Shown: positions 1-64,000 of the stretch, one piece after another
How positions within the stretch are numbered: position 1 is the stretch's first letter
How the letters are laid out: each line of letters opens with the position of its first letter
NCBI GenBank assembly: GCA_019096195.1
Contig: JAGTXK010000103.1
Location: forward strand, 558,001 to 622,000
Length of the DNA stretch: 64,000 nucleotides
From: Boletus sp. NGJ
Taxonomy: Eukaryota; Basidiomycota; Agaricomycetes; Boletales; Boletaceae
Reading direction: 5' to 3'
The notes under the pieces: generated by a model
Database searches by the model: none
Seen by the model: the letters and a program-made list of their open reading frames with translations, nothing else
Told to the model about the DNA's origin: nothing
Made by a program: the position numbers and the translations under genes

Positions 1-480
1 GCCTACTAGGTGGTGGCTAGCGTGAGATCATCCTTAACTGCAGGAGAAGATAAGGAGGTACCGGTCACCATTTCTTCCCTCCCCTTCACTTCCGAATGCG
101 TGGGCTCTTCACCACTGTTCACCCCTTGCCAGACCTCAGGCTTAGAGGAACCCGCTGGTACACATGAAGTATCCGAGTAAAGCACTCGTCGAAGCGCTTG
201 TCTATATGCTCGTTCGGTGTTCTAAGTAAGGATAATGTTGCTATCAGGCATAGAGCACTAGCCCCGCTTCTCAAGTGGTTGTCGACCTGAGTGTACGCTG
301 GTACTACGATAGTGTACCCAGGTTTGCGTGATCACCTGTGACATCACGCAGCTGCGATAGGGGAGTTTATCTTGCCTTCTCCCTGTGCAGCACCTTCCTG
401 TAGTAGGGAAGTCATCCTCCGGTTCCCTCACTTCGACTCTCCCCCCTCCTGACAGTGTGCAATCTTTCCCGCCGTTATTT
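1..480. other. No recognisable feature
   Basis: I see no convincing coding frame or repeat in this edge stretch. It borders the reverse-transcriptase end of the Gypsy fossil at about 484 but does not continue the polymerase reading, so it may be another insertion or a scrambled end of the element. Confidence 0.3.
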
Positions 481-483
481 CTT

Positions 484-807
484 TCAAGCTGCCTCCGGAA
501 TCAACCCACCCCTACAATGTTTTCTGCCACCATTACGTCTGGGCTCACCCTGAATATAGCCTAGTCCTCTAAAGAGATCATCCATGAAGGCCTGGAATGT
601 TGCCGGGGAATTACACATCCCAAAGAACATCACGTTTGGTTTGAACAACCCGAATGGGGTGAGGAAAGCTGCTTTCCACTGATCTTCAGGTTTGATCAAA
701 ACATTATTGTAGCCCCATCGTACGTCAAACTTGATGAAGATCGACGATCCCTTTAATTTGTCCAGGAGATCGGAAATTAAGGGGAGGGGGTAGGCATTCT
801 TGATCAT
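484..807 (-). pseudogene. Gypsy reverse transcriptase N-terminal part (part of the fossil)
   Basis: [30 protein letters not shown] and [12 protein letters not shown] are typical of the fingers and palm of Ty3/Gypsy reverse transcriptase. The catalytic YxDD region and everything beyond it are absent because the similarity stops at about 484. It is a relic. Confidence 0.8.
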
Positions 808-2363
808 GTGGCTGTTGAGATATCGGTAGTCTTGGCAGGGGCGGAGCTTTCCATCCTTCTTCTGTATGAAGAAGGGAGTGGCCTGGGGAGATTTTGATGG
901 AGATATCTTCTCAGTTTTAAGGTGTTCGTTGATGAACTCTTTGCATGCCTGTAGTTCCAGGGGGTTTAAGGGGTATGCCTTGGCTCATTTCAGGACAAAC
1001 GAGTCTTTTAACTCAATGGCATGGTCGTAAAGCTGGGAGGGAGGTAACTTGGTGATTGTCTTCTCCATGAAGACATCTGCGTATTCTTTGAATGCATCTG
1101 GTAATGCAATCTTGGCCTTTGGTGCCTGTTGGGCGATCTTGGTAGACAGAGTGGTTCTCTTGATGACAAACTCTGGTACATCCCCATGTGTGTTGAAAAA
1201 CTTGGCCCATTGTAAGGGTGTCCAATGACAAAAGGTTTCGTAGAGTCTGTCTTGCACATACTCTTTTTCGTCGTGTTCCAGATACTGTAGCAGGTATTGT
1301 TGTTCCAGTGTTCCCAGTGGGTCCCCTTGGATCCATCAGTAGGAAGATGGCACTATGGTTACCCGTTCTTCCATCCAGTTGATATCAGGGTTCACTGCCC
1401 TGAGCCATGGAAGTCCTAAAATGACTTCATCCTTGCCACAATTGAGAACATAGAGATCCCGCCGTTCTCATATGCCTCCATAGTCCAACACAATGTTGGT
1501 CTTCTCTTTGATGGTCCCTAACTGGTTTTGGGTTCCATTGATGTTCCAAGCTCAGACCGGGTTGTCCAGCTTCCATGTGGGTAATCTCATTTTCTCCACT
1601 GCTTGTCTTGAAATGAAGCATCCAGTTGCTCCACTGTCGATTAGAGCTTTGGTTCCAACAATTTTGCCATCCTGCTTCCAGATCAAGAGAGGAATGCGAA
1701 TAGAGTTACTCTTCGATCCAGAAATAAATACAGGTGCAATTGTGTAGGAAGAGGGTGACATTGGTACACCTCTTCCATCTAAAAAGATGTTTCATCTTCG
1801 GGGGAAATAGTGGAGATTTGCGTAGCAGGTGCGGGTCTTAGGGCAAGAGAATCAATGTTCTCTTCCCATTCTATTGTGGCAGCTTCTTCCACTCATTCTA
1901 GAGCGAGGCCTTGCTCATTGAGCCTCATGTCAAAGGCTGTCTGGAGTGTCCTGAGAACTTTGTCTCGTCCATTGTTTCTGGAGATCTCTGTGAGATATTT
2001 GTCGAGGGGATCTTGTGGCATTTCCCTGGTGATGACCACCCTGGTGTGCATTTCCTGGGGTTTCCTATATTCCTCTCTCCTGATCAGCCTGTATCCTGGG
2101 TGTTTCCTAGTACTACACCCAATCTTGTTGCAGATGAAGCATCTGTGCTCTCTCATCCACTTGGCGCGCTCGATAGGAGACAAGGTGATTCGGTCCACGT
2201 CCATAGCGTTTGAGTCATGGTGGTTTCCTTTTCCTCTTCCAAAGGACGTGAAGGGTCCTTTCTGTATTCCTTCAATCTGTTGCCATGCCCTGTGGATGTT
2301 GGCAGCTACTTCATAAACCTCTTCCATCTTCTTCGCTTTTTGAAAGGTCTCGCTGTTGACTAG

Positions 2364-3272
2364 TTACTGGGCAATGTTCAGATCGATCCCCCTGAGGAAG
2401 AATTCCAGGATAGAGCGGAATTCCTGTAGCTCAGAGTGAACTATCAGCAGTGAGAATGGGGAAATGAATTTGTCAAATCCCTTTGAATCCCATCTATCTT
2501 GTTGGAGGGATCCTAGTTCTGCCATGACTAGGTTGCTGGTGTTGTGGGGGGTGAAGGTGAAGGTGAAGGCTTTCTTGATTTCATTATAGGTTTTATCTGC
2601 ATGTGGCACAGTGTTGTCGAGTAGCCTGGTCAGCCAGGCTTCTGCAAACGCTTTTCCTCTTCCCTTGGACATCCTGTTCAATAGGATAAGCCTCTTGGCT
2701 TTCTCTGTGAACTTCTCTGCTCCTCCTAGATAAAAGTATCCTTCCATAGCCATAAGCCATCTCTTGGCATCGTTGGTCTCTCCTGAGAACTCCTCAGGCA
2801 AGGCAGCTTTGATTTCAACCATATCATTTTTGTTGTCTGTGTCTTCTTCGGGTTGGGGATTTCCTGGGTTGGGATCAGAACTAGATCTTCCACTTTGATT
2901 GGGGAAGAGAGAGTCAGGGGAATCTACTCTGATGGGAAGGAACCAGTTGGAACACGGGCAGTGGGATAGGATCTGCCGATGGGGTCGTGGTTTGAGAGCA
3001 GAGACCACCTGGAAAATCTGGTCGTCTGGGTGGATCTGGAAATGCACAGGATGGGGGGTCGTTGTAATGGGATGATGACCCTGGGATCCTTCTTGAAGAT
3101 GTGTCGGAGATAGGAGTAGAAGCCCGTGACAGTGTGGCTTCTTCTTCTTGATCTTCTCCGAGGAGCTGGGCAAGGTTGATTCTGCACAGTGCATAGAGTG
3201 AGGGCCTATCCTCTGATAGGCAGTTCTATTCCCTTGAATAGAGTTGAGAGTTGCTGGACTAGATAGTTCCAC
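2364..3272 (-). pseudogene. Gypsy gag-like region (part of the fossil at 484-3280)
   Basis: The frame encodes a proline- and glutamine-rich N-terminus followed by a retrotransposon gag core (LPEEFSGETNDAKRWL, then TYNEIKKAFTFTF). It is the upstream part of the minus-strand Gypsy fossil and is followed by the zinc-knuckle piece. It is treated as a relic. Confidence 0.7.
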
Positions 3273-3280
3273 AGCAATTT

Positions 3281-3600
3281 ATAACCTAGATCTTTTGTTA
3301 CAGTGGGTAACAATGTGACATGTTCCCGAGTAATTAACCTGTTTGATTACTGGACTAGCAGGACTTGAGGGGAAAATACCTCCAAAGGCCCAATGATTCC
3401 TCTAACTGGGGACTGGCTGCTAGCTTTACATAGAGTGTCCTGGTTGCCTCTACAACCAATGGCAAAGTCTTGGATTTACCACAGTGGCGCAATCCTCCAA
3501 GAAGGAAGGGCAGACTGGAATGTGGAGGCCAGCGACTAAGTGTCCTGGGCTTACATGGCCTAGTGCCGGTGGTGGAGTCCCGGGCGTACATGGGCCAACC
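3281..3600. other. Unassigned stretch between Gypsy gag and repeat R
   Basis: This holds the upstream flank of the Gypsy gag in element orientation. I could not identify an LTR edge or a primer-binding site here. It is AT-rich and without a clear coding frame. Confidence 0.3.
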
Positions 3601-4196
3601 TCTGTTGGCATTGGAGTTGCCGAAGCTTTAGAAGCAGGTTCAAACGGCAATGAGGCCACACAAGTGCACAGTGATGAGGAAGACAATCACGAGCACAAGG
3701 GCAATCACCTCCAGAGTGAGAGTGAGCTTCTGAGGTGGGCAGAACCGAGAGCTGGGGAAGCTGGGTAGATTACATGGGAAGTTGTGTAGATCTAGGTTAG
3801 AGTTACATGAAGGGCCAGCGTCCCTATATATTGGCCCTGCCCATCTAGGGCAGGCTTCATATCATATATGGTAATCGTAAGTCACAGACAGAAGACTACC
3901 ATAATGAATCAAGGCATCAGTTAAATGGTAGGTTGGAATACTAGGCTGTGCACAAGAGAGCACAGCTGAGGAGGCATTGTCTATGATCAGATCAAAAGAG
4001 GTGAAATGCATGTATCAATGAAATAGGAAGGTGGTGTCCAAACCAAACAGATAACTTCCTAGAAAGGGAGTTCCAGATGGGGCAATGCCTGAGTTGGTGT
4101 CGCAGGGGAATCCCTGGTCCGAGTCAAAGAATAGGTTGTCCCACAGTCCTATGGGGGGTGAAGGGAGAGGAAAAGATGTACCTCCTTCTATAACCA
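3600..4196. repeat. Dispersed repeat R, copy 1
   Basis: About 600 bp here align, with moderate divergence, to 60,960-61,565 in the same orientation. Shared blocks include GACATCAGTTAAATGGTA (as GGCATCAGTTAAATGGTA here), GGAGGCATTGTCTAT and AGGTTGTCCCA. TATA-rich sequence near 3,825 (CTATATATTGGCCCTGCC) and a short inverted pair GCCCATCTAGGGC lie inside. On the minus strand both copies keep a similar peptide around GLWDNL (see Findings). It may be part of an LTR or of an unrecognised element. Confidence 0.65.
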
Positions 4197-5135
4197 TAAC
4201 AAAACCTAAACCTAAACCTAAATCAAAAGTATACAAAAAGTGTAGTCAAAGGTGTAGTCAAATGTTGCACAAAAAGTGTAGGAAAGAGTGTAATACAGTG
4301 TAGCAAAAATGCGCACCAAATGTAGCAAAAGTGTAGCAAACAAAGTGTAGTAAAAAAAAAGCAAACAAAAGTGTAGTACAGTGTAGTACAGTGTAGCAAA
4401 CAAAGTGCACCAAAAGTGTACCAAAAGTGCACACCAAAGTGTAGTAAAAGTGTAGTCACACAGTGTACCAAAAGTGTAGACCTACATTCAAAAAATATAC
4501 AAGTCCATTTTCCCACACTCAGTGTTAAAAAAGCGGACATTGTTTGCCAATGTTTGTGCCACCATTCTTATGTAAACAAGCCAGATTTCAAAAACTTTCC
4601 CATACTCTCTTGTTTCTTAATTTTATCCTTCTCTACTCATTACATTAAGTCAACACTTTACTTTGTAAATCATTAGGATTGGGATTGGGATTGGGATTGG
4701 GACTGGGACTGGGATTAGAATTAGGATTAGGATTAGGATTAAGATTAGAATTAGAATTAGAATTAGAATTAGAATTAGTAGAATTAATATTTGATTGAAT
4801 TTGAAATTAGAATTGGCTTGAAATTGGATTAGAATTAGAATTAGAATTAGAATTGCTAAGCCACTATGGAAGCACTATGTATACTATGGCATCACTATGA
4901 TCACACTATAAGACACTATGAGGATACTATGAGATACTATGGAAATACTATGACCACTATGAAAGCACTATGAGAATACTATGAGACACTGAGAATACTA
5001 TGACAGATTATGGCCACACTATGAACAGACTATGAGACACTGTCATATTACTATCAAACCACCATCCAGTTGGACCCTCACTATGAGCACTATGTTACTG
5101 TCCAGCACTGGACAGTTAGTCCTGTTTTTACTGAT
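4197..5135 (+). repeat. Compound array element, copy A (near full)
   Basis: Modules run in order. First come CCTAAA units (4,202-4,222). Next is an array of GTGTAG-type units (about 4,235-4,480), then a non-repetitive core of about 190 bp (4,480-4,672). After that come GGGATT, GGACTG and TTAGGATT units (4,674-4,855) and an ACTATG-type array (4,864-5,095). The end is a palindrome GTCCAGCACTGGAC and the tail TCCTGTTTTTACTGATG. The same order is found in reverse complement at 62,125-62,975. I see no credible protein; open frames across the GTGTAG array are just the repeat translated. Confidence 0.85.
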
Positions 5136-5149
5136 GGGTGAGATTGTTC

Positions 5150-5640
5150 ATCTGGTCATTTTTAATAGTAGTCATAATGACTTCCTAACTATATTCTTGC
5201 ACTTCCAATCTTTGAGCATGGCAGGATCCGTGGGTATGGCAACTTCGCCAGTTGCAACTTCCCACACATCCTTCTTTTAGAGGATGATTGCTATCTGGCG
5301 TTTCCATGACTTATAGTTGTTGTTGGAAAGCTTCTCAATCTTCAGGAAGAACAAAGATGAGTTGAACTGATTGTTATCGCCTCCACTAGCTACCATAGGA
5401 CTTTGAGTAAGGACAGAGGTAATCAATCCAGTACTCAACTGATTTCCAGAATTGGAAGTGGTGGCATTTGTGGCAGATGCTGCATTGGTAGCAGGTGGCT
5501 GTGGTTGTGACGTAGATGATGGACCTTGCATAGCCCACGGCATGGTCAGAGACTGGCCCAATTGGGCGTGGTGGCATGACATGCCTTGCCACATATGGTG
5601 GGATAAGCAAAGGGTTCAGATAGGCCTAGAGCATGGGGCT
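5150..5640 (-). mobile_element. Copia (Ty1-type) gag fossil fragment
   Basis: The minus strand encodes a low-complexity N-terminus rich in Ala, Thr, Asn and Gln, followed by the Ty1/Copia gag signature KIEKLSNNNYKSWKRQI and a DVWEVATGEV-type segment. Only the first part of gag is present. There is no polymerase and no visible LTR. It abuts compound element A. It is a broken relic. Confidence 0.7.
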
Positions 5641-5649
5641 CATAACCTG

Positions 5650-6440
5650 TAGTAGTAGCAGTAGATATGAATAGGATAAGATGATTCCCACGATTAGGAC
5701 TGAGTTCACACAAATGGGGTGTGACGGAACGAAGGGCACAGAACTCTTATTAGTCCCCTCTGGTAGCCTTCATACTTATAGTAGTGTATTCTATTGATTT
5801 TCTAAGCTATTTACTCATCTGCAATATGAGGGAACATGCCCTCGATATTCTGGTGTTGTGCCTCTTGCCGCCATACTATATGCTGGGCCGGATGTAGCTT
5901 GTACCCCATATTTGGTGTATAGCTTACTTAAGCTCAACAGTATTAAATAATTCTACCCTTTGCAAATAGCATTGCCCTCCGGGCACCCCTGGCCCCAAGG
6001 ATGGAGAGTAATTCAACAACGAAGTACAAGGGGGAATAGCATAAATTTTACGTCGTATTTACTGTGTTGAGGAATGTTGTAAGGATGAGAGAACAAATGT
6101 CAGTTCATACCATTTAGCTCGAAGATGACAGCCGAGTGTGATAGGATGGAGAGAGCTCTCCGCGCGGTGTCAATGGAGGTGAAATATATGCGATGTATGT
6201 TAGAATGTTAATGATTGCTGTACTACGTGAGAAAACAATGAACATAAATCGTGTTGGAGACTAACCCAACAGGTCGAATAAAGAAGGGACATTTTCTGCA
6301 TCATTCGTGATAATGTTCGTACCAACAAGGTGATATTCCATAGCAGTGCATATTGGCAAAAGTAGTAAGTGAGGTGGTTCGTCCGGCCAACGGTTGACTG
6401 TAGGGCAATGATGTACTCGGAGTAGTTGAATCCTATCCTG
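5650..6440. other. Intergenic, one small ATPase-family scrap
   Basis: There is no gene here. At 5,938-5,985 a short piece (TATTAAATAATTCT, then TTGCAAAT, then GCATTGCCCTCCG) matches two separate parts of the ATPase-family repeats at 47,970 and 48,500, now joined. The rest shows no signal. Confidence 0.45.
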
Positions 6441-6449
6441 GTGAGTAGC

Positions 6450-6592
6450 AGTACAGTAGACTTTCTCATAATGTATCGAAAAATTCTCATAATGTATATT
6501 AGCATTTCCTACACTCCGGGAAAAAACAACTACCAAACACTAGTATACATTATGAGAATTTTTCAATACGTTATGAGAAAGTCTACTGTACT
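6450..6592. repeat. Foldback (MITE-like) element with 49-bp arms
   Basis: The arm at 6,450-6,498 (AGTACAGTAGACTTTCTC at its outer end) is repeated in reverse complement at 6,544-6,592 with two mismatches, separated by 45 bp. Each arm itself contains two copies of a TCTCATAATGTAT-like unit. The 143-bp unit could form a strong hairpin. I could not see a clear target-site duplication. Confidence 0.75.
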
Positions 6593-7258
6593 CGCGCATG
6601 CAACCGAATGAGCACTCATTAAAAAATCGGTGTCCTGGGATGTCAGCGTATACATCGACAGTATGAAAGGTAACGGTACGTCTACGAGAAGAGACGACAG
6701 CCCATCATCATCAGGCGCTATCCGATATTGTGTTTTAAGAAGATGTGACGAGACATAATGAATCCCATCGCGCGACCACATCGTGCATTCTTGGGACTGC
6801 ACAAATTCATGCACAATGCGTGCATCATTCTCGTTCGCGTGCCTGCGTCGACTGACCCTTCTACTTTTGCGACGTTGCTCGAAGACGAACACGAGATCAG
6901 ACTCGCAAGGTGCATTACATTCATGACGGCGCAGTTCTTCCATGAGCCGATTCTTAGGCCAGCGTCGACTAAAAGGAACATGATGAATCGAAGCGACACT
7001 CTCCAATGCAGCGACAGTGAGGTACGGAAAGGAATGAACCAGTTGCGTCAGCGACTGAAACTGAACGAGTACACAAGGACCCGCTGGCCACAAACGCACT
7101 GTCGGGAGCGGCATGTGACGAACACCCACAAAGTCGAACGCATCGCCAAGTCTGCGCGAACTGACAACGCCGTTCGCTACGTCCACATCACACTCAACGT
7201 CCTCTGAAACGGCCAAAACGACCTGCACGTCCGATTCGTTTACGACCAAGCTCGACAT
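6563..7258 (-). CDS. Uncharacterised ORF, possibly a Helitron-linked N-terminal protein
   Basis: The open frame of 231 codons has no visible intron. The middle reads LESVASIHHVPFSRRW, then LMEELRRHECNAPCESD, a helix plus paired-cysteine pattern that I associate, from memory only, with uncharacterised basidiomycete proteins found near Helitron genes. The last nine residues (STVDFLITY) come from the right arm of the foldback element, so the natural C-terminus was probably replaced by that insertion. No downstream Rep or helicase remains. It may be a decaying transposon gene. Confidence 0.4.
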   Translation of the reverse strand: MSSLVVNESDVQVVLAVSEDVECDVDVANGVVSSRRLGDAFDFVGVRHMPLPTVRLWPAGPCVLVQFQSLTQLVHSFPYLTVAALESVASIHHVPFSRRWPKNRLMEELRRHECNAPCESDLVFVFEQRRKSRRVSRRRHANENDARIVHEFVQSQECTMWSRDGIHYVSSHLLKTQYRIAPDDDGLSSLLVDVPLPFILSMYTLTSQDTDFLMSAHSVACASTVDFLITY

Positions 7259-7301
7259 GATAAAATCGTAGTACTGTTGTTGTAGATAATGGAGTGTTCA
7301 G

Positions 7302-7852
7302 ATGATGGAGTATTGTGATGACCGCCAGCCCTCTGCCCTGGGCGACACGAGCCCCAACACTGAGGTTAAGGTTAGGTTCCCGTTAAGTCAAGCCAAGACT
7401 TCCCACGGGCGTCGACTTTTGGCACTTCCCACGCATTCTTGGATCGCAAACCTGTCCCCTCCGGGTCCAGGAATAATGCAAAGTCATGCGCCCTCAATTG
7501 CACCCGGGCTCTACCACCAGCGAGGGTGAGGTCGACCACGAAAACATTTAAGGATGTCAACGGTAATGATCAAGTTCGCTATTTGATGGAATTGATACTA
7601 ATTCTGCTCGTCACAAACAATGCAAAGTCATGCACCCTCAGCCCCAGAAATCAGCCCCTGGCAGGGTCGAGTACAAGAAAATTGAGGACAACATCAAGGA
7701 TCGGACTCGCATCTGGAGGGAAGCTTTTCAAGACAGTCTTGTCGAGGACTTGTATCCCATCCTTCTTATGATCATCGTGGGACAGTCGGCGGGGAAGTTA
7801 GGTTCAAACCACAGTGACCACAGAAATGTAACAGAGCTCCTCGAGAACAGGA
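7302..7852 (+). pseudogene. N-terminal fragment of a multicopy ATPase-family gene, copy 1
   Basis: The sequence matches 12,540-12,960 and 48,000-48,440 in the same orientation. It holds two copies of a unit that includes CCACGAAAACATT (7,537-7,549) and then GAGGACAACATCAAGGAT-like text, separated by AATGCAAAGTCATGC spacers that look like degraded introns. It ends in a conserved peptide (IIVGQSAGKLG, elsewhere IIVEQSAGKLDLCYG). The rest of the gene is missing; a different pseudogene follows directly. Family assignment rests on the fuller copy at 12.3-15.5 kb. Confidence 0.55.
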
Positions 7853-8624
7853 TGGCCAATTTCTTGCGTACGGCGAAATCAGGAAGTGACTGGAGTTAAG
7901 CTGAACTACATGCGTACAACATCGTTGTCAAATTGCAGGACGCAGCCATCTTTTTTGGCGTAAACCCTCTACCACATTCGGCTGTCGCTGCCGAACTCCT
8001 GGACAATGTTGCCGCCAACCATATGGTAGACGAGGCGAATTACAAACTACACTACATGGATTTGGCAACGCATCCTGTCCCCTCAGAGGAATCTGCAGCG
8101 GACGATTTCGCCGTCCATTTGTTCACGTTATTGGGCTACGTGCCACGAGCCAGGATGGTGCGCACACGCGCAAACATTCCCCTCTCCGTTTGTGGACAGG
8201 AATATCATGCAAAAACCGACGTTTGTATCGTGGATTGAGATGATTTCTGCTCCTTGTTCAGGAGGACAAGCAACACATGGAGCCAAAGGATCCGGAGCCG
8301 CAGCTGATAGCCGATGCGATCGCCGCCTTTCAGACAAACAACTACAGGCGGACGCGTATTCTTGGACAGGATCCTATTGCGCACAAGGTGATGCCAGGAA
8401 TTACCTTGAAAGGGACCTCGCCCATTTTCTACAAGATTCCCATCACCGCCCAACTCGCTCAAAGCGTTGCACTTGACATGTATCCTGCTACACCCACTGT
8501 CGTTCATGCACGCCTCCCTGCATTGGCTCGTCCAGCTCGCCGTCTGAGTGAGGGCATGAAACCTCTTGATAACAGAGCAACCATTCTCGCCTGTTACGAA
8601 GCATTCAAGAGGTTTATGCAGTAG
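7853..8624 (+). pseudogene. Decayed nuclease-like basidiomycete gene
   Basis: The reading runs from MANFLRTAKSGSDWS, across an in-frame TAA at 7,897, into AELHAYNIVVKLQDAA and on to HAKTDVCIVD. It then shifts by one frame near 8,235 (a TGA also lies there) and continues LLVQEDKQHMEPKDPEPQ to RLSEGMKPLDNR and KRFMQ, ending at a TAG at 8,622. The spacing of KTDVCIVD and LVQEDK resembles the D and ExK of PD-(D/E)XK nucleases; that is inference. I recall similar single-domain proteins as common unnamed basidiomycete genes. It is a host-type gene broken by at least one stop and one frameshift. Confidence 0.6.
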
Positions 8625-8639
8625 TAAGCACCTCATGCA

Positions 8640-9895
8640 TGATTTCCTGTGTTGGACTGAAATCAATGGTAGTCTCAGGTTCAAGCAGGTGGATGGTGCG
8701 GGTGTTGTCTCGGAAGCAGAAAAGTGGCAGAGTATCATTAGTGAGATTCTGACGTTTTTGTCTTTGCTTTATGTACATGGCCGTTACATTTCGTTCCCTT
8801 CATCTTATCACCCTTAGCGGGAAAGTTCGGCCAACTAGAAGAGGTGTTCTCGAGACCCGGAACGTGGAAACACTAAGGGTAAATTTTACAGTTTGGGTGG
8901 AGTGCGGGAGGTTTCTGCAGCCTGAGCTCCGAGTTTACACTTGTGCATGGCTAAATACTCTCCACCTCTCGCCGAGCAACCACTCACGAAGGCATTGGGC
9001 ATGCGGTTAGAGATTGTTGTCGTGCTCGCTCCTGTCACCCTCCTAGAACCTTCCTCCGTGTGTCGTACAGTTCTGTAATTGCCGGATAACCTCTTGGTAG
9101 CTTGCTTCAAGTCTCAGACCGTGGTCAAGACTTTCATACGCCTTCAAAAATGAGCAGTTTTCATAGTATCAATACCGTTACAGTTGAGATTGGTCTTGGT
9201 GACACAACATGCACAGTGATACTTGCTGTATCAACAAGACTATCCAACTGTGCAACAGAGTTGCCATCTCGTCGACGAGTGTCCTGAAAAATGGAGTGGG
9301 TGCTACAAGGATATCTCGGATGAACATCGGTCTCCTCTGATCATGATAAGCGTTCGTTCACATCGGGCCAGTCGGTCGACCTGTGAGGCTGTGTTGCCGA
9401 TAAGATGACGATGGCACGGGAAACATTCGCGAGTATTGGACAAAAGAAAGCTGCTGACAGTGTCACCTTGTACGAACTTTTGTACGTCGACTTTGCTATT
9501 GCTATTGCGCCGACGACGGCTCCAAGTTGGATGAAACTGTTTGTATTTCGTTTGCCTCTATCAGTGATAACTTGAAACGCCAACCCCAGGAAGATCTGAC
9601 TGTGGTCATCGACTGGTGATATCACGTACTTTGCGCTCTATCACGATTCACATGCACAATTGACGGTATTATCCATATTTTCCGAACCCGAAAACACAGG
9701 CCAAGGTGAATTTCTTAATCCGCAAGTCCTTCAACGGCAGATTCGACTTTGAGGACACATCTTCGATATTTCTCAGATACGATTTATTGGCTCCTCCTTC
9801 TGAGGGATGTGACACACTTGTCGTCATTGTAGTTACTTCAGCAACCTCATTCTAGGAGCAGTATCGCCTCACCTCCGTCGTTGGTGACCGCGTTT
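8640..9895. other. No confident gene; possible decayed coding scraps
   Basis: Several short frames exist but none shows a known domain. Around 9,700-9,840 the plus frame reads RKSFNGRFDFEDTSSIF and then LRYDLLAPPSEGCDTL, which looks protein-like but is isolated. Otherwise I see nothing. Confidence 0.3.
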
Positions 9896-10450
9896 CACTC
9901 CATCGTAACTTGCATCTATCATGTCGAAAAAAAGCGACATACTTGCACGGTCACAACGAGTCTGTCCATTTGCTCCCATTCCTGGCGGACAACCAAGAAC
10001 TCTGCCGCCTACCTTATCGAATATTTCTAGCCGATCATGCACGTCCTTGGCGTTGGGTATGGGCCTGGAACTATCACGGCCTCGTTTGCGCATCTCGTCC
10101 CACATGGACACGTAACTGGGATCGACCATGTCCCAGTGGACTCGGACGTGCTCGAAAAGACGCACCAGCATGCTGCCGAACAAGGAGTGACTCATCAACA
10201 TCACCTTTGCGCACGAGGATATTTACAGCTTAGAGGGGATCCCCGACGGCGCGTACGGTGTCATCTACTGCCATCAGGTGCTCCAGCACGTCAGAATCCC
10301 CGTAAAGGCTTTGAAAAAGATGTAGAGGGTAGCCAAGCCAGGTGGACTCGTCGCCGCTCGAGAGTCAAATGTCGTTTGCACGGTACCCAGAGGCGGAGAC
10401 GATGGATCAAGGTCCATGTCTATGAAGGGGTCGCACGTGTGAATCGTACA
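9896..10450 (+). pseudogene. Decayed SAM-dependent methyltransferase (class I, UbiE/COQ5-like)
   Basis: Across three frames the pieces follow the class I methyltransferase order. A lead-in resembles NSAAYLIEYF (about 9,990-10,030). Motif I reads VLGVGYGPGTITA (10,040-10,080), where E/D-x-GxGxG is usual. It is followed by HGHVTGIDHVPVDSD with the acidic motif II. After a frame change come HEDIYSLEGIPDGAYGV and IYCHQVLQHV (motifs III/IV), then a stop at about 10,322, and RVAKPGGLVAARES (motif V). Similarity ends near 10,370, so the C-terminal third is lost. Several frame changes make it a pseudogene of a host enzyme; the substrate cannot be told. Confidence 0.75.
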
Positions 10451-11078
10451 TAGGACACAGCTGTGTTTGAGAGATGCGATGTATATATAGTACGGCGTGG
10501 TTTGGTATGCGGGCAGACTGCATTGTAAATTCGACGTTTCCTACGCACGCACTTGAAAAAAGGGCTCGCTGATCGCAGAAGCCGCAGAGGATGGCAAATA
10601 ATTGGTGACGAGGAGGATGGTTCGCGCTGTTGCACGGAACTCGTTTATTATCTTATTTTCTTCCAATGGTAAATCACGTGACCACATCACGCTCAAGACG
10701 CGTGCACAATGGACATCTTATTTCACATTACGCTTCTACCACCAACACCACCTCATGCGTGTACTCTCATCCCCTTCCGACGTTCTAGCACTTGCGCCAC
10801 TACGAAATGAACCCAAAAAATTAGATTCAATAGTAAACGAAAGAGCAGAGACTACTGGCGCTAGAAGTCCCAACGTCACTGTGCCATCCACAATACCGAC
10901 TGTGGTGCTCGACACCGATGCCGTGAGCGATAACATGGCAGCCAGACTCTGCATCAGCTTTCTAGGTCACGTCTTATTTCTCAAGAACCAAGTTCCATTG
11001 TCAGTGCGGTCTTTTGTTTTCCTACCGGCCTCTGCGTAGTGACGTTTGATCGATAGTCCCGTAGTCCAGCTAGCCAGA
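10451..11078. other. Intergenic, upstream of the 11.1-kb gene
   Basis: There are a few short frames with no domain. The stretch presumably includes the promoter of the following gene; no clear TATA box close to the start at 11,079. Confidence 0.35.
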
Positions 11079-12168
11079 ATGCCGACAAGTGATGTGAGTA
11101 AATTTCGCCACTAAAACATCAACCCGTGTGGATCTAAGCTACCCCTAGAACACGACCCGTGCTTCTAAGAAACGTCATGAACTATTGAACTCGTTTGACA
11201 CCCTTGCTTCGCATCTGTACACGACATTTATTGCCCTCTCTACTGCGCTTGCGCTTCGAGGTTCTCCTGAAAAAGTGCAAACGGGGACAGAACCAGCTCT
11301 ATGTCATCATCGGAAACACGGGGTAGCGAGAGCGTTCTTTGCTGTTGCGCTCGGTCCAACTGTAGGGACCGCCAAATCACGCGTAATTGTGGGCATCGAC
11401 GGACTGGAAACGAGGGTGTGGGGATTTCGGGAAGACGACAACTCCGAAAAAGCCATACGAACCCCCGGTGTGTCAGAAGAAGGCGACAACAATGCTGGGG
11501 AGAGTGCAAGTGACACAGATGACGAAGAGGAACAAAGCGAAGATGAAGAAAGCGGAGGCAGCGGTGAGGAAGAGGGCGAGGACGTTTCTGGGTCCGATGA
11601 TGATGCATCGCCACCGTTATCCCGAAGTCCGTCTCCGACGCTTTCGTCTGACTCTGACTCTCCTCCATCGACGTCACCACCGAACCCCCTGCTACGAGCT
11701 GAGGATCCGGAAACTGTACGAGCTGCAGAGCGCTTGCTGTCACGTACGCTCGCAAGTGCATGCGCAGAGGACGATGGACAAGGGTTAGCTTCTGAGATGG
11801 GTACGCCGATGCCATACCAATGTCACCATCGTTTCTCTTTTAACTGCCTGCCAGCTCCAACGCAAATACATGTCTTACTCAGGGCACCGCGGCGATTTAA
11901 TCATCCTTCCTGGATACCGCGCCAGAACCTGTGCACTTCTTTGGAGAGTTATCTCGCAGATTTTCTGGTGGAGTCAGGGCAGAAACCAGCCTCCTGTGAT
12001 ACCACCACCACCAAGAAACGAACAAAAGCGAGCAAGGTACAGGGTGTATGGGTTAAATCTCATGGAAACAGTGCACGGATCGAGGGTTCTGAGGAAGACT
12101 TGGCTGAAGAGGACGAGTTGATATGGTGGAGTTGGGATGGAAAGTTGGTTGGGTTTGCAGATTGGTGA
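11079..12168 (+). CDS. Conserved-looking acidic protein of unknown function (two introns)
   Basis: ATG at 11,079 opens a five-codon exon (MPTSD), then a GTGAGT...CTAG intron at 11,094-11,148. The main exon reads NTTRASKKRHELLNSFD and on through a long acidic stretch (about residues 120-155). A second intron at 11,801-11,854 has a branch-like TTTTAAC and CCAG end; because it is 54 bp it reads through in frame. After it come APTQIHVLLRAPRRFNHPSW, a C-terminal SYLADFLVESGQ segment and a WSWDGKLVGFADW end. The protein is about 320 residues. I do not recognise the family. The conserved-looking ends with a disordered middle suggest a real, intact host gene. The neighbours give no functional clue. 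Confidence 0.75.
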
Positions 12169-12260
12169 CCGAACTTGAGCATTTATGAGGCTCGGTGTAA
12201 CGTTAGAAGGGATTATAATCAACGCAGTCAGCTTGCATGGAGTGTGTTCGCAGAGAATCT
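12169..12260. other. Short spacer
   Basis: Spacer of about 90 bp between the 11.1-kb gene and the ATPase-family relic; nothing else seen. Confidence 0.3.
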
Positions 12261-15200
12261 AAATTCAGACTCCGGCTGACGGCTGACGCTGACTTCCCGT
12301 CTCGCTTCTTCCTGAAAATTCGCTACACTGTTCTGCAACGGTCAGGAGCATATCGGACGATAACTCAACGCCGTTTAAATGTAAACGTTCCGGTTGCAAA
12401 CAGCGCGAACTGCCCCAGAATTCTAACCCCGGTGAGGGCGACTACCAGAAGAACACCAACATCAGTGGTAAGATCAGCTTCACCACTTGAGGGAACTAAT
12501 ATTAAATAATTCTACTCGTTGCAAATGATGCACAGTCATGGACCCTCAATTGCACCAGGGCTCTACCACCGATGAGGGTGAGGTCGACCATGAAAACATT
12601 AAAGACAACATCAACAGTAATGATCATGTTCACTACTTGAGGGAATTGATACTAATTCTGCTTGTCACAAACAATGCAAAGTCATGCACCCTCAGCCCCA
12701 GAGCTCTGCCCACGGCAAGGTTGACTACAAGAAAATCAACAACCACATCAATGATAGGGTTCACTAATGGAGGGAAGTTATTCAAGGCGATCTTTGCAAC
12801 AATTTTTATAAAGATCTTCTTGTGATCATTGTGGAACAGTCAGCGGGGAAATTAGATTTGTGCTATGGTAACCTGCAAGATGTGATAGAGCTTCTCAATA
12901 ACAGGCAGGGTCTCAAGCAGAAACTTCTAATGGCTTGGAGGTCTGAGTCGTTTAGAGATATATTGGATTTGGGCAAGTGATTCAGTCGATTGACCACACC
13001 TATGACATATGGTTAATCCTTCCAGACTATCTTCAATCTGCATTGACCTCTGGGCCTTGGAACATTGCTCAAGAACAGGAGCACACAGAGAGAGTACTGC
13101 AAGGTAAGTTTTTGTTAGCTATCAAACGTTGCTGGCACACCAAATTCTTCCCTATAGCAGTTCAGATGGCATGGAAGCTACCTTATCAAGGAACATATCA
13201 TAAGCTTCTTTTCCAAAATATCAATAATATGTTCAAACCCCAGCCATACCTAAATATCTGCTCCATCATCCAGAGCTCTGATATGGGAAAGTCATGAATG
13301 GTCCATGAGCAGTCAAATTTGGTTTTCACTCTCCCTATTAATATTTGGATCAAGAAGAAGATAAGTATGTCTTGGTTCTGTGCAACCTCCTCCATCTCCT
13401 GCTGATTCGAGTTCAGACATTGCATATCCACCACCAGACAAATCATTGCATGACTATCTGGTGCAGAAACCTGATGATGTGGATGAATGCAAGAGGTGTT
13501 ATGTGGTGTTTTTCTCGTCGCTGTTTACTCATACCGCCAAAGAACTTATGGAGTTCAAAAACCAACAATGCAGGCCCCAAGAGGAGTTTGCCAGGATGTG
13601 GCGCGAGCACATGAGTGATGAGACATACCATGACAGCTTCTATGCGGAAGTCGTGAAAACGTGCAATATACATTTAACTGATTTACTGTATGCCAGGCTA
13701 AACATAGGAGACATGCTCCCTCCTTCCAGTCAGTTTCCATGAAACCCGAGTCACACCTTGTACCCCAAGCACAATCAACCCTCGATACTCTGATCCGTTC
13801 ATTGAATGCCCTCTGTGAGATCACCAGCCAGGTCAAGATTGTCATCTACATTGATGAGGCCCATGAATTGAGTGGACAGTACTCATCCAAGGGAAAACAG
13901 CTCACACAGCTTGATATTCTGAACTCTGTACTCGTTGAGTTTTGCGAATGGCCCTTGTTTTGCATCTATCTTTCTACACAGTTTTTGCTGAGCTTCCTTG
14001 CACATCCTGGTGCAGTCGCTCCTTCTTAGCATGTTCATGAACAAGCTGATGCACTGTTGGCTCCCATTACTGAGATGCCCTTCAACTGTGCACCCAACTT
14101 CAAGATACACCCACATGTTTTACATGTAAGCAATCTCTCAGAGATTAATTATTTGGCAAAGTGGGGACATCCACTGTAGATTTCTTCATGCATTGAACTT
14201 CATCTCTCACTCATGTTGTCCAGTTGGTGGACCATGCTTAACGATCAAATCTCTGCCAAGGGTAGGAAAGCACTTAAACACACATTCATCAACTTTGCAT
14301 GAATGAAGCTATTATGTCAGCAGAATATTTATGTCCCACACAACACAATTACACCAATTGCACAGCTTGCGGTCCTGGATGTGCTACTCGCACTCGACAT
14401 TGAGCTGAGTTGCTCACAGATATTGCAAGAGGACATAATAAAGAGCCACATGCATATCGCTTACTCTGCACCACAACACCACGAGTACTCTTGATCAGGT
14501 TATTCCTCTGAATCTCTCCTTGCCAAAGCAGCTCTCCAGCAGATACATGAATTCCAGCAGCATGTCAAGCCTACTAGAAGTATCAATGTCATGTTGAAAT
14601 TATTAAGTCCGCATTAGATGCCACATTGATAGATCTTGGTTAGCATGGCGAGGTTGTAATGTGGTTACTCCTCATGCACACATACATGGATGGTGTGCTG
14701 GATGGCTGCCCTTCCCTGGTGATAAACTTCAGCTGAGGATGCAAGCTCATCATGTTCATCTAGCACCTCTTTAGCTCGACCGCAGCTAAGCAGATATTGA
14801 AGAGTAAACCCTGTAACATAATCCAAAACATCACCTTCCACTCTGCATTCAAACTATCTCTAGTTCAATTTACCCACTTTGTCAAGGTTGTAGACACAAG
14901 TGTGCTGACCACAGAGGCACTCTTTGCTGCATTTGTCAGGAGGATGGCCTTTATTTTCTATGAGACACAGGATTGCGTGGACTTTGTGATCCCTGTCTTA
15001 CTTGATGAGACCTCTACTCTCCAGGAATCCACCATGACTGCGATTTTGGTGCAGGTCAAACAATGTCTCACCGGACATGGCCCAATGGTGTATGCTTTTA
15101 GTCAAGAGCAAGTCGATCTCTTTCCAAAGGCAGGGAGATGACAGATCACTGGATCGCCCATACATCACATTGATTTCAGAGCTTGGTGCAAAGCCAAGGG

Positions 15201-15528
15201 GAAGTCCTCCAATGCCAATGAGCATAGCTGTCTCATCGCAGCCAGAGGTGCAACACTACCTCCATGACACCCATCCATGCTTCAGTGTCACTGCTTATAG
15301 CTGTTCCAATACTCTGTATAGAGTCATCAACAAGGAGCAGAACACCGCTTACATCCACCTCTTGGCTACCCATGGCTTACTGGAAGAACATCCTCACGAA
15401 GATCGTGGCTCACATTCTGCTGTAATGAAGCTCAAGCCTTTTTTGCAAGGTGGTGAAGATTCATACCACTGGATCAACAGTTGGCTAGCAGTCAATGAGC
15501 CTGCATCAGTAAAATTACACATGTCTTA
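12261..15528 (+). pseudogene. Decayed gene of a multicopy Agaricomycete P-loop ATPase-like family
   Basis: Pieces in several frames follow one protein. A repeated N-terminal module lies at 12,360-12,760. Then come VEQSAGKLDLCYG-like text, QEEFARMWREHM and TYHDSFYAEVV (13,580-13,650), and a Walker B-like VIYIDEAHELSG at 13,830-13,870. Next are LFCIYLSTQ, AVLDVLLALDIE (14,370), VQFTHFVKVVDTSVLTTEA (14,860) and RPYITLISELG (15,150), ending in EDSYHWINSWLA (15,470). From memory this order matches a large unnamed Agaricomycete family with a P-loop and DEAH-type motif; I see no Walker A here, so that region has been lost. Many stops and frame changes make it dead. Two N-terminal relatives (7.3 and 47.7 kb) and a 3-prime scrap (59.5 kb) lie in the window. 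Confidence 0.6.
12360..12770 (+). repeat. Tandem exon-intron units in the ATPase-family N-terminus
   Basis: Three units of about 110-150 bp occur in a row. Each has a coding part resembling STTDEGEVDHENIKDNIN and a spacer resembling AATTCTGCTTGTCACAAACA followed by AATGCAAAGTCATGCACCCTCA, which looks like a short intron ending in CTCAG. The same arrangement is repeated at 7,480-7,700 and 47,880-48,190. Confidence 0.55.
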
Positions 15529-16470
15529 ATCTGGCTTATTTTAGGTAATTCTGCTTGTCAAATTGCAAAATATATTCAATACCATAAAATAAGAAAATTG
15601 ATATAAAAATAATAAATGTGTTCCAGAACATAAGAAACATCAACTACAATCAAACTATTTTACTTTTCAACAAAATGAAGCTTAGAATTTGTTTCTGTGT
15701 CAGATTTGGAAATGTTGTGCAAGTCAATAAGCTGAATAAGACAGATTAAAGATGCATGTAATTTTACTGATGTGGTTGAAACGACAAACTTCACTTGATT
15801 GTTGTTCAAATGCCCCCAGTTCCACTTTGATGATTGTTTATTGTCTTGCCTCCCGTGTACTTACCATCGATGACTCTTTTCTGTGCTTCATGTGTGTTTG
15901 GTAGCCTTGCGTATGCATTCTTTAACACTTCGGCACTTACTGCGCCACTCAGCACTTACTTAGACGCACTGGCAGTACAATTTTACAGTAATTTGTAATA
16001 CAACCTACAACTTATGTAACTTACAAGTCCGGAGGGCCAGCACATCTCGACTACATTGGTTGCCAGTGCGTGATGGCAAAATACTTCATCCACCTGAGCA
16101 TCTTCGAAGTTCGAATGCTGCACTTTGGCACTCTCGTGTTGCTTGTCTTTCGATGATACTTAACTCTAATATTCCCTGGGAAACCAAGGTCCACATCGAC
16201 TCGGCATTGGCGTGCCCCACACTCGGCCGTTGACCACGTGTCGATCCTTCGTCCATCGGTTTGGCAACAATACCTGTGGGTATCAGCTGTGCTTCAGACT
16301 CATCGTAGACTTCATGTTGGCTCGACAGCCTGAGGACGAACGACCAACACATGACAGGACAATCATCGAAACTCAAGAGTGGGCTAACGGGACCATGTTG
16401 CCCTCTTTCAAAGAGCAGCCCGAACATGTAATGCGCCACCTGCAGGGCAAGATGTTCCACCCGGATCACA
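15529..16470. other. AT-rich 3-prime flank, then unassigned sequence
   Basis: 15,530-16,000 is very AT-rich and partly matches 59,640-59,800, so it is probably the 3-prime flank of the ATPase-family gene. 16,040-16,470 has only weak frames without known motifs. Confidence 0.35.
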
Positions 16471-16479
16471 TGCAGTGCC

Positions 16480-17945
16480 AGGTTGTTCGGCTCCCAAGGT
16501 TCTACCAGCACCTACCCGTTTTGCGCTCCCCGTGACGCTAATCCCTCCTGGAATTTTACATGATTTACGGGATCGAGTTGACGCCCATTCCCCTTTCTGC
16601 GCAAGGAATTTTTCACCTTGCAAAAGCCTGCAAGCTTTGGAGAGCGATGGAATCCGATCCCCGCCTCTGGACATCCATGCAGTTTTTCCCGACACACACC
16701 AAAGTCGCGAGGAAGACGTGCCGATGGTCAAACCCCTGCTAGACCTTCACCTGAAACGGTCGGGCACACTGCCGATCTCACTCACATTCACCGATCATCG
16801 CATATACCACTCAACCACGGAAGATCTTATCTCTTTACTTGTTGATCGCTTCCGAACGCACGCACGCCGTTGGAAGCGTATCTCGCTTCGGCTATCGTGT
16901 GGTTACTTTTCCCTCCTCTTCACCTTTACGCCGTGTGACTTATCCTCTCTCAACGCCAGCGGCGAATCAGAATCGGCGATGTGCTCGCACAGCGCATCGT
17001 TACCACGCTTCGCCTGAATTTGGAGTCCGCTACGAAACTCAAGTCGTTTACCTATAGCAGACCTGGGCGTTCAGTGGACGATGAAATTACTGTAAACTCC
17101 ATTGGGAAAACCTGGTAGAGGTGTCGTTTGAATTTTCCCCACCTGATGGGGTGAGCTCTACGTTATCTCGGCAATTCAGGCGCCTCGCCCAGTGTCAAAA
17201 CATAACCACTTGCTCCTTGGGCATCGATCGGCCTTCCTGGCTAGGTCTAAACGGTGACCAAACCATCACTGTAGCTTATCTTTTAAGCGCTCCGCGTCCG
17301 TCGACTCTCCTCCAACTCTCACGCACGCACCGCGATTGACCCTCTCATCCTACGCAATTCCCAAACACTCGAAGTCGACGCATCCTTCCTCGTTGGCTTG
17401 CACGAGCGATGGCACGTCGACCGGTTTTTAAACCTATTTGCACTCTCCGGGCGTGCCCTCCACCATCTCTCTATCCAAGACGTCGATTTCTCAAACGACG
17501 AGTTTGTGCACTGTGACGCCGCTGTCTCGCACTCTCACACGAGTTCACATCGTTTCGTTTCATCCCTTGTCCGCGATCACAGAATATAGGTGATGTCATT
17601 CGCAAGTTGGATCATCTCTCACGGCGAGCGATCAGATTCGGACCGAGGGGCATAGACAGGGACGTGTGGCGAATTCTGGTCCGCTCATACCGCGCCTACA
17701 CGAGATCACGTTGGCCAGCTCGACAGAGGGGTCTTTGAATGAGATGTTTCGTTCGCGTGTAGATGCCCTGCTGCGGTAGCCGCTCTCCGACGGCGCGGAG
17801 GTAATATTTTTTGATGCGTCGCATGGTACGAATGTGGATTATGTTGGCGTTCCGGGAGCTCGGCTGGGGAGATTCCGAACGGACCTCGCACGGTGGGTGT
17901 CTGAGCACGAGAACGGGAATGGGCAAGAGGGCGAGGACAACTTGG
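16480..17945 (+). pseudogene. F-box / leucine-rich protein pseudogene (paralogue of the 18.6-kb gene)
   Basis: Pieces align in order with the intact-looking paralogue downstream. FHLAKACKLWRAM then DPRLWTSMQFF is the end of an F-box. LPISLTFTDHRIYHSTTED parallels VPLSITFTDNRIFQTDTED. RRWKRISLRLSCGYF parallels RWKAIHLKFSSDYF. RQFRRLAQCQNITT parallels RHFSTLALCQNLTE, and LHHLSIQDVDFSNDE parallels LHTLHIRDVDMSPSE. Several frame changes and at least one large loss separate them. A tail at 17,810-17,945 (DASHGTNVDYVGVPGARL) may belong to it. It is a tandem duplicate that has decayed. Confidence 0.7.
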
Positions 17946-18612
17946 TGTATCGCTATCTAATACCTATCACATGGCACAGACTGTACATTACATACTTACA
18001 ACCGTCAATGTTATTTAGAGTTTCCACGGTTTCGTCGGAAAGGCGGGCTTCTCAGCAATGGTATACTCATTTTACCACGGACCGGTGAGAAGGGATCTTT
18101 GTTGATACCTGTAGTTAGGTCCTGCCAGTGAAACGGGCTACTTTTTCGGTAGGCCACGAGGGTGATCACTGAAATGTCGGTTAAAAGTGGCCGTCGACGT
18201 GGAAGGGAGCGGCTTGGCTTCGGATACGTGTGCACCACATGCCAGTCATTGGTCAAGCTTCAAGTGTAATGCATTTCCAGTCGTATCTGACTTGTAAATT
18301 GTAACGTCAAATCTCGGCTAATTTTAATGCGACTGTACGGGTCGTACGAGGTTATATGTACTAATTGGACGGACGACGTCAAGGCACCAATTTCAATGGG
18401 GAAAAAGAGAGAGAGAGAACCTATTATTAAACCTGATAATGGCTGGACCTGTCCGACTGGGGGAACAAGGTGGTGCCGTGAGTAAGCATCCATGCAGTGA
18501 TTACCCTGCGAAACCTCCGAGAGCGGGGAAACGTACGTCAAACGGGTCATTTAAAACCTCGCACCGGCTGTGAATGCTAACGACCTTCGTGTAACAGGCT
18601 GAGCGACTCATC
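17946..18612. other. Intergenic between F-box paralogues
   Basis: No coding signal. A short GA-rich run (GAGAGAGAGAA) occurs near 18,410. The region is the likely promoter of the next gene. Confidence 0.35.
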
Positions 18613-20546
18613 ATGTTGTCCACCGAGTCCTACTCAACGGTGAATGCATCCCCGCATGATCGCAGTGTTGTACGGGATCGCGCGGTGAGTTCTCCGCTTC
18701 TGTGTCCGTTCTGAAAATGTGTATTCAAGTTTTGAGTTCCGTCGGTTCTTCTAGTGTCTCTCACAACGTGCTCACGCAAGTGACTGTGATTGTGGTCGCC
18801 AGGACACATGTTCCCACCTCGCACATCTGCTGCGCTCACCAGAGCATCATGGCAACGATGCCCATAACCAACCCCCACCTATCGTCAAAGAGGTTGTACG
18901 TGTCAAAAGGGCATCGCAAAGCCAACGAAGGTGTACAGTACATCGCATACCACCCGAGATACTCGGTATCATTTTTGAAAACTGTCTCGACGAGCAAGCA
19001 CCATCTCGTCCGGTGCTCTCTGAATCCCCGCTCCTTTTCGGCCGTGTCTGCAGTTACTGGCGCTCCGTAGCCCAGAGCACCCCTCGGCTCTGGACCTCTT
19101 TATCCCTGAGATTCCTCGAAACCAACGTCAATCGCTCGCGTGACGGAATCAAAGTTGCCACCGCCGTCGGAACATGGCTTCACCAATCCTATCCCGTCCC
19201 GCTCTCCATTACCTTCACCGACAACCGCATCTTTCAAACAGATACTGAAGACGTCGTCATCTGGTTGCTATCCTGCATCCGCATGCATGCACCCCGATGG
19301 AAAGCCATCCATCTCAAGTTCTCCTCGGATTACTTTACCCGACTCGCTGTGCTCTCATCGTGCGCCTTTACCTCCCTCGCTTCGTTTTCTGTGCACATCG
19401 ACCACATGGGCTGGCGTGGCGGTCTCCTCTCGCTTCGCCTCGATCTCGCCCAGGCGAATCGACTTACCTCGCTGGCGTATACAGGGCCAGACCATGTCAC
19501 GCGGGAAGATATCCTTGTCGACTGGGCACGTCTCACATCAGTCGCGTTCTCGTACGACCTACATGAAGCGGGAGGCGGGAGTGCCACTCTCCCGCGTCAT
19601 TTCTCGACCTTGGCACTGTGCCAAAACCTCACGGAGCTCTCAATCGGGTTGAGCATCACACTAGCGCAGCATTTACATCAGCTGGATGCGATGACTCAGG
19701 GGCAGACGATGATCCCGATGATCGAGTTACCGAAGTTGCATACGCTCCGCGTACGACGGCTGAGTCGGAGCGCGCGCGCGTGCGCACTCGTCGATGCATT
19801 GCGACTTCCACAGCTCTCGACGCTGGAGATTGATAGTGCAGTCCTCAACGGCTGGGATGACCCTCATATACCGTTAACGCACCCAGACTTACACCCGCCC
19901 TCACTCCTGCATATGCATATTATGCAAACACAAACCCACTGGTGGCATGCCCACCATTTCTCTGCCCTCCTTGATCGATCCGCATGCCACCTCCACACGC
20001 TTCACATCCGCGATGTCGACATGTCCCCTTCGGAGCTTGCACGTTTGCTCACGTCCCCTAGTACCTCGCCCACGTTGTCCACGTTCACATTCGAGCCTTG
20101 TCTGAGGGTGTATCCCATCTCGTATGTGCTTGCACATTTCATCCCCTTGCCCGGTTCCGAGTCTACACCCGCACCGAGTCCAAGTCCCAAGTCCAAGTCC
20201 GAGTCCGTGTCCCACACCTGTCCCAGGGGCCTACTCACCTTCTTTCCCCTCCCTCACCCAACTCCGTCTCGGCTGTGCCCATGAAACCCACCTCGACTCA
20301 CTGGCAGACATTATCGAGTCCCGGACGGGAGACCGCGCAATGCGAGCGGGTGTTCGTCCGCTTGCCGTGTTTGAACTCGTCTTTTACGACTTTGTATACA
20401 GTCTCGGTCAGGGACGGCAAACTTGGCGCAAGGTGTGTTTCGACGCGTTCAGAGAACGGGTGTTGAAGTGTGCGCGTGAGGGCGGGGTGGATGTAGACAT
20501 AAGGGTAGAGAGGCCCTATGAGCCGGTGTATCTCTCGGTGCCTTGA
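18613..20546 (+). CDS. F-box protein with degenerate leucine-rich repeats
   Basis: I chose the ATG at 18,613. Exon 1 (24 codons, MLSTESYSTVNASPHD) is followed by a phase-0 intron at 18,685-18,754 (GTGAGT...TTCTTCTAG). The second exon then stays open from a Cys/His-rich lead (SDCDCGRQDTCSHL) into the F-box VHRIPPEILGIIFENCLDEQ, LFGRVCSYWRSVAQ and PRLWTSLSL, and on through leucine-rich segments to about 20,120. The expected C-terminus (FPSLTQLRLGCAHETHL to YEPVYLSVP, ending 20,546) lies in another frame, with a Pro/Ser-rich low-complexity stretch at the switch (20,120-20,240). This may be an intron I cannot place or a frameshift. F-box proteins typically act as substrate receptors of SCF ubiquitin ligases; the target is unknown. 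Confidence 0.7.
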
Positions 20547-21100
20547 CAAGCGAGAATCGCCCCGCTGCGTCGCGTCGCGCTTGGTCTGAGGTTGAACAAT
20601 AATGTCTTTACGCTTTTCGATCACTCTTTTGACGCTCGCATCTTGCATACATTTGTAACATATCTTTTTGACTGCCAGCTCAAGCGCTCACGCGCACGCA
20701 TGAACTTGCATGCTAAAGATGAAGTCAATATTCGCATATGTCCCTCGCCCTATAGCACATGTGCATGTGATCATCCGACGCCTTTCAAGTGCCCCTGAAA
20801 TTGTAAACCGTCATGATTGTTAAGACATCCGGGTCCAGACTTGACAGCTTCGGTTGACGAAACCGCCGTTTTGTGGGGGAAACAAGGTGAGCCATTGCCA
20901 GCAGCAAGGTCGGAGGCAAGTTCAAACCTGCAAAGCAGTAGCACTACACAAAGTTTGAAGCTGCTTCGCCGGCAAGGAGCATTTCCCGTACATTTCGACG
21001 TGACACCAACACGACTCGTCTCACAAACATAGACTGATCGTCTGCCCCTCATACACTCCGCCTCCACCTCCACATAGACCAATACGTCTGTCTGCAACTT
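20547..21100. other. Intergenic, convergent F-box and HET genes
   Basis: Only short frames without motifs are present. It lies between the 3-prime ends of two converging genes. Confidence 0.35.
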
Positions 21101-21103
21101 GAG

Positions 21104-22801
21104 TTACACCTCCCCCGGATCGTCTCTATACAACACGAATGCAAGGTATTTCGGCTTCTCGATATACGGCACGTATACACATTCACATCCTGGTCCGCGT
21201 CCCAAATCGCGCTGGTAGTCGAGGATGGCCAAGGCGTATTGTCGATCTGGCAAGTTTAGGAACGTGAAGTGGTCGATGAGCATGACTGGACCACGGGCCA
21301 CGAACGCTGAGGGGTTCGAAAATGCCGTTCGGGCCTGTGAAATGAAACCAAAAGTATCGGGTGTGGTCGCTGAGTTGGTGCTCTTCATCGTTGTCTAGGA
21401 ACTGATGTCGAGGTCGTCGTTTTTCGAGTCGGCCGAGGATGAACGTGAACATGTGTCCGTGGTGCAATGACGATGTGGTCGTGTTCACTGCTTTGCACGT
21501 CTTGGTCGCTATGCTCCTCCAAGTCTGTCTCCCGATCTTGTCTTTCTCCAGCATCCGGGCTTGAGCCTGTCTCCCTCTTCTTGCAATCGTCAGGTGCCCT
21601 CTGTACACTGTATCAGAGCAAGCAACACTTCTATTTACAAACCCCTGTGAGTTAGTATCATAGATGGATCCCCAAAACTATTGGGAATTGAAACATCAGC
21701 CAAAGCTTCCCTTGCAGCCAAATATCCCTCTATCAATGCCAGGAGGGCAGCACTATACTGCGACGAAGGCCCAGTCCAAACAAATAGTTCATGCCCCTGA
21801 ACATGCTGCAACAACGCCTCCATCAACTTCTGAAACGCAAATTTCCCTTCCCATACTGCACTGGCATGTGGATTCCAAAGATCCCCACGAGCGCATATGC
21901 CACTTCTTCGATGTGTGTCGTGCATTGGCCTGTGGCCCAGGACAGGCGTTGCACCACGTCAAAGGTGCCTGGGCTGAAGTAGCTGAGTCAGCTCGAGGGA
22001 ATATGTGTCACCGCCAGAATCGCCCGCCAGACAGGATTTTCCTCCTCTGGCACCCCGTCGTTTCGCCTGTCTTTGTCATTCCTCTCCTTCATAAACGCCC
22101 TCCACTCCAGTATAAAATTTGATGTTCTCTGGTGCAAACAATTCTTGGAGAGTCCATCCTCGCGTGAACCATTCGTCAGAACATGGCACAGATGGATTCA
22201 TCGAGTTTGGCTGTCTTTGTGGATGCAGCAGGTATCAGACCAGGCAAAGCAGCAGTGGAACGAGCAGGCTTTTGAGCAGAAGAGATGGAGTTTATGGAGG
22301 CCGGTGTGGGTGGAGATGTCGGGGACGTGGGTGGCAAGTGTTTGGGTGAGTGTGGTCTGGTGGGAGGGTGATTAAATTGATGCAGAAAGTGGTCGTGGGT
22401 GGGCATGGACATGCAACACGCGAGCAGGCAAGGGACATAGCTCACCATCTTGGATCAGCGCGTCGGCAAACCTGCAGACCATAGGCATATCGTGAAACGT
22501 AGGTTCACCATCTGCGAGCCATCGATGCGAAAATATAGCATGTTTGACGAACTTGAAGATGGTGTGTCACATCACGCTGCGACGCGTTTTGGCGCAACGG
22601 GTGTTTTTGGAGATGGACGGTGAGAATGGGACGATAGTATCGAGCGACGTCGGACCTGGATACCAAGTGGAGGGTGTGGAAATCGATGAGGTGGATTGGG
22701 ATTTGGTTAGCGATGAATTCGGTGAGGGTATCGGACCAGATTTTGGGTAACATTACGGTAAATTGACCCTCGATCTTGTGGGTAGACATTGAACTACTCA
22801 T
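21104..22801 (-). pseudogene. HET-domain (heterokaryon-incompatibility type) protein gene, probably decayed
   Basis: Minus-strand pieces follow the HET family order. The N-terminal lead is PIHLIDFHTLHLVSRSDV (22,690). Then come FKFVKHAIFSHRWLADGEP (22,550-22,510), FAWSDTCCIHKDS (22,240), WFTRGWTLQELFAPENIKFY (22,170-22,110) and TTHIEEVAYALVGIFGIHMP (21,930-21,870). A C-terminal part follows (LLQHVQGHELFVWTG, then YALAILDYQRDLG near 21,230). The domain is known in fungi from non-self recognition and cell death. Some frame changes can be introns, for example GTGAGC at about 22,450. The change at about 21,855 inside the YGKG/KFAFQ region looks like a one-base loss, so I call it a likely pseudogene. 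Confidence 0.7.
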
Positions 22802-23173
22802 CCATCAATCTGGTCGACCCGGGTGAAGTAGATGAGAAGCCGACAATCGTGAGTTCGACTTGTAGCTCTCGATATGGCAGTGGCCGACAATCGTGGTTTG
22901 GCCAACCTTGCCGAATGAAAGGATATACTGCTACCGAAGACTTGACTAATCACTGGTTCCCAAAGACAGTCTGCTTTCAACTTGGTGCATTTATGAACAG
23001 ACTCGAATGTATACATCTGTCTTGGTAAAGTAATTATCTGGAGGCTGGGTGAAATAAAACTTATCGACAAGAGTGACATTAGGTCACTATTTTACCGTCA
23101 GATAACGGTCTGCGAGATACACATGTCAATAATTGGAGAGAATTATGCCAGATACACGTACTCAAACTGAAAA
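22802..23173. other. Intergenic, between HET and RNase H-like genes
   Basis: No feature seen apart from short unremarkable frames. Confidence 0.3.
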
Positions 23174-24019
23174 CTAAACTGGTCTGACTGTATGACCTTT
23201 CGCAGCAAACACAGCAAGTCCATCTCCATCGGCAAGTTCGTTGTGAGTACGGCTGATACGCCAAAAGGCGATTTGAACACCGTATGTCTGTGCGTAGCGC
23301 TCAACAGCCGCATCGAGTCTCTGAAAGAGATCGAGATTCTTGGGTCTCTTTCCTGATGAGTTGCGCCATCTGTTGCTCTGTTCGGGGAGATGAGACGGGA
23401 ATGGTGGACGTGAACAAGTGTGGCTCACCTTCCAAGTAGGAACCCACTCGGTCGTGCCCAACAGGACATACTCCGAGTCAGACGTGATGACCCAAGTAAC
23501 CTTGTCACCCGCGTCCCTGTGCATTTCTGTAGGCTTACCAGGCTCGTCCTTCGAATAGTCTTCGGATTCGGCTAACTTGCGGATACCTTGCAGCGCAGCA
23601 AGGAGCTCTGCACGCTGAGAGGTACGGACAGAAGAAGGATTGATGTCGTCGTCGATGGGGATGGCCCAATGCATCGTCATCAGGTCACTCCCAATCGCGA
23701 TCCCAATACCAGCCGTCGCCCCGTCTTGACCATTACCCAAACACGCGCCATCGACGAACGCGATTTTGTAACAATGACACGGTCTGGGAGGCGATTCGTC
23801 ATCGTCACCTAAAAGGGAACGATACGGACGGCGAGCGGCTGCCAAGCGCTGTCTCTCGGTGCAAGCACAACAATAAGCTAAGAAGCGGCCGCAGTGCCAA
23901 CAGTCAAGAAGGAGATCTTCTGTGGGGATGCTTTGCGCGGTTTCACAAAAGACGAGACGGTGCGCGACGACATCTTGACAACGTCCTGGGTCGTTGAGGG
24001 CACGACGAAGAGCAAGCAT
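23174..24019 (-). CDS. RNase H-like protein with cysteine-rich N-terminus, copy 1
   Basis: About 264 residues. The N-terminus carries paired cysteines (CWHCGRFLAYCCACTERQR). The RNase H fold begins at FVDGACLGNGQDGATAGIG (first Asp), continues with TSQRAELLAAL (Glu) and WVITSDSEYVLLG (second Asp) and ends with RTHNELAD (last Asp). All four acidic positions expected of RNase HI are present. A 51-bp intron (GTGAGC...ACAG) at 23,378-23,428 sits after WVPTWK. Its length being a multiple of three keeps the frame open if unspliced. RNase H cuts RNA in RNA-DNA hybrids; this family's real role is unknown to me. Copy 2 lies next to it on the same strand with an intron of the same length at the same site. 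The C-terminus differs from copy 2 and may be extended by an unrecognised intron. Confidence 0.75.
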   Translation of the reverse strand: MLALRRALNDPGRCQDVVAHRLVFCETAQSIPTEDLLLDCWHCGRFLAYCCACTERQRLAAARRPYRSLLGDDDESPPRPCHCYKIAFVDGACLGNGQDGATAGIGIAIGSDLMTMHWAIPIDDDINPSSVRTSQRAELLAALQGIRKLAESEDYSKDEPGKPTEMHRDAGDKVTWVITSDSEYVLLGTTEWVPTWKVSHTCSRPPFPSHLPEQSNRWRNSSGKRPKNLDLFQRLDAAVERYAQTYGVQIAFWRISRTHNELADGDGLAVFAAKGHTVRPV

Positions 24020-24606
24020 GAAGATGATGGTTCAAGTCGAGGGTCAGGCGTCGCGACGCGGTCGAGCCTGGGTGGCTGTTGCAGGTGACACCTTGCGGTG
24101 GTGAACGAGGGTATATGAAGACCAAAGCGGGCTGGTGCTCGACGGACAAGGGACGAGGCGAGTCGGTTCCGAATAACCGGCTATCTTATCAAAGTTTGAC
24201 TGCAAAAAGAATGAGCGGTTTGCGAGAGTCTAGTCCGTCTGGTTTATCCGATCACGTCCCTTGTTGGTCAGTTCGCAAGTGACAAACTGAATGTTGGTAC
24301 AGCTTGGCCTTATCCAAGTGAATGTCTGGTTTTTCCGGTCCAAACGGCAAGGACATGGTTGCGCATACCGGGACACAGCTCATTGCCTCTTGCCAGTGAT
24401 GCTGCCGCGTTGACTCGCATGAACCATATATCAATATGAAAGTGGAACTAGATACTTCTAGTCCATTAGCAACATGTTTAATGCGGTCCAATGACTGGGT
24501 AGTGCTAGTGAAATTCGATCATCAAATATTCGAGTGAATAACCTGAACTCAGAGAACGGAGCTCGTTTTATAATAGCGTCTGTTGACAACGACACATCGT
24601 TCAGGA
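24020..24606. other. Intergenic between RNase H-like copies
   Basis: No gene seen. It presumably holds the promoter of copy 1 and the 3-prime end of copy 2. Confidence 0.35.
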
Positions 24607-25510
24607 TTATGCGGGGACGCAATCGCACTGTAAGGAAAATAACGTTAGTGAGAGAGAAACGAGCTGGATCTACATACACTTGCAGGTTTTCCTCGAGTGT
24701 CTGGCCCCTCGCAGCAATCCCAGCCAATGCGTCTGCAATCGTATTGTATTCGCGACTAATACGCCAAAATGCGATCTGAACATCGTATACACGCTCGTAC
24801 TGCTCAACAGTGGCGTCGAGGATTCGGAAAAGGTCAAGATTCTTTGGTTTCCTTTTGGACGAGGTGCGCCACCCGTTGTTCTTATCGGAATTAGATGGGA
24901 ATGGCGGACTTGAACAACAAAGCTTGCTCACCTTCCAAACAGGGAGCCATTCGGTCATGCCAGATACGACATACTCGGAGTCAGATGCAATGACCCAAGC
25001 ATCTGTCAAGTTTTGCTGGAAACTGGGCGTGCACTTGTTCGCCGCAGCAGCTTCATACTCACCCAGTTTACGTATGCCATTAATGGCGGCAAGTAGCTCT
25101 GCACGCTGGGAGGTACGGACGGGGGAGGGATCGATGAGGTCATCGATGGGGATGGCCGACTGCATGGTCAAAGATTTTGCACCAATGGCGACACCGATGC
25201 CAGCAGTGGCACCATCCTGGCCATTACCGAGATACGCACCATCTACAAAAGCCATCTTGTAGTGATGACATGGCTTGTAAAAATCGGGGTCCGTTGAAAA
25301 AAATCAATTGCGCACATCTTCTGCACGCCGTCTTTCGGTGCATGAACAGCAATATGCTAGAAAGCGACGACAGCTCTCGCATTCGAGGATGCGTTCGTCT
25401 GTGGGCATGGTTAGGGTACCTTCGCAGAAAATGAGACGGTGTCCGACGACATTTTGACAACGTTCTGGGTCGTTGAGGACTCGCAGAATCGTTTGTCGCT
25501 GAACGGACAT
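24607..25510 (-). pseudogene. RNase H-like protein, copy 2 (one in-frame stop)
   Basis: Start MSVQRQTILRVLNDPERC at 25,510, followed by the same cysteine-rich segment (CESCRRFLAYCCSCTERRR). An in-frame TGA then occurs at about 25,305, before the frame resumes as KPCHHYKMAFVDGAYLG. The catalytic acidic residues are all kept (FVDGA, SQRAELL, SDSEYVV, NTIAD). Intron 1 (24,881-24,931, 51 bp) matches copy 1 in place and length. A second intron (24,628-24,679) has a good branch CACTAAC and CTTACAG end, after which the protein stops as CDCVPA. Apart from the single stop everything looks functional, so this is either a very young pseudogene or a gene whose true start lies downstream of the TGA (MAFVDG at 25,255). 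Confidence 0.65.
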
Positions 25511-25800
25511 GGTTGTTGTGTCCAAGACATATATTCTACTGGACGGCCCTGTCTATAGACGTGATGGCAACCGTAAAAGGCGAGCAGTAGCGGGGTGACT
25601 CGATTGATTACCAAATCGGGCGAGGGTGAGCGAAGCGGTCCTCCTCGCTCCTGTTTCTTGAACCCGCACAGCAACGACCCAAACCAACCGTTTCCACAGG
25701 TGTTCTTGCATTCACTTACAAGTTCACCATCTTCTTCCTTATCCTTATCCTACAAAGGACGAGGATTCCCTAGTACTCTAGTTCAAGCCTGATCCCATTA
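25511..25800. promoter_or_regulatory. Divergent intergenic region of RNase H copy 2 and BCAS3-like gene
   Basis: These 290 bp separate two divergently transcribed genes and must hold both promoters. A pyrimidine-rich stretch (CACCATCTTCTTCCTTATCC near 25,730) lies 70 bp upstream of the BCAS3-like start, as is common before fungal transcription starts. I see no TATA box. Confidence 0.35.
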
Positions 25801-28800
25801 ATGCCATCGAGCAACAACCCCAATGTTCACCGCCAAGCCACTCCGGATTCCCCTCCCTACTTTCGTCCATTGTTACAGCTTGATAATTCTCCTTCTTGGA
25901 CTGCAGAACGCCTCACTCTCGCTCATCCCGATAGACCTGGACCATCTGACTCTGCGTCGAACATCCAGCTTCCGAGTCATATTCAACACGTGACCGTAGT
26001 GCCCATAGCCGACGACGACGACGACGACGACCCTCCAACCAAACACGAGGGTCATGTCGTCTCCGTCTCCCCACTCCAAGTCGTGTCGCCCTTCCCTCGT
26101 TCAGCCTCCAGTGCGTTATCGCTGTCGCCACCCACGTGGCACGGTCATACTAGATCACCCGTCCTAGCTCGGTGAGTGGTCTGCTCACAGACTTGTTTCC
26201 CGATAGTAGTCTATGATCCGAAAGCATGTTGTCCCATTCCCATTTGATTGCCTCCACGTTGTCACCCCCTTCCTTCATTCCAGACGCCTGCCCCTTCACT
26301 TGCCCTATATATGTACAGGTCTTGCCGCCACACGTGCCCAACAAACACGCCTTGCCTATCCTTCTCCCTCTCAACCATCTTCAACATTGGTGAATTTACT
26401 GAACCGTCCTTTCTAGCCAACCGACGATGCTCGAGAACTTTTCTCGTACAGTTCGCAACTACGTTCCGACTTCCATCCCTGTCCCCACTGCCGCGCCTTC
26501 TCCACCCCGAGTCTCTAGGCCTGTTTCGTTTGGGAACTTCATGGGTGTCAATCTGGGACATTCACTCTCTCATTCCACGGAACGAGAGTCCTCAGCCGAG
26601 TCTCCGTCGGATAGGCGCCGAATGCGCCAATCGCCGAGTCAGCATTTCTCGGGAGTGAAAGCCTCTCTTCTCGACTCACCGGACGCACAAACGGCCATTC
26701 TTGGCCCAGAGGACGGGGATGTCGTTCACGGAAACCATCTCTTGACTGAGTACCCTACCGTTGCTGAAGGAGATAACGTTCTATGGTCTCGCTGGGACAG
26801 CATACCTCAACCCAATTCGAAACCTCGGTAAGGATTTCCTTCCTATGCTATGATTGGCCATGGACTGCGCTCATCCCTCAGTTTTATAGGCGTGTTCTCT
26901 TCCTCGGCTACTCTTATGGGTTCCAGGTGTGGGACTGCACAAATTTAGCTTCTGTCTCGGAGCTGTTGAACCTTTCTGGTCCTACATGGGGGCGCGTTAC
27001 CTTTGCTGGTGTTCTCCCACCACCTCTTGCAGACGATGGCCAACTCATCAGCCTGAGGCCCCTGATTGGCGTAATGTAAGCTGGTTTAATTATCCGTTTC
27101 CCCCTGTTGACGCGGATCACCCTCTAGCTCCAATACACGAAGCCAATCTATAATGCTTATTTATTCATTACGTTCCCACGAAGTGGTCAAGCGGCTTCCA
27201 TTCCACAATGTATTGTCTTTTGCTTCAAATAGCCTTTTTACTGTTGTTGTGAGTCCCAAAAAGCTTTTTTTTTTTCATCCCGGCGAAGTATTCACGAATC
27301 ACGTTCCAGAGCACAACCCACCCACCCACTCTTCATGTTCTGTCCTCGGCATCATTAACCATACTACATACTATTTCTTCCTCTGCCATACTTGCTTACG
27401 GTCGTACATCAACACATAAACCAAATACCAACAACACTGTATCACTATCAGCCATAGACACGCATGATTTGGACGACGTCTCGACTTCAGACGACCTCGC
27501 TCCCATCTATTCCCTATCTCATCGTCTTCTCGCGTTCGCTGCCCAACCACCCCGTTCAGATTCACCACATGGTTCCACCGCACTACAGCCACGCACGGAT
27601 TCCCGAGCTTCCTCAACCCCGTTTGGTATCTCTCAAGCGGACCTCGGAAATGCCGCGATGAAAGTCGGAGGGTCCGTCTTGAGTGGCGTGAAATCGCTGG
27701 GCGGGATGGCTTATAATGCCGCGACCGAGTACGCGAAATCGCGTTCGGGTGTGTCGCCTGCAACGCCACGCACACGCGAAGACTCGACGCGGCGTCTTCT
27801 CTCCACACAGGGGGACCAGCCGGCCTCCGTGATGCGCGGAGTGAGCAATCTCTTCTTTTCGCGAAGCGCGCCTTCAGCGAGCAGCGGAAACCCTGCTCAA
27901 GATCAGGTTGACGGACATGAACATGCCCATCTCCGAGGCGCCAGTACGACTGGCGACGCCACGCCCTCGAGCGACACCGAAGACGGGCGTGACGCTTGGC
28001 GTGCGCAGAATACGTTTCCTTCTGGCTCTTACGTCAGAATCCTCGATCTAGGACCGCTCGTGAATAGCTATGCTTCGTCGCATCCCCAAGTCATCACCGA
28101 GTTCGTCGCTGCCAAGCATCAGCCAATCAGCCATCTCACGTTTACGCGCGACGGGAACGCGCTTCTCGTTGGGCCCAAGGACGGACAGGTCGTGCGTGTC
28201 TTTCAACTTCGACGATGTGCGCATGTGTTGAGAGGGCTGAGCGGTGGGGTGGCGAGTGGGTGTAACGTGGGTGGTGGTGGGAATGGGAAGGAAGGAAATA
28301 ACGCTATTGCTGGCGCTGGACTTGGGTCGGTTCCTGTTCCGAGTTGGACACCACCCCCGAGTCCGGAGGAGGACGCACCGTGGCACGTGTATAGTCTTCG
28401 TCGCGGTCGTACGTCCGCCATCATTCAAGATATGGAGGTCTCTCCGGACGGACGATGGGTCGCTGTTGGGACAGGCAAGGGCACAGTACACGTCTTTGCG
28501 ATCAATCCGTACGGGGGACAGCCTGATCTCAGGAGTCACATGGACACCAAGATATGGAACGTCGAGAAGCCTGTGAGTGTCCTGACTTGCTTTCTCTCTT
28601 TCAAGATTGAGACTGACGTCTTGTGCGTTTTGCACAGCAGCCACTTTCTGTGGAGCTGGCTCCCATCGTGCGGTTGCGTTCGACACGCGCAACCGGCGCC
28701 GATGGTTTTCATTCTGATCTCTCATTCACGTTCGTCTGGGGTAACGAGATGACGATGCCCATGAGCCTCTTACCACCCCAGATGGCTTCGTCGCCCAGCA

Positions 28801-30170
28801 CGTCGTCGGGTCGCTCAGATCTCCCCTCATCCCATTCCCCCCACCGCCACCACAATTTCAAGGACGTGCTGGTGTTCGATGCGTCCGGGGGCGTGTTGTC
28901 CTTGCGACGCATCACGCTCGAGCAACGACCTCGCGAATTCGGGATCCCGTTCTCGTCGCCCATTGCATCTTTCGCGACGAGCATCTCGTTACCCGGTGCC
29001 GGTGCTGCGGGTCGCCTGAGTGCGTCGCCGCCGACGCATACGCCAAGTACCAGGGACGCAGCTAGGAAGCGCTCGGGTTTGACTCAGCAGATGCTCGAAG
29101 CGGCGACCGAGTTGGTAGGAAAGGAGAGTACTGTGGCGACGTGGCAGTTGAAACGACGTCATGATTGGGGGGAGGTGAAACGTGTAGTGCATGAGATTGG
29201 AGATCAACCAAAGCCTGGATTGTCCAAGTTCGTCTCTTCTCCCTTGCTTGTGTATTGACTCGTTGACGTGAGTCGTTCTCGATACAGCCCGCTTGCGCAT
29301 GCGGAATTGTCGACGTGTGCGCGTACACCGGGTCTCGTGCCCCGTTCAATATATCTCTCGCATCAATTCTTGTTTTATACCCTTGGCGAGGATTATCATG
29401 CGCTTGTTCGACGACACCGATTGGCTATCTCCGGCGCCAAGATTGACGTGCGGAAAGAAGTCGAGGCGAGCGCTTTTGCTGGGTCCAGCGAGGCACATTT
29501 CGTCGAGGACATGGCCTTTCCGTCCGATCACCCGCACGCCCGATCCCATTCCCATTCCCGCTCTCGTTCGCACTCTCATGCGCATCATCACCATCATTTA
29601 CACGCACACGTCGCATCGTCGTTTGACGAACCGTTGGCGAGCGCGATGAGCGTTGAGATGGCGCATGATCCCAGTGCGAGAGGAGGGCGTGTGACGATTC
29701 CGATGTTGCCGAATGGTGCAGCGCAACAGACAGTCCGGGCGAGGACGGGGACGCGTGCGGCGTTGTCTGGGATGAGTGTGAGTAGAGGGATTCCGATAAT
29801 GGTGATGGAGGGTGTTGGGGGGATGATTCGAAGGGAGATGGATCGGGTGAAAGGTGGGCGCGCGATACGGGGTGTACGTAGCGGAGGTGAGGACGGAGAG
29901 GGACGGGTACCGCTCCAGTTCGATGAGCACGATGAGGACTTTGGGGAAGGTGTACCGGTGGGTGAGGGCGAGGGACATGGTGATGGCGATGGCGAGCATT
30001 TGTGGCGAGCATGGAGTGAGGAGGATAAGTTGGCGGTTGATGAGGCGGAGAGGTTTGACGATGTACTTGGGATCATGGACGAGGATCAGCTGCCTGCGTC
30101 TGTCCCTGCCACTACAGGCATGGGTGCGAGCGCTGGTGCTGATCAGAGCTTGTGGCACGGCGCAGCATAA
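25801..30170 (+). CDS. BCAS3-like WD40 beta-propeller protein (seven exons)
   Basis: Exons I place by splice sites and frame: 25,801-26,171; 26,417-26,827; 26,890-27,075; 27,128-27,248; 27,310-28,572; 28,638-29,227; 29,288-30,170. The N-terminus is disordered. The propeller reads VLFLGYSYGFQVWDC, then MLIYSLRSHEVVKRLP, PPTLHVLSSASLTILHTIS, HQPISHLTFTRDGNALLVG and IQDMEVSPDGRWVAVGTGKG. The BCAS3 C-terminal domain reads PRSIYLSHQFLFYTLGEDYH. A His/Ser/Arg-rich run (SHSHAHHHHHLHAHV) follows, then a long disordered tail ending GADQSLWHGAA. In animals BCAS3 binds phosphoinositides on early autophagosomal membranes together with PHAF1; the fungal role is inferred to be related. All junctions keep frame and no stop interrupts it, so it looks intact. 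A broken copy lies just downstream. Confidence 0.88.
28573..28640 (+). other. BCAS3-like intron 5 with NAGNAG acceptor
   Basis: The intron starts GTGAGTGTCC at 28,573 and ends GCACAGCAG. Splicing at either CAG (28,637 or 28,640) keeps frame and adds or drops one glutamine. The decayed copy keeps only one CAG at the matching place (CACTACAGCCACTTTCC). Confidence 0.6.
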
Positions 30171-31100
30171 TTACTTGCACGACAACGCGACGAGCTTTCA
30201 TCCGCCTCTGCCAGTGATCGTCAGCCGTCCTCGTAGACAGGGTGGATGGTGTGTAGGAAATAGGGATGGTTGGTGTACAAGATGTATTTAGAAAGTGAAA
30301 GATGAATGTGTTGTAGTCCACGTCGTGAGCGTCCTGCATGTCAGTGGATATATTAGGTTATCGTTCAGTCCTGGTACTGTACAGTATGCACGAACCTTAT
30401 CTCATACTCTTGGTCCACTATCGCGAATGATTTCTGCCGTTCCATCCCGCCTGATCAGCAACTGCGTCTTGCAATGGATTGCAACTGGATTTGAACCTGT
30501 GAGGTGCATTGTCTGTCATCTGCGTTATAACGCGCCTGAGAACACGATATCAGCCTCGCGCGCCGCAACAACTACACATGAGTTTGTGTTCACATCCGTC
30601 CAAAGTTTGATTGGATGGTCTTCTAGGTATTCTCGGGAAAGGCTGATCGAGGTTGGCTGGACTCTGAGCCGTTCTCTCAGCCAAGCTGACTTTTCATGAA
30701 CGTCCACACTCTCGCTTTTACACAATTCATTTCTTTTTGGCGAGGTCGCATCGAATCTCCAGGCTTGACCCGTCCAACTCATCCCGCCTGCATGGTAATT
30801 GTCCGCCTGGGTGACAGCGCACATACCATGCTTCGACCGCAGCGAGCCCCTTTGACGGAAAGCGAAACCGGCCTGTGGCGACGGAATCAAAAAAAAAAAA
30901 AAAAAAGGAGGCTGGTCGTTGCATCATTGTCACGTCCGGGAATAATCCAGTCCCCCAAGTCCTGCAGCAGATTCAGATGCAGGTGTTTTTCTGCATGCTC
31001 CTTGTTCCACCCCATGTTGAGGGTAGCTTGTATCTCCAACTGCACTGGTTCTCATTGCCAACATGACTGGATATTCGTTACTGTTATCAACAGTGTCCTC
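30171..31100. other. Intergenic, with a 17-base poly-A run
   Basis: 3-prime flank of the BCAS3-like gene. A poly-A run lies at 30,889-30,906. Frames in this region show no known motif. Confidence 0.4.
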
Positions 31101-31107
31101 GACCCGT

Positions 31108-31210
31108 GCGATCACAGACCCGCCCATCTTCTGCGTTCGTCTCCGAAAGCCGACCTCGGAGGTTACATTTTCTCGATGGCGCGTCTGTGCATCGGTGATT
31201 CAGCGTGAAC
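31108..31210 (+). pseudogene. OPT transporter exon scrap
   Basis: About 100 bp match the exon of the OPT transporter at 37,160-37,300. The peptide AHLLRSSPKADLGG parallels TAHLLRSSPKAVFGG, and the following text keeps a CIGD/CIND-like piece with the intervening bases lost. It directly precedes the broken BCAS3 copy. Confidence 0.7.
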
Positions 31211-31249
31211 AACATGTAAATTTTTTTTTTTGGGATGCCACGATGGGTC

Positions 31250-33690
31250 CTTCGTGAACTTTGCTGGTTTTCTCTCATCTCGCAGACGGTAGTCAACTCA
31301 CAAGTCCGCGGCCCCTGATTGGCGTAACGTGAGTTGGTTTAATTATCGTGTCTCCCTTGTTCACACGGATCTCCCTACAGTTCCAATGTACGAGGCCAAT
31401 CTGTAGTGCTTATTTATTCATTGCACTCCCACGCCGTAATGTTTTTTTCACTGCTATCGTGAGTCCCAAAATGCAATTTTTCATTCCGGTGAATTATCCA
31501 CAACACGTTCCATAGCATAAGAAACCCTCCCTCTCTTCGTGTTCTTTCCTCGGCATCGAATAAACCATGCTACATACTCTTCCGTATTTGCTTACAGTCC
31601 TACATGAACACTTGAACCAAATACCAACAACACTATCGCTATCAAACATAGTTTGGACGACGTCCCAGATAACCTAGTTCCCATCTCTCACCGCCTTCTC
31701 GCGTTCGTCGCCCTCCGTTCAGATTCACCACATGGTCCCACCGCACTACAGCCACGCACACATCCGAGCTTCCTCGACCCTGTTTGGGACCTCGGAAATT
31801 CGGAGAGTCTATCTTGAGTGGCATGGAATTATCGTATAATACCGCGGCCGAATGGACCAGGTCGCGTTCCGGTATAACGCCTGCATCGCCACGCGCGCGC
31901 GCAAGACCCAACGTGGCGTCTTCCGAGTCTTCTCTCCACACAGGGGGCCAGTCGACTTCCGTAATGAGCGGGGCGAGCGATCTCTTCTTTGCGCGACGCG
32001 CACCTGCACTGAGTAGCTGGGAACCCCAATTACGATCAAGTTCACGGACATGAGTACGTCTATCTCCGAGGTGCAACCCACGACTGGCGATGCAATCCTA
32101 GGCGGCCGTGACGCTTGGCTCGTCCACACAATGAATCGCTTACGTCAAAGTCCTCGATCTTGGACTGCTTGTGAAAAGCTGTGCTCGTCACACCCCCAGG
32201 TCATCACCGAATTCGTCGTCGCCGAGCATCAGCCAATGAGCTACCTCACGTTTACCCATGATGGGAATACGGTTCTTGTTGGGCCCCAAGGGCGGACAGG
32301 TCGTGCGTATCTCGACTCTGACGACGTGTGCATGTGTTGAAAGCGACAACTGGTGGGATCAAACGTGGGTGTAACGTGGGTCATGGTGGGAATGGAGAGG
32401 AAGGAAAGAACGCTAGCGCTGGACTTGGATTTGTTCTTGTCCCGAAGTGGATATCATCTCCACCGAATCCGGAAGAGGCACTGTGGCATGTGTACGCTTT
32501 TTGTCGCAGTTCCGAGTCTGCCGTCATTCAAGATATGGAGGTCTCCATCTATCGCTCTTGAGACCGGCAAGGGAACGATGCAACGTGCGTATTTGCGATC
32601 AAGCCACAAGGGGTACATGCCGATCCTAGGAGTTACATGGATCCCACGCAATGAACCGCCGACAATCCTGTGAGTGCCTTGCCTTGCCTTCTCTCATTCA
32701 AAACTGAGGCTGACGTTTCGTGCGTTTTGCACTACAGCCACTTTCCGTGGAGTTGATGTTCATTGCGTAATTACACTTGTCGCGTGCGACAGGTGCCAAT
32801 GGTTTTCATTCTCTCGTTCACGTTCGTCAGGGAATGGCACGATGGCCTTAGTAATCGCGAGCCTCTTACGGCCGCTGATGTCGGTGCTGCGGAGTGATTG
32901 AGTGCGTCGCCGCCCAGTAGGGACGCGGCGATGAAGCGGTCGCGGTGGATGCTCGAGGCGATGACCGAGTTGGTGGGCAAGGAAAATACGATGGCGACAC
33001 TGCAGTCGAAAAGACGGTATGGTCCGGGGGAGCTGAAGCATCTGGTGTATAAAGCTGGGGATCAACCGAAGCCCGGAGTGTCCGGATTCGTCTCTTTCTC
33101 TATCCTCTTTTATCGACTTGCTGACGCGGAGCGAGATCGGCACAGTTTGATCGCATATGCGGAATTGGTCCATCTCCGGGTCAATCTGTGTGCGTGCACT
33201 CCCCTTCGATCTTTACCAGTTCTTGATTTATAGCTTTGGTGAGGACTATCATGTGCTCACTCGACGAACCGATTGACCATCTCGGGCATCAAGACCGACG
33301 TGTTTGCTCTGCGTCCGGCGTGGCGTGCACTCTGTCGACGGACCTAACCTTTCCGTCTGAACACGCCCATCGGATCTCGCTCTTACAGCTTCTTCGCCAA
33401 TACACGGCGAGTCGTCGTTTGACGAACCCTTTGCGAGCGCAATGAGTGTACGATCTAAATGCAGGAGGAGACCGCGTGACGTTTCCACCAGTGTCGAATA
33501 TGCCAGGTCACCGTCCCAGGTGGAGGGATTCTGATAGAGGGATTTAGGAGGATGCTTAGAAGGCAGATGGATCGGGAGAGGGGCGGACATGAATGTGCGA
33601 CGGGGAAGATGTTCGTGCCGCCAGTGGAGTGTACCGCTCGAGTTTGATGAATAGGATGTCTCAGATTTGACGATACACTATGACTTGTTA
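31250..33690 (+). pseudogene. Degenerate second copy of the BCAS3-like gene
   Basis: Similarity to the intact gene begins inside its third exon (GCCCCTGATTGGCGTAA at 31,311) and runs to near its end. It includes GGCCAATCTGTAGTGCTTAT (matching 27,140), SGASDLFFARRAP (matching 27,840), HPQVITEFVVAEHQP and LTFTHDGNTVLVGP (matching 28,080-28,170). IQDMEVS (32,527) and the C-terminal part (33,240-33,680) also match. Introns are still recognisable (for example GTGAGTGCC...CTACAG near 32,670-32,738), so it arose by DNA duplication and not from mRNA. The first two exons are absent; many stops, frame changes and losses break the rest. Confidence 0.85.
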
Positions 33691-34730
33691 TTACGGACGA
33701 GAAAGAGGTGTCTGCCTCTTGCGCGTCCACTTCAATACGTCAACATCCCGACTACTCCACCCCCTTGCGGAAGTTATGTATTGGAACGGAGTTTTCATCA
33801 ACTTCGAGACGGAAACTCTTGTTCGGGATCGTCTAATGGGGGATGATTTGTATGTGTATCTTGGCGAATTAACTGTTACAGATTCAATTACTGTGCAGAG
33901 CGCCCAGTTTTTACGTCCTTTATATGGGACCTTAGATTGTCTTTAAGTTTGACCTTTTGGGAGCCTTGTCCGTTTTTGGAGGTCTCGCCGGAGTTTGGGC
34001 GGTCCGTCGCTCACATGCTACCTACAACTTCTGCGCAGTGCGAACTGAACTCGTTAGCAGAGTCATATGCATCATATATGGGCCTCGCGTTTGCTCATCT
34101 CCGAGTCTCGCTTTAGGGTCTGGACCAGACCGTACTCTCGGCAGTAAACAAGGCGTCCTACTGGGCTCGAGCCTCTTGAATGACCTCTTTAATATCGCCT
34201 TGAATCCACACATCATCGTCTGTTATCTCCCCCGAGCGTGGCTTTACTTTGCCTTGGCAGGGCCAAGAGATTCAAGGTGAGCACTGAAGCTGGACAGGTG
34301 GTCAGCGTATCAGGATGACCCTCGAAAAAAGAAACAATGCCCAGGCCCCCAGTGGGACTCCCATCCAAGAATATCTCCTTATCGGCACACATGGTCGTGG
34401 AGCAATTACATTGTAACCGCCTTTGGTATGGTATGGGTCGTGCTGGATTTGCCAAAATTTCCTTGCATGGACGTGAACACGTACTTTCGGTTCCCAATGT
34501 GACGAGTCGGGAACGTTGATATTTGGCGTCGCCGTTTGTGGTCCATACCCCTTCGCGCACTCGTTCAGAGAGATTATGGTGAGTGTGTATGTTTTCGAAT
34601 GACAGGCATCTGTGGCGGCGGCCCTCTCCTGACAGATACCAAGGATGTGGCAACAGATTTATTCCTCCGCGTCCATGTTCGGGTGTACACCTGACCTCGT
34701 TTCAAGTGGTCGTTCACGATAAGCGTCCTG
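33691..34730. other. Intergenic, no recognised gene
   Basis: Short frames only (for example 33,680-33,946 plus and 34,213-34,653 minus) with no domain I recognise. It may hold further decayed sequence from the duplication. Confidence 0.35.
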
Positions 34731-34734
34731 GACA

Positions 34735-34744
34735 ATATATAAAA
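34735..34744 (+). promoter_or_regulatory. TATA box candidate of the OPT transporter
   Basis: TATATAAAAA lies 93 bp upstream of the transporter ATG. A short upstream frame of 11 codons (ATG 34,751, stop 34,784; MDSHTCYRPTP) lies between, and would be in the leader only if transcription starts close to the TATA box. Confidence 0.5.
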
Positions 34745-34836
34745 ACATTTATGGACTCACATACTTGCTATCGTCCAACCCCTTGAACTCGGATTCGAAC
34801 TTGATATTCGATCCTCGGTATCGCGTATCGTTCAAT

Positions 34837-37800
34837 ATGACGGACGAGGTTATCTATGAAGCCAGTTTACCCAACGAGCGTCAATCTTCATCGGATAGGA
34901 AGGACAAGGCCAAGTATTCGGCCTCGTCGTCCTCTGAGAATGAGAACGGGAGGATGAGCGCGGATGTGGAGGTAGCTTCGGTGAAACAAGCTGAAGACGA
35001 AGAAGAGGAGTTCACTGGCACCTCGCGCACGATCAACACGGATAACCCTTTCCCGATCGATCCTTATTCACCCGTAGAGGAGAGACAGTTTACGCTCCGT
35101 GCCGTTCTCGTCGGGTGTGCTCTCGGTGCAGTCATTGCAGCCAGCAATGTCTATCTCGGTTTAAAGGTACGTCCGTCGTATTCTCTGTCCCTTTTTTCTT
35201 CCACGTTTTGATGTCGCAAACACGACCAGACGGGCTGGACCTTTGGTGCATCCCTCTTTGGCTCCATCTTCGGCTTCGCCATCCTCAAACCCTTCTCGAC
35301 CTCCGCTCCGAGCTACCTCGGCGGCGGCTACTTCGGCCCCAAAGAAAACAACGTCGTTCAAGCCGCCGCGAGCGCCGCAGGTTCGCTCGGACTCCTCTTC
35401 ACCTCCGGTTTCCCCGCCGCCTACCAACTCGGACTCCTTAGCACCCCCAGCCAAGACATTGGCCGCCTCTTCACCTTCACGATCTGCTGTGCCTTTTTCG
35501 GACTCGCCTTCTCGATCCCCTTGCGCAAATTTTACATTCTCAAACTCAAGTTAGTCTTTCCGTCGGGCGTGGCGGCGGCGTATACGATTCGGTCGTTGCA
35601 TGTAGGGAAGAACGCGGCGAGGGACGCGAAGCGCAAGACCAAGGCGTTGATTTTGTCGTTTTGTTTTGCGATTACGTTGAGGGTGGTAAGCGAATATGCG
35701 CCGGGGGTGCTTTGGGATTGGCATCTGTTCTATACGCTAAGTCGGATCGGATGGACGTCTGCGATCAGGGCGGAGAGTTGGGTGGGTGTTCATTCCCGTT
35801 TCATTTCATCTTTAAAAAAACAAAAAATTCTTCTGTTGTGATCCTTTTTTTTTCTTTGTGTCCTTGACTGATGGCACACGAGGACAGGGATGGATCTGGG
35901 AGTGGACGCCAGCCTTTGTCGGTGCGGGCATGCTGACGGGTATCAACTCCTCGTATAGTTTCCTGGGTGGGGTACGTTTTGGGATGACACGTGCCTTGGC
36001 TCTGTGCTGACGACTCGTCTAGAGTGTCCTCGCGTGGGCCATTATCGGGCCAATCATTGTCAGCCGTGGCATGGTGGGTTCTCTGGTGGGCTTGTCGTGT
36101 CTTGGTCTGACGCGCGTGCAGGCGTTCGGTATCCCTGCAAACAAGAGCATTCCTGGATATATGAATTACGCTTCGATGTAGGTCACGGGCTTGCCCGTTC
36201 TCGACCTCGTCCATGCTTATCCTTGGCATTAGGTCGCTCACCGACCCCGTCAACCATCCCTCTCCCCGGTACTGGCTGGTACTTTTTTTTTTCCTCAGTA
36301 AACATGATCATCTCTGCTCACACACTCGGCACTAGGTTTGGCCAGGTACGTTGATGCTCCTCTGCACGAGCTTTGCCGAAGTGGGGTGCAACTGGAAATC
36401 CATCTACGCCGGCATGAAAACGATAGCCTCGACCGTCACCGAGCGGTTCCAAACGCAGCCATGTAACACTGACAAAGTGACGAAAAAAGACGATTTTGCG
36501 GACCCCGTCCCTGCGGACGAACGCGTTCCTCTCTGGATGTGGGGCTCGGTGTTGATTCTGAGCGTCATCGTCAGCTGTGTCGTGATGGGCGTTCAATTTG
36601 GTCAAAACGTCGGGATTACGTTGTTGGGTGAGTCGACACGCTCGTGTGAGGGGACGTGACTGACCATCTTCCCGGACAGCGATCATCTTTGCGTTCTTGT
36701 TTAGTTTCATCGGGTGTGAGAGTTCGGGGCGGACGAATATCAATCCTGTCACGTCCATCGGTGTGTGGACGACCCTTCCTCTTTTTTTTTTTTTTTTGCG
36801 AGCTCTGGTGTTTCTGACTCGGGGGAGTAGGAAATGCATCTCAGCTCGTGTTTGGTGGGTTGGGAAAAGGACAGCATTATTCAGTCAAGCGTGGGGAGTT
36901 GCTCAACTTGCTCTCCGGTATGCTCGCGCTAGGTCGGCTTCTTGTTACTCCTCCGTGCTGGACAGCATCACCTCATACATCACACTTTTTTTTTTCCCCC
37001 TTCTGTCTATTTGTAGGCGCTGCGGAACAAGGTACGCCCATTCATTTCACCTACCAAACCAGTACTGGATCCTCCTCTCCCTCATATATATAATAAAACA
37101 ACAACAAAAACAACAACATCACGCCCCCGGAACAGCGGCCGACATGATCGGCGATCTCAAGACCGCCCATCTCCTACGGTCTTCTCCGAAAGCCGTGTTC
37201 GGAGGTCAATTGTGTGGCGCGATCGTATCCATATTCATGGCTGCCGGTGTTTATGTCGTGTTTTCGACGGCGTATCCGTGCATCAATGATTTGGCGTATA
37301 CGACCTGTAGTTTTCCGACGCCGGACGTGCAGTCGTGGCGGGTGCGTCTGTTTTTTTTTCCCTAATTAAAAACACACACACACACACATCTACATCTTCT
37401 GGGGCGTTAACTCACGCGATACCGTTTTCTTCCAATAACCAGGCCGTCGCGGTCGCCGTGTCCTCCCCGACCTTACCGATCCCACCCTCGTCGGGGTACA
37501 CCGCGATCGGATTGGGTATCGCAGCGGTGTCGTCGGTCGTGGCAAAGTATACGATCGTACCACCGAAATACCACGCGTTCGTTCCGTACGTTCTCTCCCT
37601 CTTCTTTGCTGCGTTGACGGACACGTGTAATTTTTGTTTTTTTTTTTTTGGGGGGGGGTCACAGTAACTTTAACGCGATCGGAATTGGGTTCATCATGAG
37701 TACGTTTTCCCCTCGAACCCCTACTTGGCGGGATTAACAAACAAAAAAATTGGACAGACGTGAGCACGTACCCAGTCGCCATGTTTTTCGGGTCGACGAT

Positions 37801-38033
37801 CGCGTTCGTATGGCGACGCACGTACGTCCCCACCCGTCTTCCACGTTCTACTCCCACTCACCTCACCCAGGTTCTTTTCACACTACGAGACCTATTGTTT
37901 CGCCACCGCAGCAGGGTTCATCGCCGGGGAAGGCCTCGGCGGGATCGTCAACGCCCTACTGACGATCGCAGGCGTGAGCGGGGCTGTGTACGGGACGAGC
38001 GTGGGGTGTCCTGGGGGCGTCTATTGTGGATGA
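34837..38033 (+). CDS. Oligopeptide transporter, OPT family, YSL-like branch
   Basis: ATG at 34,837 (MTDEVIYEASLPNERQ) opens a charged N-tail. NPFPIDPYSPVEERQFTLRA leads into the first membrane span. About 15 exons are joined by short introns; firm ones are 35,167-35,229, 35,782-35,887 and 35,972-36,022. Family marks are SNVYLGLKTGWTFGASLFG, YFGPKENNVVQAAASAAGS, FPSGVAAAYTIRSLH, LTGINSSYSFLGGSVLAW and EQAADMIGDLKTAHLLRSSP. The end is AGFIAGEGLGGIVNALLTIA and a Cys-containing tail VGCPGGVYCG. The protein would have roughly 700 residues and a dozen or more spans. OPT proteins carry short peptides or metal chelates across membranes by proton coupling; this branch resembles plant YSL and yeast YGL114W, whose substrate is unsettled. 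No break seen. Confidence 0.9.
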
Positions 38034-38585
38034 AAGGACGTTACTACAAAACGCAAAAAGTGTAATCGTTGACGATTCGACGGTCGACGACTGATCCGGT
38101 GTGTGCAGCTGTGATGAATCGAAAAACAAAAACGGTGTCAGTTGTAGTACAGCGATCCGAGCTTCCGAACTTGCATACAGGCGCGGGACGGATCATGTGT
38201 GACGCGACACGTTATCATACGACTGGTCACAACGGGGAAACGACCCGAAAAAAGACTAGTGTTTGAATAGGGCTTTGGACGAGACAATAGCCGCGTCGTG
38301 AGTTTTGCTTATACGAGATATGGGCTGTTGCGCCCCTCGATGAAAAACCCGATGCTAGTCGTGTATAATTCAGAGGTGATATGCGTACGAATAGATTAGA
38401 GCAAACACGCCAGGACAAAAAAGAGTAGAGATTGAAAGACGTATAATAAATAAGAGACTCATCCATCGTGTGCAATGTCGTGGTGCGATGTAGATGCATT
38501 TGTATGTGCGGGTGGTGTATCATGCGAGCGAACAGAGAGAAAAAGCACAGAGCAAAAACACAGACAGCAACAGAAACGGCGACGA
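38034..38585. other. Convergent intergenic region
   Basis: 3-prime flanks of the OPT transporter and the zinc-finger gene. AATAAATAAG-like text (38,446-38,455) could serve as an A-rich 3-prime-end signal. No other feature. Confidence 0.35.
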
Positions 38586-40342
38586 CTATCCTCTTGACAG
38601 ATACCCCTGTCCGTGGCGCTTCTCCCTCTCCCGTCCACTTCCACTCATGGGGCGTGCGTGATATCGATCCCTTTCCCGATCGCGATCACGGTCACGCACG
38701 GTACAACTTGAACTCGACGTAAACGCCGGACGCAATGCCGTCGAGACCCTCGAATCTGTACACGAAATCGCATACGCCGCAATAGACGGTCTGTAAATGC
38801 ATTCCGACGTTTGGTGGCCGTGTGAGTGCGATGAGTGAGACAGTGGCGATTGATGTCCCTGTTGATCTTGACGTGGTCGGTGGAGCTGTGGCCCATATCC
38901 AGATGGACTCGCCGGTCCACGGGCCGGAGATACTGATCGAGACCAAACCGAGTCATCGCTCGATGAAGAGGACCCCGCGGAGCCCTTGATGGGGTGGGGT
39001 GGCGGCGGAGGGTGAGGAGCATCGCGCATGCCCTCGTCGCCCTCGCCATCGCCCCGTGGGCCGACCTCGCAGTCGTCGACGTCGACGTCCATCGCGTAAC
39101 CGTCGACGTCGTCGTCTGAATACTCGTCGTCGGAATTGCCCTCACTCACGCTCGAATTGGTCGCGGGCGGTGACATGAGAGCATGGTGGGGGAGGCCATC
39201 CAAGCGGGCATGGTGGTGATAGACACCGTTGCGGGTGACGTCCGAATCGGGGAGACGGAGAGGTGCACTACGGGAATGATTTCGCCAATGGCGACGCATA
39301 TTGGAATTGACGTTGAATTCGCGCCCACAGCCCGGAAATGGACAGCGATACGCTATCGGAGAACGTTATCAGGAGAGAGAAATAGGCAAGGGGATCACGG
39401 AAAGGAAGCAGAAGGAGGAGCAGAAAAGGGATAGTGCAAGGGTGGTAAAGCGACGGACACGTTGCATGATGAAATAAAAAAAGTGCCACGTACGTTTGGC
39501 CCCCGTGTGGGTGTTTACGTGAATTTTCATGCTGCTCGGTCTGTTGAAACGTTTTCCGCAGTGTGGACACTGATGCTTCTTGCCCCTCCCTTCCCCCTGA
39601 AGGGCGGCGCCCGGGATCTCTGATCTCAAATGGAGGCGCCGACCATCGGTTGTGATGAGGGCAGAGGTTGTGGAGACGGGATGGTCCGAGACGGGAAAGG
39701 AGAGGATCGCCGAGGTGGGAGAGCGGAGATGGGCAAGATCGGCTTCACGTGGGATCGACGGGGAGAGAGGGTCTCTGGGGTGATGCCGTTCCCTGGTATC
39801 GGGGAGGATCTCGCGGATGGGACGGGGAGGACGGTGGCGTGTAGGGCGTGGTTCTGCAGGAGACATTGCGACGCGAAATACGGGAGCAGAGCCGTGCATG
39901 CCTGGGTGGGAAGGGGTTGAGGCGGAGGGAGCTCTGGGACGGAGTGTGGTGCTGGAGGCGACGTGTTCGAGGGAGGAAGTGACGGGGTCTGCGCGGAGGA
40001 CGTTGAAGGAGTAGGAGGGTTGTTTTGAGGAGGGGAGGGGGCGGGTTGCAGACTCTGAGGAGGAGCTGGAGGGCGGTGGGGAAGGGGGTGGGTGATGGAG
40101 ACGAAAGTGGGCGCGGGGCGGGGAGAGAGGGAGGTGCTGTGTGCGTGTTTGAGATTGGGGGTAGAGCGGGGGGGGGGGAGGAAGGGCTTACCTGGGAGGG
40201 AGAGGTGGGGCTGTGGTGTTTTGGGGGCTGTATGGACATTTCTAGATTGCCCCTGTGAGCTTGCGAGCGGTTGAGGGAGGGCAGTGGGCTCACCGGGAAA
40301 GATGTCTCTGATGCTTGGGAGGGGGACTGGAGGACGCGACAT
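38586..40342 (-). CDS. C2H2 zinc-finger transcription factor (two fingers)
   Basis: Start MSRPPVPLPSIRDIFPG at 40,342. A very short first intron (40,253-40,293) is followed by Pro/Ser-rich disordered exons. Two adjacent C2H2 fingers follow: KKHQCPHCGKRFNRPSSMKI ending HVNTH, and after a 141-bp intron (39,353-39,493) YRCPFPGCGREFNVNSNM ending RRHWRNH. The linker HTGAK is canonical. The C-terminal half is disordered, with acidic (DDEYSDDDVDG) and Ser-rich blocks and an RDRDRDRERDR run near the stop at 38,586. At least one further intron must lie around 39,740-39,920, because the Pro-rich exon and the finger exon are in different frames. It is probably a DNA-binding regulator; the target is unknown. 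Confidence 0.8.
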
Positions 40343-40534
40343 TTTGGAGTAAGGGAGGAGAAGGGGGGCTGAGGAGGGGGCGTATATATATCGGCGGGTG
40401 CGAAGGAGGAGAATTGCTGCAAAGAGAACGGGGACTAATTGAAGACCCGAGTGACCGCCAAGGGAGGGCAAATCCTGGGGTTCGCGGGTTGAAATAAAAT
40501 ATATAAAATATAGAATATAAATCATTGTCCGGGC
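40343..40534. promoter_or_regulatory. Promoter region of the zinc-finger gene
   Basis: TATATATA at 40,383-40,390 lies about 45 bp upstream of the minus-strand start. A second AT block (ATAAAATATATAAAATATAG, 40,494-40,513) lies just before a weak plus-strand frame and could be its TATA region. Confidence 0.4.
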
Positions 40535-41036
40535 CATGTCCGGACCCGACAGCGATGGCGGCCGGGTCATTTTTCCGTAACGAGCCTGTGTTGATCTTGT
40601 CCAAATGTGAACGACATGACCTTATCCGCCGATCTTCTCGTCCCTCTGCAACTTTGGGGCAAATCTATCCCGAATCCGGACACCCCTCCGTGGACATAAG
40701 CCACACCCCTCCTCAGGGCGCGAATCCCACTTGGCAGGTTATATGCGTCCCAACTGCTTCCGTGCACCGCTCCGCACGGACCCTTGGTCACCACCCCCCG
40801 CCCTCCCCGAACCTTGCGATTTGCGCTCCGCCGTTCCCCGTGTCTGCATCTGGGTTGGAATCCCAGATCAAGATCGACAACGAGGCACCCAAGTCGGGCA
40901 AACGACCCCCCATACTGGCCAGCAACGCGGTAATGAACACCTTCATCGTCGCTCGCAACTCGCTCTTCTCTTTCTCCAACCTCACGCTCAGACCAGGTCC
41001 TCCGTGCTCATCTCCCCCCGATGTGGGCGGCTAACC
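40535..41036 (+). CDS. Weak gene candidate, unknown function
   Basis: ATG at 40,535 opens 166 codons (MSGPCPDPTAMAAGSFF). Sections such as KIDNEAPKSGKRPPILASN and NAVMNTFIVARNSLFSFSN look protein-like. It may extend by splicing into 41,040-41,330, where another frame reads AIRVQSISDSESVTQSEAY. No family is recognised and no firm splice site is seen. It may be a small divergent neighbour of the zinc-finger gene or chance. Confidence 0.3.
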
Positions 41037-42404
41037 CCGCCGCCACTCTTCCGCGGGACACGACGCGACCTCAGCGATCCGCGTCCAGAGCATCTCCGAT
41101 TCAGAATCCGTGACGCAGAGCGAGGCGTACGTACGGAGGAGGAGGACACCGCGCCGAGGAGGTCTGCGTGTGGATCGACGTGTCATCCAATGGACGGTGT
41201 CTCGTGCGAGTCCCGGGATCAACTATCGCAGTGCGTGGGGGGTCACCGGTACGACACGGGTGTATCACGGCGCCGTATCGACACCGACGTCGGCGCTGGC
41301 ACCGGTGCCGATGTCGGATGGCACATGAGGCGAGGACGCTCCCAACGCGCAGATCGTTTCAGCCCTTTCCCTTTTTTTTTTTTTTGGCCGTTCACCCAAT
41401 TTTTTTAATTTTCCTATTCGACTTATCTCCGGGATAGTCGGCACAAACAGCCGACAACCAAAAAAAAAAAAAAAGGGACGGCATGAATGACAGTTGACGA
41501 TCATGACGTGGACGGTCTGGATTTTATTTTATTGTTTTATTTTATTTTCGACAACACGCGATCGACATGAAACGATCGACCGACACCTCGAAGCGCTTTC
41601 GACGGCAAACGCCAAAAATCCATCCAGGATCATCCAATACAAACCCTCTCTCACAGGAGCAGACAAGGGGCGATTCCATCGTGCACACCCATCCCATCAA
41701 CGGGGACCAAACAAAAAGAAAAGCCACACGTCACACACGGCCATCGCCGGATCGGATATCGGGATACCGGGAGAAGGAAAGGAAAGGGTGAGTAGAGCGA
41801 TAGTATGGGCAATGAGCGGGCGCGCCCACGTTTGACCGTGTGATGGACCGCATGATGTATAAATGATGCATTGATGGAAATAAAAAGCATTGAAAGCCAC
41901 CGACGCTATCGATGGACACGGTGGAGAACGAAACCGTTTGGGACAATGGTCGCTGCCGCGTCCGCAGCGATCATATACGAGGCTGTGGGCGACGTGGGCT
42001 TTGCAAAACACGGAGGGGGGGTCTCTTGCCTGTTTTGGGTGAAAGCGCGCGGTCGGTGTTTGCCGGTAGAGCGAAAACACGGTGATCTTACATGACAGAC
42101 ACAGTACAAGAATGAAAAATAACGTGATCCACCGTCGGATCAAGCGCCCCATACGCCTTCGACGTCAACCTCCCGCGGACCTAGACGTTCCTGCCTCGGC
42201 TCGTGCGCTATGCCCAATCCGTGTGGGTGCGGTGCTGGTCGAAGGACGCGCTCACCGTCGTCTGGAGGCAACGCGATGCGACCTTGTCGACGTGAGAGCT
42301 GATCGTACGCGAGCGCTGATATCAACCCGAGCGGATGGAGCACCGTAAACAACAACACCGAGATCTATACACACGAATCAACCGAGGCAAAAATAAAAAA
42401 AAAT
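41037..42404. other. Mostly non-coding with homopolymer runs
   Basis: Poly-T at about 41,371-41,385 and poly-A at 41,461-41,474 face each other around TCCTATTCGACTTATCTCCG. Otherwise there are only unremarkable frames. The 3-prime flank of the membrane-protein gene lies at the right end. Confidence 0.35.
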
Positions 42405-43489
42405 TTAAAAAGGGAGGAGACCACGCACAAAGACAGGTGCAGGTTTCGGCGATGCCGTCCAAATACCGATACAGATCCATGTGGCGGCGATGGCCCAAAT
42501 GACATCGCGACGGAAGAGGATGACGGCCAGGCCGACGAGGTTGAGGGCCATGACGACGGCGAAGCCGGGCCAGGGGTGGCGGACGTAGTCTTCGGGGTGC
42601 TCGGGGGCGTATGAGAGACCGAGCGTGATGCTGCGTCAACGGATGGGGACGTCAGCTGTGATCGTCTCAGCAGGATGGAAAGATGTACAAGAGCGAGTAC
42701 GGAAACATGAGCGACAGAGGGAGGATCATAAAGAACCGGAGGGGGGCATGGATAAGGGCCATGTCAAAGGGACGACTATAAGTCGGAGCATGATACACGA
42801 GGAGGGCAATGTTGGAATACACGAGCAAGAGGACGAGGATACCGAGCAGGATGGTCGAGACGAGAAACATGCGCAAGACCTACGAGAGGAATCAGGTACC
42901 CCTGCGCACACTCCAAGGGAAGGTCTTACCCATGTGACGGCCCACAAAGCCATGGCCCAGTTCGCAAGCACCAAAGAGTGTCCGACGGCCTTGACGAGGG
43001 TTTTCTGTGCACGACGTCAGCGCGGTGTGAAATCGACACGGGCAGGATGCGCATCACCTTGGTGTCCGGGTTTCCTAGTGAGTGCGAGTAAGAGACAGTA
43101 ACCGACCTGGAAGAGGTAGATGAGGATGACATAGACGGAGAGCCATGCTGGGTGGGGCGAGATCGAAGCAGGGTAGAGTCTGATGATGCCGACTGAGCGG
43201 TCGTGCCCGTCAGGGTCAAAGTCAACGAGCAAAGGCCATACGCACCGATGGATGGTTTGACGATGACAGAGCACACGAGCACGGTGGCGATGTTGACCAA
43301 GAGCGACAACGGGGTCAACACTTGGAGTCTGTGGGACGGGTCAGCCTGGACAACGCAAACGGGAGAAGAAGAAGAAAAAACAGACCGGACGAGGGAGAGA
43401 AAATCCTGCACGGCGGGGTTGGACATGTCGACGGGCATGGACTCCATCTTGGACGAGTCTGTGATCTGCTCGGTGACATCATCACCCAT
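42405..43489 (-). CDS. Multi-span membrane protein, conserved-looking fungal type
   Basis: Start MGDDVTEQITDSSKMESMPV at 43,489. Exons split by short introns give hydrophobic segments in turn: VLTPLSLLVNIATVLVCSVI; PAWLSVYVILIYLFQVGYCL; SLVLANWAMALWAVTWV; MFLVSTILLGILVLLLVYSN; RFFMILPLSLMFPYSLLY; WPGFAVVMALNLVGLAVILF; VIWAIAATWICIGIWTA. It ends with VRGLLPF and a TAA at 42,405. That is about seven spans in about 270 residues. I suspect one of the fungal DUF families but cannot name it safely. Only 71 bp separate its start from the divergent gene at 43,561, so the two share a promoter. Confidence 0.65.
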
Positions 43490-43560
43490 GGATTGCGGAA
43501 ATGTAAACACGTCAAAACAATTCCTCCGGATCACGTGCTTAGTGCCACAACGAAACGACC
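43490..43560. promoter_or_regulatory. Compact 71-bp bidirectional promoter
   Basis: Start codons of two divergent genes lie at 43,489 (minus) and 43,561 (plus). The gap contains GTCAAAACAATTCC, GGATCACGTGCTTAG (an E-box-like CACGTG core) and ACAACGAAACGACC. There is no TATA box. Confidence 0.5.
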
Positions 43561-44493
43561 ATGGCAACGAAGCGCGTGTTCGTCCCCACTGCGCTCCACG
43601 CCGAGCTCACAGAGTACACCAACCTCGTCCGCGCATTGCGCACGACGAGAACGCTCGATCTCACCACACACCTCCTCCAGCACGCCGCCCGACACAAGGA
43701 GAATGACGCCGACACCTGGACACACTGGCCGCTCATCGACTGTCCTGTGCCAGAATGGTCGCTCGAAGACGAGATACAGCAGTTGGGCGAGACTGTCGTG
43801 CAGCAACAGGCGCGAGCGGCATGTGCACTGGACGACGGTGAGGCAGACCACGACGGTTTGGATGCGGATGCGGATGCGGACTCGGATCTCGAAGGGATGT
43901 CGCCCACCGCAGCAAAGTGCCTCATCCTCCACACAGGCTCTGTTCTGGTCCACATCTTGAACCTCATGGCGGATCAGAGACCCTTGGCCCCGGGGAGCAT
44001 GCAGAACAGGCTCTGGGCGATGAACTGGGAGGACGTTATCAGCCTGCTTGCCGTCGGCGGTGCCATCGACCCAACGTACGTGCACCGTCTTGCAACGCCA
44101 CCTTTATCCATTCTCATCCTGATGCGCAGTATCATCGCACGTGCCGAAAAGCGCCTCGAGCGCATATACGGACCTTCTACCACAAAAGGCAGGCAATCAC
44201 ATCGATCATCTTTCCGGCATGGTAACTCACCTCACTGTACAGCCATGGAAAGGCTCAAATCGGTCGCCTCTGCCAAAGCGAGATTCTCGAAATTGGTATT
44301 CATTCAGGAGGATCAATTACTCGCACACCCTGCACTCACCCGGACGCGTCGGAACGACACCAAAGGTAACCCTTACCCTGTTTCATCCCACCATCCAAAA
44401 TGGCATTATCAAAATCCTTTGCAGGTCATCACTCCCGCAAAAGTGGAGCCAAATCGCGCGCTGTCATTGACACGGACACGGACATGGACGCAT
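43561..44493 (+). CDS. Putative Rrn9-like RNA polymerase I factor or unknown fungal protein
   Basis: ATG at 43,561 opens MATKRVFVPTALHAELTEYT, then LVRALRTTRTLDLTTHLLQH and DTWTHWPLIDCPVPEW. An acidic stretch follows (DADADADSDLEG), then a helical NWEDVISLLAVGGAIDPT. An intron at about 44,077-44,129 leads into IIARAEKRLERIYG; a further intron at about 44,366-44,425 gives the basic end HHSRKSGAKSRAV and a stop at 44,493. The pattern DL..HL followed by W..WPL and VPEW reminds me of Rrn9-type factors that help RNA polymerase I start on rDNA. That match is from memory and weak. The gene looks intact. Confidence 0.55.
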
Positions 44494-45280
44494 AACGCGC
44501 ATACTTGACAAAGATCTCCCACCGTCACCGCATTTCATGAACGCCATTTCCCATACATTATCCTATAATAAATCACGTCTGCAGCTATTTCCCTGTGTTT
44601 CTGACATGTCACTGGCTCCATGGCATGCCTGTCGGATTCACCACCCTGTTTCAGTCGGCATCGTCCGTCACGGTGATACCCTGTCGTGGGTCCATCACAC
44701 CATTGAGAACGGATCATCATCTGGCGCTATGCACTGCGCTCCGCTCTACATTCATCGATTATTTTGGTTTTCTCCAGCGCACTGCTGAGCAACAACCAGG
44801 GGTGCTTATTCATCCCATTCAGGCATCTCACGTTGCGATCCCTTGGATGCGCTGCGGACTCGGGGATGGTGACAAAAACGTCCTTTTTTTAGAGTTACCG
44901 GGACGTTTTCTTTCAAATCCGCAATAAGCGCGCACGTCATATGGGTAGCCGGGCTGACCACACGACGAAACCTTATAGGACAGGTGCCTTAATTGCCTAT
45001 CCCAGACCACCGTCTATCTCACTCTCGACCCCCACCTTGCAGACATCACACCGCGATCATGATGTCGCTGTCAGCGCTGTTGAGCCAAACTTTGATTCTG
45101 CCCACCACGGGAATACCAACACTGGTTTACAACAGCGATCATTCCCGACCCCCATAGCGAAAGGCTGTACACAATTGAATCGGAATGGGCGTCGTGTGGA
45201 ATGAGGTGGCGTGCTAAGTATATTCTACCGACGGTGACCGATTGCTGTCTAGCACCATACGCACGACGCTAGTCAACTAG
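44494..45280. other. Intergenic, nothing recognised
   Basis: Short frames without motifs. Confidence 0.3.
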
Positions 45281-46000
45281 CACTCGCACCTCTACAGCGT
45301 CCAAGTGTGGTAAAGTCTCGCCTGTGTACACAAGGGCCAACAACGCCATGCTGCCATCACCCTGTCCCGACATCCCTGAATTCCAGCGCATCTCCATCCT
45401 TTCGCCCTTGGGGTTTATTGTTTCACAGGAACGCACCCAAATGTGCTCGACTTCGTTGTCACAGCTTGAATAACCGGCACCCCAATCGAGGTGGAGATTG
45501 TCTGGCCGCACGTCCGATGGGATCAAAATCCGCATCCGCACTCTGCCAAAAATGCCATCGGGTCGTCGTCCGATACCTCGGGAATTGCATCGCCGATCAT
45601 TCTACGTATTCACAACCAAGTACCGCCTCCTTCTGTACATGTAATGAACCACGCTCTGGCGGGAATACCGATGTTCCGGACGATATATTGTGCTGGGCGG
45701 TATAGGTTCGGCATGTTCCGGTAGGCGGTGCCTGAACTCGAGTATACGCTGTGCGATCCGCCTTTTTTTTCGAGCGAGTCGTTCAAGCTGACTGGATATC
45801 CAAGTGGCACTCGGATTTTCACTGCCATTTGTGGATTTCAACCCATTGGGACAGGACTGTACGTTATTGAAATGGAACAATTGGAATGAGATGGGGCACG
45901 GAGCTCGAGCGCCGTGAGATGTTGATCGGTGGGTCGCCCGACTGTGTGCGGGAAGCTGCGTGGGAAGTACAGGGAGTGGGTTGGGCAGCTTTGCGGAGAC
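45281..46000 (-). pseudogene. Possible decayed gene, family unknown
   Basis: Minus-strand text reads like protein across neighbouring frames. MAVKIRVPLGYPVSLNDSLE (45,828) is followed by YRPAQYIVRNIGIPARAWF and, after a stop, IRRMIGDAIPEVSDDDPMAF. Further on comes PDNLHLDWGAGYSSCDNEVE (45,490). Frame changes and stops separate them. I do not recognise the protein. Confidence 0.35.
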
Positions 46001-46593
46001 GTGGCTGTGCCAATGGACGTGCTCTGGGGCTGCGCAGGACTTGGTTGGCTCAGTAAACTTGGTGAAGAGGCCTACCCGCTCAACAAACATGTCTATGTCT
46101 ATTCGGTGCTTTTAGGTGAAACGATTCTATGGCTATTCATGAATGTGGCCCAGTGGATGCGCGAATGACATTGGGATTGGGTACAGAGGTTATGTTGGCG
46201 AGACGTCTTACCTCGATGGCATACTATCCGTCCGATGCTTGGAGTGCGATGTCGTCCGGTTGTCATTTGAACGATTCCTGGAGCCTCTCCTGGCACTGAT
46301 CACTCACGCGTATCATTGCACACACTCTCCAGTATCCTGACATTTTCCGTCAATCGTCCTATTGCAGCTAAACCCTAATTTTGGGGTGCTGGGTGGAGGA
46401 CGGGGATCCGAATCGTAATTTCGGCAAGTACGGCCGCAGCAGCGATGGTAATATTGTAGTAACGGACTAGTACAGTACTAACTGTCAGACGATACACGAC
46501 GACGTGTGGTGCTGCTGCGGTGGCGACGATCCAATCGTGTGTGTGCCCAAAAAAAATGTTATAGACAGTCGGGGGTAAGTAGACGTTGATCGA
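46001..46593. other. Intergenic, nothing recognised
   Basis: No motif-bearing frame and no clear repeat. Confidence 0.3.
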
Positions 46594-46852
46594 TATCATT
46601 TTGGTATCTAGGCACAGGCCCGCGCGTGCGAGTCGATCTGTTGGACAAGTTTAAGTTACAGTGTTATCATTCGTCGAACAGTTTCGTGCCTTGAACAAGA
46701 CATGGGTCACTCCCGCCAAGTGACGATCGAAGCGAAGCGCCAAGAGAGGGCGAATAAACGATGGACTGTGAATGATCCTGACCATGTGGACCGATAGACT
46801 TTTCGTCAGACGGGGTACGAAGTGGCATGTGTTGCGTGCTGCGGTGGGATGA

Positions 46853-46890
<38 letters not shown>

Positions 46891-47020
46891 GCGCCATGCA
46901 TAATGCGGGTTGGGGGATTCATTTTAGTATCTAGGCACGACGGGCGTGCGAGTGATCCGTCGATAGAATACAGTATGCACCCGCTCTATTCTTTTTTTCG
47001 TGCCTTGACAGATTGGCGTT
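46594..47020. repeat. Imperfect direct repeat of about 105 bp
   Basis: 46,594-46,700 and 46,915-47,020 share ATTTTGGTATCTAGGCAC (ATTTTAGTATCTAGGCAC in the second), then GCGTGCGAGT, and further on TTTCGTGCCTTGA. About 215 bp, including the GT microsatellite, lie between. Confidence 0.55.
46855..46888. repeat. (GT)17 microsatellite
   Basis: An uninterrupted GT run of 34 bp, a likely length-variable site. Confidence 0.9.
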
Positions 47021-47724
47021 CGGTCCGCAGTCCGCGTTCATTATACAAAAGGGCATATGGACACCGCTCGTCAGAATGTGCGCGGTGGTGTCCGGGCTAT
47101 GGGCCGATTGCTCTCCACAGGCGCATAATCTGTAATCGAGGCGTGACGCGTGCGAGCGTGTTCCTGTTCATTTTGTAATGCGGTGCAGCCTAAATTCATT
47201 GTCGTCCTTGCAGGGCAAATGGGCATTCGCGATATGTCGAGGAACGGGAGATCGAGCGATTCCTTGTCGATCCCGTCGCTCTGCCTGGAAACCTTTGTCA
47301 AGCATACGGGTCATCGTGACCTCCTCTTCGGACGGCCTGCAACACCCAAAGCATGACAACAATCACTTTAGAAGACAGAGATCAGACTGCAGGGCCTACC
47401 GACCGAGTTCGTAATCGACAGAGGCCATGGGTGAAATTTTTCGGAATGGATGATGGTGATGCCATCGAATGGGCAATAACACTACAGGGAATGTGTTAGA
47501 TATCGTGACACGCACTGTGTCTTGCCAAAGGTGCATTCGACCCAACCTACTAGTTCTGACTTGAATGTGATCGTCGATGTCCGGAGTTCCAATCAATCGC
47601 GTCCATCAAGACGGAGCGACTGTTTCAAGACCTTGTACGTGAACTGTTTCTCGGGTGTTGAAGGAGACTGAGGACGACGTTGAAGTCGTTCAAAGATGAC
47701 TTAACGTACGCACGGGGTGGCTGG
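47021..47724. other. Intergenic, nothing recognised
   Basis: Several short frames without motifs on both strands. Confidence 0.3.
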
Positions 47725-48540
47725 CAATTCAGACTCCGGCTGACATACGTTACTTGGGGACTCCTATCCAGAGACGTTCTCCTGCCCTAGGAATATCCAA
47801 ATCCCAGACTCTTCAAATATTTCGGACGATAACTCAATGCCGTCTAAGCGTAAACGTTCCCGTGGCAAACGACGGAAACTGCCCTAGAACTCTACCCCCG
47901 CTGAGGGTGACTACAAGAAGAACACTAACATCAACAGTAAGATCAGCTTCACCACTTGAGGGAACTAAAGGTATTAAATAATTCTGCCCATTGCAAATGA
48001 CGCACAGTCATGCACCCTCAATTGCACCAGGGCTCTACCACTGGCGAGGGTGGCGTTGACCACGAAAACATTAAAGACAACATCAACAGTAATGATCAGG
48101 TTCGCTATTATTTGAGGGAATGGATACTAATTCTGCTCATCACAAACAATGCAAAGTCATGCACCCTGGTGAGGTCAAGTACAAGAAAATCAAGGACAAC
48201 ATCAAGAATGAGCTTTGCATCTGGAACAAAGTTTTTTTTTTCAACACTGCCATCCTGATGAATTTTGTCCAATTATTCTGACGCTCATTGTGGAACAGTT
48301 GGTGGGGAAGTTAGATTTGTGCTATGATAATGTAGGAAATGCAGCAGAGCTCTTCAAGAATAGGAAGGATCTCAAGCAGAAACTTCTGACAGCTTGGAAA
48401 TCTGAGTCGTTTAGAGATATATTGGATCTGGGCAAGTGATTCAGTTGATTGACTGCACCTATGACATATGGTTAATCCTTCCAGACTATCTTCAATCTGC
48501 ATTGCCCTCCGAGGAGAACACAAAGAGAGTACTGTAATAC
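47725..48540 (+). pseudogene. N-terminal fragment of the ATPase-family gene, copy 3
   Basis: It aligns over its length with 12,262-13,060. From ATG 47,846 the frame reads MPSKRKRSRGKRRKLP (a basic, nuclear-signal-like start), meets a stop, and continues TPAEGDYKKNTNINSKISF. Tandem exon-intron units follow. LTLIVEQLVGKLDLCYDNVG and LTAWKSESFRDILDLGK then lead to about 48,535, where the match stops. Stops and losses break it. It is the best copy for reading the gene's start. Confidence 0.6.
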
Positions 48541-48775
48541 AGTTATTCCTCTTTTGTCTACAAAAACCATGTGGCCTGCCTACCACTTGCCTGGCACGAG
48601 AGCTGTTGTCTGTTAACTGCACAGTAGCACAGCCACTGCCTGCTTGATCCCTGCAACTGATCCTGTGGCTGTTTCGACTGACCTCTGTTTTCCTCCTCCA
48701 CCACTCTCTCTCTGCAAACTCTGCAGATTCCTGCTCTCCTCTCATATCTTTGCTGCTTTCCCATGCAATCCATAG
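48541..48775. other. Unassigned AT/CT-rich stretch
   Basis: CT-rich (CCACTCTCTCTCTGC) and without a coding signal. It could be internal sequence of the LTR candidate that follows. Confidence 0.3.
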
Positions 48776-49159
48776 TGTTAAGTGGTGCCTTGGGTCATTA
48801 CCTAAGATTTCATTTTCCTATTCCTTCACTGCCTTTAGAGGAGCTCCTTGGAAGGGTAGAATTGCATTTCAATTGTAGTGATTTCATAGTCCTCTCCCTT
48901 AAGGGTGATTAGTCTGTGCCAGGGTCATGCCTGGTTTGTGAGGGACAACTGGGAGCAACTGTGGTTGTGCAGTTCCAGGCTGAGTCTACATAAAGTATAT
49001 AACTACATAGTGTATATACATACATACTTTGGTTAGGATAAGAATAGTCCAGGTTGGCTATTGACTGGATATTCTTCTGGAAAAGTGCCAAGGGATTCTT
49101 TTCTGTAAGTTGTCACAATTATAAGGCTGGATTTGCCTGGTCAGAGTCTGATTCTGACA
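48776..49159 (+). mobile_element. Solo-LTR candidate (Gypsy-like), 384 bp
   Basis: The stretch opens TGTTAAGTGGTGCC and closes GATTCTGACA, so it has TG...CA ends. It contains a promoter-like AAAGTATATAACTAC. No second copy or target duplication is seen, so the call is weak. Confidence 0.3.
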
Positions 49160-49454
49160 TGTAATACCAGATCTACTTTCACATTATCTATATATTTCAA
49201 GGAAGAATTTTGCTGACTTTTATGATCAATGTAAGTGATATGTGTAGTTTATATTCTGCATAGTGTTATTAATGCTTCAATTCAATGTTAGAGCTTCACC
49301 TCCAACATCACCTCAACATGCATGAAGTGCTGCTCTCCAGACTGAACATGATCAACATCAAATTGGCTCTCCTTCCTCCCATTGTCATCCACGTTCTCCA
49401 CCTCAAAATATGCCTCAGAACATTCATAATGCTTTAATGGTATGTTGTTACATA

Positions 49455-49664
49455 TAGTGACTCCCAAAACTATTCCAATATCTAACCCTAATGCAGTGCA
49501 CGAAGCACACTGCAAACACCCATGGAAATTTTGCTTGGCTTTGGTGGAACAAATAGTAGTATATACCCTTGGCTACCTATGAGCGCTTGGATCATGTGAT
49601 GTGATCCAGAGGAAGTGGAGATATGGCTATTGTAAAACAGCAACTACATTGGAACAGTTTTGAA
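49455..49664 (+). repeat. Tc1 left terminal inverted repeat
   Basis: About 210 bp, matching 50,856-51,066 inverted with scattered mismatches. The inner edge is GGAACAGTTTTGAA, which resembles the text near the outer edge (AAAACTATTCCAATATC), so each arm carries an outer and an inner transposase-site-like copy, as in IR/DR elements. Confidence 0.85.
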
Positions 49665-49806
49665 ATTTTTGATGTGAGCATTAGAATCTTTATGATATAA
49701 AGGGATAATTGCTGTTGTTTGGTGGTACAACCAAAGATGTACATATAAATATCATGTCTGAGTCTAAAAATGTTCCCACACTTCTTGACTCTTAATCACT
49801 ATCATC

Positions 49807-50823
49807 ATGCAATCTCTTTCTGCCACTCAAAAGAACACTGTCCTCTCTCAACTTGATTCTGCCCATTCCATCTGCTCTATTGCCCCTAGTACAGGTGTTG
49901 GCATTGCTACCATCTCTAGGCTTCATTCCAAGGAGCATTCTGACCTTCAAAAGTCTGCTGGAGGCTGTCCATCAAAGCTTTCCTCTGTTAATATTCATCA
50001 TGCTGTTTGCCTTATCTCCAGTAATAAGGCAGAGAATGCTGTTCAGGTTACCAAAGCTCTCTCCACTATCACCAACCAGCCTCTCCATTCTAATACAGTT
50101 TGTTGTCATTTGAAAAAGATTGGTATGAAAGCTATAGTCAAGTCCAAATGCCCACTACTCTCTGCCAAACATTGCAAGGCTCTGTTGGACTTTGCTTATG
50201 CTCATAAGGACTGGACTCTAGAGGACTGGAAGCAGGTGGTATGGTTTGATGAGACCAAAATCAATCGTCTTGGGTTAGATGGTCATAAATGGGCATGGAA
50301 AAGGCCAGGAGAGGGGCTTAGTGATAGATTAGTTGAGGAGACTTTGAAGTTTGGAGGGGGATCTTTGATGTTGTGGGGCTGTATGGCTTGGGATGGGGTT
50401 GGCTATGCAACTAAGATTGATGGTAGGATGGATGGTGATCTCTACCTTCAAATTTTGAAGGATAAACTCCAGGATTCCTTGAAGTTCTATGATCTGAATC
50501 CTCCTGATGTCATCTTTCAACAAGATAATGACCCCAAGTATACTTGCAAAAAGGTCAAGGAGTGGCTGGAAGAGCAGGAATTTAGGACCATGGTATGGCC
50601 TGCACAGTCTCCTGACCTCAATCCCATAGAACATATCTGGCTTCACCTTAAAAGGAAGCTGGCAGACTATAAGGAGCCTCCTAAGAGAATAGAGGAGTTG
50701 TGGAGAAGAACTCAGGAGAAATGGAATAAGATATCAGCTGAGGTGTGTCAGGGATTGATTGAAAGCATGCCTAGGAGGGTTCAGGCAGTGCTTAAAGCTA
50801 AAGGAGGATGTACTAAGTACTGA
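49807..50823 (+). CDS. Tc1-type DDE transposase, apparently intact
   Basis: 338 residues without intron, starting MQSLSATQKNTVLSQLD. The N-terminal half holds paired helix-turn-helix DNA-binding domains (ICSIAPSTGVGIATISRLH, then HSNTVCCHLKKIGM). The catalytic triad reads VVWFDETKINRLG (Asp), FQQDNDPKYTCK (Asp) and SPDLNPIEHIWLHLKRKL (Glu). Spacing between the last two is 34 residues, which is DD34E as in Tc1. GGGSLMLWGCMAWDGVG is the usual conserved block. The length is normal for the family and no stop or frame change is seen, so the copy may be active or recently so. Confidence 0.93.
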   Translation: MQSLSATQKNTVLSQLDSAHSICSIAPSTGVGIATISRLHSKEHSDLQKSAGGCPSKLSSVNIHHAVCLISSNKAENAVQVTKALSTITNQPLHSNTVCCHLKKIGMKAIVKSKCPLLSAKHCKALLDFAYAHKDWTLEDWKQVVWFDETKINRLGLDGHKWAWKRPGEGLSDRLVEETLKFGGGSLMLWGCMAWDGVGYATKIDGRMDGDLYLQILKDKLQDSLKFYDLNPPDVIFQQDNDPKYTCKKVKEWLEEQEFRTMVWPAQSPDLNPIEHIWLHLKRKLADYKEPPKRIEELWRRTQEKWNKISAEVCQGLIESMPRRVQAVLKAKGGCTKY

Positions 50824-50855
50824 TATATACCAAATACCCTTATGATAATCAAAAG

Positions 50856-51066
50856 TTCCAAAACTGTTCTAATGTAGTTGCTGTTTTAAAATAGCCATAT
50901 CTCCACTTTCTCTAGATCAAATCACATGATACAAGTGCCCATAGGTAGCCAAGGGTATGTACTATTATTTGTCCCACCAAAGCCAAGCGAAATTCTCATG
51001 GGAGTTTGTAGTGCACTTTGTGCACTGCATCAGGATTAGATATTGGAACAGTTTTGAAAGTCACTG
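50856..51066 (-). repeat. Tc1 right terminal inverted repeat
   Basis: About 211 bp; inverted partner of 49,455-49,664, with TTCCAAAACTGTTC at the inner edge and TTTGAAAGTCACTG at the outer end. Confidence 0.85.
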
Positions 51067-51189
51067 TATCTATTGTGTGTATAATATGAATAGTATATTG
51101 ATTGAGTTTTTCAGCATTATCCTCCTGTGCCTGTAGATTAATATCCAGGCATACCATGCCATTTAATTGAGTGTTATAATGTTCAAAGA

Positions 51190-52130
51190 ATGTGCCACCT
51201 ACATTCACCATCACCTCCATCTATATTTCCTGCTGGTTCTTATTCTGTCCCAGCAATATCTTATTCCAATCAGCCAGCAGCACCACCTCCTATGTTTCCA
51301 CCTGTTCTAGGACCTAATCCTTTTTTGAACTGTCAACCTTTTGTGCCACCATCTCAGCCTGCCATTATTCCTCAAAGGGGTGTTTTGGATAATAGAGTTG
51401 ATTATAATGCCAGATTGATGGAAAACTTCAATACTTCTCATCAAAATTGGTGTAATAGATGTTCAGGTTGTCATTCTGCTGCTCCTCAACCTGTGAATGC
51501 TCAAGCTGGCCCTGCATATCCTTCCTCTATTCAGGCTTATCAACAAACCATTGACTTTCAACAACATGAAGCAGATCAACAAGCTTTCATGAGAGCAGAG
51601 CAGTTACAAAAACAATTGGCTTTAGAGGCTCAACATCAGCAACAAATGGAACAACAGAGACAATTGGACTTGTAGCAAGTAGTATATCAACAAATGGAGC
51701 ATCAAAGGCAGTTGGAATTGCAACAACAGGAGGCACAATGTTGGCAACAATTGGAGCAGCAAAGAATATTGTTGGAACAACAACAACAGTGGGCTTTACA
51801 TCAGCAGGAGGAGATATATGAGCTTCAAGAATGTTTTACCATTATGCAAATACAACAGCACTCTTAGGCACTATGTTCAGAAGCATTAGGAGATTATAGC
51901 CAGCATTCAGTAGAACAATATGAGCAAGATCAGGCAAGACAGCAGCATGCTTTACCTGCTTCTAATCCAAATTCTGCTCCAAACCCAGGCCAAGATCCTA
52001 ATCCAGATTTAGAGTCAGACTCAGGTTTTGATCTATCTTTACCTTTATTACCATTACCATTACCATTACCACCACCACTACTATCATTCCCAGATTCTGA
52101 TTCTGATTCTAATCCAAATCCAAATCCTCA
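51190..52130 (+). pseudogene. Helitron N-terminal Gln/Pro-rich region
   Basis: The frame opens with Pro-rich text (PPSIFPAGSYSVPAISYSNQ) and passes into a long Gln-rich coiled region (QQHEADQQAFMRAEQLQKQL). A stop at 51,673 interrupts it; the same composition continues to about 51,950 in frame-broken form, then a Pro/Asp/Ser-rich linker. It belongs to the Helitron whose Rep follows. Confidence 0.6.
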
Positions 52131-52189
52131 ACCACCCCGTCATATTTCTTCTGATGGAAGGCCATATATTGAACCTATTGAACTTCATT

Positions 52190-54560
52190 CCTTGAGACCA
52201 ATGAACATTGAATGTTCTAAGTGCCATGCTTTGCATTTCATCTCTGAAAAGCTTTCCAACTCTGGAATTCATAATCCTCACTTTAGCATGTGCTGTTTTC
52301 AGGGTCAGGTTAACCTTCCTTGCATTCAACAGTGGCCATGAAATCTTTAGGATCTTTTTGATGACCACCATGATCACAATGAGTTCAAAAAGAAAATTCA
52401 CCAATATAATAATGCTTTGGCATTCACTTCTATTGGTGTTGATATCAATGATTATACCATTTAAAGATCTGGTGCTGCATCTTTTCATATTTATGGTGCA
52501 CTTCATCATCTTATGGGAGCTCTCATACCAGTAGATGGAGTTGAATTTTCCTATGCTCAGCTCTATATCTATGATTCACAGGAGGCAAATGAAAGACATA
52601 TTCAACATAATCCTCTTCTCAATCCTGGAATTTTACTGGATCTCTCTACCACTTTAAGTGCATCTCATCCATATGGAGAGATTTATAAGCAAGCCTATGA
52701 AATCATGAGGGTTGGTTACATTTCTTTATTTACAGATCAGCTTATAAACTCATGTCAATATATTATATAGGCTAAGCCTCCAGAGAAGCATACAGATATT
52801 CACATGTGAATTCATCTACAGCAGGTGCTGATGCAAGGCGATACAATCTTCCTACTGTTGATGAAATAGCTGCAATTCTTTTTGGAAATGGTTCTGATCA
52901 GCAAGTCAGGGCTCACTGCAATATTATTGTGTGTTTGCAAGGTGGTGGCCTACAGCACATTAGCAACCTTCATCCTTCCTATCTTCCTTTTCATTATATT
53001 CTCTTCTTTCCACATGGAGAGAAAGAATGACATCTGGATATTTCTTTGCAAATTGCCAATGGCAATCCACATTGCTCTAAGAAAGTCACCCAACTCCTTT
53101 GGTATGCCTTTAGATTACATGTGTGCCCACCTCAAATAGAGCCACAAAATCTCTTCAAGGGTGGTTGATTATTTCAGCAATTGGTCTGTGATGCCTGGGC
53201 TTCTATTGATCAGTGGAATCTTACTTGGGTTGCCAACAATCAAACAAGACTTAGGGCTGATCTATATTAAAGATTGCAAGATTGTTTGGGTCATGATGAT
53301 GCTGGTCAGGATATGGGCCAAGTTGGACATGTCATTTTACCTTCTAGTCACAAGGGTGGAACTCACTATATGCAACAACTTCTACAAGACTCCTTGGCCA
53401 TTTGTCGTGAATATAGAAAGTCTGATTTGTTTCTCACTATGACTGCCAATGGAAGCTGGCCAGAAATCACCCATAATCTTCTTCTAGATATGTAAATATA
53501 TTCAATTTGATATTCAAGTCTAATCACTGATTGTACAAATAGGTCAAAGTACTATAGATAGGCCTGATCTGATTGCTCGAGTTTTTCATGCCAAATAGCA
53601 AGCTCTTTTGAAAAAGATTCATGATGGCTACTTTGGATGTCTGGCTGGCTTTGTGTATACCATTGAATATGAAAAGCGGGGTCTACCTCACATGCACCTT
53701 CTGATCTTTTTGGAGGAACAAGACAAAATTTGTACTGTGAAGCAAATTAATGGTGTTATTTCAGCACAGATTCCTAATCCAAACATTCATCCACAACTTC
53801 ACTCAGCTGTCACCAGATATATGCTCCATGGTCCCTGCTCTCCTTAAAGATGTATTGAAAACAATATCTGCACAAAGCGCTTTCCCAAACCTTACACTCC
53901 TCAGACTATTATCAAAGAGGATGGATATCCTGATTATGCTCGCCCTGACAATGGCAGGACTGTTCAAAAGCACCAGAATGTCTTTGACAATAGACACATA
54001 GTTCCTCATCCCAGAGAGCTATTGGTGTAGTTGACTGTCATATCAATCCAGAAGTCTGTGGATCTATTAAAGCAGTCAAATATATTTACAAGTACATCTA
54101 CAAAAGTCCAAATTGTGCTACCATCCAGACACAGGGCCATGATGAGATCCATTCCTATCTAGATGCCAGATATATTTCATCCACCCAAGCATGTCACAAC
54201 ATTTTTGAATTTCCCATGCATATGGAATGGCCAGCTGTTTATCATCTTCCAATTCATCTGCCAGATCAATAGTCTGTTGTCTTTTGTGCTGATGCTCAAA
54301 TTGAACAAGTGGTCAATAATGCCAAAGATACTCATCTACTTGGATGATTCAAAGCCAATCAAGATCCAGATCTTATAGCTGCTGGTGCATATGATTATCT
54401 CTATCAGGAATTTCCAAAGAAATTTGTCTGGGATCAATGGCATACTGTTTGGAAGATTCACCAAAGATATAAGGCTATTGGACGCATGTATTCTGCCTAT
54501 CCACATCAAGGAGAGATTTTCTATTTACGTCTTTTGCTTACTGTGGTAAAAGGTAAGATT
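52190..54560 (+). pseudogene. Helitron Rep region (Helitron-like N domain and HUH nuclease), broken
   Basis: LHSLRPMNIECSKCHALHF at about 52,190 carries the CxxC start of the Helitron-like N domain. IHQYNNALAFTSIGV (52,400) and SFHIYGALHHLMGALIP (52,480-52,530) follow, then FSYAQLYIYDSQEANE. The Rep core TIEYEKRGLPHMHLLIFLEE (53,660-53,720) has the HxH of HUH nucleases. Several in-frame stops and shifts split it; at least two short gaps near 53,500 and 54,570 may be introns. Confidence 0.8.
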
Positions 54561-55089
54561 CATTACAATCAATATATATGTGTGTCTTATGTCTTTTATA
54601 GGTGCTATCTTCTATGAAGATCTTCACACTGTTAATGGTCATCTTCATGAATCCTTTAAAGAAGCCTGCCATGCACATGGTCTTTTACAGGATGATAGAG
54701 AGTGGCTATTATGTCTCCAGGAAGCTGCTCACTTTAGCATGGGCTTTCAATTACAACATCTGTTCATCATCATTCTGGTCCACTGTGCACCCATAGATCC
54801 TCATCTGTTATGGGAGGCATGTAAAGATTATCTTTGTGATGATTTGCATCATCATCTCATCAATATCCTTCACATTCCTGAACTCACCCAGGATTAGATC
54901 TATGACTATGGACTACATCTTATTGCTAAAGATTTTGAAAGACATGGCAAACATCTACAGGACTTTCCACACATGCCTTTACCACAGGAAAATTGTGGTC
55001 TTCAGAAAGGAAATCAGCTTATTAATGAACAACATCAATACAATGTATAGGAGCTGCAGCAGTTTGTTCAAAGAGGCATACCCACTCTT

Positions 55090-56340
55090 AATCCTCAACA
55101 AACTGCTCTTTATGATGCAGTCATGAATAATGTCATCAGCTCTCTTGGATCTTCATTCTTTCTTCACAGTAATGGTGGTTGTGGCAAGACTTATCTGGCA
55201 AGCCTCATTGCTGCTTCTGTTTGTGCAAGAGGTGAAATTGTTCTTTGTGTTGCCTCAACTGGTCTGGCCTCCCTTCTACTTTCTGGTGATTGTACAGCCC
55301 ATTCATGCTTCAAGATTCCTATTCCCATTCATGAACAAAGCACCTGCAACATCAAAAAGGACAATTTTACCCATCAACTTCTTCAGCAGACCTCTCTTAT
55401 TATTTGAGATGAAGCAGGTTCTTAACACCATTTTATTCTGGAATCTGTTGATCGTACTTTGCATGACTTGCTCAATAGAGATCATCCATTTGAAGGAATC
55501 ACCATTCTACTCAGTGGAGACTTTAGACAAACTTTGCCTGTTATTCAGCATGGATCAAGGAAGCAAATTGTTCCAGCTGCTCTAACCCACTCTAATCTTT
55601 GGCTCAACATGGCTATTCACTATCTTCATCAAAACATGTGCCTTGGCCAAGATCCTGAGTTAGACCAATGGGCACAGCAGCTTCTTCACATTGGTGTAAC
55701 TGATGGAGATCTCATGCTCCCTGAACATATGCATTGTGGTGATGACATGGCTTCCCTCATCAATGCCATATACTCTCTACTCCTTACTGGAAATCAGCAG
55801 CTTCCTGACCAGTACTTTCTGGATAATACAATTCTCAATCCCAGAAATACCCAGGTCCATGAAATCAATTCCACTATTCTTAACTCTGCGGCACCTCAAG
55901 AAAAGTTCATCTATCTTAGTGCAGATTCAGTCACTGATCAAGAATATAACTATATTCTACCAGAGATTCTCCATACTTTCAATCCTTTTGAATTTCCCCT
56001 TCACAAACTGGAACTGAAGATTGGTGTGCCATTTATGCTATTATGTAATCTGGATCCCATTCATGGTCTTTATAATGGAACTCACTTGAGGCTGCTTGGA
56101 TCTATTCACAGGATCTTGGAGTGCCATGTATTAAGTGGAGATGGTGGTAATAATGCCAACAATTTGATTTTGATTCCTAGATTGGCCCTTAATTCTGATT
56201 TGGAAGATTCTCCAGTTCCATTACATCACTTCCAATTCCCTGCACATTTGGCCTATGCTATGACAATCAATAAAGCTCAAGGTCAAATAGTGAAGCATGT
56301 TGGTCTCAATTTGAGCACTTCTGTTTTCTCTCATGGATAA
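55090..56340 (+). pseudogene. Helitron PIF1-type helicase region
   Basis: A P-loop-like SNGGCGKTYL (55,170) stands where GxGGTGKS/T is usual. CVASTGLASLLLSGDCTAHS follows. After a stop and a frame change the reading continues with ILLSGDFRQTLPVIQHGSR (Walker B-type) at 55,500. It then runs unbroken for 293 codons to AYAMTINKAQGQIVKHVGL (motif VI) and a TAA at 56,338; the usual ending (ALLRCTHPRNIKVLF) continues past this stop in frame. A broken domain of the Helitron. Confidence 0.85.
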
Positions 56341-56559
56341 CTTTATATAGCACTTTTACGTTGCACTCATCCCAGAAACATTAAAGTACTTTTTCCTGAT
56401 GATCAACAAAATACTAAAACTACAAATGTAGTTTGGAATGAAGTATTTAGAAATGTGGGACTTTGATTCAATTGTATGATATGTAACAGAGTATATTGTT
56501 TTGAAATGAAAGTCCTGGAATGAAATCTTTACTCCTTTGAAACTAAAAATTACAACTAC

Positions 56560-57110
56560 TGAATTCAGGATTCACACTGACCTCTATTCTCAAAAAACCA
56601 CAATTATTGAATCCAAGTGCAGTGCCAAAGGCATGAAGCATGGATTCACATTTACCCCCCAAAAAACACGAATACCGAATCCAAGTGCAGTGTCAAATGT
56701 TAGATATCAAAGACCAAGTGGGAAATGAGAGCAGGCTAGTAAAGTATACTTTGTACAGTGTAAGCCAAATAGGAGGGTAATAAGTAGAGTAGTAGCTCAC
56801 CTCAGTCGTTGTGCGATGCAATGGACTGAGGAGAGTGATTGCTCATTCCTACATATATAAGACACTATGGCTAAAAGTTTGAAAGATATCCTAAACTGTG
56901 AAAAGGGGGGGGTGTAGCATACTACATTGCGAGTGAACACATTGCACATAGAATATAATCAGCAGTAATCACAAGGGCAGAGTGCATGCTTGTATTCTGA
57001 CACCAAAGGCATGAAGTGAGGATTTGCATTTACCCCCCCAAAAATGCAATTACTGAATCCAAGTGCAGTACCAAAGGCACAAAAGCAAGGATTCACTGGT
57101 CCCCTCCCTG
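56560..57110. repeat. Dispersed short repeat of about 70-90 bp, at least three units
   Basis: Units share GAATCCAAGTGCAGT (56,609; 56,679; 57,055), the preceding CCCCCAAAAA-type run, and CCAAAGGCATGAAG with GGATT(C/T)(A/G)CATTTACCCCCC. Two units are nearly adjacent at 56,580-56,700; the third lies 300 bp on. It may be the 3-prime region of the Helitron. Confidence 0.65.
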
Positions 57111-57175
57111 TTGGGCCTTTGGACCAGCAGCAAGCCACTGGCTTGTTCATATTCATCGATCATAGATCATCCTTG

Positions 57176-57386
57176 GTCATAGTGCATCATGATTATACAC
57201 AGGAAGTATCCACAAACTCAGAGACAATGATATTATAGCACATGCTCAACCTAAACACTGGTGCATGCAGCAGAGTCAGTGGGTCGAGCTATACAATGAT
57301 ATTTGTCCTTGCTCATAGTCCATGAATACACACAGGAGGTACTCACAAACTCAGAGACAATGATATTGTAGCACATGCTCAATCTA
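57176..57386. repeat. Direct repeat of about 73 bp
   Basis: 57,176-57,250 and 57,313-57,386 share TACACAGGAAGTATCCACAA (ACACAGGAGGTACTCACAA in the second) and CTCAGAGACAATGATATT, then AGCACATGCTCAA, with few mismatches and a 62-bp spacer. Confidence 0.75.
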
Positions 57387-57407
57387 GGGCTGTTGAGTGG
57401 ATCTTCT

Positions 57408-57905
57408 TCACACATTTGAAATGTTCCTCCCATGTTCCCATACCATGTGCTCAGAAGTGGCCATACTCCCAAACTTCACTTGCATATTCAGGTATTCTGT
57501 AATTGGTTGCTTGGTTTTGGGAATCTGCTGAATGTGAACGAGGTCTTGCAAAGTCCTCATGTGAGCAGGGTACTTGGATAAAAATGGATATGTCATGGTT
57601 TCAACTCCTACAGCATAGATGCAGAGGCAGCAGTTATTGACATTCTGCTCTGGGAAGATAACAGAGAATGAGGTTGGCTAACCAAGATTGGCCAAAATGG
57701 TGATATAAGGAAGCATCTCGGAATTGGAGGCAGACTGATCTTTCTCTTCACCACTCAGGTTTTTATGTCGGTGGGTGATGGAATGCAGAATGTCTCTCAA
57801 ATTCATTGATTCGCGAGCCTTGTCAGAAATGAGAATCTGTGACATGTGCGATTTCACTGATGTTTTTTCGGGGCCACCTTTAAAATACAGTAGGTTGGTA
57901 TCACC
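57408..57905 (-). pseudogene. Decayed coding segment, family not recognised
   Basis: One frame reads well on the minus strand with a single stop: LLYFKGGPEKTSVKSHMSQI, ARESMNLRDILHSITHR, EMLPYITILANLG, stop, NVNNCCLCIYAVGVETM and then KYPAHMRTLQDLVHIQQIP to MATSEHMVWEHGRNI. It looks like the N-terminal part of a real protein. I suspect a transposon-linked or multicopy Agaricomycete family but cannot name it. Confidence 0.45.
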
Positions 57906-58315
57906 TTGTCAATGAGTGGTTGTTGGTGACAGCACTACACTGCACTGGTTCTCTGCCAATGGTGCAGTGTCCACTGGTTGAAGTTACACAGTCATCATGT
58001 GTCAGACTCGAGTGTATGTTGCGAAAATGTAATTTGGAAGACTGATCTCAATTCATTCCCCCCCTTTGATCCAGCAATATTTGTGTCCATGCATACCCAG
58101 TGCGAGAAGTTTATATAGGCATTTTTGAACATTCTGCATGCAAGTAATGCTTGCATGTCCTGCTTGTCCCATATTTGTGGTTCAAAGACGAATTCAAGCT
58201 AATCCACGACTTGAATCATCTCACAGTCAGTGAGATGCTCTTGCCATGTAGAAGGCATCTTCATGTTCTTCAACTGTGTATAAATAAATAGGTCCTTGGC
58301 TAGCAGTCATAGGAG
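57906..58315. other. Unassigned AT-rich stretch
   Basis: No clear frame or repeat. Minus-strand text near 58,200 is weakly protein-like only. Confidence 0.3.
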
Positions 58316-58366
58316 TCCATCAGTAAATCCAGGGGTGGCTGTCCAGTACTGTCCAGTACTGGACAG
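58316..58366. repeat. Compound array element, terminal scrap (palindrome copy)
   Basis: CCATCAGTAAATCCAGG followed by GTCCAGTACTGTCCAGTACT and GGACAG matches, in the same orientation, the outer end of copy B at 62,131-62,180 and, inverted, the end of copy A near 5,110. The rest of the element is missing; an LTR begins at the next base. Confidence 0.7.
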
Positions 58367-58727
58367 TGTCATAGTGTTCTGAAAGGAAAGGGCCTTAATA
58401 TCTCGAGGGGTGCAAGCACACTATCCAAGAGAGAGAAAAGGAATTCCAAAGCTACTGAATACAAGTGTTACTACACTATTTATATACTACCTACGGTCCT
58501 TGGTTTAGGGTCGGCATGGAAACTACTAGAGTGTTCCGTATGACATATGGTGACATAGTGGGGTCTAGACTGTTCTACAGGTATAGGGTTGTGATGTAGT
58601 CTGATGTAGGTGTGACATATGGCCTAGACTTAGAGTCTAGGTATAAGGTAACTACGTAAGCATTCATGGGGTCGCTAAGTCTTAGCTAACTACAGTAAAT
58701 GAAGGGAAAAATGTTAGAGTCGTTTCA
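58367..58727 (-). mobile_element. Gypsy LTR, 361 bp (3-prime LTR of the piece to its right)
   Basis: Read on the minus strand it starts TGAAACGACTCTAACA and ends GAACACTATGACA (TG...CA ends). It is preceded by a polypurine tract AAAAAAGGGGGTAA (58,728-58,741 on the plus strand as its complement). This is the normal order at the 3-prime end of a Gypsy element. Internal coding of the same element lies at 58,742-59,060. Confidence 0.75.
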
Positions 58728-58741
58728 TTACCCCCTTTTTT

Positions 58742-59060
58742 AGCTGTCGAACTCCCGGTCGACGATGATACCGGTGAGCTTGATGTTGCTGTGAGGTTCA
58801 GGAATTTCGAAGAGGTGGTCAGGCAGTCAGTTGAGGGACACTGTATGAGCAGAAGGATGGGTCATTGAATAGTGGGGTATCAGGGAATGCACATGTTGGG
58901 CAGTTGCATTCGTTGTCTGCGAGGGTGCGGATGGCAGTGGGGTTTTTGCGGTGGAACTTCTCAATCACCTGTGGGGCATTTGAGACGTTCTTCTTCAGTT
59001 CCCAAGTACACTCCTCATGGGAGTAGTACTTGGGTGCATGTCTGATTGACAGAGGTGCAA
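58742..59060 (-). mobile_element. Gypsy 3-prime coding end (chromodomain region), fossil
   Basis: The minus strand gives KYYSHEECTWE and then NAPQVIEKFHRKNPTA, the chromodomain signature at the end of integrase in chromoviruses. A Cys/Pro tail (CNCPTCAFPDTPLFN) follows, leading to the polypurine tract and LTR. Only this last part of the element remains; it is broken and truncated on its 5-prime side. Confidence 0.75.
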
Positions 59061-59135
59061 TGTTTGGGCAGCTTGATGTTGAGAGCCTAAGGGATTCTGT
59101 GAGGCAAGAATGTGCTTCTTTTCTTTCATACTACT

Positions 59136-59432
59136 GGCTTCCACAACACACATAGTAGTATTCTGAGTCATAGAGTGGATATACATACATCATATGTACT
59201 TAGATATTGTCTCTTGTATCCTAGAATTTATTGTTCCTGGGTAAATCTCCTACTGAACCCTTGCTTTCCTGGAGTTGATACACTAGTGAAGCATAGTATT
59301 ACTATAGTACTTATGTATATTTTCGCATTTTTAGTATTTTAGTGCTGCTGAATCAATGCTCTAGTACTGAGGATATAGTATATATATATCCACTCTATGA
59401 CTCAGAATACTACTATGTGTGTTGTGGAAGCC
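59136..59432. mobile_element. MITE-like element, 297 bp with perfect 47-48 bp inverted arms
   Basis: The arm at 59,136-59,182 begins GGCTTCCACAACACACATAG and is repeated exactly in reverse complement at 59,386-59,432. The 200-bp centre is AT-rich with no coding. Flanks are CTACT on the left and ACAAT on the right, so no simple target duplication is visible. Perfect arms suggest a recent origin. Confidence 0.8.
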
Positions 59433-59529
59433 ACAATGATGTGTCATTCATTTGTTTTACAATGTCTCCTAAGTTTCATATGTATTTCCCATGCTTTAGA
59501 TATGTTCAATTCACTCTCCCAAGCTTCAA

Positions 59530-59800
59530 TTTTTACTAGATCCTTTTTTTCAACATGGTGAAGATTTGTATCACTGGATGATGAACAGTTGGCTTGATTG
59601 TTGTGCAAACATCTATGGTTCTGCTCTTATGAATTTTTATTCTTTTGCTTTTGTGTACTATCCATGAATCTTTTCCATTCTTAACAACAAATCTTGTGTA
59701 TTGATGGCCATGCAGAGTCTATTTTTACTGTACTCCATGTTTGTATCCTTCCAGCATGCCACTCTTACTTTCCTTCATATTCCATACACTAGCACTTACT
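59530..59800 (+). pseudogene. 3-prime scrap of the ATPase-family gene
   Basis: CATGGTGAAGATTTGTATCA and CACTGGATGATGAACAGTTGG match the end of the 12.3-15.5 kb relic (EDSYHWINSWL there, EDLYHWMMNSWL here). The AT-rich flank up to about 59,800 matches 15,800-15,980. Confidence 0.6.
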
Positions 59801-60959
59801 GGTACTATGGCAGGAGATCTGCATAAATAATGATAAGTTCTCCATCACACAGGTCCACAGCACCTGCCATCCCCTCTTCTGACTCACTCCCTGCCCCACT
59901 GCCCCTGTTCCTAGCCCACCCTCTGCCCTTGCTTCTGCCCTCTTGGTTGCTTGCATCTTCCCAACTTCAATGCCACATGCCTCTTCAGTGGTGCCCATCC
60001 ACTGGACCCAGCAAAGTGCATGATGTGTTGAACTGGCTGGGAGGTGAGTGGCACTGCTTCTCCAATCAACACCCTCTTTGTGGATGGGGTGGAAGAATCT
60101 GACAGTACAGTAGCAGGAGAGGTGTAAGTGGAGGGTGCACATCATCAGGTGAGGCACTGCATGGTAAGATAGTGTGAAGCGATGCAATGAAGCAGAGCCA
60201 GTTGGAGCCAGTGAGGTTGCAGTACTATAGCATCTGCAGTAGCTGATCAGAACTCACAGGATATGCTTGTTCCACAATTTGCACCACTTTAGAAAGCTCA
60301 TGTGGAACAGAAGATGAATCCAGTTATAGTCTGGATAAGAACACCACTGAAACATAGCAATGGAGTTGTGTGCAAACACATTTTGGTCACATTTTGAGGG
60401 TTGGATGAGAAACAAGTGAGAGATAGCACTGCTGCTTGTGAGACACATCATAGATGTGTGAGCATCCCTATTGACAGCATTCTTGGCAGAGGCTGGGCCA
60501 TATCATCCACATGCACTGCAGTTAGATTAGGTATTCTGCTGGAGCCAAATGATTGGCCTCTCACTGAGGGGACAGCTGCAAAAGGAGACCACTGGCCAAG
60601 TATGATGACATCCTCCTCCAGTCTCCCTCCACCAGTGTGCCACTTACTATGCCCTCTATTATGACCTCATAACAATGGGATATGTGATTTGAGTACACTA
60701 AAGGCAATCTGGGTTATACTAGAACCTGCTACTCTTCCTTACTCAAGGGTCCAGTCGATGGATGGGTAATGTAGCAAGGCTTTGAATGTGTTGAGGATCA
60801 CCATCTCTAACACTGATATGTGAGTGACAAAGATATCCCTAGCTCCTAATGTATTTTAAAGCAGTAACCATCTGTAATGCATGCTCTACAAGATTTCTAC
60901 TACCTACTCTACCTCTGTAGAGCACACACCTCTTATAACTTTGGGCCGATACCAAGGAG
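59801..60959. other. No recognised feature
   Basis: Short frames without motifs on both strands; composition is like the surrounding transposon-rich DNA. Confidence 0.3.
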
Positions 60960-61565
60960 TTCAACTTCACCCTGTCCCTAATGGGATGTGAAGCAAATGA
61001 AGAAGCTAGTGATCATGACAATCAATAGTGTGAGAAGAAGCGATGCTTCCAGCTTTTACTTCTAGGAACAGAAGCTAATGGGGAGGTGGAGATGATATAC
61101 ACTTAGGTTAAATTGTGTAGATCAAGGTTAAGGAGTACATGAAGGGGCAATGCTCATATAAATAGACTCTACCATCTAGGGCAAGCTTTCTATCGTATAA
61201 GGTGATCCGAATTGAATATTACTGTAAAGGGAAATGAGACATCAGTTAAATGGTAAGTTGGAAATACTAGGCTGTGTGCAAGAGAACATAGCCATGGAGG
61301 CATTGTCTATATTCAGATCAAAGGGTGAAATAGAAGAAGAAGTGAAATAGAAGGCTATGATCCATAGCCAAGGTGGTGGTGATGATTGTAGCATTGCCTA
61401 GAAGGAGGCAGGGTATGGTGATGCTTGGGTGGGAGTTTGTGGGGAATCCAAGAAGAGCCCAGAGTTGAAGGACAGGTTGTCCCAGAGGCCTGTTGGAGGG
61501 GTTGGTAGAGAAAAAGATATACCCTCTTCCACAACTGTAACACCCTTACTGTGAAAAAAACCTTT
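60960..61565. repeat. Dispersed repeat R, copy 2
   Basis: It aligns with 3,600-4,196 in the same orientation (GACATCAGTTAAATGGTAAG, ATACTAGGCTGTG, AGAGGCCTGTTGGAGGGG for CACAGTCCTATGGGGGG). The minus strand keeps SFSLPTPPTGLWDNLSFNS, parallel to SFPLPSPPIGLWDNLFFDS in copy 1. Confidence 0.65.
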
Positions 61566-62124
61566 ATCAATTGATAAAGAGAGGGCAATGGGGTGGGCCA
61601 AAGGTTGAGGTGGCAGTAATAGTGCCATGATCCAATCTGGAAAATAAGTGCAGATGCAGCAGCAGGAGTGACAATGCCTGTAATTGAGGATTTCACATGA
61701 GTGCTGAAGATGAATCACTTGGTTAGAAACAGCTTGACATTGTGGGGGAAACTATATATCTTCTAACAACCAATGGAACTACAGTCTGCATGCCTGGCTA
61801 TGATTAACCTCTGCATCTAGCTCTTCCAGCTCCCACATGTTGTTTGTCAATTCTTGTAAACATTTCTCCTCCATTTTATCTAGCAATCTGTGCTTTGCTT
61901 CATTGAATGGTGAGATGGTGTTTCTCCACTGACCCTATCCCAGGCTCAGATGCAGGAAATCATGTTGACAAATGTGACACATGCCTGGAAATAGTGGGTG
62001 GCAAATTTTATCATTTAGAGGAATATATCCTTCTCGCTGGGCTCAGCCATGTTGTCCTCAATCCACCATGCCACATCAAATCTTCCTGCTCCAGTAGGAT
62101 CCCAATTGGTAAGAAATTGTGGAA
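61566..62124. other. Unassigned stretch
   Basis: The plus frame 61,907-62,137 contains CDTCLEIVGGKFYHLEEYIL, which is mildly protein-like with CxxC; otherwise nothing. Confidence 0.3.
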
Positions 62125-62975
62125 TGTTCATCAGTAAAAACAGGACTAACTTTCCAGTACTGTCCAGTACTGGACAGTAACATAGTGCTCATAGTGAGGG
62201 TCCAACTAAATAGTGGTTTGATAGTACTATGACAGTGTCTCATAGTCTGTTCATAGTGTGGCCATAGTCTGTCATAGTATTCTCATAGTGTCTCATAGTA
62301 TTCTTATAGTACTTTCATAGTGGTTATAGTATTCTCATAGTATCTCATAGTGTCTCATAGTGTCTCATAGTATTCTCATAGTACTTTCATGGTGGTCATA
62401 GTGATGCCATAGTATACATAGTGCTTCCATAGTGGCTTAGCAATCCTAATCCTAATCCTAATCCTAATCCTAATCCCAGTCCCAGTCCCAATATCCTAAT
62501 TCTAATAATTTACAAAGTAAAGTTGACTTCATGTAATGAGTAGAGAAGGATAAAATTGAAAAACAAGAGGGTGTGGGAAAGTTTTTGAAGTCTCGCTTGT
62601 TTATATAAGAATGGTGGCACAAACATTAGCAAACAATGTCCGCTTTTGTAACACTAAGTGTGGGAAAATGGACTTGGATATTTTTTTTGAGTGTAGGTCT
62701 ACACTTTTGATACACATTGTGACTACACTTTTACTACACTTTGGTGCGCATTTTTGGTATACTTTGTTTGCTACACTGTACTACACTCTGCTACATTTTG
62801 TTTGCTTTTTTACTACACTCTGTTTGCTACACTTTTGCTATATTTGATGCGCATTTTTGCTACATTGTACTACACTCTTTTCTACACTTTTTGTACAACA
62901 TTTGACTACATCTTTGACTACACTTTTTGTACACTTTTTGACTACACTTTTTGTATACTTTTGATTTAGGATTAG
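62125..62975 (-). repeat. Compound array element, copy B (near full, inverted)
   Basis: Read on the minus strand the modules match copy A in order. CCTAAATCAAAAGTATAC lies at 62,953-62,972. A GTGTAG-type array lies at about 62,700-62,955, and the core at about 62,510-62,700 (AAAAGCGGACATTGTTTGC matches copy A at 4,529). Then come TTAGGATT/GGGACTGGGA units (62,444-62,505), an ACTATG-type array (62,185-62,440), the doubled palindrome CCAGTACTGTCCAGTACTGG, and TCCTGTTTTTACTGATG. Confidence 0.85.
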
Positions 62976-63300
62976 AATTAAAATTAGGATTAGCTTAAAA
63001 TTACTACTATGACTATGACTACTATGAATGTACTATGAATGCTATGAAATGCTATGATACTATGATACTATGATACTATGAACACTATGAGGATACTATG
63101 GATATTATGAATATACTTTCAATACTATGACACTATGAATGCTATGGTACTATGATATTATGATACTTTAAACACTCTATATACACTATGGATACTATGA
63201 ATACACTTTCCACTATGAACACTATGAACACTATGAGTTATCTATGAAACTACTATGGCACTATGAGCACTATGATGAAATCCTGTATTTACTAATGAAC
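62976..63300 (+). repeat. Compound array element, copy C (partial, head-to-head with B)
   Basis: It starts with GGATTAGAATTAAAATTAGG, passes into a long ACTATG-type array (63,005-63,275) and ends TCCTGTATTTACTAATGAAC, close to the terminal text of copies A and B but without the palindrome. With copy B it makes a large inverted arrangement. Confidence 0.75.
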
Positions 63301-63443
63301 ATTAAAGACTATCTGGTCTTCTAGTTGTGACTACAGAACCACTGTTTCAGAATCTTCTGAATGCAAATAAGATGCCTGCTCTGAGAATGTCCTGTGCAGA
63401 TATCAGCAGTGAGTGTACACATGTCTTGAGTGAGCTAGTTATA

Positions 63444-64000
63444 CAGTGACCTTCAAAACTATTGCAATACCTAACTCTAATGTGGTGTGTGCAGTGCACC
63501 ACAAACACCCATGGGAATTATGCTTAGCTTTGGTGGGAACAAACAAAGTAAACACTCTCAGCTATACTCTGGCTACTATACCATGTGCTTTGGGTCAGAG
63601 GCTATGGAGTTATGTCCATTTCAAAATAACAATACCATTGTAATAGTTTTGCATCTTTTAGTAGAGAATGTGCAATCTTGTTGAAATACCATCATAAGTG
63701 GCAATGTTTGGTTACACAAACAAAGATACACATATAAATATTATGTCTGAGTTTGAAATAGTTCACACACTTCTTTATTCCCAACCACATTATCATGAGA
63801 TCCATTTGCCTATGCTCATAAGGATTGGATTATAGAGGACTGGAAGTAGGTAGTATGATCTGATGAGACTAAAATCAATCACCTAAGGTCAGATGGGCGA
63901 AAATGGGTCTGGAAAAAAGCAGGGCTTAATAATAGATTGGTTGAAGGGACTTTAAAATTTGGAGGAGGTTCTTTTATGATGTGGGGGTGTATGACTTGGC
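63444..64000 (+). mobile_element. Tc1-type transposon, second copy, internally deleted and cut by window edge
   Basis: It starts CAGTGACCTTCAAAACTATT after a TA (63,442-63,443) and follows the left half of the full copy to the transposase start (near 63,796). It then jumps to the part matching FAYAHKDWTLEDW (about codon 130), so roughly 380 bp of the gene are missing. Stops follow (for example in the piece matching WKQVVWFDET). A non-autonomous relic that continues past the window. Confidence 0.85.

Follow-up and report, generated by a model that had tools for sequence, protein, structure and literature searches.

Elements of the dSpm type are non-autonomous members of the CACTA/EnSpm superfamily, in which the subterminal motifs of the two arms are oppositely oriented. 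In the part of the literature available to us, such elements, among them soybean Tgm, combine short terminal inverted repeats (TIRs) with reiterated asymmetric subterminal motifs, and in Spm/En the subterminal repeats are recognised by the TNPA protein (PMC2613891). Among the elements of fungi, the Laccaria bicolor MITEs are, according to the accessible portion of their description (PMC3411680), short, non-coding and present in many copies. PlavakaB, a DNA transposon group that has received little study and that the available part of its source places in the CACTA-like CMCT clade, has the termini 5'-CATCA..TGATG-3' and target duplications of 2 or 3 bp (Kojima 2025, PMC12730594); the same part of that source describes no non-autonomous members, its main text containing "mite" and "nonautonomous" zero times each, and no description of a non-autonomous Plavaka element was found in the openly licensed literature in so far as its text was accessible.

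The repeated element described here, two copies of which (A and B) were first noticed in the 64-kb window that we analysed (the whole stretch of DNA presented above), has the CATCA..TGATG termini and 2-bp target duplications given for PlavakaB in the available text of PMC12730594, but differs from that group in its compound subterminal arrays and in that no coding sequence was found in it. It resembles dSpm and Tgm in its short TIRs and reiterated asymmetric motifs; CACTA elements, however, end in CACTA, generate 3-bp duplications and reiterate one motif, whereas this element ends in CATCA, is flanked by 2-bp duplications and carries several kinds of array. It is also short, non-coding and abundant, as are the Laccaria bicolor MITEs, although none with these ends or arrays was seen in the accessible portion of PMC3411680, where CATCA occurs zero times in the main text.

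Boundaries and architecture of the element

Sequence comparison of copies revealed inverted termini at both ends of the element, which in its complete form measures about 1.1 kb and has 17-bp TIRs, CATCAGTAAATACAGGA at the left and TCCTGTTTTTACTGATG at the right (Table 1). The left arm leads from the TIR through a CATAGT array and an AATCCT array to the GTGTAG array and the conserved core; in the right arm AGGATT mirrors AATCCT and ACTATG mirrors CATAGT, GTGTAG being confined to the left. A GTCCAG palindrome lies near the right end, where parts of it can be made out in further copies as well. The initial annotation had described the arrays, a core of about 190 bp, the palindrome and a fixed tail, in the same order in copies A and B, and all of these are real; the unit is nevertheless larger, as the left arm with its TIR, CATAGT array and AATCCT array had been missed. 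With this arm included, copy B, formerly placed at 62,125-62,975, spans 62129-63297. The tail is present as described, but its identity is that of the right TIR, which ends at 5136 and has the left end as its inverted partner. Four reading frames of 90-114 amino acids from copies A and B gave no Pfam match above the cut-off (best E 0.043), and scanning the window against Rfam (gathering) and for tRNAs returned zero matches each.

Table 1. Positions of the element copies, their parts and the adjoining retrotransposon in the window
Feature	Position	Strand	Basis
Broken coding part of the LTR retrotransposon (reverse transcriptase; weak gag match)	484..3278	-	Pfam, reading frames
LTR of the same retrotransposon, ends TGTTA..TAACA, abutting and interrupting copy A	3296..4201	-	Repeat alignments ending at 4201 in 13 other loci
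Copy A without left arm (AATCCT-type remnant, GTGTAG array, core, GGATT array, ACTATG array, palindrome, right TIR)	4202..5136	+	blastn to full-copy positions 243-1115, 80.6% identity; sequence
GTGTAG array, copy A (left-arm-only type)	4224..4479	+	Tandem repeat finder; GTGTAG 205 left / 0 right of core key, 21 copies
Single-copy core, copy A	4470..4676	+	35-copy alignment, mean pairwise identity 94.3%
GGATT/ATTAGG array, copy A (right-arm counterpart of AATCCT)	4677..4854	+	Sequence, tandem repeats, motif counts
ACTATG subterminal array, copy A	4863..5094	+	Tandem repeat finder; strand polarity of motif
Palindrome CTGTCCAGCACTGGACAG beside right end, copy A	5098..5115	+	Sequence; parts also present at the right end elsewhere
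Right TIR of copy A, TCCTGTTTTTACTGATG	5120..5136	+	150 genome matches to 21-base right end, control 0
Third copy, right-end fragment, 62 bp, 83.9% identity	58318..58379	-	blastn
Copy B, complete, 1169 bp, both TIRs, flanks without 2-bp duplication	62129..63297	-	Sequence, blastn
Right TIR of copy B	62129..62145	-	Sequence
CATAGT subterminal array, left arm of copy B (outside the unit first annotated)	63012..63275	-	Tandem repeat finder; motif counts
Left TIR of copy B, CATTAGTAAATACAGGA	63281..63297	-	157 genome matches to 28-base left end, control 0

Copy A is parted from its left arm at the point where a second repeat sits, and this repeat is an LTR retrotransposon. In 13 other loci among those examined, alignments of the LTR stop exactly at 4201 (in 1 of these also at 4203), so that bases 4197-4201, with which copy A had been thought to start, belong to the LTR, and the transposon portion begins at 4202. 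The broken frames beside it gave a Pfam match to RVT_1 (E 4.2e-16) and one to Retrotrans_gag (E 1.5e-4, 22.3 bits) that lies below the cut-off of 24.1, and from its proteins we take the retrotransposon to be Ty3/gypsy-like. We infer that the LTR was inserted into a once complete copy A; a search for the left junction predicted by such an insertion gave one genome match, on contig C94, and none on C114. Copy B is immediately flanked by AATGTT (62123-62128) and AACATT (63298-63303), which are inverted rather than direct repeats and possibly reflect either chance or a rearranged insertion.

Motifs were counted in 21 of the 27 non-redundant copies that have both ends, namely those shorter than 1300 bp, the six with long inserts being left out. 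To the left and right of a 15-base core key we found CATAGT 369 and 14 times, ACTATG 0 and 277 times, AATCCT 42 and 0 times, AGGATT 18 and 107 times, and GTGTAG 205 and 0 times, which shows that the two arms mirror each other while the GTGTAG array is asymmetric; the opposition of CATAGT and ACTATG is of the kind seen in the two arms of CACTA elements. A copy carries on average about 18 CATAGT and about 13 ACTATG units. A landmark scan yielded 44 rows, of which eight matches to the core key (up to 3 mismatches) were set aside as they lacked the core-start landmark. The remaining 36 copies showed no departure from the landmark order, which was tested within each arm because the script preset on which side of the core a landmark was to lie, and all nine landmarks were present in 16 of them. 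Spacing within the core was close to constant (63-68 bp ahead of the key, 104-127 bp behind it) and array segments were more variable in length (standard deviation 21-47 bp). In an alignment of 35 cores, mean pairwise identity was 94.3% (range 88.5-100%) and divergence from the majority sequence 3.4%, with 208 transitions and 39 transversions. Conserved in this alignment is a stretch resembling TATATAAA, which reads TATGTAAA in copy A and may represent a promoter.

The six longer copies (L006, L014, L020, L026, L031 and L032) contain additional DNA. A single longer master form behind them was considered and rejected, given that their break points, in element coordinates, lie mostly apart (near 1070 in L006, 922-938 in L014, 900-934 in L020, 201-268 in L026, 613-621 in L031 and 855-892 in L032), those of L014 and L020 being close. 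A Tc1/mariner-like element is nested in L032 (2594-3187, minus strand; Pfam), and another was recognised by eye in the right arm of L020. Directly outside the right end, at L030:7300-7640 and in the right flank of L049, we also observed GTGTAG-like arrays in inverse orientation within very similar flanks, which suggests another repeat family that shares this kind of array.

Insertion footprint and distribution in the genome

Target duplications were scored in the 27 copies mentioned above, which were drawn from loci L001-L058 and the window and have 60 bp of flank or more. Thirteen of the 27 carry an exact direct duplication of 2 bp, against a permutation mean of 3.05, and 13 was reached in 0 of 2000 permutations; the remaining 14, which include copy B, carry no 2-bp duplication. 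Other lengths gave 7 copies at 1 bp (6.7 by permutation), 0 at 3 bp and 1 at 4 bp. The duplicated bases were TA in four copies, CA and TG in two each, and GA, AA, CT, TT and GG in one each. Most of these copies end in CATCA..TGATG; point variants include CATTA, TAATG and a single CCTCA.

Tc1/mariner MITEs duplicate TA only. A non-autonomous TIR transposon of another superfamily, for example a mariner-like TA inserter or a relative of ISL2EU/Harbinger, that begins with CATCA by chance would be compatible with the four TA duplications and with the occurrence of Tc1/mariner-like sequence in the genome and inside two copies. We consider this origin unlikely, as nine of the 13 duplications are not TA, the Plavaka transposase domain PF18759 is abundant in the genome, and all five terminal bases agree with those of PlavakaB in the available text of PMC12730594.

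The joined flanks of the 27 copies were also searched for matches spanning the joint, that is, for related empty sites. Such matches were obtained for five copies, and four of these were retained (L002, L008, L009 and L046); that of L032 was dropped, as it falls in arrays. The empty sites of L009 (duplication AA), L046 (TT, four relatives) and L002 (GA, one substitution) are clean; in L008 the site is imprecise, a few additional bases being present on the left. At the left ends of L008 and L026 the left TIR is preceded by an extra TA and, before that, by a CT matching the right flank, which hints either at imprecise insertion or at a sub-lineage whose ends are extended.

Because it combines TIRs with short target duplications and empty sites, the unit is a DNA transposon of the cut-and-paste type, with no coding capacity that could be recognised. 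The initial annotation had proposed a mobile unit with no protein of its own, and this proposal is upheld by the TIRs, by the 2-bp duplications (13/27), by the related empty sites (4/27) and by the 128 to 157 dispersed matches reported below. The same TIRs and 2-bp duplications make it very improbable that the element is Helitron-like (DINE/helentron) and replicates by a rolling circle, even though a palindrome near the right end, internal tandem arrays and a PIF1-type helicase frame within the window could all be cited for such an element. Typical Helitrons, in fact, have no TIRs and cause no target duplication. The PIF1-type fragment in the window (55426-56337, plus strand; PF05970) looks like another at about position 1690 of L053, recognised by eye, and the two possibly belong to Helitrons.

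The assembly searched comprises 32.8 Mb in 141 contigs. The 15-base core key had 128 matches with at most one mismatch (reversed-pattern control, 1), the 21-base right end 150 with at most two (control, 0) and the 28-base left end 157 with at most three (control, 0). A blast search with the core gave 172 candidates, of which 40, the window's own included, were scored, all 94-100% identical. Thus, neither of the outcomes that the initial annotation had named as speaking against its reading, arrays shared without the core or the order and a core restricted to the window, was found. Core matches are clustered: among the 100 of the 128 that were listed, 37 pairs lie within 50 kb of each other, against 15.1 expected if they were uniformly distributed, and this fits repeat-rich islands. 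Some of the stretches examined are nearly identical to each other (L035 and L036, 99.5% over 2205 columns, and L042 and L051, 99.8% over 2200, each pair on different contigs; L033 and L034, 96% over 706 columns, at two places on contig C22), and we read these pairs as segmental duplications or haplotype copies.

Clustering and the TTAGGA-like inner arrays are what could be said for a structural or satellite unit, linked to telomeres or centromeres or Penelope-like, the link to telomere-attached Penelope-like elements having been guessed at first. To this we attach next to no probability, since the copies are dispersed single insertions, with related empty sites for four of them, the clustering is equally expected from repeat-rich islands, the ends are TIRs, none of the four frames matches Pfam above the cut-off, and the TTAGGA-like arrays lie in the interior of the arms. 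Nor was a telomere signal found, a genome search with four TTAGGG units giving 11 matches, which lie on two contigs, and its reversed control 33.

Plavaka assignment and the search for an autonomous partner

With good confidence, we assign this non-autonomous cut-and-paste transposon to the PlavakaB group of the CACTA-like CMCT clade as its most likely place. Its termini and the length of its target duplication are the only two features on which this putative assignment is based. The genome contains 131 exon-level matches to the Plavaka transposase (PF18759), a domain with matches in 0 of 14 control genomes.

No PF18759 match was found within these ends at L055-L057 (with 3.2-3.6 kb of sequence taken either side of the Pfam match), on C109 or on C7. 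At L055-L057, a CATCAGTAAA-type pair accompanied by a duplication was absent from the ten best pairs listed for each locus; the CATCA pairs present were weak (3 mismatches in 14), and L056 and L057 each had one single-sided near match. A further Plavaka locus, L058, yielded no matching TIR pair, and searches with TIR variants altered at the next base gave 0 matches in one case and 7, against 1 for the control, in the other. A Plavaka gene (L030) and a Plavaka fragment (L029) directly adjoin copies of the element; in L030, the Plavaka sequence lies just ahead of a copy missing its first 40 bp. The 19-bp end beside the L030 gene had one exact match and 31 with at most three mismatches (control, 5), and no other on C94 among the matches listed.

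A supposed giant autonomous element at C109:579228..598154 (L053 and L054) was rejected, as it proved to consist of a solitary left end of 98 bp and a separate short copy. Among the 20 loci taken for their right ends (L033-L052), left ends were present in two (L046 and L050) and not found within the 2 kb taken in the other 18, and none of the PF18759 matches listed for the genome falls in these 20 stretches. An autonomous element with these ends was, overall, not found among the loci examined.

Proposed mechanism and implications

The element would be mobilised in trans by a transposase made elsewhere, presumably that of Plavaka, which would recognise and cut at the CATCA..TGATG TIRs and insert the element with a 2-bp duplication; of this scheme, the ends, the duplications and the empty sites are observed. 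By analogy with Spm/En, the mirrored CATAGT and ACTATG arrays could serve as multi-site docking places for the transposase or for an accessory DNA-binding protein. That unlike arrays keep their order suggests that the element is moved as a single block, and the number of units in an array probably drifts through tandem slippage. Docking and mobilisation in trans, if they occur as proposed, would account for why the order and the core stay constant, why the arms have mirrored polarity and why unit numbers vary. We advance only tentatively, and as rather doubtful, the fuller proposal of a PlavakaB element whose ends are recognised through long mirrored hexamer arrays, in a TNPA/TNPD-like two-component system in fungi, and whose TATA-containing core would be a promoter remnant of a lost transposase gene.

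What looked like an odd "compound satellite" is now a well-bounded transposon family with countable copies. Mirrored arrays in the arms of a transposon can mimic telomere-like satellites, and annotators should be warned of this. The Plavaka group, in turn, gains a likely non-autonomous member with a rich and testable subterminal architecture and, if its arrays bind a Plavaka-encoded protein, recognition by a two-component system of the CACTA type would extend to fungi.
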